From the NCBI GenBank assembly GCA_003221515.1, contig QHSI01000143.1:1-47334 (forward strand): DNA of 47,334 bases, written 5' to 3'. The DNA comes from Candidatus Rokuibacteriota bacterium. Its GTDB lineage: Bacteria; Methylomirabilota; Methylomirabilia; Rokubacteriales; CSP1-6. Shown one piece after another: positions 1 to 47,334 of this stretch. The first letter of the stretch is position 1. The number at the start of each line of letters is the position of its first letter. Below the pieces are notes generated by a model, which did no database searches, was not told the DNA's origin, and worked only from the letters and a program-made list of their open reading frames with translations. The translations under genes and the position numbers were made by a program.

Positions 1-395
1 TCGACGTTCGTCTGACGCCCGACACGCCTCCGGCGGCGATCCGCGAGCTCATCGACCGCACCGTCGCCGAGCACCGCGGGCGCGTCGCCGGCATCACCTT
101 CGCCGTCGAGACCTCCGGTCAGCCCGCCAGCTACACCTCGCCCTCACGCCCGGAGTTCGGCTGGCTCCTCCGACTGCTGGAGCAGCAAGGCGACGCCGAG
201 CCGGTGGCGCTGCCGATCCTCGGCGGCACGCTGCCGCTCCACGTCTTCACGGACGTTCTCGGGATGCCCTGCCTGTGGATCCCGGCGGCCAACAGCAACA
301 ACCAGCAGCACGACATCAACGAGCACTACGTGCTGCGTCACTTCTATCAGCAGACCGCGCTCTACCGGCTGATCGTGTCGTCGCGGCCGATGTAG
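1..395 (+). CDS. M20-family metallopeptidase/dipeptidase, C-terminal part (truncated by window edge)
   Basis: The reading frame is open from base 3 to a TAG at 393-395 and has no start in the window, so this is the C-terminal ~130 residues of a longer protein. The tail carries a GGT-LP run, then LGMPCLWIPAANSNNQQH followed by DINEH. A late metal-binding His next to an NEH motif is typical of M20 dipeptidases and acetylornithine deacetylase-like enzymes. These are cytoplasmic Zn-dependent hydrolases that cleave amide or peptide bonds. The substrate cannot be told from this fragment. It converges on the minus-strand gene that ends at 405, with only 9 bases between the stops. Confidence 0.75.
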   Translation, partial: DVRLTPDTPPAAIRELIDRTVAEHRGRVAGITFAVETSGQPASYTSPSRPEFGWLLRLLEQQGDAEPVALPILGGTLPLHVFTDVLGMPCLWIPAANSNNQQHDINEHYVLRHFYQQTALYRLIVSSRPM

Positions 396-404
396 CGGTC
401 GCCC

Positions 405-797
405 TCAGCGCTCCACGGACAGCGGCGCGAGCTGGCCCTTCCGGTAGGAACGTTTGGCGGCGATTTTCCCGTCGCGCAACGCGAGCACGTCGCACCCCTG
501 CACTTCGTAGCGGGTGGAGCCGCGCGGAGTCCCCGTCGTCAGCCACTCGACCACCGCCAGGTCGGGATGGGCGAAGTGGCGGATCTCGTCCCAGCGCACG
601 TCGGGAATGCGCCGGAACATGTCCTCGAGAAACTCGCGGACCGCCGGCTGGCCGACGACGCGCGCGCCCCAGGGATCCTTCCCGAACGACGCTTCGAAGA
701 TCACGTCGTCCGTCATCATGGAGAGAATTCCCGCGACATCGTGGCCGTTCCACACCGTGTTGAACCGGGTGACGAACGCTTCCCCCTCAAATCCCAT
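405..797 (-). CDS. NTF2-like / SnoaL-like small protein
   Basis: About 130 residues. The sequence shows a nuclear-transport-factor-2 fold pattern: an N-terminal helix (RFNTVWNGHDVAGILSMM), then TDDVIFEASFG, a Gly-Arg-x-Val-x-G-style turn followed by REFLEDMF, and a final strand with a D-G-K-I turn. Proteins of this family are small cone-shaped enzymes or binding domains such as polyketide cyclases, isomerases and dehydratases, and the specific reaction is not predictable here. The ATG at 797 is preferred over the GTG at 803 because GGAGG lies six bases before it. It sits downstream of the isocitrate lyase-like gene on the same strand, separated by a strong hairpin, so it is probably expressed separately. 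Confidence 0.7.
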   Translation of the reverse strand: MGFEGEAFVTRFNTVWNGHDVAGILSMMTDDVIFEASFGKDPWGARVVGQPAVREFLEDMFRRIPDVRWDEIRHFAHPDLAVVEWLTTGTPRGSTRYEVQGCDVLALRDGKIAAKRSYRKGQLAPLSVER

Positions 798-836
798 GTC
801 CACCCTCCGTGGGTCTCGGCGTGGGCCATCGTATCC

Positions 837-862
837 CCGAGGGGGCCGCGGGGCCCCCTCGG
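837..862 (-). terminator. Strong GC hairpin after the isocitrate lyase-like gene
   Basis: A perfect 11-bp inverted repeat (CCGAGGGGGCC and its complement) flanks a 4-base GCGG loop. It begins 7 bases past the stop of the gene ending at 870. There is no T-run after it on the minus strand, so it is terminator-like or an RNA 3'-end stabiliser rather than a textbook intrinsic terminator. Confidence 0.5.
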
Positions 863-869
863 CGTCCGA

Positions 870-1844
870 TCAATGGAGCCGGCGGTCGTCGTAGCCGGCC
901 GAGGCCTTGATTCGCTCCTCGGTGCCCGGGATGTACTTCTTCTCCAGCTCCTGGAAGTGGGCGACACGCGCCATCACGTGATGGCTCTCGGTCGGGTGAC
1001 CGACCTTCGCCTTCTCGAGGCGCCACTGCGCCTGTTCCTCGTCGCGCACCAGCTCCTCCATCGCGTTCCAGACCGCGTACGTGGCCGCGTGGGACGCGTA
1101 GAGCGTGATGAAGATGAACTTGTAGCCGAGCGCGCCCAGCTCCTGGAAGGTGAATGGATGCGGATCCTGGTGCCAGCGGAAGGAGGACGAGTAGTTGAAG
1201 GCCAGCGGCAGGTTCGGATGCGTCTCGCGCATCGCCTTGGCGAAGGCCACCGCCGGCTCGCGCGACGCGTTCGACAGCTCGCACCAGACCAGGTCCACGC
1301 CCGCGTCGGCGTAGGCGCGGCCGCGACGGATCGCCTCTTCGAGGCTCCCACCGACGGCACCGTAGGCGTCGGTCCGGGCGATGATGACGAAGTCGCGGTC
1401 GAGGCGATCGCGCGTGTCGATGGCCGCGCGGTACTTACCCAGCGCCTCCTCGAGGCTGACGATCGTCTTGCCCGCGATGTGGCCGCAGCGCTTTGGGAAG
1501 CGCTGGTCTTCCAGGTGGATCCCCGCCACGCCGGTCTTGGCGAACTCCTGCACGGTCCGGATCGTCGAGAGCGCGTTCCCGTAGCCGTCGTCGGCATCCG
1601 CGATCACCGGCAGGGTCGTGGCGCTGGCGACCATCGAGGCGATCCGCGCGACCTCCGTCTGCGTGAGGAAGCCCATGTCGGGCCACGCGTTGGCCAGGGC
1701 CATCGAGTAGCCGCTCAAGTAGATCGACTTCAGGCCGACCTGCTCGGCGATCTGCGCGTCCAGCGGCTGATAGACGCCGCCGGTGAACAGATAGGGCTCC
1801 TGCTCGAGCAGCCTCCGGAACTTCCGTCCCATGCTCTCCGGCAT
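870..1844 (-). CDS. Isocitrate lyase / PEP mutase superfamily protein
   Basis: 324 residues. The signature KRCGH (catalytic Cys at about 120) follows the strand IHLEDQRFP, and an Asp-rich Mg2+ site DADDGYGN lies at about 83-90. Both are hallmarks of the isocitrate lyase/methylisocitrate lyase branch rather than PEP mutase, which has a different loop. The likely reaction is C-C cleavage of isocitrate or a related 2-hydroxy-tricarboxylate to glyoxylate (or pyruvate) plus succinate. The length is shorter than classical AceA (~430 aa) and nearer to methylisocitrate lyase (~300 aa). The start has GGAGGG six bases upstream. It is 10 bases downstream of a Zn-ribbon ORF and divergent from a LysR gene, which suggests regulation by that protein. 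A malate synthase gene begins at the other end of the window, consistent with a glyoxylate shunt. Confidence 0.82.
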   Translation of the reverse strand: MPESMGRKFRRLLEQEPYLFTGGVYQPLDAQIAEQVGLKSIYLSGYSMALANAWPDMGFLTQTEVARIASMVASATTLPVIADADDGYGNALSTIRTVQEFAKTGVAGIHLEDQRFPKRCGHIAGKTIVSLEEALGKYRAAIDTRDRLDRDFVIIARTDAYGAVGGSLEEAIRRGRAYADAGVDLVWCELSNASREPAVAFAKAMRETHPNLPLAFNYSSSFRWHQDPHPFTFQELGALGYKFIFITLYASHAATYAVWNAMEELVRDEEQAQWRLEKAKVGHPTESHHVMARVAHFQELEKKYIPGTEERIKASAGYDDRRLH

Positions 1845-1854
1845 CGGGCCCTCC

Positions 1855-2019
1855 TCAGGCGACGCGGCCGCGCGTGACCAGCCACGCGCACCACCGGCAA
1901 TAGGTTTCGGTGTCGATCTGGATCGCGCAGCTCACGCAGCCGACGGCCCCGCACTCCTGGCACTGCGCCGATCGCGACGAGGGCTCCATCGTCACTCCGC
2001 ACTCACACGTCGTCAGCAT
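1855..2019 (-). CDS. Small Zn-ribbon protein (54 aa)
   Basis: The ATG at 2019 is chosen because GAGGAGG lies just upstream; a longer in-frame ATG at 2073 has no such site. The 54-residue product has eight cysteines arranged as CxC, CxxC, CxxC and CxxC (CECG, CQECG, CVSC, CRWC), which predicts two small treble-clef or ribbon Zn sites. There is no signal peptide. It lies 10 bases upstream of the isocitrate lyase-like gene and its 3' end runs into that gene's ribosome-binding region, so the two are probably co-translated. Function is unknown; it could be a DNA- or protein-binding accessory. Confidence 0.65.
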   Translation of the reverse strand: MLTTCECGVTMEPSSRSAQCQECGAVGCVSCAIQIDTETYCRWCAWLVTRGRVA

Positions 2020-2230
2020 CCCGCCTTCCTCCTCGCTCGAGCCGGCGTGTCGCGCGGTCTCGGTGCCGTTCACTGTGCGGTCGGATGGCGATCAATTCAA
2101 CGATATTGTTTTTATCCCCACGATAAATTAAATTGATCGCCAGGGGGTTGTCGTCGAATGGCGAGCGTTGTTCACCACGCTGCAAGAACTTTCACGGCGG
2201 GGCGCCCGGGAGAATCCGGAATCTAGCGTC
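2020..2230. promoter_or_regulatory. Divergent LysR control region
   Basis: A 211-base intergenic stretch between the minus-strand Zn-ribbon/isocitrate lyase pair and the plus-strand LysR gene. It includes a conspicuously AT-rich core (about 2091-2137) in otherwise GC-rich DNA. This is the usual architecture for a LysR regulator controlling itself and the divergent operon. No clear -35/-10 pair could be assigned on either strand. Confidence 0.6.
2086..2142. promoter_or_regulatory. Perfect 12-bp inverted repeat, candidate operator
   Basis: TGGCGATCAATT at 2086-2097 and its exact complement AATTGATCGCCA at 2131-2142, separated by 33 bases. Inside the spacer is a shorter imperfect palindrome AACGATATTGTT at about 2099-2110. 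Arm centres are about 45 bases apart, roughly four helical turns. This suits a tetrameric LysR-type protein contacting two sites on the same face, which is inference. Confidence 0.55.
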
Positions 2231-3145
2231 ATGGAGATCCCGCAAGTCGAAGCGTTTCTGGCGGTCGGCACCTTCGGCGGCTTTCGGCGGGCCGCGGCGG
2301 CGCTGCGGCTGACCCAACCGGCCGTGAGCGCGCGCATTCGCGCCCTCGAAGACTCGCTCGGCGTGCGCCTCTTCGAGCGTGGCAAGCCCGGCCTCGCCCT
2401 CTCGGCGGCCGGGCGCGCGCTCCGGCCGCACGCCGAGCAGGTCCTCCACGCGGTGGCGCTGGCCCGCCAGGCGGTCCACGACCTGCGCGCGACGAGCGGG
2501 GGCGCGATCCAGATCGCCGCCGTGCTCTCGATCTGCACCTATCTCCTCCCCGACGTCCTCAAGCGGTTCCAGACGGCGCATCCGCACGTGATGATCACCG
2601 TGCGGTCCGGGCACTCGAAGGAGGTGCTCGAGATGGTGCTGCGCGGCGAGGCGGAGATCGGGCTCGCGCGGTCGTTGAACCATCCGGAGGTCGAGACGGT
2701 CAGCCTGCGCGACGACCCGCTCATCCTGGTCGGGCAGGCGAAGGCCTGGCCGACGAGCACGCGGCGGGCACGACTCGATCAGGTGGCGGATCGCCCGCTG
2801 ATATTCTTCGACCGGGGATCGAGCGACTGGACGCTGACCCAGGGGCTCTTCCGCCGCGCCGGGCTCGTGCCGAACGTGGCGCTGGAGGTCGAGACGATCG
2901 AGACGGCCAAGCGGATGGTCGAGCGCGGGATCGGGCTCGCCTTCCTCCCGTACCTCGCCGTCAGCCGCGAGCTCCGGCGCAAGAGTCTCGTCGCGGTCGA
3001 GGTCGTCGACGCCGAGCCGATCAGCCGGAGCCTCGACGTGATCCACCCGCGGCCACGGCCCCTGTCATCGGCGGCCCGCGCCCTGCTCCACGCGCTCCGG
3101 TCAGCGTTGAGCGAGGCGGGGAAACCGCCGCGCCGGCGCCGGTAG
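2231..3145 (+). CDS. LysR-family transcriptional regulator
   Basis: 304 residues from the ATG at 2231. This start matches the family's usual N-terminus (MEIPQVEAFLAVGTFGGF); an upstream in-frame start at 2168 would add an atypical tail. An N-terminal winged helix-turn-helix (residues ~1-60) contains AAAALRLTQPAVSARIRALE, followed by the linker helix and a periplasmic-binding-protein-like effector domain (about 90-290). It is divergent from the Zn-ribbon/isocitrate lyase pair and faces a 12-bp inverted repeat, so it probably senses a metabolite of that pathway. The effector is unknown. It converges on the thioredoxin gene that ends at 3150. Confidence 0.9.
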   Translation: MEIPQVEAFLAVGTFGGFRRAAAALRLTQPAVSARIRALEDSLGVRLFERGKPGLALSAAGRALRPHAEQVLHAVALARQAVHDLRATSGGAIQIAAVLSICTYLLPDVLKRFQTAHPHVMITVRSGHSKEVLEMVLRGEAEIGLARSLNHPEVETVSLRDDPLILVGQAKAWPTSTRRARLDQVADRPLIFFDRGSSDWTLTQGLFRRAGLVPNVALEVETIETAKRMVERGIGLAFLPYLAVSRELRRKSLVAVEVVDAEPISRSLDVIHPRPRPLSSAARALLHALRSALSEAGKPPRRRR

Positions 3146-3149
3146 ACCC

Positions 3150-3704
3150 TCAGCGAGCGATCAGCGCCCGCAGCAGCTCGCGGCCCTTGTCGCCGCTCCA
3201 CGGCCGGGTGCCGATCGCCTTGCCCACCAGCCGGCCGCTGCGGTCGACCAGGAACACGGTCGGCGTGGCGGTGATGCCGTAGCTCCGTCCGAGGGCGGCG
3301 CTCTCGAGGTGCAGCACCATCGAGGTGACGTTCTGGCTCTTCACCCAGCTGGCGAGCATGCGCCGATCCTCGCCGAGATTGATCGCCAGCACCACCAGCC
3401 CCTGGTCCCCGAACTCCTGGTGGACCCGCTCCATCGCCGAGGGCAACTCCCTCGCGCAATACGGTCAGGTCGACTCCCAGAAATAGAGGACGACGGCGCG
3501 GCCGCGCAGATCGGCGAGCGAGACCGGCGCGCCGTTGAGCGAGTCCAGCGTGAACGCCGGCGGTGACTGGTCGAGGAGGGGGACGATCTGGAGCTCCACC
3601 AGCAGGTCGCCGAGCGCGTCGGCCGCGGCAGGAGCCGGAACGAGCCACGCGCCGGCGGCCAGGAGCACGAACGCCATCACCACCGTCCAGCGACTCTTTC
3701 GCAC
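3150..3704 (-). CDS. TlpA/SoxW-like thioredoxin, probable selenoprotein (TGA = Sec at residue 80)
   Basis: Read straight through an in-frame TGA at 3465-3467, the gene gives 184 residues: a signal peptide (about 1-28, ending APAAADA), a TlpA/AhpC-TSA fold, and a cis-Pro loop ATPTVFLV. The TGA falls exactly where the first active-site Cys belongs: [15 protein letters not shown], giving a UxxC motif in place of CxxC. Sequence on both sides stays in the same frame with family-like content, so this is not a frameshift. A hairpin that fits bacterial SECIS rules starts 10 bases after the TGA. The GTG start abuts the soxB stop, so the gene closes the soxYZ-B operon. Sox operons often carry a periplasmic thioredoxin (SoxW/SoxS) that keeps SoxY reduced, and that role is inferred. 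The alternative is a nonsense mutation. Confidence 0.78.
3438..3467 (-). other. Candidate bacterial SECIS element with Sec TGA
   Basis: The TGA occupies 3465-3467. Ten bases later the transcript forms CGAGGG (3454-3449), loop AGTTG (3448-3444) and CCCTCG (3443-3438). The stem is six perfect GC-rich pairs, the loop has five bases with G in the second position, and the loop is 16 bases from the TGA. These values fall within published bacterial SECIS criteria (short GC stem, small loop with an early G, loop about 16-37 nt after UGA). Confidence 0.65.
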
Positions 3705-5399
3705 TCAGCTCTCCTTCGAGGCGACGACCCGCACGCGGGGGCGGGTCCCAAGCTTGATCTTGCCGACGCTCCGCAGATACTCCGCCACCACGTCCCACAC
3801 GGGCGGTCCGTCGGCTTCGCCCAGGCTCGCCCAGCCGGTCGCCTTGTAGTGGCGCCCGGGCTCGAGCGCACGCCCGGCCACACGGATGTCGAAGATGCGC
3901 CGGCCGACGCGCCGGGTGGGATCGATCGCGTAGGTGAGGCCGCCCAGTCGCACCATATCGCCACCCTGTCGATAGTACGGATCAGGATGGAACAGGTTGT
4001 CGGCGACGTCCTCCATGACCTGATGGATCTCGCCCCCGGTCATCTGGCGCACCCAGGTGTTCGGATAGGTCACCGCGGTGTGCGTGTACACGTCTTCGAG
4101 CGTGATCTCCTGCCCCGGCAGGATCGTCGTCCCCCAGCGGAAGCCGGGCGAGAACCCGATCTGCGCGTCGGCGCGCCGCAGGAGCGCGTCGAGGATCACC
4201 TCGTCGAACGTGCCGTTGAAGTTGCCGCGCCGGTAGAGCAGCGTCTCGGACACCGCGAGGCGCTCGCCCAGCGCCGCTTGGTGCGGGCGGCGGATCTCCT
4301 CGATCAGCTCCGTCATGGCCGGGTCTTCGGGCAGCGCCTGAGCGAGCACGGGGAGCAGCCGATACCGGTGGCCGGCGACCCGCTTGCGCTGGACGTCGAG
4401 ATCCAGCCGGCTCAGGAACTTGCCGTGCGATCCCGAGTTCACGACGAGCGTACGGCCCACCTGGATCGGCTGAGGCAGCGCGTCGTGGGTGTGGCCGCCG
4501 AGAACCACGTCGAGCCCGTGCACCCGCCCGGCCAGCTTGAGGTCGACGGCCAGACCGTTGTGCGAGAGCAGCACGATCAGGTCGACGTGCTTGTCGTCTC
4601 GCAGCTCGTCGACGAGCGTCTGGACTCCGTCCTCGCGGATGCCGAAGGTGAGGTCGGGCACGAAGCGCCGGGGATGGGACACCGGCGTGTAAGGGAACGC
4701 CTGGCCGATGACTCCCACACGGACGCCGCCGACCTCTCGGATCGTGTACGGGTTGAAGACGCGATCGCCCCAGCCTGCGACCGAGACGTTGTGCGCGATG
4801 AAGTCGCCGGCGAAGAGTCCCCGCCGCTCGCGGTCGCCGAAGAGCTCGCGCACCCGCTCGAGGCCGTGGACGAACTCCCAGTGCGGCGTGAAGACGTCGA
4901 CCCCGAGCTCGTTGGAGACGCGCACCATGTCCTCACCGCGGCTCCAGAGGGTGGTCGCCGAACCCTGGAGGGTGTCGCCGCCGTCGAGGACCAGCGTACG
5001 GCCGGCCCGCTCCGCGCGGATCCGCTTCACCAGCGTCGCCAGGTGCGCGTAGCCGCCCATCCGCCCGTAGCGCGCCGCCAGCGCCGGGAAGTCCAGGTGC
5101 GTGTAGGCGTAGGCCTCGACCGAGCCGGGAGCGACGTGATAGGCGCGCAGCAACGCCTCGCCCGTCAGGAAGGGCGCCTTCCCCCGCTCGGCGCCGACGC
5201 CCAGGACGGTGTCCGGCTCCCGATAGAACACGGGGCGGAGCGTCCCGTGCGTGTCGGTGAGGTGGAGCAGCGTCACGTTGCCGAGCGGCTCGAAGGCGAG
5301 CAGCCGCGCCGGACCGTCAGCGGCCTCCAGCGCGCGCGGCGTCAGGCCCGCCCCCGCCGCGATCGCCAGGAGCTTCACGAGGTCACGGCGGGAGATCAA
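3705..5399 (-). CDS. soxB: Thiosulfohydrolase SoxB
   Basis: 564 residues from a TTG at 5399. A Tat-type signal (SRRDLVKLLAIAAGAGL) is followed by a 5'-nucleotidase-like dimanganese metallophosphatase domain. Metal motifs are LLHLTDTHG (~46-52), LDGGDTLQGS, LLSHNGL and LGGHTHD, and the C-terminal nucleotidase domain follows. The length matches SoxB. In the Sox pathway SoxB acts in the periplasm and hydrolyses sulfate from the sulfonate group of the S-sulfo-SoxY conjugate. The TTG start overlaps the TGA of the preceding mini-ORF (TTGA), supporting both the start choice and translational coupling. The gene lies downstream of soxY and soxZ and directly upstream of the Sec thioredoxin. No soxCD genes are visible in the window. 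Confidence 0.93.
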   Translation of the reverse strand: MISRRDLVKLLAIAAGAGLTPRALEAADGPARLLAFEPLGNVTLLHLTDTHGTLRPVFYREPDTVLGVGAERGKAPFLTGEALLRAYHVAPGSVEAYAYTHLDFPALAARYGRMGGYAHLATLVKRIRAERAGRTLVLDGGDTLQGSATTLWSRGEDMVRVSNELGVDVFTPHWEFVHGLERVRELFGDRERRGLFAGDFIAHNVSVAGWGDRVFNPYTIREVGGVRVGVIGQAFPYTPVSHPRRFVPDLTFGIREDGVQTLVDELRDDKHVDLIVLLSHNGLAVDLKLAGRVHGLDVVLGGHTHDALPQPIQVGRTLVVNSGSHGKFLSRLDLDVQRKRVAGHRYRLLPVLAQALPEDPAMTELIEEIRRPHQAALGERLAVSETLLYRRGNFNGTFDEVILDALLRRADAQIGFSPGFRWGTTILPGQEITLEDVYTHTAVTYPNTWVRQMTGGEIHQVMEDVADNLFHPDPYYRQGGDMVRLGGLTYAIDPTRRVGRRIFDIRVAGRALEPGRHYKATGWASLGEADGPPVWDVVAEYLRSVGKIKLGTRPRVRVVASKES

Positions 5400-5527
5400 T
5401 GACGGATCCCCGGGACGGTCAGCGCGCGGCCGTTGTCGGCTCGCGTGTCGACGGCCGTGTCTGCGCAAGCGCCGCCCGGCGCCAGGAGCGCGACCCACGA
5501 GAGCGGCCGCGCTCGGGCGCGCCTCAT
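5396..5527 (-). pseudogene. Vestigial soxA: 43-codon ORF bridging soxZ and soxB
   Basis: This ORF begins with ATG 10 bases after the soxZ stop and ends with a TGA that overlaps the soxB TTG start. The predicted 43-residue product has an Arg-rich, signal-peptide-like N-terminus. Its last residues, DNGRALTVPGIRH, match the C-terminal tail of the SoxXA fusion encoded nearby, DNGKPISVPGIR (8 of 12 identical, the rest mostly conservative). Standard sox operons have soxA exactly here, between soxZ and soxB. The simplest reading is an in-frame internal deletion of an ancestral soxA that removed the haem domain but left the signal peptide, the C-terminus and the coupling to soxB. There is no CxxCH, so it cannot be a cytochrome. 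It may survive only as a translational bridge. Confidence 0.65.
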
Positions 5528-5537
5528 CGCGCGGCGC

Positions 5538-5870
5538 TCACGAGAATTTGATCTCGGCCGTCCCCTCGTAACGCCCGCCGCTGGTGTCGAAGAACTGGAC
5601 CTTGAGCAGGCCCGGGTCGGTGGCCTTGAAGGTGAACGAGAAGAACGGATTCTCGGCCACGCTCTGGGTCGTGTCGAAGGTGGCAACCGTCTTGCCGAGA
5701 TAGGTCACGATCACTTTGTTGATGTAGTTGTAGTTCTTCTGGACGATCTTGCCCTGTGCGTCGCGCTCGATCCGCTCCATCGGGTGGATGACGAGCGACC
5801 GCACCTGGACGACGTCCCCGGCCTTGATGCTCGACGGAACGCGGATCCGGACCTGCCCGATATCTGCCAT
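5538..5870 (-). CDS. soxZ: Sulfur-carrier partner SoxZ
   Basis: 110 residues. Recognised by MADIGQVRIRVPSSIKAGDV, then VRSLVIHPMERIERDAQGK, the tract YINKVIVTYLGK, and a C-terminal beta-sandwich ending in GTAEIKF. SoxZ has no signal peptide and is exported in complex with Tat-targeted SoxY, with which it forms the SoxYZ carrier. The ATG at 5870 lies two bases after the soxY stop; the longer in-frame start at 5885 would overlap the soxY coding end and lacks family support. The next ORF downstream is the soxA relic. Confidence 0.93.
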   Translation of the reverse strand: MADIGQVRIRVPSSIKAGDVVQVRSLVIHPMERIERDAQGKIVQKNYNYINKVIVTYLGKTVATFDTTQSVAENPFFSFTFKATDPGLLKVQFFDTSGGRYEGTAEIKFS

Positions 5871-5872
5871 GG

Positions 5873-6367
5873 CTAGCCGCCGCACCCGCCGACGGTGACT
5901 TTGACTTCGCGCTTCACCTGCAACAGGGTGCCGTCGCTCTGCTCCACGATCGCGCGCACGTCGCCGGTCTCGCCGAGCCGGATGTTCGCGCCCATGAACG
6001 CACGGCCGGCCTCGGGCGCGAGCGTCACGCGCGTGACGATGGGGATCCGGTTCTTGTCGGCGAGGACGTAGATGTGCCTCACGTAGCTCGTGGACGTCAT
6101 CGGCGAGTCGACGCTGACGGAGACGGGAACCACGGCACCGTTCTCGGCGATGAGCGGCACGTCGAGCTTGATCGCGGGGGAGCCGTCTTTGATGGTCTTG
6201 CTACCGAAGAGGCGCTTCATCGCGTCCTCGACGGTCTCGTTCTGGCCGAGCGCCTGGGCGTGCGCCGTCTGGGGCGTCACGGGGTCGAATCCGCTCGCGA
6301 CGGCGACGCCGAGGGCACTCAGCGTCCTCAGCACCGTCCGCCGGCTCACACGACGATTGCCCATCAT
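5873..6367 (-). CDS. soxY: Thiosulfate-carrier protein SoxY
   Basis: 164 residues. A Tat signal (SRRTVLRTLSALGVAVASG) is followed by a carrier domain, and the protein ends in the canonical GGCGG swinging arm with Cys162. In the Sox cycle SoxXA links thiosulfate to this Cys, then SoxB removes sulfate. GAGGAGG lies about eight bases before the tandem ATGs at 6367/6364. It is the first gene of the minus-strand sox operon and is divergent from the SoxXA fusion. Confidence 0.95.
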   Translation of the reverse strand: MMGNRRVSRRTVLRTLSALGVAVASGFDPVTPQTAHAQALGQNETVEDAMKRLFGSKTIKDGSPAIKLDVPLIAENGAVVPVSVSVDSPMTSTSYVRHIYVLADKNRIPIVTRVTLAPEAGRAFMGANIRLGETGDVRAIVEQSDGTLLQVKREVKVTVGGCGG

Positions 6368-6482
6368 GCGCTCATCCTCCTCTTCACGTTGCCGGCGTTT
6401 CGCGGCGCCGCGTATTGATCACTTGACAACCCCGAGGACGCAGACCCAGAGTGCGTCTACAGCCAGCGCCCCCGGAGCCACT
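6368..6482. promoter_or_regulatory. Divergent soxYZB / soxXA promoter region
   Basis: 115 bases between the soxY and soxXA start codons. TTGACA at 6423-6428 is a perfect plus-strand -35 hexamer; no convincing -10 lies 16-18 bases later (CAGAGT at 18). The palindromic TGATCA just before it makes the block TTGATCACTTGACAA a candidate regulator site. No sox regulator gene was recognised nearby. Confidence 0.4.
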
Positions 6483-7805
6483 ATGCGCCAGAACCAGGTC
6501 CTCGGACAACTCTTGCCTCTCGCCGCCCTCCTCGTGTTCGGTTGTGTCGCGGGAACGGAAAAACACGAGGCGTCGGCCCCTCCACGGTGGACGTCTCGGG
6601 CGATCCCCGAGGCCCGGGGCGAGGTCAAGGAGATCGGCGGCAGAAGAGTTCAGGTCCGTTACAACGAGGAGCCCTTCTCGACCTTCACCACCAACTACGA
6701 GCGGTGGCCCACCTATGCCTACAACGATGCGAGGACCTTTCCCCAGCCGACTCGAGTTCCTCTGCCCAGCCTCAAGGGCGAACCGGGGCGGGGGCGGCAG
6801 TTGTTCATGGCGCGGACCAAGGCGCCCTGCACCGGCTGCCACCTGATTCCGGGAGACGACATTTGGCCGGCCGGAAGCGTCGGGCCAGATCTGTCGGTCA
6901 TCGGCGATCGGCGTTTGCCGGATCGATATCTCTTCGAGCTCATCTGGGATGCCCGCCTGTTCTTTCCCAACACGAGCATGCCCCCATGGGGACCGGCCGG
7001 AATATTGTCGCCCGAGGAGATCGTCCACATCGTCGCCTTTCTTCAGACGCTCAAAGGGAACCCGCCGTTTGTGCCGCCACCGGAGCGGGATGCGACGCGG
7101 AACCCGCATACGCGTCAGGCGATACCGCCCTACTATGGCGACAACTTGGATCCAGCCACGAATCCGGCGATCGTCTTCGCTGAAAATGCCCTGGCCGCGT
7201 GGTCCACGAAGGGACCGGCGGGCAAGGCCTGCGCGGATTGCCACGCGGGCGGCCCGGAACGGGCCATGAGAGGCGTGGCAACGAAGTATCCGAAGTATCT
7301 CTCCGCGTACGGGCGGGTCATGTCGGTTGGGGACTTCCTGACCGTCCACGCTCCGCAGACGACGGGCAGAGAGATGCTGGCCGAGAGTGCGGACAATCTC
7401 AACATGACCATGCTCATCAGAATGCAGTCGAACGGGCTGCCCGTGAACGTCGACGTCACGAGCCCGGAGGCAGCGGCAGCCTACGAGCGTGGGCGGGCCG
7501 TGTACTTCAAGCGGGTGGGACAGAGAAACCACGCATGCGCCGATTGCCACGAAACGGATCGGGGCGCAGGCCGGTTCGCGGGCGCGCGCTTCTTGAGCGT
7601 GGCAAACGAAGGGCTGACCAAGCACTTCCCGCTCTGGTTCATGGCCTATCGCGGGGTCTGGGACATCCGGAAGCGCTTCCAGGTATGCATGCTGCCGCTC
7701 GGCATGAACTATCTACCCGCCGACGCGCCAGAGTACGCCGACCTCGAGCTCTACCTCACCGCATTCGACAACGGCAAACCGATCAGCGTGCCCGGAATCC
7801 GGTGA
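6483..7805 (+). CDS. SoxX-SoxA fusion cytochrome (triheme L-cysteine S-thiosulfotransferase)
   Basis: 440 residues from an ATG preceded by GGAG. The N-terminus is a hydrophobic export signal with FGC at about 19-21, possibly a lipoprotein site. Domain one (about 95-190) is SoxX-like: C116TGCH and the axial-Met loop NTSMPPWG. Domain two (about 230-440) is SoxA-like with C250ADCH and C352ADCH. It ends in QVCMLPLGMNYLPADAPEY-DLELYL, where Cys402 corresponds to SoxA's catalytic haem-ligating cysteine that carries a persulfide. SoxX and SoxA are normally separate subunits of SoxAX, which joins thiosulfate oxidatively to SoxY. Here one polypeptide would supply both. It is divergent from soxYZB, whose operon retains only a soxA relic. 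Confidence 0.85.
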   Translation: MRQNQVLGQLLPLAALLVFGCVAGTEKHEASAPPRWTSRAIPEARGEVKEIGGRRVQVRYNEEPFSTFTTNYERWPTYAYNDARTFPQPTRVPLPSLKGEPGRGRQLFMARTKAPCTGCHLIPGDDIWPAGSVGPDLSVIGDRRLPDRYLFELIWDARLFFPNTSMPPWGPAGILSPEEIVHIVAFLQTLKGNPPFVPPPERDATRNPHTRQAIPPYYGDNLDPATNPAIVFAENALAAWSTKGPAGKACADCHAGGPERAMRGVATKYPKYLSAYGRVMSVGDFLTVHAPQTTGREMLAESADNLNMTMLIRMQSNGLPVNVDVTSPEAAAAYERGRAVYFKRVGQRNHACADCHETDRGAGRFAGARFLSVANEGLTKHFPLWFMAYRGVWDIRKRFQVCMLPLGMNYLPADAPEYADLELYLTAFDNGKPISVPGIR

Positions 7806-7830
7806 CCTCTCTTCGGATTCGACGTAACCC

Positions 7831-9426
7831 TCATCGCCGCGGTTCGCCCCCCGGGATTTTCGCGAGCATCTGGGCATAGGCCCGCAGATAGTAAACGGCG
7901 TCGGGCGCGCGGGCCACGGCGTCCTCGCTCTCGCTCAACTGGACGCGCGCGACCCCACCAAATGTGGCGAGGACGCGTCGGGCGACGTCCAGGTGCTCGG
8001 CGCGACCCCCGACCTGTGCCCGGAACAGGGCCTGGGCCATGACGCCGTTGGCGTCGAGCAGCAGCGGAGAGCTCTTGTCTTCGCTGAAGGCTCCACGGGT
8101 GGCGTCGAAGAGTTCGTGTACGGCAAAGCGGAGCACCTGCTCGGCGGCCTCGAGGTGGCCCTTCGTCGGCGCGACGCGATAGCCCTCCAGGAGTCCCAGC
8201 GCGGTCCATGCATTGGCATCCACCTGACCCTCACCGTGTCGCCGACCGGTGCGGTGCTCGTAGAGGTGGAAGGCCCCCTTTTCGCCAATCAGATTCGCGC
8301 GTATGAACTCGAGCGTGCGGAGGGCGACGTCACGGAGGTCCTTTCTCCCGGAGGACTGGCTGAGGGCCAACATGGCGACCGCCGCCTCCGCGTTCCACGC
8401 CGTCACCTTGTCGCGGTTCACCGGCGGCTGGCGCGCAGCCCGCCGCTCGAGGGGCGGCAGCCGGTAGTACGCGGGATCGGCGCTCTGGCTGCTGTAGAAG
8501 CCCCCCGCGGTCGCGTCGTAGAGATTCCGGAGCAGGTAAGCCGTCGTACGCTCCGCGGCTTCCCGATACCTTGGGTTCCCGGTCACGCGGTGGGCCTCGC
8601 CGAGCAGCGCCGCCAGCGCCGCGTTGAGATGCAGGAGCTTCTCGTAGTGTGGCTGCCGCCACTCGCGTCCTTCGGCGAAGCGGAAGAACCCGCCATCAAC
8701 ACGATCGTAGAGAGCTCCGAGAATTCCATCGAGGCTCTTCTCGACCGCCACGAGATAGCGACGATCCCCCGTGGCCTGATGCAGCTCGAGCAAATACGCG
8801 AGCAGGCGCGGCTGCGGGTATTTGTCCCCGGCCCCGAACCCGCCGTAGACCGTATCCAGGTGCTCGGCGATGAAGCGCAGCAGGTCGTCGCGGAGCCGCT
8901 GATACGTATCCCACGTCACCGGAGCCGGGCCCGGGGCGGCGCCCGGCCGGGTGTCAGTCGCCGGGGGTGGTAACGTGGCGGCATGCTTCACGACCGCCAG
9001 GAAGTCTTCCTTCTTGAGCACGCCCGCAAACGATTGCCGCACTCGGCCCTCAGGACCGAACAGCACGATCATCGGCAGCCCCCGAACATACTTGCGCACG
9101 AGGTCGGGGCGTCGGTCATGCTCAGCGAAGACGTTGAGGTAGTGCCGATTCAGATACTGCGACACCTCGGCATCTGCCAGCACCTGTTGCTCGAAGTACT
9201 TGCACCAGTAACACCAGACGGCGCTGATGAAGAGGAAGACCGGTTTGCCGTCCCGTTGCGCGGCGTCGAATACCGCCGGGGAGTGCTCCACGAACTGCAC
9301 CTTCGAGGCGTCATGGGCTTGGCCCCAGGCATGGGCCACGGGAAAGACGGTGGTGAATCCGAGCGCGAAGACGGGCAGCAAGCGCCGCCTTGACAAGTTG
9401 CTGATGTCGACCCAGAGTCTCCGCAC
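7831..9426 (-). CDS. YyaL-type protein: thioredoxin domain plus six-hairpin glycosidase-like domain (DUF255 family)
   Basis: 531 residues from a GTG at 9426, chosen for GAGGG upstream and because it opens a Tat-like export signal (SRRRLLPVFALGFTTVFPVAHAW). A thioredoxin fold follows with the redox motif WCYWC (Cys ~72 and ~75) and a cis-Pro GLPMIVL. A long alpha/alpha-toroid region of repeated helices occupies about 160-520, with motifs such as DRVDGGFFRFA and VTAWNAEA. Relatives are annotated as spermatogenesis-associated protein 20 or YyaL; their biochemical role is poorly defined. Export and the neighbouring sox genes suggest a role in periplasmic thiol chemistry, but this is inference. 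It converges on soxXA with 25 bases between stops. Confidence 0.8.
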   Translation of the reverse strand: MRRLWVDISNLSRRRLLPVFALGFTTVFPVAHAWGQAHDASKVQFVEHSPAVFDAAQRDGKPVFLFISAVWCYWCKYFEQQVLADAEVSQYLNRHYLNVFAEHDRRPDLVRKYVRGLPMIVLFGPEGRVRQSFAGVLKKEDFLAVVKHAATLPPPATDTRPGAAPGPAPVTWDTYQRLRDDLLRFIAEHLDTVYGGFGAGDKYPQPRLLAYLLELHQATGDRRYLVAVEKSLDGILGALYDRVDGGFFRFAEGREWRQPHYEKLLHLNAALAALLGEAHRVTGNPRYREAAERTTAYLLRNLYDATAGGFYSSQSADPAYYRLPPLERRAARQPPVNRDKVTAWNAEAAVAMLALSQSSGRKDLRDVALRTLEFIRANLIGEKGAFHLYEHRTGRRHGEGQVDANAWTALGLLEGYRVAPTKGHLEAAEQVLRFAVHELFDATRGAFSEDKSSPLLLDANGVMAQALFRAQVGGRAEHLDVARRVLATFGGVARVQLSESEDAVARAPDAVYYLRAYAQMLAKIPGGEPRR

Positions 9427-9448
9427 GTCGATCCCTCGGGGAGGAAGT

Positions 9449-9514
9449 ATGCGCTCGGACCAGAAGCCGGGACAACCGCTATCCCCACGCCAACCCACGC
9501 GGACTCGATCCTGA
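9449..9514 (+). CDS. 21-codon leader ORF ahead of the binding-protein gene
   Basis: The ATG at 9449 follows GGGGAGGAAGT, one of the best ribosome-binding sites in the window. The 21-residue product (begins MRSDQKPGQPLS, rich in Arg, Pro and Gln) ends at a TGA at 9512-9514. That TGA overlaps a CTG at 9511 which opens an excellent signal peptide in the downstream frame (CTGA). This looks like a leader peptide coupled to the next gene. The alternative is a one-base frameshift joining the two. Confidence 0.45.
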   Translation: MRSDQKPGQPLSPRQPTRTRS

Positions 9515-10503
9515 ATCGCCTCTCCCGCTGCATCGCGCTCGTCGTGTTGATGCTCGGGGCTTTCGCCGCTCCGCCGACGGTCGGCGGGCAAAGCCCGAGC
9601 AGGGTCCCCCGGATCGGCTATCTGGTCCTTTCTCCCCTCGCCGACCCGCCCTCCGCGGAACGCGCTGCGTTCCTGGACGGCCTCCGAGAGCTCGGCTACG
9701 TCGTCGGCCAGAACATCGTCATCGAGTACCGGTCGGCGGCGTGGAATCGCGAGCTGTTGCCGGATCTGGCCGCCGAGCTGGTCGCTCGAAAGCTCGATGT
9801 CATCGTCGCCGCGCCAGGAACCGTCGATGCCGCACGAACCGCGACGAAGACGATTCCGATCGTGTTCCTATCATTCATCGATCCGGTCGAGGAGGGGCTC
9901 GTGGTGAGCCTGGCGCGTCCGGGCGGAAATATCACAGGGCCTGGCTGGTCGACAGGAGACCTTGCCGGGAAACGGCTGGAGCTCCTGAAGGAGGCCATTC
10001 CCAAGCTGTCGCACGTCGCGGTGTTGTGGACTCCGACCGACCAGGCCGCGCAGCGCCAGTGGCAAGTCACCCAGTCGGCGGCTCAAAGGCTGAGAGTGAC
10101 GCTCCGGTCTCTGGAGGTCAGAGATCCGAGCGACGTCCCCAAGGCCTTCGCGGCGATGACCCAAAAGCGTCCCGAGGCGCTGGTGACGTTTGCCAGTCCG
10201 CTCACGTCGGCATACCGGCCCTTCATCGTCGAGTTCGCGATGAAGCAGCGGCTCCCGACCATGTTTGCGCTGAAGAGCGATGTCGAGGCCGGTGGTCTCG
10301 TCTCCTACGCGCCGAGCATCACCGACACGTTCCGGCTCGGGGCACGATACGTCGACCGGATCCTGAAAGGCGCCAATCCCGGCGACCTACCGATCCAAGG
10401 GCCCACGCGGTACGAGCTCGTGATGAACCTCAAGACGGCGAAGGCAGTGGGATTGACGATTCCCAAAACGAACCTGCTGCAGGCCGATCAGGTGATCGAA
10501 TGA
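9511..10503 (+). CDS. ABC-type substrate-binding protein (TrpX/YtrG-like, PF04392-type)
   Basis: 330 residues if started at CTG 9511, which gives a canonical signal peptide NRLSRCIALVVLMLGAFAAP; the next usable start, GTG 9544, would cut away its charged region. The mature part begins RVPRIGYLVLSPLADPP and shows the two-lobe periplasmic-binding pattern: FLDGLRELGYVVGQNIVIEYR, VIVAAPG, TIPIVFLSFIDPVEEGLV, PGGNITG, and near the end LPIQGPTRYELVMNLKTA. Proteins of this family bind amino acids or similar small organics for ABC importers. No permease or ATPase gene lies beside it, so it is an orphan here. It is divergent from the YyaL-like gene. Confidence 0.82.
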   Translation: MNRLSRCIALVVLMLGAFAAPPTVGGQSPSRVPRIGYLVLSPLADPPSAERAAFLDGLRELGYVVGQNIVIEYRSAAWNRELLPDLAAELVARKLDVIVAAPGTVDAARTATKTIPIVFLSFIDPVEEGLVVSLARPGGNITGPGWSTGDLAGKRLELLKEAIPKLSHVAVLWTPTDQAAQRQWQVTQSAAQRLRVTLRSLEVRDPSDVPKAFAAMTQKRPEALVTFASPLTSAYRPFIVEFAMKQRLPTMFALKSDVEAGGLVSYAPSITDTFRLGARYVDRILKGANPGDLPIQGPTRYELVMNLKTAKAVGLTIPKTNLLQADQVIE

Positions 10504-10524
10504 CGCGTCGCCCGAGGCCGATCG

Positions 10525-13296
10525 TCACCCGTCCAGCCGATACGCTGAAGCATCCGGCTTGAAGGCGCGGGGCAGCCAGAGCGGCCGGCGCAGGTTGTCC
10601 GGGCCCGGGGCCGGGCGCGCCAGCGCGAGCCACTCGCGGTAGACCTCGAACGAGCGGTTGGTGTCCACGACCACGTCGCCGTAGCGATCGTCCGGGCCGG
10701 GTCGCGACACGGTGACTTTCTGGTGCCAGCAGTGCTGGCCGCTCACCGGGTCGGGCTGCACCGGGAACGTGAGGTTCTGGTGCACGCCGGCCTCCTCCCA
10801 CCAGATGCGCGAGGAGTCGGGATCGTCGCTGGCGAACGGGCGCGGTCCGTGCACCTGGCGCATCCGCCATTTCCCGGGCTCCAGGCGGGCCAGATCGACC
10901 AGCGCGGTCGACCAGCGCTCGCCGCCCGCGTTCTCCTGCAGCCGCCAGCGCCCGAGGTGATGCGAGCAGGCGACCACGCCGGGCCGCACGGACTCGGTCA
11001 CCCACACCTTGTCGAGGAAGTGGCCGATGCGCGTCGAGACCTTCAAGAGATCGCCGGTGACGACCCGAACCCGCGCCGCGTCCTCCGGGTGGAGCCAGAG
11101 CGGATTGGTGTGTGAGATCTCGTAGAGCCATTTCGCGTTGCCCGAGCGCGTGTGGATGAGCGTCGGCAGCCGGAACGTCGGCAGCAGGACCATCTCGCCC
11201 TTGGCGCGGTCGAGCTGAGACCAGTGGACGTGGCTCCGGATGTAGTTGGGCACCGCCTGCTCCGGCCACTTCCACGCCTTGAGCGTCTTCGAGAAGAACT
11301 CGAGCTTGCGCGACGGCGTCGGAAAGCCGAGACGGCGCGTGCCGTCGATCTCGACGCCCGGATCCCCGGCGGGCGGCGGATTCTCGTGGGTGCGGTACAC
11401 CTGGTCCTCGATCAGGAAGGCGCCGTACTTCCGCATGTACTGAAGCGGCGTCAGCCGCTCCTTTGCCGCCGCCGCCGGCAGCCCGTGCACACTGTTCTCG
11501 AAGATCCACCGGTACAGCTCCTCGATGCGGAGCTTCAGGCCCGGGCGGTACGGCGACTCGAAGTATTTCCGGATCCCGAGGGCGCCGTCGGGATCGATCT
11601 TCCACGAGAGCTCGATCCAGAACTCGTCTTCTTCCCACACCTGGCCGAGGCCCGCGGCCTCGTGGGCCTGCCAGGTGAGATCGAAGGTCTGGCCCTGCTT
11701 CTCGAGGGCGACGCGAAGGACGGGCTGGCGAAAGCCGATCCAGCGCGCCGCGTGCGTCTCCTGCGACATGAGGTCGTGGCGCTCGGAGGCGTGCCCCATC
11801 GGCAGCACGAAGTCGGCGAACCACGCGGTCTCGCTCCAGATGGGCGTGAGGCACGCGTGGCGCTCGACCTGGGCCTCGTCGGTCAGCATCTCGATCCACG
11901 ACATCCCGTCGGGGTTCGTCCACACGGGGTTGTAGACGCGTGTGAAGTACATCGCGAGCTTGCCGCGGCCTTCCTTCAGGAAATGCGGGAGCAGGAAGCT
12001 CATCTCGAAGAACGCCAGCGGATACTCGCGCGGCATGAGCAGCTCGCTCCACACCTTGCCGGGCGGCGGCATCATCGGCGGCGCCGGGATCGCCTTGTTC
12101 CAGGCGCTGGGCGCCGTCCCACCGGGCGTGCCGACCGCGCCCATCAGCACCACGATCAGCTCGAGCGCGCGCGCGACCTGCCAGCCGCCGAGGTTGCCGG
12201 CGGCGGTGTTGCGCCAGACGTGGGTCGCGAGCGCCGAGCCGGCGCGACCGATCTCGCGCGCCACCTCCACGATCGTCGCCGCGGCGACGCCGCTCTCGGC
12301 TTCGGCGAACTCGGGCGTGAAGCTCGCATACAGCTCGCCGAGCGCCCGCTCGAACGCGTCGAAGGTCACGGGCAGGTCCGGACGCTCCTCGCGCAGGTAC
12401 TCATCCCAGTTGACCCATCGCCGGACGAAGTCGCGGTCGTAGAGCTTCTCGCTCACGAGGATGCGGGCAATCGCCAGCAGCACCGCAGACTCCGAACCCG
12501 GCCAGGGCGCCAGCCACCAGTCGGCCATCGACGCCGTGTTGGACAGGCGCGAGTCGAGCACCGCCACCTTGGCGCCTCGCGACTTCGCTTCCATGATGCG
12601 CTGGGCGTGCGGGTTGAAGTAGTGGCCGGTCTCCAGATGCGAGGACAGCAGCAGGATGAATCTCGCGTTGGCGTGATCGGGGGACGGCCGGTCCATCCCG
12701 TGCCAGAACGCATAGCCGGCGCGCGCGCTCGCCGAGCAGACGTTGGTGTGGCTGTTGTGGCCATCGATCCCCCACGCGTGGAAGACGCGCTGGAGGTAGA
12801 CGAGCTCGTGGCCCGGCCGCCCGAGGTGGTACATGACTTCCTTCGGTCGGCCCTCGACCAGCGCCTTGCGGATCCGCGCCGCGATATCGTCGAGCGCCTC
12901 GTCCCAGGTGACGCGCTCCCACTTGCCCCCGCCGCGTGGGCCGACGCGTCGCAGCGGATAGAGGATCCGCTCGGTGTCGTTCACCTGGTTGAGCGTCGCC
13001 GGGCCTTTGGCGCAGTTGCGGCCGCGGCTGCCCGGGTGCGTCGGGTTGCCCTCGAACTTCTGGATCTTGAGCGTTTGCCGGTCGACGTACGCGAGCAGGC
13101 CGCAGGCCGCCTCGCAGTTGAAGCAGATCGTCGGGATCAGCGAGTACTGTCGCTTGACGCGCTGAGGCCAGGCGACCGGATCGAACTCCTCCCAGTTCTC
13201 CCAGCGCTCGACCGGCGGGTAGGCGCGCAGCCCGCCCGCGGGCGGCGTCAGCTCGCGGGCGACCGGGTGAAGCGGCTCGCTCGAGCGATCGGTCAT
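10525..13296 (-). CDS. Molybdopterin oxidoreductase catalytic subunit, SoeA/PsrA-like
   Basis: 923 residues. The N-terminal [4Fe-4S] site is C58-FN-C61-EAA-C65 with the fourth Cys at ~95 (RGRNCAKGP). A Mo-bis-MGD domain of the DMSO-reductase superfamily follows, with TNVCSASARAGY near 185-196, where Cys187 is the probable Mo ligand. This matches the PsrA/PhsA/SoeA branch. There is no Tat signal, so the active site probably faces the cytoplasm, as in SoeABC sulfite dehydrogenase. GAGGA precedes the start. It lies 19 bases after the FeS/NrfD fusion, as last gene of a seven-gene sulfur operon. Proposed reaction: oxidation of sulfite to sulfate, electrons passing to quinone through the fused partner. 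Polysulfide or tetrathionate conversion cannot be excluded. Confidence 0.78.
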   Translation of the reverse strand: MTDRSSEPLHPVARELTPPAGGLRAYPPVERWENWEEFDPVAWPQRVKRQYSLIPTICFNCEAACGLLAYVDRQTLKIQKFEGNPTHPGSRGRNCAKGPATLNQVNDTERILYPLRRVGPRGGGKWERVTWDEALDDIAARIRKALVEGRPKEVMYHLGRPGHELVYLQRVFHAWGIDGHNSHTNVCSASARAGYAFWHGMDRPSPDHANARFILLLSSHLETGHYFNPHAQRIMEAKSRGAKVAVLDSRLSNTASMADWWLAPWPGSESAVLLAIARILVSEKLYDRDFVRRWVNWDEYLREERPDLPVTFDAFERALGELYASFTPEFAEAESGVAAATIVEVAREIGRAGSALATHVWRNTAAGNLGGWQVARALELIVVLMGAVGTPGGTAPSAWNKAIPAPPMMPPPGKVWSELLMPREYPLAFFEMSFLLPHFLKEGRGKLAMYFTRVYNPVWTNPDGMSWIEMLTDEAQVERHACLTPIWSETAWFADFVLPMGHASERHDLMSQETHAARWIGFRQPVLRVALEKQGQTFDLTWQAHEAAGLGQVWEEDEFWIELSWKIDPDGALGIRKYFESPYRPGLKLRIEELYRWIFENSVHGLPAAAAKERLTPLQYMRKYGAFLIEDQVYRTHENPPPAGDPGVEIDGTRRLGFPTPSRKLEFFSKTLKAWKWPEQAVPNYIRSHVHWSQLDRAKGEMVLLPTFRLPTLIHTRSGNAKWLYEISHTNPLWLHPEDAARVRVVTGDLLKVSTRIGHFLDKVWVTESVRPGVVACSHHLGRWRLQENAGGERWSTALVDLARLEPGKWRMRQVHGPRPFASDDPDSSRIWWEEAGVHQNLTFPVQPDPVSGQHCWHQKVTVSRPGPDDRYGDVVVDTNRSFEVYREWLALARPAPGPDNLRRPLWLPRAFKPDASAYRLDG

Positions 13297-13315
13297 GCGT
13301 TTCCTCGCGTCGGCA

Positions 13316-14878
13316 TCAGCTCAACGGGATGGATTGCCCGGCCTTCACCCACAGGTCCTCCCAGAGCCAGAGCCCGGCCAGCGTGAGGATGGCGGCGAGC
13401 TGGCTCAACGCCGGCAGCGTGAGGGCGAGATCCGCCACCACGAGCGCGATGGGCGCGACGGTCCCCGCCAGCACCACGCCGAGCCAGAAATGCCCGCGGT
13501 ACCCGCCGCGCGTGATCAGCATGGCGGCCTTCGCGACGTCGCGGACGGGGTGATGGCTCCCGAGCTCGATCGCCAGCAGCACGGCGTTGGCGAGGAGCGC
13601 CACCACCATGAGCGGGCCGAGCGCGTCGGACGGATGGAAGACGTAGCGGGCGTGGACGGGCGCCCTGGCCTCCACGGCGAACGAAGCGAGCAGGAGCGTC
13701 GCGCTCCCCGCCGCCAGCGCGGCGACGATCAGGTGCGGAAGCACCAGCGGGCTCTGCCAGAAGTCGCGCCCCTCCGCCTGCCCGAACAGGAACGCGCTGT
13801 ACCCGGCCGTCGCGAGCGCCAGGAACACCGCCGGCACGAAGGCCGCGCTCACGATATCGGCTCGATCGGCCAGGCCGCCGATCAGCCACACGGCGCCGAC
13901 CACACCGAACGCCATCAGGATCCAGGCGCCCCGCACGAGCCACGATCGCCAGTTGGGCTTGAGAAGAACGTACGCGAAGCGGTCGGCGCGCTTGAGGTCG
14001 AGGATCAGCAGCGCGGTCGTAAGCGCAAGAAAGAGCAGGCTGATCGCCGGCGCGCCGATTCCGAGCAGTCCGCCCCATGCCGACGTGCCGACGAGCGCCG
14101 CGACGAGCAGCGCGCCGGCGGCGATCGACTTGGTCCACAGGTAGGCCGAGACCTTCCATCCCCAGGGCCGCACCTGGTGGGGCACGTCGTAAACGGTCCG
14201 GCTCAGCGCTCCAGCGCCGGGCCCCCCGCGTTGCTGGACCGAGGCGACCATCCGCACGAGGTCGACTTCCTCGCGCGGCCGCTGCGCCCAGAGGTACTGG
14301 TCGGACGGCGACTGCAGCTCGGGCGAGAGTGCGGAGGCGTCGGCGCCGAGATAGAAGACCTTGGGCCGCGTCCCCTGCTCGGCCTTTCTCATCTGCACCG
14401 GCTCGCGGTCGACGATCCGGGCGATCGGGGACGACGGGTCGTCCAGGTCACCGGCGATGATCGCCTGCTCGGGGCACACGATCACGCACGCCGGCTCGAG
14501 CCCGACCTCGACTCGGTGCGCGCAGTAGTTGCACTTCGCCGCGGTGTGCGTGTCCGGGTCGATGTAGAGCGCGTCGTACGGACAGGCCTGCATGCAGCCC
14601 TTGCAGCCCACGCACCGTGAGGAGTCGAAGTCCACGATCCCGTCCGAGCGGCGGTAGAGCGCCACCGTCGGGCAGATGGTGACACACGGCGCCTCGTCGC
14701 AGTGGTTGCAGCGGAGCACCGAGAAGTAGCGCCGGGTCTGCGGGAAGGTCCCGCGCTCGACGTATTTCACCCACGTGCGGAACGCGCCGAGCGGGACGCG
14801 GTTCTCCTCCTTGCACGCCACCGTGCAGGCGTGGCAGCCGATGCAGCGGCGCTGATCGATCACGAAGCCGTAGCGCAC
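13316..14878 (-). CDS. Fused ferredoxin-NrfD subunit (SoeB+SoeC / PsrB+PsrC-like)
   Basis: 520 residues from a GTG preceded by a GGGGGGAG run, three bases after the tauE stop. Residues 1-180 are a DMSO-reductase-type FeS subunit with Cys clusters C12IGCHAC, CNHCDEAPC, CVGCKGCMQAC and CNYCAHRVEVGLEPAC, enough for four [4Fe-4S] centres. About 230-520 is an NrfD/PsrC-type membrane anchor with roughly eight hydrophobic helices. It would take electrons from the molybdenum subunit encoded next and reduce quinone. FeS and NrfD subunits are separate proteins in most Soe, Psr and Ttr complexes, so the fusion is notable. No signal peptide precedes the FeS domain, in keeping with a cytoplasmic orientation. 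Confidence 0.85.
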   Translation of the reverse strand: MRYGFVIDQRRCIGCHACTVACKEENRVPLGAFRTWVKYVERGTFPQTRRYFSVLRCNHCDEAPCVTICPTVALYRRSDGIVDFDSSRCVGCKGCMQACPYDALYIDPDTHTAAKCNYCAHRVEVGLEPACVIVCPEQAIIAGDLDDPSSPIARIVDREPVQMRKAEQGTRPKVFYLGADASALSPELQSPSDQYLWAQRPREEVDLVRMVASVQQRGGPGAGALSRTVYDVPHQVRPWGWKVSAYLWTKSIAAGALLVAALVGTSAWGGLLGIGAPAISLLFLALTTALLILDLKRADRFAYVLLKPNWRSWLVRGAWILMAFGVVGAVWLIGGLADRADIVSAAFVPAVFLALATAGYSAFLFGQAEGRDFWQSPLVLPHLIVAALAAGSATLLLASFAVEARAPVHARYVFHPSDALGPLMVVALLANAVLLAIELGSHHPVRDVAKAAMLITRGGYRGHFWLGVVLAGTVAPIALVVADLALTLPALSQLAAILTLAGLWLWEDLWVKAGQSIPLS

Positions 14879-14881
14879 GCC

Positions 14882-15685
14882 TCAGCTCCCCCCGCTCGAC
14901 ATTGCGCGCAGCACGTCCCACCAGACCCGCAGCGCGGCCACCACGATCGTGACCGCGAGCGCCTGCTTGAGGTGCCGGCTACTGAGGCGACGGCTCATCA
15001 TCGCACCTAGCTGCGCGCCGGGGATCGCGCCGGCGGCCACCAGAACCGCCGGGCCCAAAAGGATCTGGTGGGTCACGAGCTTGCCCACGAACCCCGCGGT
15101 GGCCGAGAGCGCCGTGACGCCGAGCGAGCTGCCGATCGTGACCCGGATCGGGACTCCGACAACCACGACCAGCAGCGGGACCAGCAGGAACGCGCCGCCC
15201 GCTCCCACGAGCCCGGCGGCCAGCCCGACGCCACCCGCAACGGCGGCGATCCGGAACGGGCTGTAGCGCGGGGCGGGGTCGGTCGGCGAAAGCTCGGTGA
15301 TGCCGCCGGGCAGCATGATCAGCGCCGCGCCGACCGTGGCGATGCTCGCGAACACCAGCAAGAGCCACGTGCTGTCGACCGTTTTCGACCAGAGCGCGCC
15401 CACGAGCGATCCGACGGTGCTGGCGATGCCGCCGACGATCGCCACCTGCGAGTCGACGGAGTGATGACGCCGGTGCGCCAGGAAGCCAAACAGCGCCGCC
15501 ACGAAGACCTCGGCCATCGTGATACCGGCCACGGCCTTGATGTCGAGGTGGCCGACCCCCAGCAGCGGCGGCACGTAGAGCAAAAGCGGAATCATGACCA
15601 GCGCCCCGCCGATGCCGAGGAGCCCGGCGAAAAACGCGCTCAGGAGGCCGACCCCGAGCAGCGTGGACGCGAGCGCGAGCGTCAC
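14882..15685 (-). CDS. TauE/SafE-family anion exporter (putative sulfite exporter)
   Basis: 267 residues, almost all hydrophobic, about eight membrane helices in two repeats with the family's Gly-rich starts (FFAGLLGIGGALVMIPLLL, then GLAAGLVGAGGAFLLVPLL). Members move sulfonates, sulfite or related anions across the inner membrane. GTG start at 15685. The spacing to the FeS/NrfD gene is three bases, and to the cytochrome gene upstream 37 bases. Inside this operon it could export sulfite made from persulfide or regulate its pool. The substrate is inferred from context only. Confidence 0.85.
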   Translation of the reverse strand: MTLALASTLLGVGLLSAFFAGLLGIGGALVMIPLLLYVPPLLGVGHLDIKAVAGITMAEVFVAALFGFLAHRRHHSVDSQVAIVGGIASTVGSLVGALWSKTVDSTWLLLVFASIATVGAALIMLPGGITELSPTDPAPRYSPFRIAAVAGGVGLAAGLVGAGGAFLLVPLLVVVVGVPIRVTIGSSLGVTALSATAGFVGKLVTHQILLGPAVLVAAGAIPGAQLGAMMSRRLSSRHLKQALAVTIVVAALRVWWDVLRAMSSGGS

Positions 15686-15722
15686 GCGTTTCGTCTGGCG
15701 CGCCCGGGAGCGGTCAGCGCCG

Positions 15723-16304
15723 TTACCTGACGCTCGACCAGTAGGCGGCCAGGTCGGCGAACTGCTCGTCCGGGATGGTCTTCATGAGCGCCTTCACGGC
15801 CTTGATTGTGTCGTCGCCTGGACTCCGCCGATCGGCCTTGAAGAGCAGCATCTGGTTGCGCAGATAACCCGGCGGCTGGCCCGTCAGATCGGGGACGCCC
15901 TTGGACGCGTCGCCCTTGCCCGAGGCGCCATGGCAGACGGTGCACTGCGCGGCCGCCGCGCGCCCGCGCTCGACCGCCGCCGCGTCGAGCTTGACCGGGG
16001 ACGGGGTGCGCGCCTGACCGGCGAAGTACGCCGCGATCTCGTCGACGCCGAACTGCAGGACCATCTTCGCGTAGGGCTCCATCTCGGGCGACGGGCGCTT
16101 GCCGGCCGCGTAGTCCTGGATCGCCTTCTTGAAGTACCAGGGCGCAATCCCGGCGAGGATCGGCATCGTGTTCGACGGGCTCTGCCCGCCGAGCCCGTGG
16201 CAGGCGCTGCAGGCCAAGGCACTGGTGGCGCCCGGCGCGTCGAGCGGTCCGGCAGCGACGGCGGGAGCCAGCAGGAGGAGGAGGAGGCAGACGAGGGTCG
16301 GCAT
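15723..16304 (-). CDS. Diheme c-type cytochrome (c4/c553-like, FccA position)
   Basis: 193 residues from the ATG at 16304, which has GGGAG six bases upstream; an ATG 18 bases earlier has none. Signal peptide MPTLVCLLLLLLAPAVAAG, then two cytochrome c domains with C32SACH36 and C121TVCH125, plus later Met residues (NTMPIL, NQMLLF) that could be axial ligands. It directly follows the FccB-like flavoprotein, and flavocytochrome c sulfide dehydrogenase is built of FccB plus a mono- or diheme FccA. The likely role is to accept electrons from sulfide oxidation in the periplasm. It could also be a general soluble electron carrier. Confidence 0.82.
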   Translation of the reverse strand: MPTLVCLLLLLLAPAVAAGPLDAPGATSALACSACHGLGGQSPSNTMPILAGIAPWYFKKAIQDYAAGKRPSPEMEPYAKMVLQFGVDEIAAYFAGQARTPSPVKLDAAAVERGRAAAAQCTVCHGASGKGDASKGVPDLTGQPPGYLRNQMLLFKADRRSPGDDTIKAVKALMKTIPDEQFADLAAYWSSVR

Positions 16305-16334
16305 CGCGTTCTCCCTTTTCATAGCATCGTCACG

Positions 16335-17588
16335 CTAGCCAAGGATGTCCTGCCAGATGCTGTTGGCCCAGCCGACCGCGTTCTGCGCCCACGCCTCTGA
16401 CTGGCCGGGGGTGAGCTTCTGCTCGATCTGCACGACCTTGCCCCCGTCGATCTTGTAGCTGTTCACCACCGCGATCGCCTCGCGGTCGCTCACCCAGCTG
16501 TAGCACGTGTTGCCCGGAGCCATAGGGGGCACGGGCTTGTCGTTGAGCATCCGGGTGACCGCGACCGCACAGATCTTGCCCATCGCGTTCGCGATGTTCC
16601 CCGACTTCGGCACCGGTAGCCCGGTGGTCGAGTCGCCGATCACGTGGATGTTCTTCTGCTTCACCGACTCGTACGTCTGGTGGTCGACCTCGCACCAGCG
16701 CTTGTCCGCGCCGACGAGATCCGCGGTGACCGCGATCGTCCCGGCGCGCTGCGGCGGGATCAGGTTCACCACGTCGTACTTGACCTTGTCGCCGAGCTCC
16801 GTCGCCACCTCACGCACGCTCGGGTCGACCTTCACGACCTTGTTCGAGCCGCGGTACTCGAGGTTCGGATACTTCGTCCAGGCCGCTCGGAAGAGGCCGG
16901 TCTTCGAGATGACGTTCGGGTTGGCGTCGAGGACGATGAGCTTGGACTTCGGCTTGTGGGTCTGGAGATACCACGCGACCTGACACGCGCGCTCGTACGG
17001 ACCGGGCGGGCAGCGATAGGCCGCCGGCGGGATGGTCAGCACGAACACGCCGCCGTCGGCCATCGATTGCAGCTGCTTGGCGAGGGCGACGGTCTGCGGT
17101 CCCGCCTTCCACGCGTGGAGCACGCGGTCCTGCGCCGCCGCGAGCCCTTCGACTTGCTCCCACTGGAACTCGACGCCGGGCGACACGATGAGTCGGTCGT
17201 ACTGGATGTAGCCATCGCCGACCTTGACGCGCTTGGCGTCGGGCTCGATGGCGGTGGCCATCTGGTGCAGGACTCGTACACCGTAGGCGCGGAGCCCGCC
17301 GTAGCCGAAGCTGATGCTGGCGATCGAGCGCACGCCGCTCAGCACGAGGTTGCTGAACGGGCACGACACGAACTCCTTGTTCGGCTCCAGCAGGACGACC
17401 TCGATCGACGGATCGGCCAGCCGCACGTACTTGGCCGCCGTCGCGCCGCCCCAGCCGCCGCCGATTACGACGACCCGCCGTCCCGGCTTCTGCGCGAAGT
17501 CCGAGACCGTGGGCGCGCAACCCGCCGCCAGCAGGCTGAGCCCGATCCCCGACGTTCCGAGGAAATCTCTCCGCGTCCAGTCCTTCAT
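16335..17588 (-). CDS. Flavocytochrome c sulfide dehydrogenase flavoprotein (FccB/SoxF-like)
   Basis: 417 residues from ATG 17588, which opens a Tat signal (TRRDFLGTSGIGLSLLAAGC). An FAD-binding Rossmann motif VVVIGGGWGGATAAKYVR follows. Redox cysteines sit in SCPFSNLVLSG and YRCPPGPYERACQVAWYL, matching the two conserved Cys of FccB that form the catalytic disulfide. The protein ends with the FCSD C-terminal dimerisation/capping domain (NTCYSWVS). FccB oxidises sulfide to sulfur or persulfide and passes electrons to its cytochrome partner, encoded 30 bases downstream. A soluble periplasmic location is expected. Distinguished from membrane SQR by the Tat signal and the adjacent cytochrome. 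Confidence 0.88.
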   Translation of the reverse strand: MKDWTRRDFLGTSGIGLSLLAAGCAPTVSDFAQKPGRRVVVIGGGWGGATAAKYVRLADPSIEVVLLEPNKEFVSCPFSNLVLSGVRSIASISFGYGGLRAYGVRVLHQMATAIEPDAKRVKVGDGYIQYDRLIVSPGVEFQWEQVEGLAAAQDRVLHAWKAGPQTVALAKQLQSMADGGVFVLTIPPAAYRCPPGPYERACQVAWYLQTHKPKSKLIVLDANPNVISKTGLFRAAWTKYPNLEYRGSNKVVKVDPSVREVATELGDKVKYDVVNLIPPQRAGTIAVTADLVGADKRWCEVDHQTYESVKQKNIHVIGDSTTGLPVPKSGNIANAMGKICAVAVTRMLNDKPVPPMAPGNTCYSWVSDREAIAVVNSYKIDGGKVVQIEQKLTPGQSEAWAQNAVGWANSIWQDILG

Positions 17589-17650
17589 GGCCCCCAACCC
17601 CCGTGCTCGGACGCGCCCCGGCGCAGCCGTGGCGCGCCTCGAATTTGCCG

Positions 17651-18817
17651 TCAGACCGCGCTGAAGCGGCCGGTCGTTTCGTTCCAGGTCGCCAGCATAG
17701 CCCACCCGAGCGCGATCGCGACGATCAACACGATCGCGCCGCCCCAGCCGAGCGACGACGGCAGGAAGACCGCCGCGCCGAGCTTCTGGAGGAGGCCGGT
17801 CTGGGCCGCGACCAGCCGCGCGAGGGACGCGCCGACGGCGAAGCACGCGACGGCGGCCCAGAGCTTCACCTGGCCCTCGCCGGCGCGCCAGAGAGAGCCG
17901 GCGCCGCAACCACCCGCGAGCGTCATCCCGACGCCGAAGGCGAGCCCGCCCGCGAGCGAGCCGAGACCGGCGGCCGGGAACACCCATTCGCCCTTGTCCT
18001 TGAGGTCGGTGAATTTCAGGATGGCGAACCCGAGCATCGACACGACGAGGGCCAGGGCCGCCGCGCGCGTGTGCTCGGCGTCGCCCGACATGAACGGCTC
18101 GCGAAAGGCGCGCACCAGGCAGAAGCGCGAGCGCTGGAAGATCACGCCGAACGCGCTGCCGAAGAGCAGGAAGACCGACTGCGTGCCGTAGCCGGCACGG
18201 GTGTAGGCGACCAGCACCGCCGCGAGCAGGACGAGCCCGATCACGCCCGCCCAGGGCTGGCGCGCGGGGGCACGGTCCGCGGTCTGGAGATAGATCCGCC
18301 CGCCGCCGCGCGACCAGCGCGGCCGGTGTGCGACTTCCCAGAGCAGGTACCGCAAGCCGAGGAAAGCGCCGGCGCCGAGGCCCAGCATCATGCCGATCCC
18401 CGAGAGCGACAGGGCGCTGGTGGCCGAGAAGAAGCCGCCGATGTTGCAGCCGAAGGCGAGCACGGCGCCCACGCCCATCAGGAGCCCGCCCACGCCGCCC
18501 TTGACGAGCTCGCCGCGCGCCGGCACCCGGATCGCGAACTCACGCGACAGGAGCGCCGCGATCGCGCCGCCGACGATCACACCGGCGTTCAGGAGCGAGC
18601 CCGAATAGAGCCAGGGCGGCAGGAGGTCGGGGCGGCGCACGACGCCGACGCCGGTGAGCACCCAGTCGCCCCAGTTGCGCAGCCCGTCCGAAGCAGTCCA
18701 CGGCCGATCGAAGGCGAAGAGGAACACGTTGAGGGTCGCGATCAGGACCCCGGCGCCCCACACGATCCACGGACGGCCGAACAGGGCCGCGTACTGCGGG
18801 GCGAAGGAGCCGGTCAA
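17651..18817 (-). CDS. YeeE/YedE (TsuA-like) sulfur-compound transporter
   Basis: 388 residues starting at a TTG (18817) whose last two bases lie in the TGA of the upstream gene (TTGA overlap). About ten hydrophobic helices are arranged as two homologous halves. Each half has a Gly-Cys motif: LAFGCNIGGFFSA in the first and LAGGCGAGSLWR in the second. A further Cys sits in QRSRFCLVRAF. These conserved cysteines are characteristic of YeeE/YedE proteins such as the thiosulfate transporter TsuA, where they relay the substrate. The gene sits between the persulfide dioxygenase-rhodanese and FccB genes. It could import thiosulfate or a reactive sulfur species for cytoplasmic oxidation. Confidence 0.85.
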   Translation of the reverse strand: MTGSFAPQYAALFGRPWIVWGAGVLIATLNVFLFAFDRPWTASDGLRNWGDWVLTGVGVVRRPDLLPPWLYSGSLLNAGVIVGGAIAALLSREFAIRVPARGELVKGGVGGLLMGVGAVLAFGCNIGGFFSATSALSLSGIGMMLGLGAGAFLGLRYLLWEVAHRPRWSRGGGRIYLQTADRAPARQPWAGVIGLVLLAAVLVAYTRAGYGTQSVFLLFGSAFGVIFQRSRFCLVRAFREPFMSGDAEHTRAAALALVVSMLGFAILKFTDLKDKGEWVFPAAGLGSLAGGLAFGVGMTLAGGCGAGSLWRAGEGQVKLWAAVACFAVGASLARLVAAQTGLLQKLGAAVFLPSSLGWGGAIVLIVAIALGWAMLATWNETTGRFSAV

Positions 18818-20208
18818 GCGCCGGACTTGTCCGATGAGGCGCGCACCACGGGATAACCCGAACGCTGCCACGCGGTCATCCCGCCGGAGACGTTGTACCA
18901 GCCCTGGATGCCGTGGCGCTTGAGCGCGCTGATCACCGTGCTCGACCGCAGGCCGCCGGCACAGAGCACCGCCTTCGGTCGGTCGGCGGGCACTTCGGCG
19001 CTGCGCCCCTGGGCCTCCAGCATCGGCAGGTGCTGCGCGCCCTTGATGTGGCCCTCGAGCCACTCGGAGTGCTCGCGCACGTCGATGACGGCGACGTCAC
19101 GGCCTTCCTCGAGCCACTCGGTGAGCTCGTGCACCGTGATCTGTGGCACCGACTCGACCGTGAACCCCTCGCTCCGCCACTCGATCATGCCCCACTGTAG
19201 GAAGCCGACGACCTCGTCCACACCGACGCGGGCCAGCGCCTGGACGGCGCGCTCGAGGTCGGACGGGCCCTGGGCCAGCAGCAGGAGCGGCACGCCGGCC
19301 GGCACCATGCCCGCGACGCGCTCGGCGAACTGGGGGCTCTCGATCCACACGTTGATCGCCCCGGCGACGTGCATCTCGCCGTACGTGGCCGGGTCGCGCA
19401 GATCCACCACGATCTCGCCGCGCTGCACCGCCTCCCACGCTTCGCGCGCGGCGTAGGGGCGCGGCTTGGCGGCCATCAGCGGCACCAGCCCCCGGTTCTT
19501 GCCGACGATCTTCTCGAACGACGGCGGCTTGGGCGGAAGGTCGCGCATGATGAAGTCGACGAACGCGCCGCGCTCCTTGAACTGGAGCGCCGGGTTGAAG
19601 CGCCGCTCGAAGCCGATGGTCGATCCGGACTTCGCCGACATCGCTCGCCCGCATGCCGAGCCGGCGCCGTGCGCCGGATAGACCTCGACGCTGTCGTCGA
19701 GCGGCAGGAGCACGCGGTGGAGACTCTCCCACGCATCCTGCGCCGCCTGGGCGCCACCGAGATCGGGACGCCCGACCGATCCCACGAACAGCATGTCGCC
19801 GGTCAGCACGAACCACGGGATGTCGCCGCGCGAGAGGTCGGTGACCAGCAGGCAGATCGAGTCGGCGGTGTGGCCGGGCGTGTGGGCGATCTGGACGCGA
19901 ACGCTGCCGATGCGCAGCTCGTCGCCGTCGCTCACTTCGCTGTGCTCGAAGGCGACGCCGGCGGCGCGGTGCACGAGGATCGGCGCGCGCGTGAGCTCGG
20001 CGAGATCGCGATTGCCCGAGATGTGGTCGGCGTGCGTGTGGGTCTCGACGATGTGGCTGATCGTGAGACCCTTCTTCGCGGCCAGGCGCAGGTACTCGTG
20101 GACCCGGTCGCGGCCGGGATCGACGATGAGGGCGCGCCCGGCCTCGCTGCAGCCGATCAGGTAGGAGAGGCACCCCGACTCTTCGTTCAGGACCTGTTGG
20201 AAGATCAT
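18814..20208 (-). CDS. Persulfide dioxygenase-like metallo-beta-lactamase fused to two rhodanese domains
   Basis: 464 residues. Residues 1-240 are a metallo-beta-lactamase domain with THTHADH (55-62), AHTPGHTAD and TGDMLFVGSVGRPDL, the layout of ETHE1-type persulfide dioxygenase (one Fe, GSSH + O2 to sulfite). Residues ~255-350 form a rhodanese domain whose active-site loop reads LLLAQGPSD and lacks the nucleophilic Cys. Residues ~360-455 form a second rhodanese with Cys416 in VLCAGGLRSS. The product would make sulfite for the SoeA-like enzyme in the same operon. AGGAG lies upstream of the ATG. Its TGA overlaps the next gene's TTG start. First gene of the sulfur operon. Confidence 0.87.
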   Translation of the reverse strand: MIFQQVLNEESGCLSYLIGCSEAGRALIVDPGRDRVHEYLRLAAKKGLTISHIVETHTHADHISGNRDLAELTRAPILVHRAAGVAFEHSEVSDGDELRIGSVRVQIAHTPGHTADSICLLVTDLSRGDIPWFVLTGDMLFVGSVGRPDLGGAQAAQDAWESLHRVLLPLDDSVEVYPAHGAGSACGRAMSAKSGSTIGFERRFNPALQFKERGAFVDFIMRDLPPKPPSFEKIVGKNRGLVPLMAAKPRPYAAREAWEAVQRGEIVVDLRDPATYGEMHVAGAINVWIESPQFAERVAGMVPAGVPLLLLAQGPSDLERAVQALARVGVDEVVGFLQWGMIEWRSEGFTVESVPQITVHELTEWLEEGRDVAVIDVREHSEWLEGHIKGAQHLPMLEAQGRSAEVPADRPKAVLCAGGLRSSTVISALKRHGIQGWYNVSGGMTAWQRSGYPVVRASSDKSGA

Positions 20209-20229
20209 CGAAGCGCTCCTATTCTACCC

Positions 20230-20245
20230 GGAGCCCCGCGGCTCC
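20230..20245 (-). terminator. GC hairpin after the EF-G-like gene
   Basis: GGAGCC at 20230-20235 and its complement GGCTCC at 20240-20245 with a 4-base loop lie 9 bases past the stop at 20254, between this gene and the sulfur operon's first start. There is no T-run on the minus strand, so it is a possible weak terminator or transcript boundary. Confidence 0.35.
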
Positions 20246-20253
20246 CCTAGCCC

Positions 20254-22335
20254 CTAGTGCTTCTCGGCCTCCTTCTCGGCCTTCGCTTCCTTGACGACCT
20301 TGTCGGCCAGGAACGCCGGGACCTCTTCGTAGTGCGAGAACTCCATCGAGTAGCCGCCGCGGCCGCCGGTCATCGAGCGCAGGCTCGACTCGTAGGTCAG
20401 CATCTCGGCCATCGGCGCCGCCGCCCGCACGACCGCGGTCTCGCCCGCAGGCTCCATGGCGACGATGCGACCGCGCCGGGAGTTGAGATCGCCGATGACG
20501 TCGCCGGCGTGATCGGCCGGCGTCGTCACCTCGACGTTCATGATCGGCTCGAGCAGGATCGGGTGGGCGTCCATGAACACCTTCTGCAGCCCCATCGAGG
20601 CCGCGATCTGGAACGCCATGTCCGAGGAGTCCACGTCGTGGGAGGAGCCGTCGTAGAGCGTGACCTTCATGTCCACCACCGGGTAGCCGGCGAGGATCCC
20701 CTTCTTCATGCAGTCGCGCACGCCCTTCTCGACCGAGGGGATGAAATTGCGCGGCACGGCGCCGCCGAAGACGTCGTCGACGAACTCGAACCCGCCGCCG
20801 CGCGCCATGGGCTCGACCCGGAGCCATGTGTCGCCGTACTGGCCGCGGCCACCGGTCTGCTTCTTGTACTTGCCCTGCCCTTCGGCGCGCCCCTTCACGG
20901 TCTCCTTGTAAGGGATGCGCGGCGGCAGCAGGTTGACGTCGACGTTGTATTTGCGCTTCATGCGCTCGACGACCATCTCGACGTGGAGGCTGCCGACGCC
21001 GGACACCAGCAGCTGCTTCGTCTCCGGGTCGAAGTGGTAGTGGACGGTCGGGTCCTCCTCGGCGATCCGCGCCAGCGCGGTCGAGATCTTGTCCTCGTCG
21101 CCGCGCGTCTTCGGCTGGATCGCGAACGAGATCGCCGGTTCCGGGAACGTGATGCGGGGAACTTCGAAAGGGTGCGCCTCGTCGGCGAGGGTGTCGCCGG
21201 TCAGCGTCTCCTTGAGCTTCTGGGCGACGCCGATCTCGCCGGGGCCGAGCGCCTCGACGTTCTTCTGGGTCTTGCCCTGGAGCCACGAGACGTGACCCAT
21301 GCGCTCCCGGGCGCCCCGGTGCGGGTTCAGCAGCGTCGAATCGGCGCGCAGCGTGCCGCTCAGGACCCGGAACAGCGAGAGCTTGCCGATGTGCGGATCG
21401 CTGAGCGTCTTGAAGACGAGCGCCGTCACCGGCGCCTTCGGGTCGGCGGCGCGGGAACCCTCCGCCTTCGCCTTGACGTCCATGCCGGTGACCTCACCGC
21501 GGTCCGCCGGCGACGGGAGCGAATCGACGATGAGATCGAGCAGCCCGTGGACGCCGATGGACTTCACGACGGCGCCGCACACGACCGGCACCAGCTTGCC
21601 CTGGGCGATGCCCGCCCGAAGCGCCTTCAGCATCTCGGGCTCGCCCAGCGAGCCTTCGTCGAGATACTTGGTGAGCAGGTCGTCGTCGGTCTCGGCGGCG
21701 GCCTCCACGAGCTTCTCGCGATGCTCCTTGGCCTGGTCGGCCAGGTCGGCCGGAATCTCGCCCTCGACGGGCTTGCCGCCGGCGACGGTGACGGCCTTCA
21801 TCTTGACGAGGTCGACGAAGCCCCTGAAGCCGGACTCCTCGCCCAGGGGGATGTGGAGCGCGACCAGCCGCCCCTTGAGCCGTCGGCCGAGCGACTCGAG
21901 CGTGCGGAAGAAGTCCGACCGCTCGCGGTCGAGACGGTTCACGACGACCACGCGCGGCAGATTGAACTCGGTCGCGAATTTCCAGACCTTCTCGGTCTGT
22001 ACCTGGACGCCGGCGACCGCGTCGACCACCACCACCGCCGCCTCGACCACCCGGAGGGCGGCGCGGGCATCGGCGATGAAGTCGCCGTACCCGGGCGTGT
22101 CGACGAGATTGATCCGGTGGCCCTTCCAGTCGCAGTAGGCGATCGAGGTGTTGATGGAGATCTTCCGCTTGATTTCGTCAGGATCGAAGTCGGTGGTCGT
22201 CGAGCCGTCGTCCACGCGGCCCAGGCGCGTCACGGCGCCCGTCGCGAACAGCAGCGCCTCGACCAGCGACGTCTTGCCGACGCCACCGTGACCGACGACC
22301 CCCACGTTCCGGATTTTGCTGATCTCGACCGTCAT
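20254..22335 (-). CDS. Elongation factor G-like GTPase (FusA2-type paralogue)
   Basis: 693 residues, the usual EF-G length. The P-loop is GHGGVGKT (15-22), where canonical EF-G has GHVDHGKT. Switch II is DTPGYGDF in place of DTPGHVDF, and NRLDRE stands where NKMDR is expected. All five EF-G domains appear present, with domain IV containing GQYGDTWLRVEP and domain V ending MTGGRGGYSMEF. These substitutions mark the FusA2/EF-G-like group, whose members are not the main translocase and have been linked to other ribosomal roles. It precedes the sulfur operon on the same strand, but a hairpin separates them. A second hairpin could hide its ribosome-binding site. Confidence 0.88.
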   Translation of the reverse strand: MTVEISKIRNVGVVGHGGVGKTSLVEALLFATGAVTRLGRVDDGSTTTDFDPDEIKRKISINTSIAYCDWKGHRINLVDTPGYGDFIADARAALRVVEAAVVVVDAVAGVQVQTEKVWKFATEFNLPRVVVVNRLDRERSDFFRTLESLGRRLKGRLVALHIPLGEESGFRGFVDLVKMKAVTVAGGKPVEGEIPADLADQAKEHREKLVEAAAETDDDLLTKYLDEGSLGEPEMLKALRAGIAQGKLVPVVCGAVVKSIGVHGLLDLIVDSLPSPADRGEVTGMDVKAKAEGSRAADPKAPVTALVFKTLSDPHIGKLSLFRVLSGTLRADSTLLNPHRGARERMGHVSWLQGKTQKNVEALGPGEIGVAQKLKETLTGDTLADEAHPFEVPRITFPEPAISFAIQPKTRGDEDKISTALARIAEEDPTVHYHFDPETKQLLVSGVGSLHVEMVVERMKRKYNVDVNLLPPRIPYKETVKGRAEGQGKYKKQTGGRGQYGDTWLRVEPMARGGGFEFVDDVFGGAVPRNFIPSVEKGVRDCMKKGILAGYPVVDMKVTLYDGSSHDVDSSDMAFQIAASMGLQKVFMDAHPILLEPIMNVEVTTPADHAGDVIGDLNSRRGRIVAMEPAGETAVVRAAAPMAEMLTYESSLRSMTGGRGGYSMEFSHYEEVPAFLADKVVKEAKAEKEAEKH

Positions 22336-22336
22336 G

Positions 22337-22369
22337 GGCCAGCCTCCTGAAACGCGCGCTGAGGTGGCC
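22337..22369 (-). promoter_or_regulatory. Hairpin able to mask the EF-G-like gene's ribosome-binding site
   Basis: On the minus strand GGCCACCTC (22369-22361) can pair with GAGGCTGGCC (22346-22337): nine pairs with one bulged C and a 14-base loop. The right arm contains the GGAGG-type ribosome-binding site and ends two bases before the ATG at 22335. Folding would sequester the site. Regulation is inferred. Confidence 0.4.
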
Positions 22370-22396
22370 AGATGCTACCACCGACGAACGACCCTG

Positions 22397-23635
22397 TTAA
22401 GCCCCGGTTACGCTCCGGCGGACCTGGAGGAGGACCTGCTCCTCGGTGCCCGCGAGGTCGGTCGACGGGTCGAGTGGCGGGGGGGCGTACTTGAGGCCGG
22501 TGCCGGTGAAGATCAGCATGATCTCGAGGTCGCGGCCGACCTCGCCGCCTTCCTTCATCAGGAGGAGCGCGGCGACGAGCGCCGCCGATTCGGGCGCGGT
22601 CCAGATCCCTTCCGTGCGCGCGACCAGCCGCTGCGCCTCCTGGATCGCCTTCTCGCTGACCGCCAGCGCGCCGCCACGCGTGTCGCGCAGCAAGCGAAGC
22701 ATCTGGCGTCCGGCGAACGGTGACGGTACGCGCAGGCCGGCCGCGTGCGTCGTCGGATTCTCCCACGCCGCCGTGTTCTCCGCGCCCTCGGCGAGGGCCT
22801 TGACCACCGGCGCGCAGCCCTCGGCCTGCACGGCAAAGAAGCGCGGCAGCGGGCCAGAGAGCCAACCCATCGCGCGGAGCTCCTCGTAGCCCTTCGGGAT
22901 CCCGACGAGCCCGGTGCCGCCTCCCGTCGGGTAGAGCAGGACGTCGGGCATGCGCCAGTCGAGCTGCTCGGCCAGCTCCAGACCGATCGTCTTCTTTCCC
23001 TCGAGGCGGTACGGCTCCTTGAGCGTCGAGAGATCGAACCAGCCCAGCGCGGGCGCGGCCTTCGCGACCACGCGCCCGGCGGTCGCGATGGAGCCCTCGA
23101 TCGTGAAGACGTGAGCCCCGGCGATCTGCGCCTCGGCGACCGCCGCCGGCGGCGTGCCACGCGGCACGATCACCACGCACGGCAACCCGCATCGCGCCGC
23201 GTACACCGCGGCGGCGCCGCCCGCGTTACCGGCCGAGGGAATGACGAAGCCGCGCGCGCCGAGCGTTCGCGAGCGGGTGATGGCCATCCCGAGGCCACGC
23301 GCCTTGAAGGATCCGGTCGGATTCTGGCCCTCGTCTTTCGCCCAGAGCTTGCGGACGCCGAGGTGCGCGGCCAGCCGCGGCAGCTCGAGGAGCGGCGTCC
23401 CACCCTCGCCGAGCGTCACCGGCTCCTCGTCGTCGTCGAGCGGCGTCAGCTCACGCAAGCGGTACATCCCGGCCCCACGGCGCCGGAGCGCGTCCTTCGT
23501 GACCGCTGCCTTCACCCGCTCGAGGTCGTAGCGGACGGCGAGCATCTGTCCGCACTTCTCGCAGACCGTGAGCAGGCGCCCGGCGTCGTGGCGGGCGCCG
23601 CAGATCGTGCACTCGACGTGGCTGACGAAGCTCAT
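22397..23635 (-). CDS. thrC: Threonine synthase
   Basis: 412 residues. An N-terminal Zn-ribbon (C9-C12 and C25-C28; CTICG, CEKCG) precedes the PLP fold, as in many threonine synthases of the second class. The PLP lysine is K111 in NPTGSFKARG. The phosphate-binding Gly loop is TGGGTGLVG, and SAGNAGGAAA is the conserved asparagine loop that contacts PLP. It converts O-phosphohomoserine to threonine in the cytoplasm. No other threonine genes are adjacent; the EF-G-like gene follows on the same strand 61 bases later. A generic PLP lyase of the same fold is the main alternative. Confidence 0.82.
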   Translation of the reverse strand: MSFVSHVECTICGARHDAGRLLTVCEKCGQMLAVRYDLERVKAAVTKDALRRRGAGMYRLRELTPLDDDEEPVTLGEGGTPLLELPRLAAHLGVRKLWAKDEGQNPTGSFKARGLGMAITRSRTLGARGFVIPSAGNAGGAAAVYAARCGLPCVVIVPRGTPPAAVAEAQIAGAHVFTIEGSIATAGRVVAKAAPALGWFDLSTLKEPYRLEGKKTIGLELAEQLDWRMPDVLLYPTGGGTGLVGIPKGYEELRAMGWLSGPLPRFFAVQAEGCAPVVKALAEGAENTAAWENPTTHAAGLRVPSPFAGRQMLRLLRDTRGGALAVSEKAIQEAQRLVARTEGIWTAPESAALVAALLLMKEGGEVGRDLEIMLIFTGTGLKYAPPPLDPSTDLAGTEEQVLLQVRRSVTGA

Positions 23636-23682
23636 GGGACGTGAGTCTACCGTATCGTAGAATGCGTGCCGAGAGGTGATCG

Positions 23683-23782
23683 ATGGCCGAGATGCTGCAC
23701 CGGCGCCGGTTCACCGTGGACGAATATCACCGGATGGGCGAGTCCGGCATCCTCGCCGACGACGCTGACCCGTCCGGGCTCG
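23683..23782 (+). pseudogene. Truncated Uma2-family protein, N-terminal fragment
   Basis: After AGAGGTG and an ATG at 23683 the first ~30 residues contain HRRRFTVDEYHRMGESGILADD. This is the stereotyped N-terminus of Uma2-type (DUF820, PD-(D/E)XK nuclease-fold) proteins. The family similarity stops at about 23780, where the frame runs into the antisense of the ispH 3' end and becomes low-complexity Arg/Pro/Ser. The catalytic domain is missing. The best reading is a remnant left when a deletion or rearrangement placed ispH next to thrC. Confidence 0.5.
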
Positions 23783-24775
23783 TCAGATCGTCTGGCGCAT
23801 CGCCGTCCGGGCCGGCAGCGTCATCCCGCGCTCCTCAGCCATGCGCGCGAGCTCCTGCGGGAGGGCGAACCGAACGTCCTCCTCGACCACGTGGACTTCC
23901 CGCACCGCGACCCCCTGCTGCCGCAACGCTTCCACCGTCTGCGTCACGAGGATCTCTGGTGTCGAGGCGCCGGCGGTGATCCCGACGCGATGGGCGCTGT
24001 CGAGCCACTCGCCCCGGATGTCGCCGACGTCGTTGATCAGGTAGGCCGCGGTGCCCGCCGTCTGCGCCACCTCCACGAGCCGGATCGCGTTGGAGCTGTT
24101 GGCCGAACCGATCACCAGCAGGACGTCCACATCGTTGGCCAGCCGTTTCACCGCCGCCTGGCGGTTCTGGGTCGCGTAGCAGATGTCGTTGCGCGACGGG
24201 CCGACGATCTTCGGGAACTTCCCGCGCAGGGCCTCGATCACGTCACGGGTGTCGTCCACCGAGAGCGTGGTCTGCGTGAGATAGGCGATCTTGTCGGGGT
24301 TCGGCACCTCGAGCTTCGCGACCTCGTCCACGTCGCAGATGACGAAGATGCGGTCGGGCGCCTCGCCGAGGGTACCGATGACCTCGTCGTGGTCCTCGTG
24401 CCCGATGAGCACGATCGAGTAGCCCTCGCGCGCGTAGCGGATCGCCTCCAGGTGGACCTTGGTCACCAGCGGACACGTCGCGTCGATCACGCGGAGGCCG
24501 CGGCGGGCCGCTTCGTCCCGGACCTCGGGCGAGATCCCGTGGGCGCTGAAGATCACGGTGGCGTCGTCCGGCACCTCGTCCAGCTCGTCCACGAAGACGG
24601 CGCCCTGCTTCCGGAGCGTCTCGACGACGAGCCGGTTGTGGACGATCTCGCGTCGGACGTAGACGGGCGGCTGGCACACCGACAGCGCCAGCTCGACGAT
24701 GTCGATCGCGCGCTCCACGCCCGCGCAGAAGCCGCGGGGACCAGCTAACAAGATTTCGGAGATCGGGGCTTTCAT
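23783..24775 (-). CDS. ispH: 4-Hydroxy-3-methylbut-2-enyl diphosphate reductase
   Basis: 330 residues from ATG 24775, preceded by GAGGAG; an in-frame ATG at 24808 overlaps the upstream stop (ATGA) and would add 11 residues. The three [4Fe-4S] cysteines are visible in GPRGFCAGVERA (C17), VIDATCPLV and SRNDICYATQNRQ. HGISPEV carries an active-site His. It catalyses the last step of the MEP pathway, making IPP and DMAPP. It is the last gene of the leftward hopanoid operon, supplying precursors to HpnD and Shc. Its 3' end abuts a truncated Uma2 gene. Confidence 0.95.
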   Translation of the reverse strand: MKAPISEILLAGPRGFCAGVERAIDIVELALSVCQPPVYVRREIVHNRLVVETLRKQGAVFVDELDEVPDDATVIFSAHGISPEVRDEAARRGLRVIDATCPLVTKVHLEAIRYAREGYSIVLIGHEDHDEVIGTLGEAPDRIFVICDVDEVAKLEVPNPDKIAYLTQTTLSVDDTRDVIEALRGKFPKIVGPSRNDICYATQNRQAAVKRLANDVDVLLVIGSANSSNAIRLVEVAQTAGTAAYLINDVGDIRGEWLDSAHRVGITAGASTPEILVTQTVEALRQQGVAVREVHVVEEDVRFALPQELARMAEERGMTLPARTAMRQTI

Positions 24776-24804
24776 CGCTCGTGGCTCCTCGCCGGGCGAC
24801 AGCG

Positions 24805-25410
24805 TCATCGGAAATAGTATGACATGCCGAGCACGCCGACGTGCGACTCGAAGCCTCGGTTCGGCTCGGAAGTGTTGCCGTTGGAGATGTGCTCGAACCG
24901 GTAGCCGGCGTAGATCGCCGTGCTGTCGGTGACGAAGAACGACGCGCCGACACCGCCCCAGACCACGAACGCGAAGTCCGAATCGATCTCCTTCACCCTC
25001 AGGTCGGTGCCACCGGCGCCCGCCGCAACTTCCGCGTAGGGCACGATGCGACCGAACGACAGGAGGTGGTACCTGAGCACGAGACCCAGTCCGGCCCAGA
25101 ACGCAGAGTGCGGCTCGGTATAGCGCTGGTAGTACGGCTCGAGGCCGACCTCGAGCGCGCCACGCGCCGCGCCGGGACCGGTCGGGTCGAAGGGTAGCCT
25201 CGAGGCTCGCAGACCGAGGCCCCAGAACTCGATGTCGCTCTGGTGGGCGAGCCACTCGATGTTGAACTGCCGACCATAGACGCCTTCGCCCGAGATCACG
25301 TAGGTGCCCTTCGCGAACACCGCGGCGGAGTCGAACGCGGAAGCCGGTGGGGCGAGGGCGGCGAGAGTCAGGACGGCCACGATCACGACGACAGCGAGAC
25401 GAGCGATCAT
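24805..25410 (-). CDS. PagL-like lipid A 3-O-deacylase / outer-membrane beta-barrel
   Basis: 201 residues. Signal peptide MIARLAVVVIVAVLTLAALA, mature start near FDSAAVF, then alternating amphipathic strands of a small beta-barrel ending in the aromatic YYFR typical of outer-membrane proteins. The triad spacing of PagL is conserved: His174 and Ser176 in EHISNGN and Glu188 in GFESHVG, the same H-x-S-x11-E spacing as the Pseudomonas enzyme. It would remove the 3-linked acyl chain of lipid A at the outer membrane. Its ATG overlaps the TGA of the upstream dehydrogenase (ATGA). A lipid A-modifying enzyme in a hopanoid operon suggests joint remodelling of the outer membrane. Confidence 0.8.
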   Translation of the reverse strand: MIARLAVVVIVAVLTLAALAPPASAFDSAAVFAKGTYVISGEGVYGRQFNIEWLAHQSDIEFWGLGLRASRLPFDPTGPGAARGALEVGLEPYYQRYTEPHSAFWAGLGLVLRYHLLSFGRIVPYAEVAAGAGGTDLRVKEIDSDFAFVVWGGVGASFFVTDSTAIYAGYRFEHISNGNTSEPNRGFESHVGVLGMSYYFR

Positions 25411-26429
25411 GATTCGATCAGCACCTTGAGGGCCTCTCCTTTCGCCATGAGCTCCAGCGCCCGCCCGACCTCCTCGAGCGGCATCCGATGGCTGATGAGC
25501 TCGTCCGGCACCACCACGCCCGACGCCAGCGCGTCGACCGCGCTCCTGATCGTCGCCGGCGTGTGGTGGAACGCGCCGAGGAGCGTCAGCTCCTCGTAGT
25601 GCGTCCGCCGCGTATCCAGGCGAATGGACGTTCCGGGCGCGCAGCCGCCGAAGAATAGCACGCGGCCGCCGCGTCCCACCGCATCCACGGCCTGCTCCCA
25701 CACCTCCGGCCGCCCGGTCGCGTCCACCACGACGTCGGCGCCGCGTCCGCCGTTGGCGGCGCGCAGAACCTCGACGACGTTGCCCGCGCTCGCGTCGACC
25801 CAGCGTGCGAACTCGAGCCGCCGCAGTCGTTCGAATCGCCACCCGGTCTTACCGACCATGACGACGCGCGCCCGGCGCGCCGCCGCGAGCATGCCGAGCA
25901 GGCAGCCGAGCGGACCGTGACCGATCACGATCACGGTCTGGCCTGCTTCGATCCGCGCGCGCTCGACCGCGAGCAGCGCGCACGCCAGCGGCTCGGCGAA
26001 GGCCGCGCGCGAGGCCGGGAGCGACGACGCCAGCGGCACGACGTTGCGCGCCACGAGGCGGGGCGGCAGCGCGATGTACTCGCCGTAGGCGCCGTTGACG
26101 AACAGCAGATCTTCGCAGAGGTTGGGCCGCCCGGCGCCACACGACACGCAGCCACCGCACGGCGCCGAGTTGGCCGCGACCACGCGATCGCCCTCGTGGA
26201 ACTGAGCGACGCCGGCGCCCACGGCAGTGACGGTGCCGGCGAATTCGTGGCCGAACACCGTCGGCACCTTCGGAATCATCACGGGGTGCCCGCGACGAAG
26301 GGTTTTCACGTCGGTCCCGCACGTCAGCGCGGCGTCGATGCGCAGGACGATCTCGCCCGGCGCCGGCGCCGGCACCGGAAGGTCTTCACGGCGCAGGTCG
26401 CCGGGCCCGTGGAAGACCATTGCTCTCAC
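25407..26429 (-). CDS. Zinc-dependent alcohol dehydrogenase (MDR family), copy 1
   Basis: 340 residues from a GTG that overlaps the previous stop (GTGA). It follows the medium-chain dehydrogenase pattern: catalytic Zn ligands in CGTDVKTL and FGHEFAG, a structural-Zn lobe C-GG-C-VS-C-GAGRPNL-C, and an NAD(P) Rossmann motif VIVIGHGPLGCLLG. Family members oxidise sugar alcohols (sorbitol, threonine type) or reduce aldehydes. The substrate is unknown. It belongs to the overlapping hopanoid chain and is followed by the PagL-like gene with a 4-base overlap. It may oxidise or reduce a hydroxylated side chain or head-group sugar, but that is inference. Confidence 0.85.
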   Translation of the reverse strand: MRAMVFHGPGDLRREDLPVPAPAPGEIVLRIDAALTCGTDVKTLRRGHPVMIPKVPTVFGHEFAGTVTAVGAGVAQFHEGDRVVAANSAPCGGCVSCGAGRPNLCEDLLFVNGAYGEYIALPPRLVARNVVPLASSLPASRAAFAEPLACALLAVERARIEAGQTVIVIGHGPLGCLLGMLAAARRARVVMVGKTGWRFERLRRLEFARWVDASAGNVVEVLRAANGGRGADVVVDATGRPEVWEQAVDAVGRGGRVLFFGGCAPGTSIRLDTRRTHYEELTLLGAFHHTPATIRSAVDALASGVVVPDELISHRMPLEEVGRALELMAKGEALKVLIES

Positions 26430-27436
26430 GGCGTCACGTACACCTTCAGCGCCTCACGCCGTCGCATCAGGTCGACGCCGCTGTCCAGGCGCTCGAGCGG
26501 CACGCGGTGCGTGAAGAGGCGGCCGACGTCGATGGCGCCAGCGACGATGAGGCGGAATGCGTCCGTCAGATCGGCCGGCGACGACGAGTAGGTGGCCGTG
26601 ATCGTCAGCTCGCGGTGATAGAGCGCGTCGAGCCGAAGCGGGAGCGCATCGCCACCGCCACCCGCGAAATAGTGGATGCTGCCGCCGTCGCGAAGGGTCC
26701 CGGCCGCCCAGGGCAGCACCTCGGCGCCGCCGCCCGTGACGACGACCAGATCAGCGCCGCGGCCCCCGGTCAGCTCGTGCTGGGCCCGCCGCGCCGCGTC
26801 CGGCGGACCGGCGACGGCGGCGCCGAGCTTGGTGGCGAGCCCGGCCCGGTCGGCGAGCGGATCGCAGCCCACGACGGCCGCGCCGGCGCGCCTGAGAAGC
26901 TGGACGAACAGGCAACCGATCGAGCCCAGTCCCACGACGACCGCCGTGTCGCCGGGCTCGACGCGTGCCCGCCGAACCGCACGCAGGCAGCAGCCCAGCG
27001 GCTCGACGAACGACGCCGCCTCGTCGCCGACGTGGGGCGGCACGCGGAACGTGGCGTGCAGCACGTTCGGCGCGGGGACGCGCACGTATTCGGCGAATCC
27101 GCCCGGGTCGAGGTGCGACGTCCGGAACGCGGCGCACATGGACTCGCTGCCGCGCCGGCAGAAGTGACAGCTGCCGCACGGAACGTGGTGCGCCGCCACC
27201 ACCCGGTCGCCGAGGGCGTAGCCCGTCACGCCGGCGCCGAGGGCCGTCACCTCGCCCACGACCTCGTGACCCAAGACCGCGGGCCCGCGGGTCGCCGGGT
27301 CGACGATCTTCGCGATGTCGGAGCCGCAGAGCCCGCAGCCCTTCAGGCGCAGGAGGATCTCGCCGGCACCGATCGCGGGTATCGGCCAGTCCTCGGCGAC
27401 CAGCCGACCGCCGCCACGATAGACGGCGGCCTTCAT
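26426..27436 (-). CDS. Zinc-dependent alcohol dehydrogenase (MDR family), copy 2
   Basis: 336 residues from ATG 27436, overlapping the hpnD stop by ATGA. Catalytic Zn motifs CGLCGSDIAKI and LGHEVVGEV, structural Zn C-GS-C-HF-C-RRGSESM-C, and Rossmann TAVVVGLGSIGCLF. It shares the layout and an EALKV-type C-terminus (REALKVYVTP against GEALKVLIES) with copy 1 immediately downstream, so the two look like an ancient tandem duplication. They are too different for a recent one. Role in hopanoid or isoprenoid alcohol metabolism is inferred only from the operon. Confidence 0.85.
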   Translation of the reverse strand: MKAAVYRGGGRLVAEDWPIPAIGAGEILLRLKGCGLCGSDIAKIVDPATRGPAVLGHEVVGEVTALGAGVTGYALGDRVVAAHHVPCGSCHFCRRGSESMCAAFRTSHLDPGGFAEYVRVPAPNVLHATFRVPPHVGDEAASFVEPLGCCLRAVRRARVEPGDTAVVVGLGSIGCLFVQLLRRAGAAVVGCDPLADRAGLATKLGAAVAGPPDAARRAQHELTGGRGADLVVVTGGGAEVLPWAAGTLRDGGSIHYFAGGGGDALPLRLDALYHRELTITATYSSSPADLTDAFRLIVAGAIDVGRLFTHRVPLERLDSGVDLMRRREALKVYVTP

Positions 27437-28317
27437 GCCGCCCACGTGCCGACGCCGGCGTGGCCGAGTCGCGCCGACGCCCAGCAGCGGAACGCGATGG
27501 CGACCTTGCGCGTGGTCGGCACGGTGATCCGGTCGCCGAAGACCTGGAACCGGCGCGCCTCGATCTCCTCGAGCAGGGCCAGGTAGATCCGGCCCATGAT
27601 CTCCGCCGGCACCAGCGAACGCGCGTCCACCGTCGGGAAGCTCTCGCGCGCGGCCCGATAGAACTCCCGCGCCCGCGCGGCTTGATGGCTCATCAGCTGG
27701 ACGAACCGCTCGCTGTGCCGCCCGGCCCGCAGATCGTCCTCGGTCACGCCGAACCGCCCGAGGTCTTGCCGCGGCACGTACACGCGCCCGTCGCGGGCGT
27801 CGGCGCCGACGTCCCGGATGATGTTCGTGATCTGGAGCGCCGTGCCGAGCTTCACCGCGTACTCGCGAGCGCGCGGATCCGTGTAGCCGAAGATCTCGAT
27901 GCAGCAGAGGCCAACCGCGGAGGCGACGCGGTAGCAATAGGGGTACAGGTCCTCGGCGGTCTCGTACCTGACCCGATCGAGGTCCATCTCGACCCCGTCG
28001 ATGATCGCCAGCAGCGCGTCGCGCGGGATCGCGAACGCGCGCACCGCGTCCGCCAGCGCGCGGGCGATCGGGTGCGCGGGAACGCCGTCGCGCGCGTAGC
28101 ACAGCGCGACGTCGCTCCGCCAGCGGGCAAGCTCCCGGCGCTGCTCCGCGACGTCCGCACCCCGCCCACCCGCGAGGTCGGCGACGTCGTCCACGGTGCG
28201 GCAGAAGGCGTAGACGGCGTACAGCGCATCCCGCCGGGGCTTGGGCAGCGCGAGGAACGCGTAGTAGAAGTTCGAGCGGCTCTTGCGTGTCAGCCGGGCG
28301 GTCAGGTGGCCGATCAC
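27433..28317 (-). CDS. hpnD: Squalene/phytoene synthase family, presqualene diphosphate synthase HpnD
   Basis: 294 residues from a GTG overlapping the hpnA stop (GTGA). Class I prenyl-synthase features: the first Asp motif in YAFCRTVDDVAD (D43, D44, D47) and the second in ITNIIRDVGADARDGRVYVP. The opening SNFYYAFLALPKPRRDALYAVYAF resembles HpnD rather than HpnC, which has a different start. It condenses two farnesyl diphosphates to presqualene diphosphate. HpnC and HpnE, the usual partners toward squalene, were not found in the window, so they lie elsewhere or this enzyme makes squalene on another route. Cytoplasmic, membrane-associated. Confidence 0.85.
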   Translation of the reverse strand: MIGHLTARLTRKSRSNFYYAFLALPKPRRDALYAVYAFCRTVDDVADLAGGRGADVAEQRRELARWRSDVALCYARDGVPAHPIARALADAVRAFAIPRDALLAIIDGVEMDLDRVRYETAEDLYPYCYRVASAVGLCCIEIFGYTDPRAREYAVKLGTALQITNIIRDVGADARDGRVYVPRQDLGRFGVTEDDLRAGRHSERFVQLMSHQAARAREFYRAARESFPTVDARSLVPAEIMGRIYLALLEEIEARRFQVFGDRITVPTTRKVAIAFRCWASARLGHAGVGTWAA

Positions 28318-29321
28318 GCGGTCTTCCGGCCGCCCGTCGCGTAGCCGTGCTCGACGAACCAGTCGGTCGCGTCGCGCAACGCCTCGCGCACGTCGGTCTG
28401 CGGCAGCCCGAGCTCTCGCACGGCCTTGGCGGCCGTGAAGTACATGTGCTTGCGCGACATGCGCACCGCGGTCAGCGACACCCGCGGCGGGCCGCCGGTG
28501 ACGCGCGCCGCCGCCTCCATGCAGCCGGCGGCGAGCCAGGCCACCGCGTAGGGGATCCGGACGCGCGGCGCGCGGCCCCCGGTGATCCCGGCCAGCAGGA
28601 CACCGATCTCGGCAAGGGTGAGGTTCGTGTTGCCGAGGATGTACTTCTCGCCGACACGCCCGCGCTCGGCGGCCAGCAGATGGCCGCGGGCGACGTCGCG
28701 CACGTGGACCAGGTTGAGCCCGGTGTCGACCGTCGCGAACATCTTTCCCCGGAGGAAGTCGACGATCATCTGCCCCGTCGGCGTCGGCTTCACGTCCCAC
28801 GGCCCGATCGGCGCCGACGGATTCACGATCACGAGGGGGAGTCCCTTCAGCGCGAAGCCGAGCGCGACCTGCTCGGCGAGGAACTTGGAGGTCTTGTACG
28901 GGCCGACCATGTCGGCGAGCGTGACCGGCGTCGTCTCGGTTCCCGGGGCGCCGGCCGGCGGGATGCCGAGCGCGCCGACGGTCGACGTGTACACCACGCG
29001 GTGAGCGCCCGCGTCGGCGGCCGCCTGGAGCAGCGCCCGGGTGCCCTCGACGTTGACCCGGTGGAGCTCGTCGGGATGGCGCGCCCACAGCCGATAATCG
29101 GCCGCGACGTGGTACACCGTGCGCACCCCCTGGACGGCGCGCCGGAGCGAGGGGGCATCGCCGAGGTCTCCCTCGCACACGTCGATCTTCAGGCCGTCGA
29201 TGGCCCGCCGGTCGCCGCGCGGCCGCGCGAGCACGCGGACCTGGGCGCCCTCGCGTAGCAGCTCGCGAACGACGTTGGCGCCGACGAAGCCGGTTCCGCC
29301 GGTGACGAGCGCGTCAGCCAC
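28314..29321 (-). CDS. hpnA: Hopanoid-associated sugar epimerase HpnA
   Basis: 335 residues from a GTG inside the 3' end of hpnG (8-base overlap). An extended short-chain dehydrogenase/epimerase: nucleotide-binding VTGGTGFVGANVVREL at the N-terminus, DLGD, the YxxxK catalytic pair in YKTSKFLAEQ, and YTSTVGALG. The strongest family-like segments are YHVAADYRLWARHPDELHRV and LNLVHVRDVARGHLLAAERG, typical of HpnA. It is thought to act on the sugar of hopanoid side chains, though the exact reaction is not settled. Confidence 0.88.
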   Translation of the reverse strand: MADALVTGGTGFVGANVVRELLREGAQVRVLARPRGDRRAIDGLKIDVCEGDLGDAPSLRRAVQGVRTVYHVAADYRLWARHPDELHRVNVEGTRALLQAAADAGAHRVVYTSTVGALGIPPAGAPGTETTPVTLADMVGPYKTSKFLAEQVALGFALKGLPLVIVNPSAPIGPWDVKPTPTGQMIVDFLRGKMFATVDTGLNLVHVRDVARGHLLAAERGRVGEKYILGNTNLTLAEIGVLLAGITGGRAPRVRIPYAVAWLAAGCMEAAARVTGGPPRVSLTAVRMSRKHMYFTAAKAVRELGLPQTDVREALRDATDWFVEHGYATGGRKTA

Positions 29322-29988
29322 GGGCGAGCTTGGCGAGGGCGGCCGCGACGGACTTGAGGGCGGCGGTCGTGCCGCTGCGGAGCGCCATGGCGTCAGCGAT
29401 CGCGCGCGGGCGCGACAGGACCACACGCACGGCCCGCGCGGTCCTCACCCGCCCGTCGGGCTCCACGACGGCGGCCAGGTCGGCCGGGACGCCGCGGCTC
29501 GCCGAGTCCGACACCGCGCGGACGACGCCACCGGCAAGTCCGTGGGCCGCCGCCCACTCGAGGATCGGCGCGGATTCCATGTCGCAGGCGAGCGCGCCCG
29601 TCTCGATCCAGAGCCGCGTCTTCGCCTCCGCCGTCGCCACGACGGCGTCCACCGTGACGAGCGTTCCGGCGCGGCGCAGCGGCGGTAGCGCGGCGGTCGC
29701 GCGGCGCTCGACCCCCGGACTCACGACGGCCTCCGGCACCACGAGATCACCCTCGGCGAGGTCGGGGGAGAGCGCGCCGCAGACCCCCGCCGAGATCACG
29801 ATCGTGCCCGGCGCGACGCCGAGGGCGCGGAGCGACAGATGCGCAGCGCGAGGACCGGCGCAGACGAGCTCGAGGGCGCCCCCGTGGAAGTGGGGCCAGT
29901 CAGGACCGCCGGCGCGGGCCAGACCGAGCTGCCGGGCCAGAGCGCGGGCCTCGAGCTCGACGGCGGTCACGACCAGGACGCGTTTCAC
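29314..29988 (-). CDS. hpnG: Hopanoid-associated phosphorylase HpnG
   Basis: 224 residues from a GTG (29988) that overlaps the preceding stop (GTGA). A purine-nucleoside phosphorylase/MTA nucleosidase-like fold: N-terminal RVLVVTAVELEARALAR, then VISAGVCGALSPDLAEGDLVVP, DMESAPILEWAAAHG (the Met-Glu pair that contacts the ribose) and VRAVSDSA. HpnG removes adenine from adenosylhopane made by HpnH, giving ribosyl- or phosphoribosylhopane. Position between hpnH and hpnA fits the pathway order. Confidence 0.88.
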   Translation of the reverse strand: MKRVLVVTAVELEARALARQLGLARAGGPDWPHFHGGALELVCAGPRAAHLSLRALGVAPGTIVISAGVCGALSPDLAEGDLVVPEAVVSPGVERRATAALPPLRRAGTLVTVDAVVATAEAKTRLWIETGALACDMESAPILEWAAAHGLAGGVVRAVSDSASRGVPADLAAVVEPDGRVRTARAVRVVLSRPRAIADAMALRSGTTAALKSVAAALAKLARG

Positions 29989-30353
29989 GCGCCCCTGGAC
30001 GGCGCGGGGTCGGAGCCCTTCTCGGGGTGCTGCGCGGTCTTCGCCGCTTCCTTGGCACGAAGCCACGCCGCGTAGGAGCTGCCGGCCGCGGTGTCGCGCC
30101 CGGTGAATCGGATCGTACGGATGTCGGCGTACCGGATCGAGATGGGGCCGGCGCCGTCCGCGTCGAACATCTGCACGAACGGCACCGCGACGTCACGGTT
30201 GCGATTGAAGACATACCCGACGGTCTCGGAGCCGTCGGTCTTCACCACGGTGACGTTGCCGCGGTAGTCGAACGCCTTGTCGATGACCTCCTCGAGTGGC
30301 ACGCCCTTTCCGATCTCGGGCGTCCAGCCTTCGAGGGCGGCGCCATCCGTCAC
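29985..30353 (-). CDS. Conserved-looking hypothetical protein in hopanoid operon
   Basis: 122 residues from a GTG at 30353, 16 bases after the hpnH stop, ending in a TGA that overlaps the hpnG GTG. I do not recognise a family. The sequence has a compact mixed alpha/beta look: LEEVIDKAFDYRGNVTVVK, then TVGYVFNRNRDVAVPFVQMF, then ISIRYADIRTIRFTGRD. The tail is polar and Lys/Glu-rich, and there is no signal peptide, Cys or membrane helix. The short beta segments resemble small PRC-barrel or Sm-like folds, but that is only an impression. Being held between hpnH and hpnG by tight spacing suggests a role in the side-chain step. Confidence 0.7.
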   Translation of the reverse strand: MTDGAALEGWTPEIGKGVPLEEVIDKAFDYRGNVTVVKTDGSETVGYVFNRNRDVAVPFVQMFDADGAGPISIRYADIRTIRFTGRDTAAGSSYAAWLRAKEAAKTAQHPEKGSDPAPSRGA

Positions 30354-30369
30354 GTGGTGGCCCCCGGGA

Positions 30370-31392
30370 TCAGAACCGCCCGGTGACGGTGGCCTGCACC
30401 GTGTCGCGGAAGCCGCGCCACGAGGCGAACGTGTGGTGCACGGCCGAGGGCTCGTACCCACAGTGCACCATGCAGTCGCGGCACTTCTCGTTGCCGCTGC
30501 TCCGGCCGTAGTTCTCCCAGCGCGTGGTCTCCAGCAGCTCCTTGAAGCTCGCGGCATAGCCTTCCTGCATCAGGTAGCAGGGGCGCTGCCAGCCGAAGAC
30601 GTTGTAGGTGGGGTTGCCCCACGGCGTGCACTCGAAGTCCCGCTTGCCCATCAGAAACTGCAGGAACAGCGGCGACTGGTTGAACTTCCACCGGCGCTTC
30701 GGGTTCGACAGGAGCGTGGAGAAGAGGTCGTGGGCGCGCTGGGTGCGAAGGAAATGCTCCTGGTCGGGCGCCTTCGAGTAGCTGTAGCCCGGCGAGATCA
30801 TCATGCCCTCGACGCCCAGATCCATCATGGTGTCGAAGAACTCGCGCATCCGGAGCGCGTCGGCGCCGTCGAAGAGCGTCGAGTTCGTGGTCACCCGGAA
30901 GCCACGACGGAGCGCCTCCTTGATCCCCTCGACCGCGTCGACGTAGACCCCGTCGCGGCACACCGCCTCGTCGTGCTCCGCGCGGAGCCCGTCCAGATGG
31001 ACGCTGAACGAGAAGTACTTGGAGGGCTCGAAGAGGCCGGCCTCGAGCTTCTGCTTCAGGAGGATGGCGTTCGTGCAGAGATAGACGTACTTCTTGCGCG
31101 CCACCAGCGCCTTCACCAGGGGTCCGATCTCCGGGTACATCAGGGGCTCGCCGCCGGGGATCGACACCACCGGCGGGTCGCACTCGTCGACCGCCGCCAG
31201 GCACTGCTCGACCGTCAAGTGCTTCCTGAGAATTTGTGCCGGATACTGGATCTTGCCGCAGCCGGCGCACGCGAGATTGCAGCGGAACAGCGGCTCCAGC
31301 ATGAGCACCAGGGGGTATCGCTCTCGACCAGCCAGCTTCTGACGGATGACGTAGGACGCGATCGCCCACATCTGCGACAGCGGCACACTCAT
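30370..31392 (-). CDS. hpnH: Hopanoid radical SAM protein HpnH (adenosylhopane synthase)
   Basis: 340 residues from ATG 31392, preceded by AAGGAG and overlapping the upstream stop (ATGA). Radical SAM site C38NLACAGC45, then IPGGEPLMYPEI, the SAM-binding GGEP stretch. The C-terminal SPASM-like region holds further Cys (CTPWGNPTYNVFG, CRDCMVHC). It joins the 5'-deoxyadenosyl radical to diploptene, giving adenosylhopane, the first step to bacteriohopanepolyols. HpnG acts next. Length and motifs match known HpnH. Confidence 0.95.
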   Translation of the reverse strand: MSVPLSQMWAIASYVIRQKLAGRERYPLVLMLEPLFRCNLACAGCGKIQYPAQILRKHLTVEQCLAAVDECDPPVVSIPGGEPLMYPEIGPLVKALVARKKYVYLCTNAILLKQKLEAGLFEPSKYFSFSVHLDGLRAEHDEAVCRDGVYVDAVEGIKEALRRGFRVTTNSTLFDGADALRMREFFDTMMDLGVEGMMISPGYSYSKAPDQEHFLRTQRAHDLFSTLLSNPKRRWKFNQSPLFLQFLMGKRDFECTPWGNPTYNVFGWQRPCYLMQEGYAASFKELLETTRWENYGRSSGNEKCRDCMVHCGYEPSAVHHTFASWRGFRDTVQATVTGRF

Positions 31393-32129
31393 GCGCGTCG
31401 AACTCCTTGGTTCTCCAGACTCAGTTGGGTCGCCACCGATGTTTGCATGCGCCAGATCGCCACGGCGATGCCGACGTGGAGCGCCGCGCCCACCCCGGCC
31501 ATGAGCCACTCGCCGATCCACATCGTAACGCCGAGGTTGAAGCCGAGCACACCGTAGTATAACGCCACTCCCAGCCAGACCCGCCGCCCGCCCCCTTCCG
31601 GAACGAGAAAAAGGTAGAGGCCGACCCCCACCATGCCGACGACGACCCACCCCACGAAGTTCGAGACGGGCACGCCGAAGTAGATCCCGGGGGTCGTGTA
31701 CGCGAAGAGCCGCCCGAGGAACCACCGGTCGCCACGCACCGCGAGCGGGTCGATGACCACGTCGAGCGCCATCATGAGCACGCCGGTGGTGAGCGCCAGC
31801 GTCCACGCGGCCGGTTCGCGGCCGGCCAGCGCGGCGCGCGCGAGGCAGAAGGCCGCGTAAGCGAGGAAGGTGAAGGACAGCGCGTCCACGAAGGGAATGT
31901 CCGCGATGTAGAGCTCGCGGCCGCGCGTCAGTCCGGTGTACTCATAGTGCCCGAACGGAACGCCGGTCCGTGTGGACGAGAATTCCGAGATCCACGCCAC
32001 CGACCAGACGCAGCCGCCGAAGCCGAGGGTACGCCGCCAACCGAGATCGAGCGCCGCCGCGAGCAGGAAGACCGCCAGGAACGCGAACACGTACGGGCGC
32101 AGCGTCAACGTGCCGACGACAAGATCCAT
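31389..32129 (-). CDS. CruF-like carotenoid hydratase family membrane protein
   Basis: 246 residues, about seven hydrophobic segments. The run WISEFSSTRTGVPFGHYEYT followed by PFVDALSFTF resembles the carotenoid biosynthesis protein family (CruF/bisanhydrobacterioruberin hydratase, PF04240-type). Known members hydrate the end double bond of linear carotenoids, adding water to an isopropylidene tip. No carotenoid synthase, desaturase or cyclase is visible nearby, so a hopanoid or squalene role is possible. First gene of the leftward operon; its start is 44 bases from the shc start and its TGA overlaps the hpnH ATG. No clear ribosome-binding site precedes the ATG. Confidence 0.75.
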   Translation of the reverse strand: MDLVVGTLTLRPYVFAFLAVFLLAAALDLGWRRTLGFGGCVWSVAWISEFSSTRTGVPFGHYEYTGLTRGRELYIADIPFVDALSFTFLAYAAFCLARAALAGREPAAWTLALTTGVLMMALDVVIDPLAVRGDRWFLGRLFAYTTPGIYFGVPVSNFVGWVVVGMVGVGLYLFLVPEGGGRRVWLGVALYYGVLGFNLGVTMWIGEWLMAGVGAALHVGIAVAIWRMQTSVATQLSLENQGVRRA

Positions 32130-32173
32130 TCGTTAAGTTTCCGTCAACGAGTCCGCATGTTACCATCACGCCC
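32130..32173. promoter_or_regulatory. 44-base bidirectional region between hopanoid arms
   Basis: The only gap between the leftward operon start (cruF-like, 32129) and the rightward start (shc, 32174). It holds TCGTT (32130-32134) and its complement AACGA (32146-32150), and a minus-strand TTGACG (32147-32142). Neither gene has a good ribosome-binding site, so transcripts may be leaderless or begin inside the opposite gene. No confident -10 was found. Confidence 0.4.
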
Positions 32174-34075
32174 GTGAGGGACCTGCACGACGCGATCGCG
32201 CGCGCCCAGACGCATCTGCTGGGCCTCCAGGCCCCTGACGGCCACTGGGTCGGTCAGCTCGAAGCCAACACGACGATCACGTCCGAGTTCCTGCTCCTCT
32301 GTCATCTTCTCGATCACGTCAACCACGACCGCGAGGTGCGGGCGGTCCGGTACCTGAAAAGGCGCCAGCTTCCCGACGGCGGCTGGAATCTCTTCGAGGC
32401 CGGCCCGACCAACCTGTCGGCGACGATCAAGGCCTACTTCGCCATGAAGCTGGCCGGGGTGCCGCTCAGCGATCCGGCGATGGCGGCGGCGCGGGAGCAG
32501 ATCCGCGAGATGGGCGGGCCGGCGAAGGCCGACGTCTTCACCAAGATCCAGCTGGCGCTGTTCGGCGAGTACGACTGGAACGGCGTGCCGAGCATGCCGG
32601 CGGAGATCATGCTGCTGCCGGCGCCGTTCTTCCTGTTCAACATCTACGAGATCTCCTACTGGTCGCGCACGGTCGTGGTCCCGCTGCTCATCCTGATGGA
32701 CCGCAAGCCGGTGAAGTGGCTGCCACCGCACCTGTCCCTCGACGAGCTGTGGCCGCAGCCGCGGGAGCGAACGAGCCTCCGCTTTCCGCGCGTGCCCGAG
32801 CCCTTCACCTGGCGGGGCCTCTTCTGGAAGAGCTTCTTCATCGCGGTCGACGACGGCCTCAAGATCTGGGAGCGCTTCTCGCCGCGCCCGCTGCGCAAGC
32901 GGGCGATCGACGCGGCGCGCGTGTGGCTCGAGGAGCGGCTCGCGGTCCCGGGCGGTCTGGGCGGGATCTACCCGGCGATGGCCAACTCGATCCTCGCGCT
33001 GCGGCTGCTCGGCTATCCGGACGATCATCCGCTCGTGATGGGACAGCTCAAGGAGATCGAGGCGCTCGCGGTCGAGAACGGCGACGAGCTCCACTATCAG
33101 CCCTGCCCGTCGCCGGTCTGGGACACCGCCCTCGCGGTCAACGCGCTGATCGAGAGCGGGTTGCCGCCCGACCGTCGAGAGCTGCAGCGCGCCGGTGACT
33201 GGATGATCGATCGCCAGGTGCTGGTGCCGGGCGACTGGCAGGTGAAGCGGCCGCACGTGCAGCCGGGCGGCTGGGCGTTCCAGTACGGCAACGACTTCTA
33301 CCCGGACCTCGACGACACCGCGATGGTGGTGATGGCGCTCGACAAGGTGCGCGGGCTCGACGACGGCGCGGCGCAAGCGGCCAAGGAGCGTGGGCTCGGC
33401 TGGTTCCTCGGCATGCAGGGACAGGACGGCGGTTGGGCCTCGTTCGACGCCGACAACAATCGTCTCTACCTCAACCACATCCCGTTCGCCGATCACGGCG
33501 CCCTGCTCGATCCCTCGACCGAAGACCTGACCGGCCGCGGCCTCGAGCTCCTGGGCACGCTCGGCTACGGCAAGGACCTCGAGCCGGCCCAGCGCGCGAT
33601 CCAGTTCCTCCGCAACACGCAGAAGCACGACGGCCCGTGGTACGGCCGCTGGGGCGTGAACTACATCTACGGCACCTGGTCGGTGCTGCGCGGCCTGGCC
33701 GCCATCGGCGAGGACCCGCGGCACGAGTACGTGCAGCGCGCGGTGCGCTGGCTCGAGCGCCACCAGAACAAGGACGGCGGCTGGGGCGAGACCTGCGAGA
33801 GCTACGACGACTACGCGTTCGCCGGCGCCGGCGAATCGACGCCGAGCCAGACCGCCTGGGCGCTCCTCGGCCTCTTCGCGGCAGGGCGCACGACCGGCAC
33901 CGCCGTGGCGCGCGGCGTCGAGTATCTCCTGCGAACCCAGCACCCCGATGGCTCGTGGGAGGACGCGCTCTGGAACGGCACCGGCTTCCCGCGCGTCTTC
34001 TATCTCAAGTACCACCTGTACGCGAAGTACTTCCCTCTCTGGGCGCTGGGAATCTACCGCCGCGTGCATGGCTGA
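32174..34075 (+). CDS. shc: Squalene-hopene cyclase
   Basis: 633 residues from a GTG at 32174, the start that fits the family's N-terminus (RDLHDAIARAQTHLLGLQAP). The catalytic acid motif DLDDTA is at about 377-382, close to its place in the Alicyclobacillus enzyme. QW-type repeats recur, e.g. QLPDGGWNLFEAG, QDGGWASFD, NKDGGWGETCESYDD and HPDGSWEDALWNG. It cyclises squalene to hopene/diplopterol on the inner membrane. Its stop lies inside the mlaE start region (8-base overlap), which ties hopene synthesis to the Mla transporter. First gene of the rightward arm; no strong ribosome-binding site is seen. Confidence 0.95.
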   Translation: MRDLHDAIARAQTHLLGLQAPDGHWVGQLEANTTITSEFLLLCHLLDHVNHDREVRAVRYLKRRQLPDGGWNLFEAGPTNLSATIKAYFAMKLAGVPLSDPAMAAAREQIREMGGPAKADVFTKIQLALFGEYDWNGVPSMPAEIMLLPAPFFLFNIYEISYWSRTVVVPLLILMDRKPVKWLPPHLSLDELWPQPRERTSLRFPRVPEPFTWRGLFWKSFFIAVDDGLKIWERFSPRPLRKRAIDAARVWLEERLAVPGGLGGIYPAMANSILALRLLGYPDDHPLVMGQLKEIEALAVENGDELHYQPCPSPVWDTALAVNALIESGLPPDRRELQRAGDWMIDRQVLVPGDWQVKRPHVQPGGWAFQYGNDFYPDLDDTAMVVMALDKVRGLDDGAAQAAKERGLGWFLGMQGQDGGWASFDADNNRLYLNHIPFADHGALLDPSTEDLTGRGLELLGTLGYGKDLEPAQRAIQFLRNTQKHDGPWYGRWGVNYIYGTWSVLRGLAAIGEDPRHEYVQRAVRWLERHQNKDGGWGETCESYDDYAFAGAGESTPSQTAWALLGLFAAGRTTGTAVARGVEYLLRTQHPDGSWEDALWNGTGFPRVFYLKYHLYAKYFPLWALGIYRRVHG

Positions 34076-34862
34076 TCGGCCGCTCGCGCCGGCGCTGCGC
34101 CCGTTCGAGGCCGTCGGTGGCCGGACCATCTCCGTCGTCGATTCGCTCGGACGCTTCGGCACGTTCTTCGTGGACGCGCTGGTCGCGATCGTCACGCCGC
34201 CGTTCAAGCTCCGCGCGTTCATCGATCGCATCAACTACATCGGCTTCCGCTCGCTCCTGATCATCCTCCTCACCGGGGCGTTCACCGGCATGGTCCTCGG
34301 GCTGCAGGTCTACCTGACCCTCGTCCGGTTCGGCTCCGAGGCGTTTCTCGGCCCGGCCGTCGCGCTCTCGCTGATCCGCGAGCTGGGTCCGGTGCTGGCG
34401 GCGCTCATGGTGACCGGCCGAGCCGGCTCGGCGCTCACCGCCGAGATCGGCATCATGCGCATCACCGAGCAGATCGACGCGCTCACGGTCATGGCGCTGA
34501 ACCCGATGCGTTACCTGGTGGCGCCGTCGATCCTGGCCGGCCTCGTGACGTTCCCGCTGATGACCGCGCTGTTCGACGTGGTCGGGATCTTCGGCGGCTA
34601 CCTGGTGGGGGTCGAGCTGCTCGGCCTCTCGCCGGGCACGTACTTCGGCGAGATGCAGACATTCGTCGACATGAAGGACATCATGACCGGGTTCTGGAAG
34701 TCCGTCTCGTTCGGCGTCGTCGTGACGTGGGTCTGCACCTACAAGGGCTTCAACGTCGGCCACGGCGCCGAGGGCGTCGCGCGGGCGACGACCCAGGCGG
34801 TTGTCCTCTCGTCGGTGCTGATCCTCGTCTGGGACTACTTCATGGGCTCGATCCTCCCCTGA
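34068..34862 (+). CDS. mlaE: MlaE-type permease
   Basis: 264 residues from ATG 34068. An MlaE-domain integral membrane protein: amphipathic N-terminus, then about five to six helices with LILLTGAFTGMVLGLQ, LIRELGPVLAALMVTGRAGSA and IGIMRITEQIDALTVMALNP. The EQIDAL segment is characteristic and contacts the ATPase. MlaFEDB moves phospholipids between the inner and outer membranes; here hopanoids are an additional candidate cargo. Its first codons overlap the shc stop and a 15-residue mini-ORF links it to the ATPase gene. Confidence 0.93.
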   Translation: MADRPLAPALRPFEAVGGRTISVVDSLGRFGTFFVDALVAIVTPPFKLRAFIDRINYIGFRSLLIILLTGAFTGMVLGLQVYLTLVRFGSEAFLGPAVALSLIRELGPVLAALMVTGRAGSALTAEIGIMRITEQIDALTVMALNPMRYLVAPSILAGLVTFPLMTALFDVVGIFGGYLVGVELLGLSPGTYFGEMQTFVDMKDIMTGFWKSVSFGVVVTWVCTYKGFNVGHGAEGVARATTQAVVLSSVLILVWDYFMGSILP

Positions 34863-34909
34863 TGATCGTGGTTGTGCGAGCCGCAGCCGCCGGCGAGGCG
34901 AGCCGGTGA
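34862..34909 (+). CDS. 15-residue mini-ORF bridging mlaE and mlaF
   Basis: ATG at 34862-34864 shares its A with the mlaE TGA (TGATG), encodes MIVVVRAAAAGEASR and ends in a TGA that overlaps the mlaF GTG (GTGA). It thus spans the 43-base gap with no untranslated base. It may be a chance open frame in GC-rich DNA, but both junctions have the form used for coupling elsewhere in the window. Confidence 0.3.
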   Translation: MIVVVRAAAAGEASR

Positions 34910-35649
34910 TCAAGGTCGAAGGCCTGCGGAAATCGTTCGGGCGCCAGGCGGTGTTGCGCGACCTCGACCTGGAGGTAGCCACCGGCTCGATCACCGTCAT
35001 CATCGGCCGCAGCGGCGGCGGCAAATCGGTCTTCCTCAAACACCTCATCGGCCTCGTGCGCCCGGACGCAGGGCGCGTCCTCGTGGACGGCGTAGAGATC
35101 ACGCACCTGACGGGCCGCGCGCTCGACGGCATCCGGCGGCGGTACGGCGTCGTCTTCCAGGGTGGAGCGCTCTTCGACTCGATGTCGTGCGCCGAGAACG
35201 TCGCGTTCCCGCTCCGCGAGAAGCTCCGGATACCCGCCGACGAGATCGCCAAGCGCGTCGACGCCGCGCTGGCCCAGGTGGGGCTCGAGGGCGTGGGCGC
35301 GAAGTTGCCGGCCGAGATCTCCGGCGGCATGCGCAAGCGCGTCGCCATCGCGCGCGCGCTGGTGACCGAGCCCGAGATCGTGTTCTTCGACGAGCCCACG
35401 ACCGGCCTCGACCCGGTGCTCGTTAACACCATCCACCACCTGATCCTCGATCTCCATCGCCGGTTCCGGTTCACGGCGCTCGTGGTGAGCCACGAGATCC
35501 CCGAGATCTTCGAGATCGCCGACACGGTGGCCATGCTGCACGAGGGCCGCATCGTCGAGGTGGGCCCGCCGGGGGCGATCCAGGCCTCGGCCAACCGGAT
35601 CGTGCGTCAGTTCATCCGTGGCGAGCCCGACAATTCAGAGGGACACTGA
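34906..35649 (+). CDS. mlaF: MlaF-type ABC ATPase
   Basis: 247 residues from GTG 34906. Walker A GRSGGGKS (34-41), Q-loop VVFQGGALFDSM, signature ISGGMRKRVAIARAL, Walker B EIVFFDEPTTGLDP and the switch His in VVSHEIPE. The GGALFDSM segment after the Q-loop is typical of MlaF/Mkl ATPases paired with MlaE and MCE proteins. Cytoplasmic; energises lipid movement through MlaE. GAGG lies seven bases upstream, and the mini-ORF stop overlaps the start. Confidence 0.94.
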   Translation: MIKVEGLRKSFGRQAVLRDLDLEVATGSITVIIGRSGGGKSVFLKHLIGLVRPDAGRVLVDGVEITHLTGRALDGIRRRYGVVFQGGALFDSMSCAENVAFPLREKLRIPADEIAKRVDAALAQVGLEGVGAKLPAEISGGMRKRVAIARALVTEPEIVFFDEPTTGLDPVLVNTIHHLILDLHRRFRFTALVVSHEIPEIFEIADTVAMLHEGRIVEVGPPGAIQASANRIVRQFIRGEPDNSEGH

Positions 35650-35665
35650 CGGCGGAGGGAGACCG

Positions 35666-36106
35666 ATGGAGCATTCGCGCGTCAACATCGCGGTGGGAAT
35701 CTTCGTCCTCCTCGGTCTCCTGGCGATGGGGTATCTTTCTGTCCAGCTCGGCCGGGTATCGTTCCTGGGCGGCCGGGGCTATGTCGTCACCGTCGACTTC
35801 CCGTCCGTCGGTGGGCTGAAGGCTGGCTCCAACGTGGAGATCGCGGGCGTCGAGATCGGGCGCGTCGAGAAGATCGGCCTGATCGACTACCAGGCCCGGG
35901 TCACGCTGCGGGTACAGGCCGGCGTGAAGCTCCAGGAGGATTCGATCGCATCGATCAAGACCAAGGGGCTCATCGGCGAGCGGTATATACGCATCAGCCC
36001 GGGCGGGTCCGAGAAGATCATCGGCCCCAACGGCAAGATCCGCGAAGTCGAGGCCCCGGTGGATTTCGAAGAGCTTCTGTCGAAGTACATCTTCGGCAAA
36101 ATCTAG
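35666..36106 (+). CDS. mlaD: MlaD-type MCE-domain protein
   Basis: 146 residues from ATG 35666, preceded by GGAGGGAG. One N-terminal membrane anchor (VGIFVLLGLLAMGYLSVQLG), then a single MCE beta-barrel domain with VDFPSVGGLKAGSNVEIAGVEIGRV and IKTKGLIGERYIRISPGG. Six such subunits normally form a periplasmic ring that passes lipids to MlaE. The length matches short MlaD proteins. It lies in the row mlaE-mlaF-mlaD-mlaC. Confidence 0.93.
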   Translation: MEHSRVNIAVGIFVLLGLLAMGYLSVQLGRVSFLGGRGYVVTVDFPSVGGLKAGSNVEIAGVEIGRVEKIGLIDYQARVTLRVQAGVKLQEDSIASIKTKGLIGERYIRISPGGSEKIIGPNGKIREVEAPVDFEELLSKYIFGKI

Positions 36107-36116
36107 GAGGTCGTCG

Positions 36117-36755
36117 ATGGCTCACGTCGGCCGCGCCCTGGTGCTGATCGCGCTCGTTCTGCCCATCGTGACCGGCCCGAGTCCGGTGTGGGCCGGCGCC
36201 CCGACCGATGCGCTCAAATCCCAGATCGATCGGGTCCTCAAGATCCTCGAGGATCCGGAGCTCAAGAAAGAGGGCAAGCAGAAGGACCGGCGGACGGCGG
36301 TGCGGCAGGTCGCCAACGACATCTTCGACTTCTCGGAGACGGCGAAGCGCTCGCTGGCCCGGCACTGGGCGACCCGGACACCCGCCGAGCGGGAGGAGTT
36401 CGTGCAGCTCTTCTCGGACCTGCTGGAGCGCTCGTACATCTCGAAGATCGAGCTCTACGGCGGCGAGCGGATCCAGTTCACCGGCGAGGCCCTCGAGGCC
36501 GAGAACGCGATCGTCCACAGCCGGCTGGTGACCAAGCAGGGGACCGAGATCCCGATCGACTATCGGATGCTGCGCAAGAGCGACAAGTGGCTCGTCTACG
36601 ACGTCGTCATCGAGGGGGTCAGCCTCATCGCGAACTACCGGACCCAGTTCAACAAGATCATCACGACCTCGTCCTATCAGGAGCTCGTCAAGAAGATGAA
36701 GACGAAGCAGGGCGAGTTCCTCGAGGAAGAGAAGAAGCGGACCTCGCTGCGGTGA
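36117..36755 (+). CDS. mlaC: MlaC/Ttg2D-type periplasmic lipid shuttle
   Basis: 212 residues with a signal peptide (LVLIALVLPIVTGPSPVWAG) and an MlaC/Ttg2 domain: VRQVANDIFDFSETAKRSL, HWATRTPAEREEFVQLFSDL, then ...YISKIELYGGERIQF and DYRMLRKSDKWLVYDVVIEG, ending in NYRTQFNKII. It ferries phospholipid (or hopanoid) between the outer membrane and the MlaFEDB ring. HpnM, a hopanoid-linked relative with the same fold, is an alternative name, since it is commonly encoded in hopanoid clusters. Ten bases after mlaD. Confidence 0.88.
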   Translation: MAHVGRALVLIALVLPIVTGPSPVWAGAPTDALKSQIDRVLKILEDPELKKEGKQKDRRTAVRQVANDIFDFSETAKRSLARHWATRTPAEREEFVQLFSDLLERSYISKIELYGGERIQFTGEALEAENAIVHSRLVTKQGTEIPIDYRMLRKSDKWLVYDVVIEGVSLIANYRTQFNKIITTSSYQELVKKMKTKQGEFLEEEKKRTSLR

Positions 36756-36765
36756 GCCGGGCGTA

Positions 36766-37932
36766 GTGTCCGGCGCCGAGCTCGCGGCTCTCCTCGACCG
36801 ACACGGCTTCGACTTCTTCACCGGCGTCCCCTGCTCGCTCGTCGAGGACCTGATCACCGCGCTGGAGCGCCGGCCCCGCGACCCCTACGTCGCGGCGGTG
36901 CGGGAGGACGCGGCGGTCGGGCTCGCGGCCGGCGCGTGGCTCGGCGGCCGCCGGCCGGTGGTCGTCATGCAGAACTCGGGGCTCGGCACGAGCCTCAACG
37001 CGCTCGCCTCCCTGTCGCTCATGTACGGGTTCCCGGCGCTGCTGATCGTCACGTGGCGCGGCTTCGAGGGTAAGGACGCGCCCGAGCACCTCCTGATGGG
37101 CGAGATCTCGCCGGGCCTTCTCGATCTCCTACGCATCCCGTACCGGGTCCTCGGCCCCAGCTCGGCGGACGAGCTGCTTGGCTGGGCGCGCCGGGAGATG
37201 GACGCGCGCGAAGCGCCGGTCGCGATCCTCGTCCCGCCCGGAATCGTCGAGACCGGAGGATCCAGCGTCGCGGCAGCGGAGGTCGCCGACAGCGCCACGC
37301 GCGGCCGCGGAGGCTCGACAGCGCTCCGCGCGGCTCCGGACGCGGGGTCTGGAGCACTCGTGCCGACCGTGATCTCCCGCCGTGAGGCGCTGGCCGTCGC
37401 CGTCAAGGAGCTCGGCGACGCGCCGGTGATCCACGCGAACGGCTACGTGTGCCGCGAGTCCTGCGCGACGGAGGACCGGCCACAGAACTTCTACATGATC
37501 GGCTCGATGGGCCTGGCGGCCGCGATCGGGCTCGGGCTCGCGCTGGTCCGGCCGGCGCGGGCGAGCGTCGTCTTCGACGGCGACGGCAACCTCCTGATGA
37601 GCCTGGGCACGCTGGCGATGGTCGGCAGCCTCGCGCCGAAGAATTTCGTCCACCTCGTGTTCGACAACGAGGTCTACGGCTCGACCGGTGGTCAGCGGAC
37701 GCCGTCGCGTGAGGTGCGGCTCGATCATCTCGCCCGCGGCGCGGGCTATCGCACCGCCACGGCGGTGACGACCCCGACCGAGATCGCCGCGGCGCTGCGA
37801 TCGGCGCTCGGGACCCGCGGTCCGCACTTCATTCTCGTCAAGGTCACCGCCGCGGAGGCGGTGGTCCCGCGAATTCCCCACACGCCCGCCGTCATCCGGG
37901 ACCGATTTCGCCGCGCGCTGTCGCGCGCTTGA
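36766..37932 (+). CDS. ThDP-dependent phosphonopyruvate/sulfopyruvate decarboxylase-like enzyme
   Basis: 388 residues from a GTG 10 bases after mlaC. The N-terminal pyrimidine-binding domain holds the catalytic Glu47 in [17 protein letters not shown] and [15 protein letters not shown]. The C-terminal pyrophosphate-binding domain has [19 protein letters not shown] and the downstream Asn/Gly stretch [16 protein letters not shown]. The two-domain order and this end are characteristic of phosphonopyruvate decarboxylase (AepY) and sulfopyruvate decarboxylase (ComDE fusion). No PEP mutase gene is adjacent. It stands between Mla genes and inositol-phosphate synthase, so a lipid head-group role such as an aminoethylphosphonate precursor is possible but unproven. 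Confidence 0.78.
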
Positions 37933-37962
37933 CGCAGGATCGTGGGACTCGTGTGCTACACT
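37929..37962 (+). promoter_or_regulatory. Possible promoter of the ino1/hpnN unit
   Basis: TTGACG at 37929-37934 sits at the decarboxylase stop. TGTGCT follows after 17 bases, overlapping TGCTACACT, an extended -10-like string whose TACACT hexamer is 22 bases from TTGACG. One reading has correct spacing but a weak hexamer, the other the reverse. Confidence 0.35.
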
Positions 37963-38017
37963 GACGCGACTGCACGCATGCGCGCGCCCGAGTGAACCCC
38001 GTCGGAGGGAGGAGTCC

Positions 38018-39091
38018 GTGGAACCCGTAAGAGTCGCCATCATCGGCGTTGGGAACTGCGCGTCGGCCCTCGTCCAGGGCGTCCATTACTATCGTGACGC
38101 GCCGGAGGACCGGTTCATCCCCGGCCTGATGCACCCTCGGCTCGGCGGGTACCACGTCCGTGACATCGAGTTCTCGGCGGCGTTCGACATCGACGAGCGC
38201 AAGGTCGGACGCGATCTCTCGGAGGCGATCTTCCAGGAGCCGAACAACACCGTGCGCTTCGCCGAGGTGAAGCCGCTCGGCGTGCCGGTGCAGCGCGGCA
38301 TGACGCACGACGGCCTCGGCCACTACCTGTCGCAGATGATCAAGAAGGCGCCCGGCGCCACCGCCGACATCTCCGGCATCCTGAAGGACACCGCCACCAA
38401 CGTCGTCGTCAACTTCCTGCCGGTCGGCAGCGAGATGGCGACGAAGTGGTACGTCGAGCAGGTGCTGGATGCCGGCTGCGCGTTCGTCAACTGCATCCCG
38501 GTGTTCATCGCGCGCGAAGCCTACTGGCGCCGCCGCTTCGAGGAGCGCGGGCTGCCGCTGGTCGGCGACGACGTCAAGTCCCAGGTCGGCGCCACCATCA
38601 TCCACCGCGTGCTCACGAACCTCTTCATGAACCGCGGCGTGCGCCTCGACCGGACGAGCCAGCTCAACTTCGGCGGGAACACGGACTTCTACAACATGCT
38701 CGAGCGCGACCGGCTCGTCTCGAAGAAGATCTCCAAGACCGACGCCGTGCGCTCCCAGCTCGGCCACGAGCTGCCGGCCGAGGCGGTGCACATCGGGCCC
38801 AGCGACTACGTGCCCTGGCTGGCCGACCGCAAGTGGGCGCACATCCGCCTCGAGGGCAGCGGCTTCGGTGACCAACCGATCAACGTCGAGCTGAAGCTCG
38901 AGGTGTGGGACTCACCGAACTCCGCCGGCGTCGTCATCGACGCGATCCGCGCCTGCCGGATCGCGCTCGACCGTGGGATCAAGGGCGCCCTCCTCGCCCC
39001 GTCGGCATACCTGATGAAGTCGCCGCCGGAGCAGTGGACGGACGATGCCGCTCGCCAGCGGCTCGAGCGGTTCATCGCCGGCGAAGAGTAG
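38018..39091 (+). CDS. ino1: Inositol-3-phosphate synthase
   Basis: 357 residues from a GTG preceded by GGAGGGAGGAG. NAD-binding [22 protein letters not shown] at the N-terminus, then the family stretches [61 protein letters not shown] and [21 protein letters not shown]. It belongs to the short actinobacterial-type class. It converts glucose-6-phosphate to myo-inositol-3-phosphate in the cytoplasm. Inositol is uncommon in bacteria; its use here could be a phospholipid or hopanoid head group, or a solute. One base separates it from the hpnN-like start. Confidence 0.94.
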
Positions 39092-39092
39092 G

Positions 39093-41870
39093 TTGTCGCT
39101 CGCGACACGGATCGGGCGACCACTTCGGTGGCTGGTGCGGATCGCCTGTGCGCGGCCCGCCCTCACCGTGGTGCTCGCGTTGGCCCTGGCAGCGGTGTCG
39201 CTCGTCTACACGCTGACCACCATCACCTTCTCGACGTCCACCCGCTCCCTGCTGCCGCCGGGCCGTCCGTACGTCGAGCGCTATACCCAGTACGAGCGCG
39301 AGTTCGGTGACCTCGACAGCATCGCGATCGTGGTCGAGGCACCGTCCCTCACCGAGGCGACGGTCTATGCCACGCGCCTCGTCCGCCGCCTGCACGCGAG
39401 TGGCGTTCCGCTGAAGCGGATCTCGTATCGAATCGATCCGAAGCTCTTCGAGGGCCGCGGCTTGCTCTACCTCCCGAAGGAGCGGCTCGGCAAGATCCGC
39501 GAGGCGATCTTCGACTACCAGGAATTCATGGAGGCGTTCGCGGCCCGCCCGACCCTCGACCAGCTCGCCGACGGCATGGCGACCCAGATCGCCAACGCGT
39601 TCGTCGCGAACTTCATCGACCTCGGGCTCTCCGACGGCAAGGGCGCCGCCGACCTCAAGTTCGTCCAGGACCTGGTGGCCCAGATCGGGTCGCGCCTCGA
39701 TCGGCCCGCGCCGTACCGCTCGCCGTTCGGCACTCTCTTCGCGGTGGAGGGCGCCGACAGCCCCGGCGCCGGCTATTTCCTGTCCGAGGATCAGAGGCTG
39801 CTCTTCATCCTGGCCGAGCCCGAGACGGAGCGCGGGAGCTTCACCGGCGACCAGCGCGCCATTGAGGGCGTTCGGGCGGTGATCGCGTCGCTGAAGCGCG
39901 ACTTCCCGGAGGTGCAGGTCGGCGTCACCGGCAAGCCCGCGCTGCAGAATGACGAGATGGTCGCGGCGTTCCACGACAGCCAGCGGGCGACCATCATCGC
40001 GTTCGCGCTCACGCTGGGCCTCCTGCTCGTCGCGTTCCTCAGAGTCGGCAAGCCCCTGCTGATGCTCCTGGTCCTGGCCGCGAGCCTCTGCTGGTCGATC
40101 GGCGTCGCGACCCTCGTCATCGGGCACCTCTCGCTGTTCTCGGTGATGTTCATCTCGATCGTGATCGGGATCGGCATCGACTACGGCATCTACTTCCTGT
40201 TCCGCTACGAGGAAGAGCTGTTCCTCGGCCGGAGCCTCCGCGAGGCCATCGAGATTACCGCGGCCCGCAGCGGGCCCGGCATGCTGCTGGGCGCCGTGAC
40301 GGCCGCCGGCACGTTCTACGTGCTCTGGCTCACCGACTTCCGCGGCGTGCGCGAGCTCGGGTTCATCGCGGGGACCGCGCTCATGTTCGCGTGGTTCGCC
40401 ATGATGACGGTGTTCCCGGCGATGCTCGTCCTGGTCGACCGGCGACACGCGACGCGGCCGGCCGGCGCGATTCCGCGCGCGCTCGCGCTGGAGCGTATCC
40501 ACGTGCCGTTCGTGTCGCAGCTGGTCGCCTACCCGAAGACGCTGGCGCTCCTGGCGGTCGCACTGACCGTCGTCTCGGCGTGGGGGCTCCGGTACGTCCA
40601 GTTCGACTACAACCTGCTCAACCTCCAGGCCGTGGGCACGGAGTCCGTCATCTGGGAGAAACGCATCCTGGCGACCGCGGGGCGCTCGGGGTTCACCGCG
40701 CTTGCCAGCGCCGAGTCGCTCGACGAGCTTCAGCGCAAGCAGGCCGCGTTCCGCGCGCTGGGGAGCGTCTCCGAAGTGGACTCGGTGCTCCTGCTCATCC
40801 CGGATGAGCAGCTGGAGAAGCTGAAGATCATCGAGGACTTCGCGCCGCTGGTCACGTCCGTTCGCATCGGGCGGCCGACGTCGGTGAACCTCCCCCGGCT
40901 CATCGCGGCGCTCGAGGTTCTCAAGCGCCGCTTCACCATCGCGGCCAACGAGGCGCCGGCGGGCGATACTCAGGCCACGCTGCGGCTGGTGGCCGAGGAT
41001 ATCAGCCGGCTGATCATCAAGCTCCGCCAGGCGGATCCGCAGGTGAGCGAGCCGATCCTCACGCTCCTCCAGAACCAGGTCTATCGCGACTTCGTGCGGA
41101 GCTTCCAGCGGCTGCAGTCGAACCTGGCGCCCCGGCCCATCGTGCTCGACGACGTGCCGAAGGAGTTCCGGACCAAGTTCGTGAGCGAGGGCGGGCGCTT
41201 TCTGCTCCAGATCCACCCGGCGGTCGACATCTGGGACCGCGCCGGCGCCGAGCGCTTCATCAGCGAGCTCCGATCGGTCGACCCCGAGGTCACGGGGACG
41301 CCGGTTATCACGTACGAGGCGATGCACCTGATGGAGCGCGCCTATCAGCAGGGCACCGTCTACGCGATCGTCCTCGTCACGATCGTGACCGCGCTCACGC
41401 TGCGCCGGGTCCGCGAGACCGCGCTGGCGCTCCTGCCGCTGGGCCTCGGTTTGATGTGGGCCTTCGGGCTCATGTACTTCTTCGGCCTCAAGTTCACCAT
41501 GGGCAACGTGTTCGGGCTCCCGTTGATCCTGGGCGCGGCGGCGGAATACGGCCTGAACATCGTGATGCGCTTCATGGAGGGACGCGATCACGGCGGGCCG
41601 CTGATCGCGCGCTCGACGATGACCGCGGTGCTGGTCAACGGCCTCACCACGATCTCCGGATTCGGCAGCCTGATGGTCGCCGACCACCGAGGCATCTTCG
41701 GCCTCGGCCTGCTACTGACGCTCGGCACCGCGACGAGCCTGGTGGCGTCGCTGATCGTCCTCCCCGTCCTTCTTCAGACGATGGCGCGCCGTGCCCCAGC
41801 GCCGCCCGTGCCCCCGTTCGGGCCCGACCCGCATCCCCTCGAGCCCGCCGCCCGCGGCCTCGACTGCTAA
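39093..41870 (+). CDS. hpnN: HpnN-like RND/MMPL exporter, hopanoid transporter
   Basis: 925 residues from a TTG one base after ino1; alternative starts are ATG 39045 (overlapping) and GTG 39135. RND topology: helix 1 (PALTVVLALALAAVSLVY), a periplasmic loop of ~240 residues, five helices with SVMFISIVIGIGIDYGIYFLF, then a second half with the same arrangement (LPLGLGLMWAFGLMYFFGL, GLPLILGAAAEYGLNIVMRF). The central Asp in IGIDYG fits the proton relay of the family. HpnN moves hopanoids to the outer membrane. Context in a hopanoid locus supports this name over a generic MMPL protein. Confidence 0.85.
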   Translation: MSLATRIGRPLRWLVRIACARPALTVVLALALAAVSLVYTLTTITFSTSTRSLLPPGRPYVERYTQYEREFGDLDSIAIVVEAPSLTEATVYATRLVRRLHASGVPLKRISYRIDPKLFEGRGLLYLPKERLGKIREAIFDYQEFMEAFAARPTLDQLADGMATQIANAFVANFIDLGLSDGKGAADLKFVQDLVAQIGSRLDRPAPYRSPFGTLFAVEGADSPGAGYFLSEDQRLLFILAEPETERGSFTGDQRAIEGVRAVIASLKRDFPEVQVGVTGKPALQNDEMVAAFHDSQRATIIAFALTLGLLLVAFLRVGKPLLMLLVLAASLCWSIGVATLVIGHLSLFSVMFISIVIGIGIDYGIYFLFRYEEELFLGRSLREAIEITAARSGPGMLLGAVTAAGTFYVLWLTDFRGVRELGFIAGTALMFAWFAMMTVFPAMLVLVDRRHATRPAGAIPRALALERIHVPFVSQLVAYPKTLALLAVALTVVSAWGLRYVQFDYNLLNLQAVGTESVIWEKRILATAGRSGFTALASAESLDELQRKQAAFRALGSVSEVDSVLLLIPDEQLEKLKIIEDFAPLVTSVRIGRPTSVNLPRLIAALEVLKRRFTIAANEAPAGDTQATLRLVAEDISRLIIKLRQADPQVSEPILTLLQNQVYRDFVRSFQRLQSNLAPRPIVLDDVPKEFRTKFVSEGGRFLLQIHPAVDIWDRAGAERFISELRSVDPEVTGTPVITYEAMHLMERAYQQGTVYAIVLVTIVTALTLRRVRETALALLPLGLGLMWAFGLMYFFGLKFTMGNVFGLPLILGAAAEYGLNIVMRFMEGRDHGGPLIARSTMTAVLVNGLTTISGFGSLMVADHRGIFGLGLLLTLGTATSLVASLIVLPVLLQTMARRAPAPPVPPFGPDPHPLEPAARGLDC

Positions 41871-41897
41871 CACTGTTCCACGCCGCCGACGTCGAAG

Positions 41898-43838
41898 CTA
41901 AGCTTTGTGGACTTGTACGAGGTTGGAGTGGAACGCGGGCCCGCCGCCCAGGTCGGCGACGCGGTCGCTGGTGAGCACGTTGACGCCGCGACCACCGGGG
42001 TGGAAGCGATGCCACCAGATTCCTTCGATGACCACGACACCCGGCCGCGTCGCGTCGGTGATCCGCGCGGCGAAGCGCGCCGAGCCCCGCGCGCTCTCGA
42101 CCAGCACGGTGTCGCCCTCGACGATACCGCGCGCCGCGGCGTCGGCCGGCGCCAGCATCGCGGTGGCCGTGCCCTGTCGCCGCCGCAGCCGCGCCGACTG
42201 GCTGAACGAGGAGTTCAGGAAGAAGCGGTTCGGGGGCACGATGCACTGGAGGGGGAATCGCGCGGTGAGCTCACGGCGCTCGTGGCCCTCGGCCAGCGGC
42301 ACGTACGTCGGCAGCGCCGGCAGTCCGTGACGCTCGAGCGACGCCGAATAGAACTCGACCTTTCCTGACGGGGTCGGCGCGCCGTCGGCAAACGGCCGGT
42401 ACGGGCTCGGCAGCGCGACGCGCGCCCAGCCGTCTCGTGCCAGCTGCTCCCACGTGATGGACCGCACGCTCGCGTCGCCCTTGGCCAGGAACTCGCGGAT
42501 GAGCCCTTCGTCGCCCTTGGCGTAGTGCGACTGCGCGACGCCCGATCGATAGAGGTCGAGGTGCTCCATCGAGGTCGTGGCGGGGAGCACGAGGTCGGCG
42601 TAGTGCGCGGTGTCGGTCATCACCTGTTCGTGGACCACCGTGAACAGGTCCTCCCGCTCGAGCCCCTTGAGAACGAGTGTCTGGTTCGGACACACCGCGG
42701 CTGGATTCGAGCTGTAGACGTAGAGCGCGCGCACGGGCGGCGACATCGCGCGATCGGTCAGCGCGCGCCCGAGCTGGATCATGTTGACCGTGCGCGGCGC
42801 CGGCGTCGGCATGAGGTCGGGGCGCTCGAGCACCGAGTAGTCGAAGCCGTAGGCGCCGCCGGTGGAGAGCAGCGCGCCGCCGTGCGCGTCCGCGTACGCG
42901 CCGGTGAGGGCCGGCAAGCACGCGAGCGTCCGACAGGTCATGGCGCCGTTGTCGTGGCGCGAGATGCCGATGCCGACGCGGATGAACGTGCGCGGGCTCG
43001 CGCCATAGCGACGCGCGAAGGCGACGATCGTCGCCGCGTCGAGGCCGACGATGGGCGCGACGCGCTCGGGCGGCCAGGCCTTCACGTGCTCGGCGAGCGC
43101 CTCGAAGCCGAGCGTCGCGCGCTCGATGTAGTCGTGGTTCACGAGGCCGTCGGCGATCAGCACGTGCATGACGGCCAGGGCCAGCGCGCCGTCGGTGCCG
43201 GGCCGCACCGCGAGATGCTCGTCCGCCTGCAGCGCCGTCGGCGTGCGATACGGATCGACGACGACGACGTGCGCGCCTCGCTGCCGCGCCTGCTTGACGA
43301 GCGTCATCACGTTGATCGTGGAGTACGCCGCGTTGACGCCCCACAGCACGACGAGGTCGGCGCCGACCATCTGCTCGGAGTCGTTGCCCGTGACCTCGCC
43401 GAGGGTCGCGCGCCAGCCGCTGTAGGCTGTCGTCACGCAGATCGTTCGGTCGAGCCGGCTGGCGCCGAGCGCGTGGAACAGCGGATGCCCGGCAAAGAAC
43501 TGGACCTGCCCCATCGAGCCGGCGTACGAGAACGGCAGGATCGCCTCGCCGCCGTGCCGCCCCATGATCTCGCGCCAGCGTCGCGCGATCTCCGCGAGCG
43601 CGTCGTCCCAGGAGACGCGCTCGAAGCGGCCCTCGCCCTTGGCGCCGACGCGACGCAGCGGCGTCAGCACGCGCAGCGGTGAATGCACGCGCTCGGCGTA
43701 CTCTCGCACCTTGCCGCAGATGATGCCTTGCGTGAACGGATGGTCGGCGGTGCCGCTGACCTCGGCGATGCGGCCGTCCGCGACGGTCACCTCGAGGCTG
43801 CAGCAGGACGGACAGTCATGCGGGCACACCGAGTGCAT
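41898..43838 (-). CDS. Stand-alone molybdopterin oxidoreductase
   Basis: 646 residues. The N-terminus has an FeS motif C5PHDC9PSCC-SLEV with the fourth Cys at ~41 (GIICGKVREYAERV), followed by a Mo-bis-MGD fold: RTICVTTAYSGW near the cofactor, VVLWGVNAAYST, VVVDPYRTPTA, and a C-terminal MGD-binding domain (PPNRFFLNSSF, FHSNLVQVHKA). The CPHDCPS-type branch contains assorted uncharacterised DMSO-reductase relatives. No FeS or anchor subunit adjoins it, and no Tat signal is seen, so it is a cytoplasmic single-subunit candidate. It is much shorter than the SoeA-like protein (923 aa) and clearly distinct. The substrate is unknown. Confidence 0.82.
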   Translation of the reverse strand: MHSVCPHDCPSCCSLEVTVADGRIAEVSGTADHPFTQGIICGKVREYAERVHSPLRVLTPLRRVGAKGEGRFERVSWDDALAEIARRWREIMGRHGGEAILPFSYAGSMGQVQFFAGHPLFHALGASRLDRTICVTTAYSGWRATLGEVTGNDSEQMVGADLVVLWGVNAAYSTINVMTLVKQARQRGAHVVVVDPYRTPTALQADEHLAVRPGTDGALALAVMHVLIADGLVNHDYIERATLGFEALAEHVKAWPPERVAPIVGLDAATIVAFARRYGASPRTFIRVGIGISRHDNGAMTCRTLACLPALTGAYADAHGGALLSTGGAYGFDYSVLERPDLMPTPAPRTVNMIQLGRALTDRAMSPPVRALYVYSSNPAAVCPNQTLVLKGLEREDLFTVVHEQVMTDTAHYADLVLPATTSMEHLDLYRSGVAQSHYAKGDEGLIREFLAKGDASVRSITWEQLARDGWARVALPSPYRPFADGAPTPSGKVEFYSASLERHGLPALPTYVPLAEGHERRELTARFPLQCIVPPNRFFLNSSFSQSARLRRRQGTATAMLAPADAAARGIVEGDTVLVESARGSARFAARITDATRPGVVVIEGIWWHRFHPGGRGVNVLTSDRVADLGGGPAFHSNLVQVHKA

Positions 43839-43844
43839 GACCGG

Positions 43845-43873
43845 ATTCTAGACTATGATGCCGCGAATGTCCG
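43845..43873 (-). promoter_or_regulatory. Promoter giving a probable leaderless transcript for the molybdoenzyme
   Basis: Minus strand: CGGACA (43873-43868) as -35, 17-base spacer, TAGAAT (43850-43845) as -10, five of six consensus bases. The ATG at 43838 begins about six bases after the -10, where transcription should start, and no ribosome-binding site precedes it. Confidence 0.5.
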
Positions 43874-45138
43874 CGCTGACGGATCGCTTCCTCCCGTTCA
43901 AGACCCCCGATGCGCGGCGTCTCGCGATGCTCTTCGCGATCGTGTACTTCTCGCAGGGCATGTACTACGTGGCGGACCAGGCGCGAAACCTCGCGCTGAA
44001 AGAGACGCTCGGACTCTCCCCCGCGCAGGTCGCCACGTTCGGTACGATCACGCTGGTTCCCTGGCTCATCAAGCCCGTTTACGGCTTGATCTCCGACGCG
44101 TTTCCGCTGTTCGGCCGGCGGCGCAAGAGCTACTTTCTGCTCACCTCGGCGCTCGCGACGCTCGCGGGCCTCGCGCTGTGGTTTCACGGCGAGCCGACCT
44201 ACCGGAGCCTCGCCATCGGGCTCTTCGTCGTGGGGCTCGGCATCGCGTTCACCGACGTTCTCACCGACGCGATGATGGTCGAGAACGGCAAGCCGCTCGG
44301 TCTCACGGGCGCCTTCCAGTCCGTGCAGTGGACGGCGATCAACATCGCCATCCTGCTCGTGGGCATCATCGGCGGCCATCTCGCCGAGTACCGCATGCTG
44401 CAGACGGGCTTCCTCCTGGTCGCCGCCTTTCCGTTCGTGGCCTTCGTCATGGGCGCCGTCTTCATCCACGAGCCGCCGGCGAAGTCGCAGCGCGAGGAGT
44501 TCCGCGAAGCGTTGGCGGGCATCAAGCATGCGATCCGCGACCGCACGCTGTGGGTCGTGGCCGGCTTCATCTTCTTCTGGACGTTCAGCCCGTCGATCGG
44601 GATTCCGCTCTTCTACTACCAGACCGACACCCTGAAGTTCAGCCAGAAGTTCATCGGCTACCTGGGCTCGCTCGCGGCTGGCGCGTCGATCATCGGGGCT
44701 GCGGCGTACGCACCGCTCTCGCGGCGCGTATCGCTTCACCGCCTCATCGTCTTCTCCATCGCGCTCGGCGTCGTCGGGACGCTGGCGTACTTGTTCTACA
44801 ACGATCAGTGGTCGGCCATCGTCATCGACACGACGTTCGGCGGCATCGGCATGATCACCCAGCTCGCGTTCATGGATCTCGCGGCGAAAGCGTGCCCCAA
44901 GCACGCCGAGGGCACCTTCTTCGCGCTGCTGATGTCCGTCTACAACGTCGGCACGCAGGGCTCGCAGGTGTTCGGCGGCTATGTCTACCAGTGGACGAGC
45001 TACAGCACGCTCGTCTGGATCTCCGCGGCGATGACCGGCGCCGCCTATCTCCTGCTGCCGCTCGTGAACATCCCCGAGATCGAGGCGCGTGCGCGGGCGG
45101 CCGGGCCGCCGCCCGAGGTGGACGCGGCGCCGGCTTAG
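43855..45138 (+). CDS. Major facilitator / BT1 (folate-biopterin)-like transporter
   Basis: 427 residues (415 if begun at ATG 43867), about 12 hydrophobic helices. Early motif FAIVYFSQGMYYVADQARNLALKETLGLSPAQVATFGTI contains the FSQG stretch seen in BT1/FBT transporters, and PVYGLISDAFPLFGRRRKSYF is an MFS loop 2-3 signature. Such proteins import folates, pterins or related molecules; the substrate here is unknown. Divergent from the molybdoenzyme, whose start lies 16 bases away, so a pterin-related link with molybdopterin is tempting but unproven. TATGAT at 43854-43859 could be a -10 for a leaderless start at 43867. The stop overlaps the converging gene's stop by four bases. Confidence 0.8.
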   Translation: MMPRMSALTDRFLPFKTPDARRLAMLFAIVYFSQGMYYVADQARNLALKETLGLSPAQVATFGTITLVPWLIKPVYGLISDAFPLFGRRRKSYFLLTSALATLAGLALWFHGEPTYRSLAIGLFVVGLGIAFTDVLTDAMMVENGKPLGLTGAFQSVQWTAINIAILLVGIIGGHLAEYRMLQTGFLLVAAFPFVAFVMGAVFIHEPPAKSQREEFREALAGIKHAIRDRTLWVVAGFIFFWTFSPSIGIPLFYYQTDTLKFSQKFIGYLGSLAAGASIIGAAAYAPLSRRVSLHRLIVFSIALGVVGTLAYLFYNDQWSAIVIDTTFGGIGMITQLAFMDLAAKACPKHAEGTFFALLMSVYNVGTQGSQVFGGYVYQWTSYSTLVWISAAMTGAAYLLLPLVNIPEIEARARAAGPPPEVDAAPA

Positions 45139-46385
45139 AGGCTCGCCTTCTCGGCGGAGTCGCGGGCGGCGGCGGCGAAGATGCCGCGTGTCATGAGCGC
45201 CGCCGACGCCTCGGCCCGCGCCTCGTAGATCGCCGCGCGCGCGGCGTGGGCCGCGCGGTCGTCGGGCGCGGCGGCGACGGCCCAGTCGGCCAGATGCGAG
45301 GCCAGCGCGAGATCGCCGCCGGCGGCCAGCGCTTTCGCACGCGCCACCAACACGTCGATGCCACCGGCGAGCGCGGCAACCTCACGGGCCAGCGCCGCCT
45401 GGGGCGCCGGCTTGAGGTGCGCCGCGACGCCGTCCCACCAGCCGCCGTACAGACGCCACACGTTGCGCACGACGAACTCGGGCTCGTCGTATACCGGCTG
45501 AAGGTAGGGGCGGTCGGCGAGATGCGCGGGCGGCCGAACCTCGGCGAGAATCCGCTCGAGGCTCGCGCCGGCGTTCATGCGCGCGAGCGTCTCGCGCTCG
45601 AGCGTCTCCAGCCACTCCGCCGTGTCCTCCAGCGCTTGCCGCACGCGGGCCGCGCCCACCACCGGCACGCCGTGCCCGGGCACGAGCAGATCGGCGCCGC
45701 GAGCAGCCATCGCGCGCAGCGCCAGCGCCCACTCGGCGGCGTAGCGCTGCACCTTTTGTGGATTCCCCGCGTTCGGCGCGACCCAGAAGAACAGATCACC
45801 GGTCCATAATATTCGTCGCGCCGGCCACCAGAGCCACGTGTGGTCGTCGGTCTCGCCGCGCGCGTGTGTGAGCTCGAGCGTGACGCCGCCGACGTCCAGA
45901 CGGTACGTGACGTCATACGTCGTATCCGGGTAGTCGTACTCCGTCGGCCACGACGGCGCGATGGAGAACTGCCGCGCGTTGATCAAGCCGTTCCAGGGCG
46001 CGGTCGCGCGATAGCGATCGAAGCGGCGCGCGACGTCGCGGTGGCCCACGATGCGCGGGCGCGGCCAGCCGCGCGTGCGCGCCTCCTCCAGGAATGGCGG
46101 CAGGCCACACGCGTGGTCGACGTGGCCGTGCGTGTAGACGGCGGCGACGAGCGGTCGTGCGTCCCAGCCGCGCACGGCGGCAAACGTCTTGTCGCGGGCG
46201 CGATAGTTGCCGGTGTCGACGAGGACGAGCCCGGCGTCGGTGCGCAGCGCGGTGACGTTGGCGAACGCGTGGACGAACAGCACTCCGGGCGCGATCTCCT
46301 CCACCGCGCCGGTGGCCCGCACCAGATCAGGACCGCGTACCTCGCCACGCCAGAAGCGCTCGGCGAGCGCGAGCACGGCACCCAC
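45135..46385 (-). CDS. Metallo-beta-lactamase protein, alkylsulfatase-like (SdsA/Bds1 type)
   Basis: 416 residues from GTG 46385, two bases after the upstream stop. The metal motif is THGHVDHACG (H86, H88, D90, H91), with HARGETDDHTWLWW and PGHGVPVV further on. The C-terminal third has the alkylsulfatase dimerisation features YGGWWDGVAAHLKPAPQ and an alpha-helical domain rich in Ala. Alkylsulfatases release sulfate from alkyl sulfate esters. It lacks a signal peptide, so a cytoplasmic form is expected. Sulfate-ester use would suit the sulfur theme. Related hydrolases of other substrates cannot be excluded. Confidence 0.78.
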   Translation of the reverse strand: MGAVLALAERFWRGEVRGPDLVRATGAVEEIAPGVLFVHAFANVTALRTDAGLVLVDTGNYRARDKTFAAVRGWDARPLVAAVYTHGHVDHACGLPPFLEEARTRGWPRPRIVGHRDVARRFDRYRATAPWNGLINARQFSIAPSWPTEYDYPDTTYDVTYRLDVGGVTLELTHARGETDDHTWLWWPARRILWTGDLFFWVAPNAGNPQKVQRYAAEWALALRAMAARGADLLVPGHGVPVVGAARVRQALEDTAEWLETLERETLARMNAGASLERILAEVRPPAHLADRPYLQPVYDEPEFVVRNVWRLYGGWWDGVAAHLKPAPQAALAREVAALAGGIDVLVARAKALAAGGDLALASHLADWAVAAAPDDRAAHAARAAIYEARAEASAALMTRGIFAAAARDSAEKASL

Positions 46386-46387
46386 GC

Positions 46388-46798
46388 TCAGTCCGGCTCC
46401 TCGGCGGGCAGATCGGCCGCGTGCGCGCGGCGCAGCCAGCGGAGCGCGCGCGGCACGTCGGCGTCGTCGGCGAGATCGAGCTCGACCCAGCCGCGGCGCG
46501 CGAAACGCCGGTGCGGCCGCACGCCGGGTTCGCGCAGCGCCCGGCGCTGGTCGTCGGGAGCGAGACGAATCCATAGATCGCGCTCCTTGCGCGCGAGCGG
46601 AAAGCACGCGAAGAGGCGCTCGCCCGCGAAGTATCCCCATCGGCCGAACATCGGCGTGATCCTCACGCCGTCCCACGCGCCGAGTGTGCGGTTGAGCCGA
46701 GCGGCGAGACCGATGCCGCCGTGATCGAGCGTACGGCGGATTTTCCGTCCTTTGCCGAGACCGCGGAAGCGTCGGGGCGACGCCATGGAGAGCGCCAT
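46388..46798 (-). CDS. Small hypothetical protein (weak TfoX-N-like similarity)
   Basis: 136 residues from ATG 46798; an ATG at 46786 is possible. The middle carries VRITPMFGRWGYFAGERLFACFP and RDLWIRLAPDDQR, resembling the TfoX N-terminal or MmcQ-type fold. The end, GWVELDL followed by RALRWLRRAH, is less typical. The N-terminus is basic. It lies upstream of the alkylsulfatase-like gene with a two-base spacing, so they are likely co-transcribed. Function not assigned. Confidence 0.6.
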   Translation of the reverse strand: MALSMASPRRFRGLGKGRKIRRTLDHGGIGLAARLNRTLGAWDGVRITPMFGRWGYFAGERLFACFPLARKERDLWIRLAPDDQRRALREPGVRPHRRFARRGWVELDLADDADVPRALRWLRRAHAADLPAEEPD

Positions 46799-46805
46799 TC
46801 TGCCA

Positions 46806-46834
46806 TTGACAGTCCGAGGCCGCCATGCGAAAAC
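46806..46834 (+). promoter_or_regulatory. Candidate malate synthase promoter
   Basis: TTGACA (46806-46811, perfect -35), 17-base spacer, GAAAAC (46829-46834, weak -10). Transcription would begin about 46841, leaving a 13-base leader before the ATG at 46854. No ribosome-binding site is apparent in that leader. Confidence 0.35.
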
Positions 46835-46853
46835 GGCCCCGTAACGCCGACCC

Positions 46854-47334
46854 ATGACGCCGACGTCACGTGTACGATTCGAACCCGTCGAGGGCGCCGA
46901 GCGCGTCTTCACGCCGGCCTTCAACGAGCTCCTGGCCACGCTTCACGATCGACTGCACGCGCGCGCGCTGAAGCTGCGCGCCGAGCGCGTGCGCATGCTC
47001 GCCGACGCCCACGCCGGTCGAGGTCCGGCGCCGCTGCCGCCTAGCGAGGCCACCACCGGCACCTGGAAGGTCCCGACGGTTCCCGAGGAGCTCAAGAAGC
47101 CGGGCATCGAGATTTCCGGCCCCTGCTCGATCACGTCGATGTTCATCAACGCGCTCAATCCCGGGCCCGAGGGCGAGCGCGCCGAGGGCGATCTGGACGA
47201 CGACGAGGACTCGGGCGGTCATCGTCTCGTCGACACCGTACGCGCGGCCCTCAATCGTCTGGCCGCCGTGAACCGCGAGCTCTACTTCAACGACACCGAG
47301 CGGAAGCGCGAATACAAGGTGGCGCCGGGCGAGC
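46854..47334 (+). CDS. Malate synthase, N-terminal part (cut by window edge)
   Basis: The first 160 residues run off the window. The run GPCSITSMFINALNPGP, followed by AEGDLDDDEDSGGHRLVDTV and LNRLAAVNRELYF, is characteristic of a malate synthase/aldolase-type family. It condenses glyoxylate with acetyl-CoA to malate. Together with the isocitrate lyase-like gene at the other end of the window this suggests a glyoxylate shunt. ATG 46854 is the best start. Confidence 0.8.
   Translation, partial: MTPTSRVRFEPVEGAERVFTPAFNELLATLHDRLHARALKLRAERVRMLADAHAGRGPAPLPPSEATTGTWKVPTVPEELKKPGIEISGPCSITSMFINALNPGPEGERAEGDLDDDEDSGGHRLVDTVRAALNRLAAVNRELYFNDTERKREYKVAPGE

Follow-up and report, generated by a model that had tools for sequence, protein, structure and literature searches.

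Neighbouring bacterial genes are translationally coupled only if they overlap or lie very close together, and at 20–38 nt coupling is nearly abolished (PMC10666635); the −4 NTGA overlap is the commonest coupled arrangement (PMC12548453). The E. coli Keio deletion strains retain a 34-residue in-frame scar peptide meant to preserve downstream coupling; for most genes tested this length was too short, and 41–60 residues alleviated the loss of downstream protein (PMC8547470). In G002/AR31, the closest relative of the genome studied here, the sox operon runs soxY-soxZ-soxXA-soxB, with soxXA a fusion gene of 435 codons.

The window analysed here, a stretch of 47,334 nucleotides from a Candidatus Rokuibacteriota bacterium, holds a 43-codon mini-ORF between soxZ and soxB (Table 1). 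It resembles the operonic soxXA of G002/AR31 in position, in its 5′ and 3′ ends and in its stop/start overlap with soxB, but it has neither of the cytochrome domains and none of the three CXXCH motifs. As in the Keio scars, the start region and last codons are kept, the interior is out in frame and the next gene is a candidate for coupling; the stub is, however, natural, longer and free of foreign scar sequence. It shares the TTGA overlap of upstream stop and downstream start with NTGA pairs, although here the upstream gene is a domainless relic and coupling is a prediction. Ordinary bacterial pseudogenes and gene remnants likewise arise when a deletion disables a redundant paralogue, whereas this stub keeps frame, start and stop. 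A literature search of titles and abstracts of open-licence papers found no report of the stub or of Rokubacteria soxXA paralogues. We read the stub as a remnant of operonic soxXA that carries ribosomes on to soxB, with a probability of about 0.6.

Table 1. Features of the sox region in the window
Feature	Position	Strand	Evidence
TlpA-like gene behind soxB	3150..3704	−	in-frame TGA at the first Cys of CXXC (FWEST-U-PYC)
soxB, TTG start	3705..5399	−	TIGR04486 thiosulf_SoxB, E=6e-237
TTGA stop/start overlap of mini-ORF and soxB, −4 spacing	5396..5399	−	arrangement shared by intact G002
Mini-ORF, 43 codons, very probable relic of operonic soxXA fusion	5396..5527	−	5′ and 3′ ends collinear with G002 operonic soxXA; net loss 1,176 bp
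Retained soxXA 3′ end (DNGRALTVPGIRH, then stop)	5396..5437	−	last 14 codons, 38/43 nt, E=3e-12, ungapped (blastn)
Probable island, soxXA codons 79–83 (DTRA), between two deletions	5438..5452	−	15-nt exact in-phase match to G002 gene interior
Retained 5′ end, codons 1–25, signal peptide	5453..5527	−	67/85 nt identity, E=1e-17, ungapped (blastn)
soxZ	5538..5870	−	PF08770, E=1e-20
soxY	5873..6367	−	homologous to soxY in relatives' operons; order soxY-soxZ
Intact diverged soxXA fusion paralogue, three CXXCH motifs	6483..7805	+	TIGR04485 SoxX + TIGR04484 SoxA

Origin of the mini-ORF

Read from 5527 to 5396, the mini-ORF encodes MRRARARPLSWVALLAPGGACADTAVDTRADNGRALTVPGIRH, followed by the stop codon. 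Aligned to the operonic soxXA of G002/AR31, it is collinear with both ends of that gene and lies in the syntenic slot between intact flanking genes, and a chance ORF is ruled out by these two end matches. The first-pass annotation had seen an N-terminus resembling a signal peptide and a tail like that of the SoxXA fusion encoded on the opposite strand. The G002 alignment bears out both, although the relatives' operonic soxXA gives the stronger tail match. The loss of the haem domains, which had also been noted, is borne out too: no CXXCH motif is present, and a family search with the mini-ORF gave no match. SoxXA cytochrome fusions are recognised by their SoxX and SoxA domains and the CXXCH haem motifs that these carry; by this criterion the stub does not belong to the family but is what remains of a member. 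We regard it as very probably a relic of the operonic soxXA fusion, and such doubt as is left concerns mainly assembly error.

The signal-peptide-like N-terminus could also suggest a functional small secreted protein or lipoprotein. This is scarcely credible: the lipobox is degraded (GGAC, as against SAGC or GAGC in relatives), the mature part would be about 20 residues, no family is matched, and the stub occurs in this one genome and in none of the others scanned.

Relative to G002, the net loss is exactly 392 codons, a multiple of three in length and 90% of the gene. Only 4 bases separate the two end matches in the stub. Around them, the 15-bp string CGACACGCGAGCCGA matches G002 soxXA exactly at codon 79 in a shared reading phase, a match length reached by 0.6% of random fillings of the 4 bases (p about 0.006). 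Because this island matches the soxXA interior, the alignment suggests that two deletions, 159 and 1,017 bp long and each in frame, took place at microhomologies containing CGA; the alternative is one deletion plus a 3-nt insertion.

The structure of the junction also bears on whether metagenome assembly fused the start and end of a soxXA that is whole in the cell. With 191 contigs and 2.3% contamination, the assembly is a fragmented one, the stub is confined to a single genome, and the relatives (Candidatus Rokubacteria, several from a single soil project) are metagenome-assembled genomes too. Against this, the sequence contains no N, the junction keeps the frame and encloses an internal island, unlike a simple join, and the S-to-T change in the tail and the lipobox change match none of the intact copies. 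The missing part has no close form on any other contig, the best copy elsewhere in the genome being 70% identical. We therefore consider an artefact very unlikely.

The slot in relatives

In all seven same-genus relatives with the locus (G001, G002, G003 and G005–G008), soxZ and soxB flank a full soxXA fusion of some 435 codons. In a second public genome collection, soxXA is full or near-full at 20/20 Rokubacteria loci with soxZ and soxB on one contig; this collection shares species with the first. The relatives' operonic genes carry SoxX (TIGR04485) and SoxA (TIGR04484) domains and three CXXCH motifs, and among the loci compared only the window is without a full or near-full soxXA in the slot. 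The first-pass annotation had placed the relic at a soxA site. A relic does stand in place, its tail similarity is statistically significant, and the lost gene was the soxXA fusion: because a full or near-full soxXA stands there across the Rokubacteria loci, the slot is a soxXA slot, and a relic of a separate soxA is ruled out.

In another Rokubacterium, the soxXA tail has been rearranged in this slot as well. At one locus (L063, 4623–4834), the final 75 nt of the soxXA region are duplicated with 96% identity 137 nt downstream, between soxXA and soxB, and TGATG ends each copy.

Other soxXA copies

The + strand fusion, divergent from soxY, is under purifying selection (dN/dS 0.16 versus G002). 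In the tree it forms a clade apart from all operonic soxXA of the genus, in most of which it occurs, G001 being an exception. Its tail (DNGKPISVPGIR) resembles that of the stub through true homology, but this paralogue is not the source of the stub, which matches the relatives' operonic soxXA more strongly. Nor did the stub arise because the + strand fusion arose, as the proposal of a soxA deletion after the fusion had taken over would require; G002 and G005–G008 carry the diverged paralogue alongside a full operonic copy, which rules this out.

Contig C177 of the same genome (G000; locus L035, 6243–7665) carries an orphan soxXA fusion of full length, which follows a soxZ fragment encoding the C-terminus, and no soxY or soxB match was found near it. 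Its identity to the operonic soxXA of G002 is 70%, and in the tree it does not group with the operonic copies of the genus. These two features leave a move of the lost copy to C177 unsupported, and by them the gene may be a horizontal transfer or belong to a contaminant contig.

Spacing and possible coupling to soxB

The stub ATG lies 10 nt past the soxZ stop codon (5540–5538), and the stub TGA overlaps the soxB TTG at 5399 (CATTGATC), the intact frame and overlap being as the first-pass annotation had described them. Both spacings, +10 and −4 nt, fall within the criterion for coupled pairs (−4 to about +10 nt). Without the stub, soxZ and soxB would be 138 nt apart, beyond coupling range. Of the remaining two frames across the retained tail, one stops 19 nt short of soxB and the other enters soxB in frame. 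The 43 residues of the stub compare with the 41–60 that were alleviating in E. coli scars (PMC8547470).

The overlap itself is already found in G002 behind an intact full soxXA; it is thus older than the deletion and not its consequence. In the other relatives, the soxB start lies 2–12 nt on, counted from the first base of the soxXA stop. Ribosome-binding matches at the relatives' soxB starts, G002 included, are weak (−1.5 to −4.2 kcal/mol), as opposed to strong ones in the window at soxY (−10.6), soxZ (−8.2) and tlpA (−7.1), which suggests that ribosomes generally come to soxB by way of soxXA. In the window, the match is −2.4 kcal/mol for the mini-ORF and −5.7 for soxB; the latter surpasses those of the relatives, and soxB may thus do without coupling.

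These values lend something to the idea that the stub is a passive relic, left by a recent in-frame deletion of redundant soxXA and not yet decayed, with no role and with soxB using its own start. That the overlap is ancestral, that the soxB match is moderate and that an intact soxXA paralogue lies in the window all fit such a relic, and a deletion would be in frame by chance in 1/3 of cases, or 1/9 if there were two events. The spacing geometry, on the other hand, favours coupling, and under the two-deletion reading both lengths are multiples of three. We hold a passive relic to be possible but doubtful.

Under the reading we prefer, a stub that carries ribosomes on to soxB, the operonic soxXA fusion has lost about 392 codons in frame, probably in two deletions at the short repeats CGA.ACGC and CGA. 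The loss would be tolerable because an intact diverged soxXA paralogue adjoins it just upstream on the opposite strand. The stub, most likely without protein function, would be translated from its ATG and would deliver ribosomes to the soxB TTG via the TTGA overlap; soxB would then depend on the stub, hence the survival of the frame. Such a bridging role is plausible and mechanistically sound, and we infer it at slightly better than even odds. If the stub has a role, it is probably only to pass ribosomes to soxB. More tentatively, the locus might be a natural counterpart of an engineered knockout, in which successive deletions took 90% of a redundant gene and selection kept a short frame since soxB starts efficiently only via the stub.

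Selection on the frame

Compared with G002, the stub has a combined dN/dS of 0.45, with 0.58 for the signal segment and 0.21 for the tail (33 synonymous sites, giving no power to test for selection). Between intact genes, the same segments range over 0.23–2.0 and 0–0.3, respectively, and the stub values lie inside. The flanking genes have a lower ratio than the stub as a whole (Fisher p=0.014), though the signal segment is fast in every case. Selection for coupling, which the first-pass annotation had proposed, is unproven, as the stub ratios match the same segments of intact genes; of that proposal the overlap stands, and dN/dS is uninformative. The deletion may simply be recent, since the values lie within the intact-gene range, and a passive relic would agree with this lack of both special constraint and decay. 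The ORF is still open after 22 differences from the G002 pieces, which speaks against passivity, but 22 random substitutions would leave it intact with p = 0.34. Frame survival and dN/dS are thus compatible with a recent passive relic and with a maintained bridge alike.

A TlpA-like gene behind soxB

The gene behind soxB most likely encodes a selenocysteine TlpA-like protein. Of 19 homologous stretches from Rokubacteria loci, 18 keep its in-frame TGA and one has TGT, and a nearly invariant hairpin (CGAGGG-AGTTG-CCCTCG) lies about 13 nt 3′ of the TGA. In the TGT homologue, the hairpin loop is altered to AGCTG. SelB and tRNA-Sec are both in the genome. Earlier work has recorded TlpA-family selenoproteins of the UGC type, as well as a selenoproteome of very large size in Methylomirabilota (PMC13188914). 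Ordinary annotation would cut this gene into two.

Implications for sox operon evolution

If the stub does not act as a bridge, the locus still documents cleanly how an uncultured, sulfur-oxidising lineage of soil bacteria lost a paralogue, and it cautions that an annotated "SoxA-like" small protein may be a mere scar. If it does, the locus shows an operon shedding a gene while protecting the expression of the next one. Relics in coupled operons would then be predicted to be biased both towards in-frame lengths and towards sizes of some 40 codons or more, a signature open to testing across whole genomes.

Follow-up and report, generated by a model that had tools for sequence, protein, structure and literature searches.

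A transporter gene of this soil bacterium, encoding a substrate-binding protein (SBP) of the ABC_sub_bind type, has apparently been deprived of its normal start codon. The explanation we favor, at a probability of roughly 45%, is that in this lineage the gene has lost its ATG or GTG start and relies on termination-reinitiation at CTG 9511, and that the short leader ORF ahead of it is the stub of a deleted tandem gene copy, SBP1, rather than a selected peptide. Four things are visible in the sequence itself, namely the geometry of the junction between the two frames, the presence of the leader in several species, a tandem arrangement of SBP genes in genome G007, and the low pN/pS of the SBP. 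The window, meaning the whole 47,334-nt stretch that was analyzed, corresponds to contig C191 in a genome assembly of 5.1 Mb and 191 contigs. Its features around the junction are as follows.

7831-9426, minus strand: divergent thioredoxin-like (DUF255-type) gene, probable GTG start at 9424-9426 (PF03190, 54 bits; PF13899, 44.4 bits).
9390-9395, plus strand: putative -35 box TTGACA of the SBP transcript, invariant at 7 of 7 leader loci, with a 17-nt spacer in all seven.
9413-9418, plus strand: putative -10 box CAGAGT of the SBP transcript, invariant at 7 of 7 loci.
9438-9445, plus strand: Shine-Dalgarno-like GGGGAGGA, read directly; 7 of 7 loci have a purine-rich motif, GGAG or GGAA.
9446-9451, minus strand: putative -10 box CATACT of the divergent gene, CATA(C/T)T at 7 of 7 loci.
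9449-9514, plus strand: leader ORF of 21 codons from ATG to TGA, best interpreted as the remaining 5' end of a presumably lost tandem SBP gene.
9470-9475, minus strand: putative -35 box TTGTCC of the divergent gene, TTGTC(C/G) at 7 of 7 loci, with 18-nt spacing in all seven.
9511-9514, plus strand: CTGA junction, where the proposed SBP start codon CTG overlaps the leader TGA (-4 nt).
9511-10503, plus strand: ABC_sub_bind SBP, 330 amino acids counted from the CTG (Pfam PF04392, pN/pS).
9544-9546, plus strand: GTG, first usual start codon of the SBP frame; the n-region of the signal peptide would be lost.

The SBP scores 148.9 bits against Pfam model PF04392, for which the curated cut-off is 25.9, and so belongs to the ABC_sub_bind family; its 122.6 bits against NF041285, the model for the tryptophan-binding protein TrpX, fall short of the equivalog cut-off of 390. 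The gene stands between the divergent thioredoxin-like gene and a molybdopterin oxidoreductase. It lies inside a sulfur-oxidation-like locus (window 5873-15685) with SoxY, a SoxA/TsdA-type cytochrome, an Fe-S/NrfD fusion and TauE domains; syntenic loci elsewhere in the genus match it over long stretches.

Upstream of CTG 9511 the SBP frame stays open for 39 codons, as far as a TGA, and between that TGA and GTG 9544 it contains no ATG, GTG or TTG. The original prediction held that the CTG opens a far better signal peptide than the GTG, and the translations agree: the protein from CTG 9511 begins LNRLSRCIALVVLMLGAFAAPPTVGGQ, with a positive n-region and a hydrophobic core, whereas the protein from GTG 9544 begins MLMLGAFAAPPTVGGQ, without a positive n-region. 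Position points the same way. Measured back from the conserved RIGY anchor, the CTG is at 36 codons and the GTG at 25, while seven orthologous 5' ends with a local start begin 33 to 35 codons before the anchor (ATG at 33 in G002; GTG at 34 in G006 and ATG at 34 in G004; ATG at 35 in G001; GTG at 35 in G008 and in both G003 copies, G003a and G003b), the candidate nearest the usual place being taken where several exist. The CTG is thus one to three codons off. G007a (SBP1) lacks a start of this local kind and opens instead with the leader ATG, 50 codons before RIGY. Beyond the signal peptide the gene looks functional, judged from its substitution pattern. Against G001, G002, G004, G006 and G007b, pN is 0.094 to 0.129 and pS 0.382 to 0.507; against G008 the values are 0.161 and 0.508; and pN is less than half of pS in all twelve SBP comparisons made. 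With the frame intact and constraint of this kind in 12 of 12 comparisons, some start should work. A CTG is normally a very poor start codon, and in the window we saw neither a strong Shine-Dalgarno sequence ahead of CTG 9511 nor a usual SBP start with a ribosome-binding site of its own.

What the window does have is a well-equipped short ORF that ends exactly where the SBP would begin. The Shine-Dalgarno-like GGGGAGGA (9438-9445, plus strand) precedes the leader ATG at 9449-9451, with 4 nt between GGAGG and the ATG; the ORF runs for 21 codons, MRSDQKPGQPLSPRQPTRTRS, to a TGA at 9512-9514; and that TGA overlaps CTG 9511-9513 as CTGA, the CTG being in frame with GTG 9544 and with the SBP stop at 10501-10503. 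A direct reading of the sequence therefore upholds the strong ribosome-binding site, the 21-codon ORF and the overlap as first described. Two hallmarks of a coupled NTGA pair are accordingly present: a stop that overlaps the downstream start, provided the CTG is the start, and a good ribosome-binding site and start codon on the upstream frame, where ATG 9449 follows a purine-rich motif kept at 7 of 7 loci. A third, retention of the overlap in orthologues, which is supporting rather than strictly defining, is missing among the leader loci. In the predicted fold of the 5' region, the CTG falls within an unpaired stretch, 9510-9522.

Under the favored explanation, transcription would begin near 9425, ribosomes would load at 9438-9445 and translate the leader, and on terminating at TGA 9512-9514 they would restart one base back, on the CTG. 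The promoter function, initiation at the CTG and the coupling are presumed steps, and for the window we regard coupling as plausible but not proven. An NTGA overlap (-4 nt) is described as the commonest coupled spacing (PMC12548453, PMC10666635), and coupling as falling steeply with distance, the last 15 nt of the upstream gene being enough (passages of PMC10666635). By that distance dependence, the leader would couple less in G001, where the SBP starts 13 nt past the leader stop, and weakly or not at all in G006, where the gap is 22 nt; we therefore do not claim coupling for every leader locus. Several observations weigh against the explanation as a whole: CTG is a poor start, NTGA junctions are common (40 of 104 SBP starts, see below), and the overlap geometry is not conserved. 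The original prediction offered a CTG start reached by coupling as one of two possibilities. It proves the better of the two, gaining support from the position of the CTG (36 codons before RIGY against 33 to 35), with the coupling still putative.

The leader is present in 7 of 9 genomes of the genus, six of them found by DNA search and the seventh, G008, with a diverged leader, by reading upstream of its SBP. A DNA search over 95 genomes of the phylum, with at most nine candidates scored per genome, gave matches at E <= 0.001 in six, all within the genus. Weaker matches to the leader region, E 0.002 to 0.009, occur in G028 and G032, which belong to other genera, at G003:C21, and in G005. The one at G003:C21:33304-33348 (E 0.004, 78% identity along 45 nt) involves the left part of the leader region and is distant from the leader-bearing SBP of G003. 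As for the two genomes of the genus without the leader, the SBP of G002 comes after a cytochrome gene, and G005 has no SBP match at E <= 1e-120.

Where the leader is present, its relation to the SBP varies. Leader stop and SBP start overlap by 4 nt in the window (CTGA) and in G004 (ATGA), where a 13-codon leader ORF meets the ATG of the SBP, reproducing the window's geometry with a usual start; they are separated by 13 nt in G001 and by 22 nt in G006. In G007 and G008 leader and SBP share one frame, with an additional, internal GTG at the usual place in G008. The leader ORF of G003 extends over 102 codons, crossing the SBP start out of frame. This comparison goes beyond what was first noticed, which concerned the window alone: the segment is shared across the genus, carries promoter-like boxes on both strands, and in G007 forms the start of a tandem SBP gene.

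Conservation of the shared segment concentrates in the promoter-like boxes, the region of the ribosome-binding site, the ATG, and about nine codons. Invariant columns at codons 2 to 10 are spread evenly over the first, second and third codon positions (4/9, 3/9 and 3/9), which gives no sign of a conserved peptide. A regulatory leader peptide would show a conserved peptide with synonymous variation; in the seven-locus block we found neither that pattern nor, beginning at codon 10, a single invariant column. On this comparative evidence we take the shared leader for a probable remnant and promoter region, not a regulatory peptide. Structured RNA was considered separately. An RNA switch was rejected when 196 of 200 shuffled sequences folded at least as well as the 5' region, and a known RNA family was rejected because the sole match was irrelevant, at 17.5 bits against a gathering score of 38.

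The origin of such a remnant is suggested by G007, in which the leader ATG opens an in-frame SBP1, followed by SBP2 with a presumed GTG start 34 nt past the last sense codon of SBP1. The SBP2 start region of G007 matches the stretch that follows the leader in G008 at 84% over 68 nt. Had SBP1 been lost from between leader and SBP2 in G008, just such a stretch would remain, although the non-coding part of the match is short, 18 nt preceding the GTG and the rest being SBP2 coding sequence. Among five leader-SBP2 junctions compared, only that of G008 matched the stretch upstream of G007 SBP2; those of the window, G001, G006 and G004 did not. In the phylogenetic tree, one clade (support 93.6/94) holds the SBPs of the window, G001, G002, G004, G006 and G008 together with G007 SBP2 and the second G003 copy, and outside it G007 SBP1 and the leader-bearing G003 copy group weakly (37.9/62). 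The simplest account would be an old tandem SBP pair behind one promoter, from which SBP1 was lost while the stub consisting of promoter, ribosome-binding site and ATG was kept; SBP1 may instead have been gained in some species. If SBP1 was deleted in this way, its upstream end would have been left ahead of SBP2, feeding ribosomes to the survivor. The deletion is presumptive in any lineage, and most of all in that of the window. Because most of the G008 junction match is coding, it lowers our confidence in this explanation and raises that in the damaged-start alternative considered below. In the tandem SBP copies at L063 (G007:C84, 14409-16308), the second lacks about 29 residues across the boundary where its signal peptide ends and the mature domain begins.

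To place the window among other SBP 5' ends of the genus, we drew on 117 SBP matches. Six were dropped because the match began beyond query residue 30, and three weaker paralogues from the window's own genome (L005-L007) were added, for 114 loci; L005, L006 and L014 do not cover the anchor, which leaves 111 5' ends. A usual start codon (ATG, GTG or TTG) lies 28 to 55 codons before the anchor in 107 of the 111, an upper bound, since such a codon may fall within that range by chance. The four that lack one are the window, L024, L113 and L119. Two of them, the window and L024, have a CTG at the usual place (codons 36 and 35), each time within a CTGA that closes a short ATG-initiated ORF. The background for this is not negligible: a CTG occurs at codons 33 to 36 in 8 of 441 cells, the window and L024 included, so that a CTG in two of four start-less genes is only modest evidence. 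Three of the 107 (L114, L149 and L019) have no usual start at 28 to 42 codons and were left out when best starts were scored. Among the remaining 104, the best start is at 32 to 35 codons in 84 and at 36 in two. NTGA is found at 40 of these 104 canonical starts, and in 13 the TGA closes an ATG-initiated ORF of at least five codons, some of which may be real upstream genes. CTGA is therefore not improbable in itself; the oddity is that the usual start has been lost at the usual place.

L024 (G002:C157, about 45 nt before position 1501) is a distant SBP paralogue in which the CTGA at the expected start closes a six-codon ATG-initiated ORF; its homologue L119 does not share the CTG. L113 and L119 have neither a usual in-frame start nor a CTG at that place and look broken near the signal peptide. 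SBP numbers differ widely among the nine genomes, with 38 PF04392 matches at E <= 1e-60 in G003, 23 in G006, and 3 to 12 in each of the other seven, G000 included; G003 and G006, both used in the survey, are 7.2 Mb each with 9% contamination, which may inflate their numbers.

A serious rival to the coupling reading, though in our estimate an unlikely one, is that the SBP start is simply damaged: an event that placed the signal-peptide segment behind the leader removed the ATG, so that the protein is now poorly made, either from a leaky CTG or from GTG 9544 as a non-exported form, and the gene has recently begun to be lost. The break in homology between the window and G001 fits such an event. 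Over 9391-9515 the two differ at 2 of 125 bases, compared with 137 of 1537 in the flank 7851-9390; right after the leader TGA, in the signal-peptide region, identity drops to 31 of 50 in the bin starting at 9501 and 28 of 50 in that starting at 9551, and it recovers from 9601 on (46 of 50). The CTG itself is at the edge of the shared segment. Moreover, the window's signal-peptide segment, 9515-9580, has no convincing match in the nine genomes of the genus (best E about 0.002), and the other two start-less 5' ends without a CTG, L113 and L119, appear to be nothing but broken. Against recent damage stand the intact 330-codon frame and the low pN in all twelve comparisons, together with a CTG-frame signal peptide that is well formed and a CTG close to the orthologous start position.

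The coupling reading can also be extended, doubtfully, to a recurrent class of unannotated CTGA starts. Reinitiation would make start codons expendable in these bacteria, SBP genes without their ATG living on from a CTG usable only by a ribosome that terminates one base away; the window and L024 would be independent cases, the window's being fed by the ribosome-binding stub of a deleted tandem copy. If this is true, the window offers a natural example of a leader born by gene loss that then rescued a gene without a normal start codon, and gene callers limited to ATG, GTG and TTG would set the starts of such genes wrongly and overlook the signal peptides.

We think an incidental leader ORF improbable, more so than a damaged start. 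On that view the ATG and the nine codons at the front would have been kept as the promoter of the opposite thioredoxin-like gene, and the SBP would be translated independently. The argument for it comes from the minus strand. Conservation of the -10 pattern there puts the leader ATG inside the putative -10 box of the opposite gene; 10 of 12 hexamer columns are invariant compared with 5 of 18 in the spacer (Fisher 0.004), or 7 of 9 once the ATG columns are removed (Fisher 0.019); the 18-nt spacing is the same at 7 of 7 loci; and the leader codons, as noted, carry no coding signature by position. These tests treat as independent columns that are not, because the species are related and the hexamers were chosen after the alignment had been viewed. 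An incidental leader also fits poorly with the purine-rich ribosome-binding site ahead of the ATG at 7 of 7 loci and with G007, where SBP1 has, besides the leader ATG, no usual start close to its expected position. Those two facts imply that ribosomes should load at the leader. In the window, moreover, we saw for the SBP no usual start that has its own ribosome-binding site.

On the plus strand, all 12 box columns of the TTGACA-17-CAGAGT arrangement are invariant, compared with 6 of 17 in its spacer (Fisher 4e-4), and a transcription start near 9425 would be expected from it. The -10 box matches only three of six consensus positions, and the -35 box overlaps the coding start of the minus-strand gene, whose codons TTG TCA are the same there at 7 of 7 loci. 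The minus-strand gene starts with GTG at 6 of 7 loci; G004 has GCT, with an ATG two codons earlier. A generic sigma-70 scan of 9200-9700 returned no promoter at its thresholds, and the boxes on both strands are proposed from their conservation at seven related loci, having been picked with the alignment in view; one terminator-like match from the same scan, at 9609-9625 inside the SBP, was set aside. In 9390-9475, then, two putative promoters face each other, with start codons 22 nt apart and boxes present at 7 of 7 leader loci, and the transcripts would be expected to overlap by about 15 nt.

The other possibility raised by the original prediction, a single protein broken into two frames by a sequencing or assembly indel at 9490-9515, is very improbable. 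In its favor, G007 and G008 have this ATG in the SBP frame. The separate genome G001, however, shares the 66 nt except for one substitution (9479) and has the identical TGA, followed by its own SBP ATG 13 nt downstream in a different phase, and the frame relation of leader and SBP varies across species; the comparison of orthologous upstream regions thus leaves a one-base error unsupported. Since the window and G001 could share an assembly pipeline, this evidence is strong rather than absolute. A programmed -1 frameshift from leader into SBP is scarcely credible: the SBP frame is indeed the -1 frame at TCC TGA, but 9449-9520 contains no slippery XXXYYYZ heptamer, the 5' region folds worse than its shuffles (z +2.13), and the phase is not conserved across loci.

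The peptide-sensing leader ORFs tnaC and ermCL are, like the leader described here, short ORFs at the 5' end of an mRNA. Unlike them, this leader has no conserved peptide, shows less structure than shuffled sequences, and matches no RNA family at gathering score. Among the papers listed by topic searches of the literature, none names this locus; the main text of PMC12548453 nowhere uses the word CUG, and CTGA is absent from PMC6728339. Bidirectional bacterial promoters, as outlined in PMC12825309 and PMC10268837, likewise place boxes for two opposite genes in one short region, although the two putative promoters here are separate and face each other. In the bicistronic design of expression vectors, as presented in excerpts of PMC5995908 and PMC10367133, a short leader cistron feeds a real one in the same manner; the present case differs in being natural and probably a by-product of gene loss, and in that no clear internal Shine-Dalgarno sequence for the second cistron was seen. 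The nearest parallel is NTGA termination-reinitiation as portrayed in sections of PMC6728339, PMC10666635 and PMC12548453. Unlike those gene pairs, the upstream frame here is a 21-codon leader rather than a gene, the start is a CTG, and the coupling is putative; like them, it has a -4 nt overlap and a strong ribosome-binding site on the upstream frame, and its short spacing fits their strong distance dependence.
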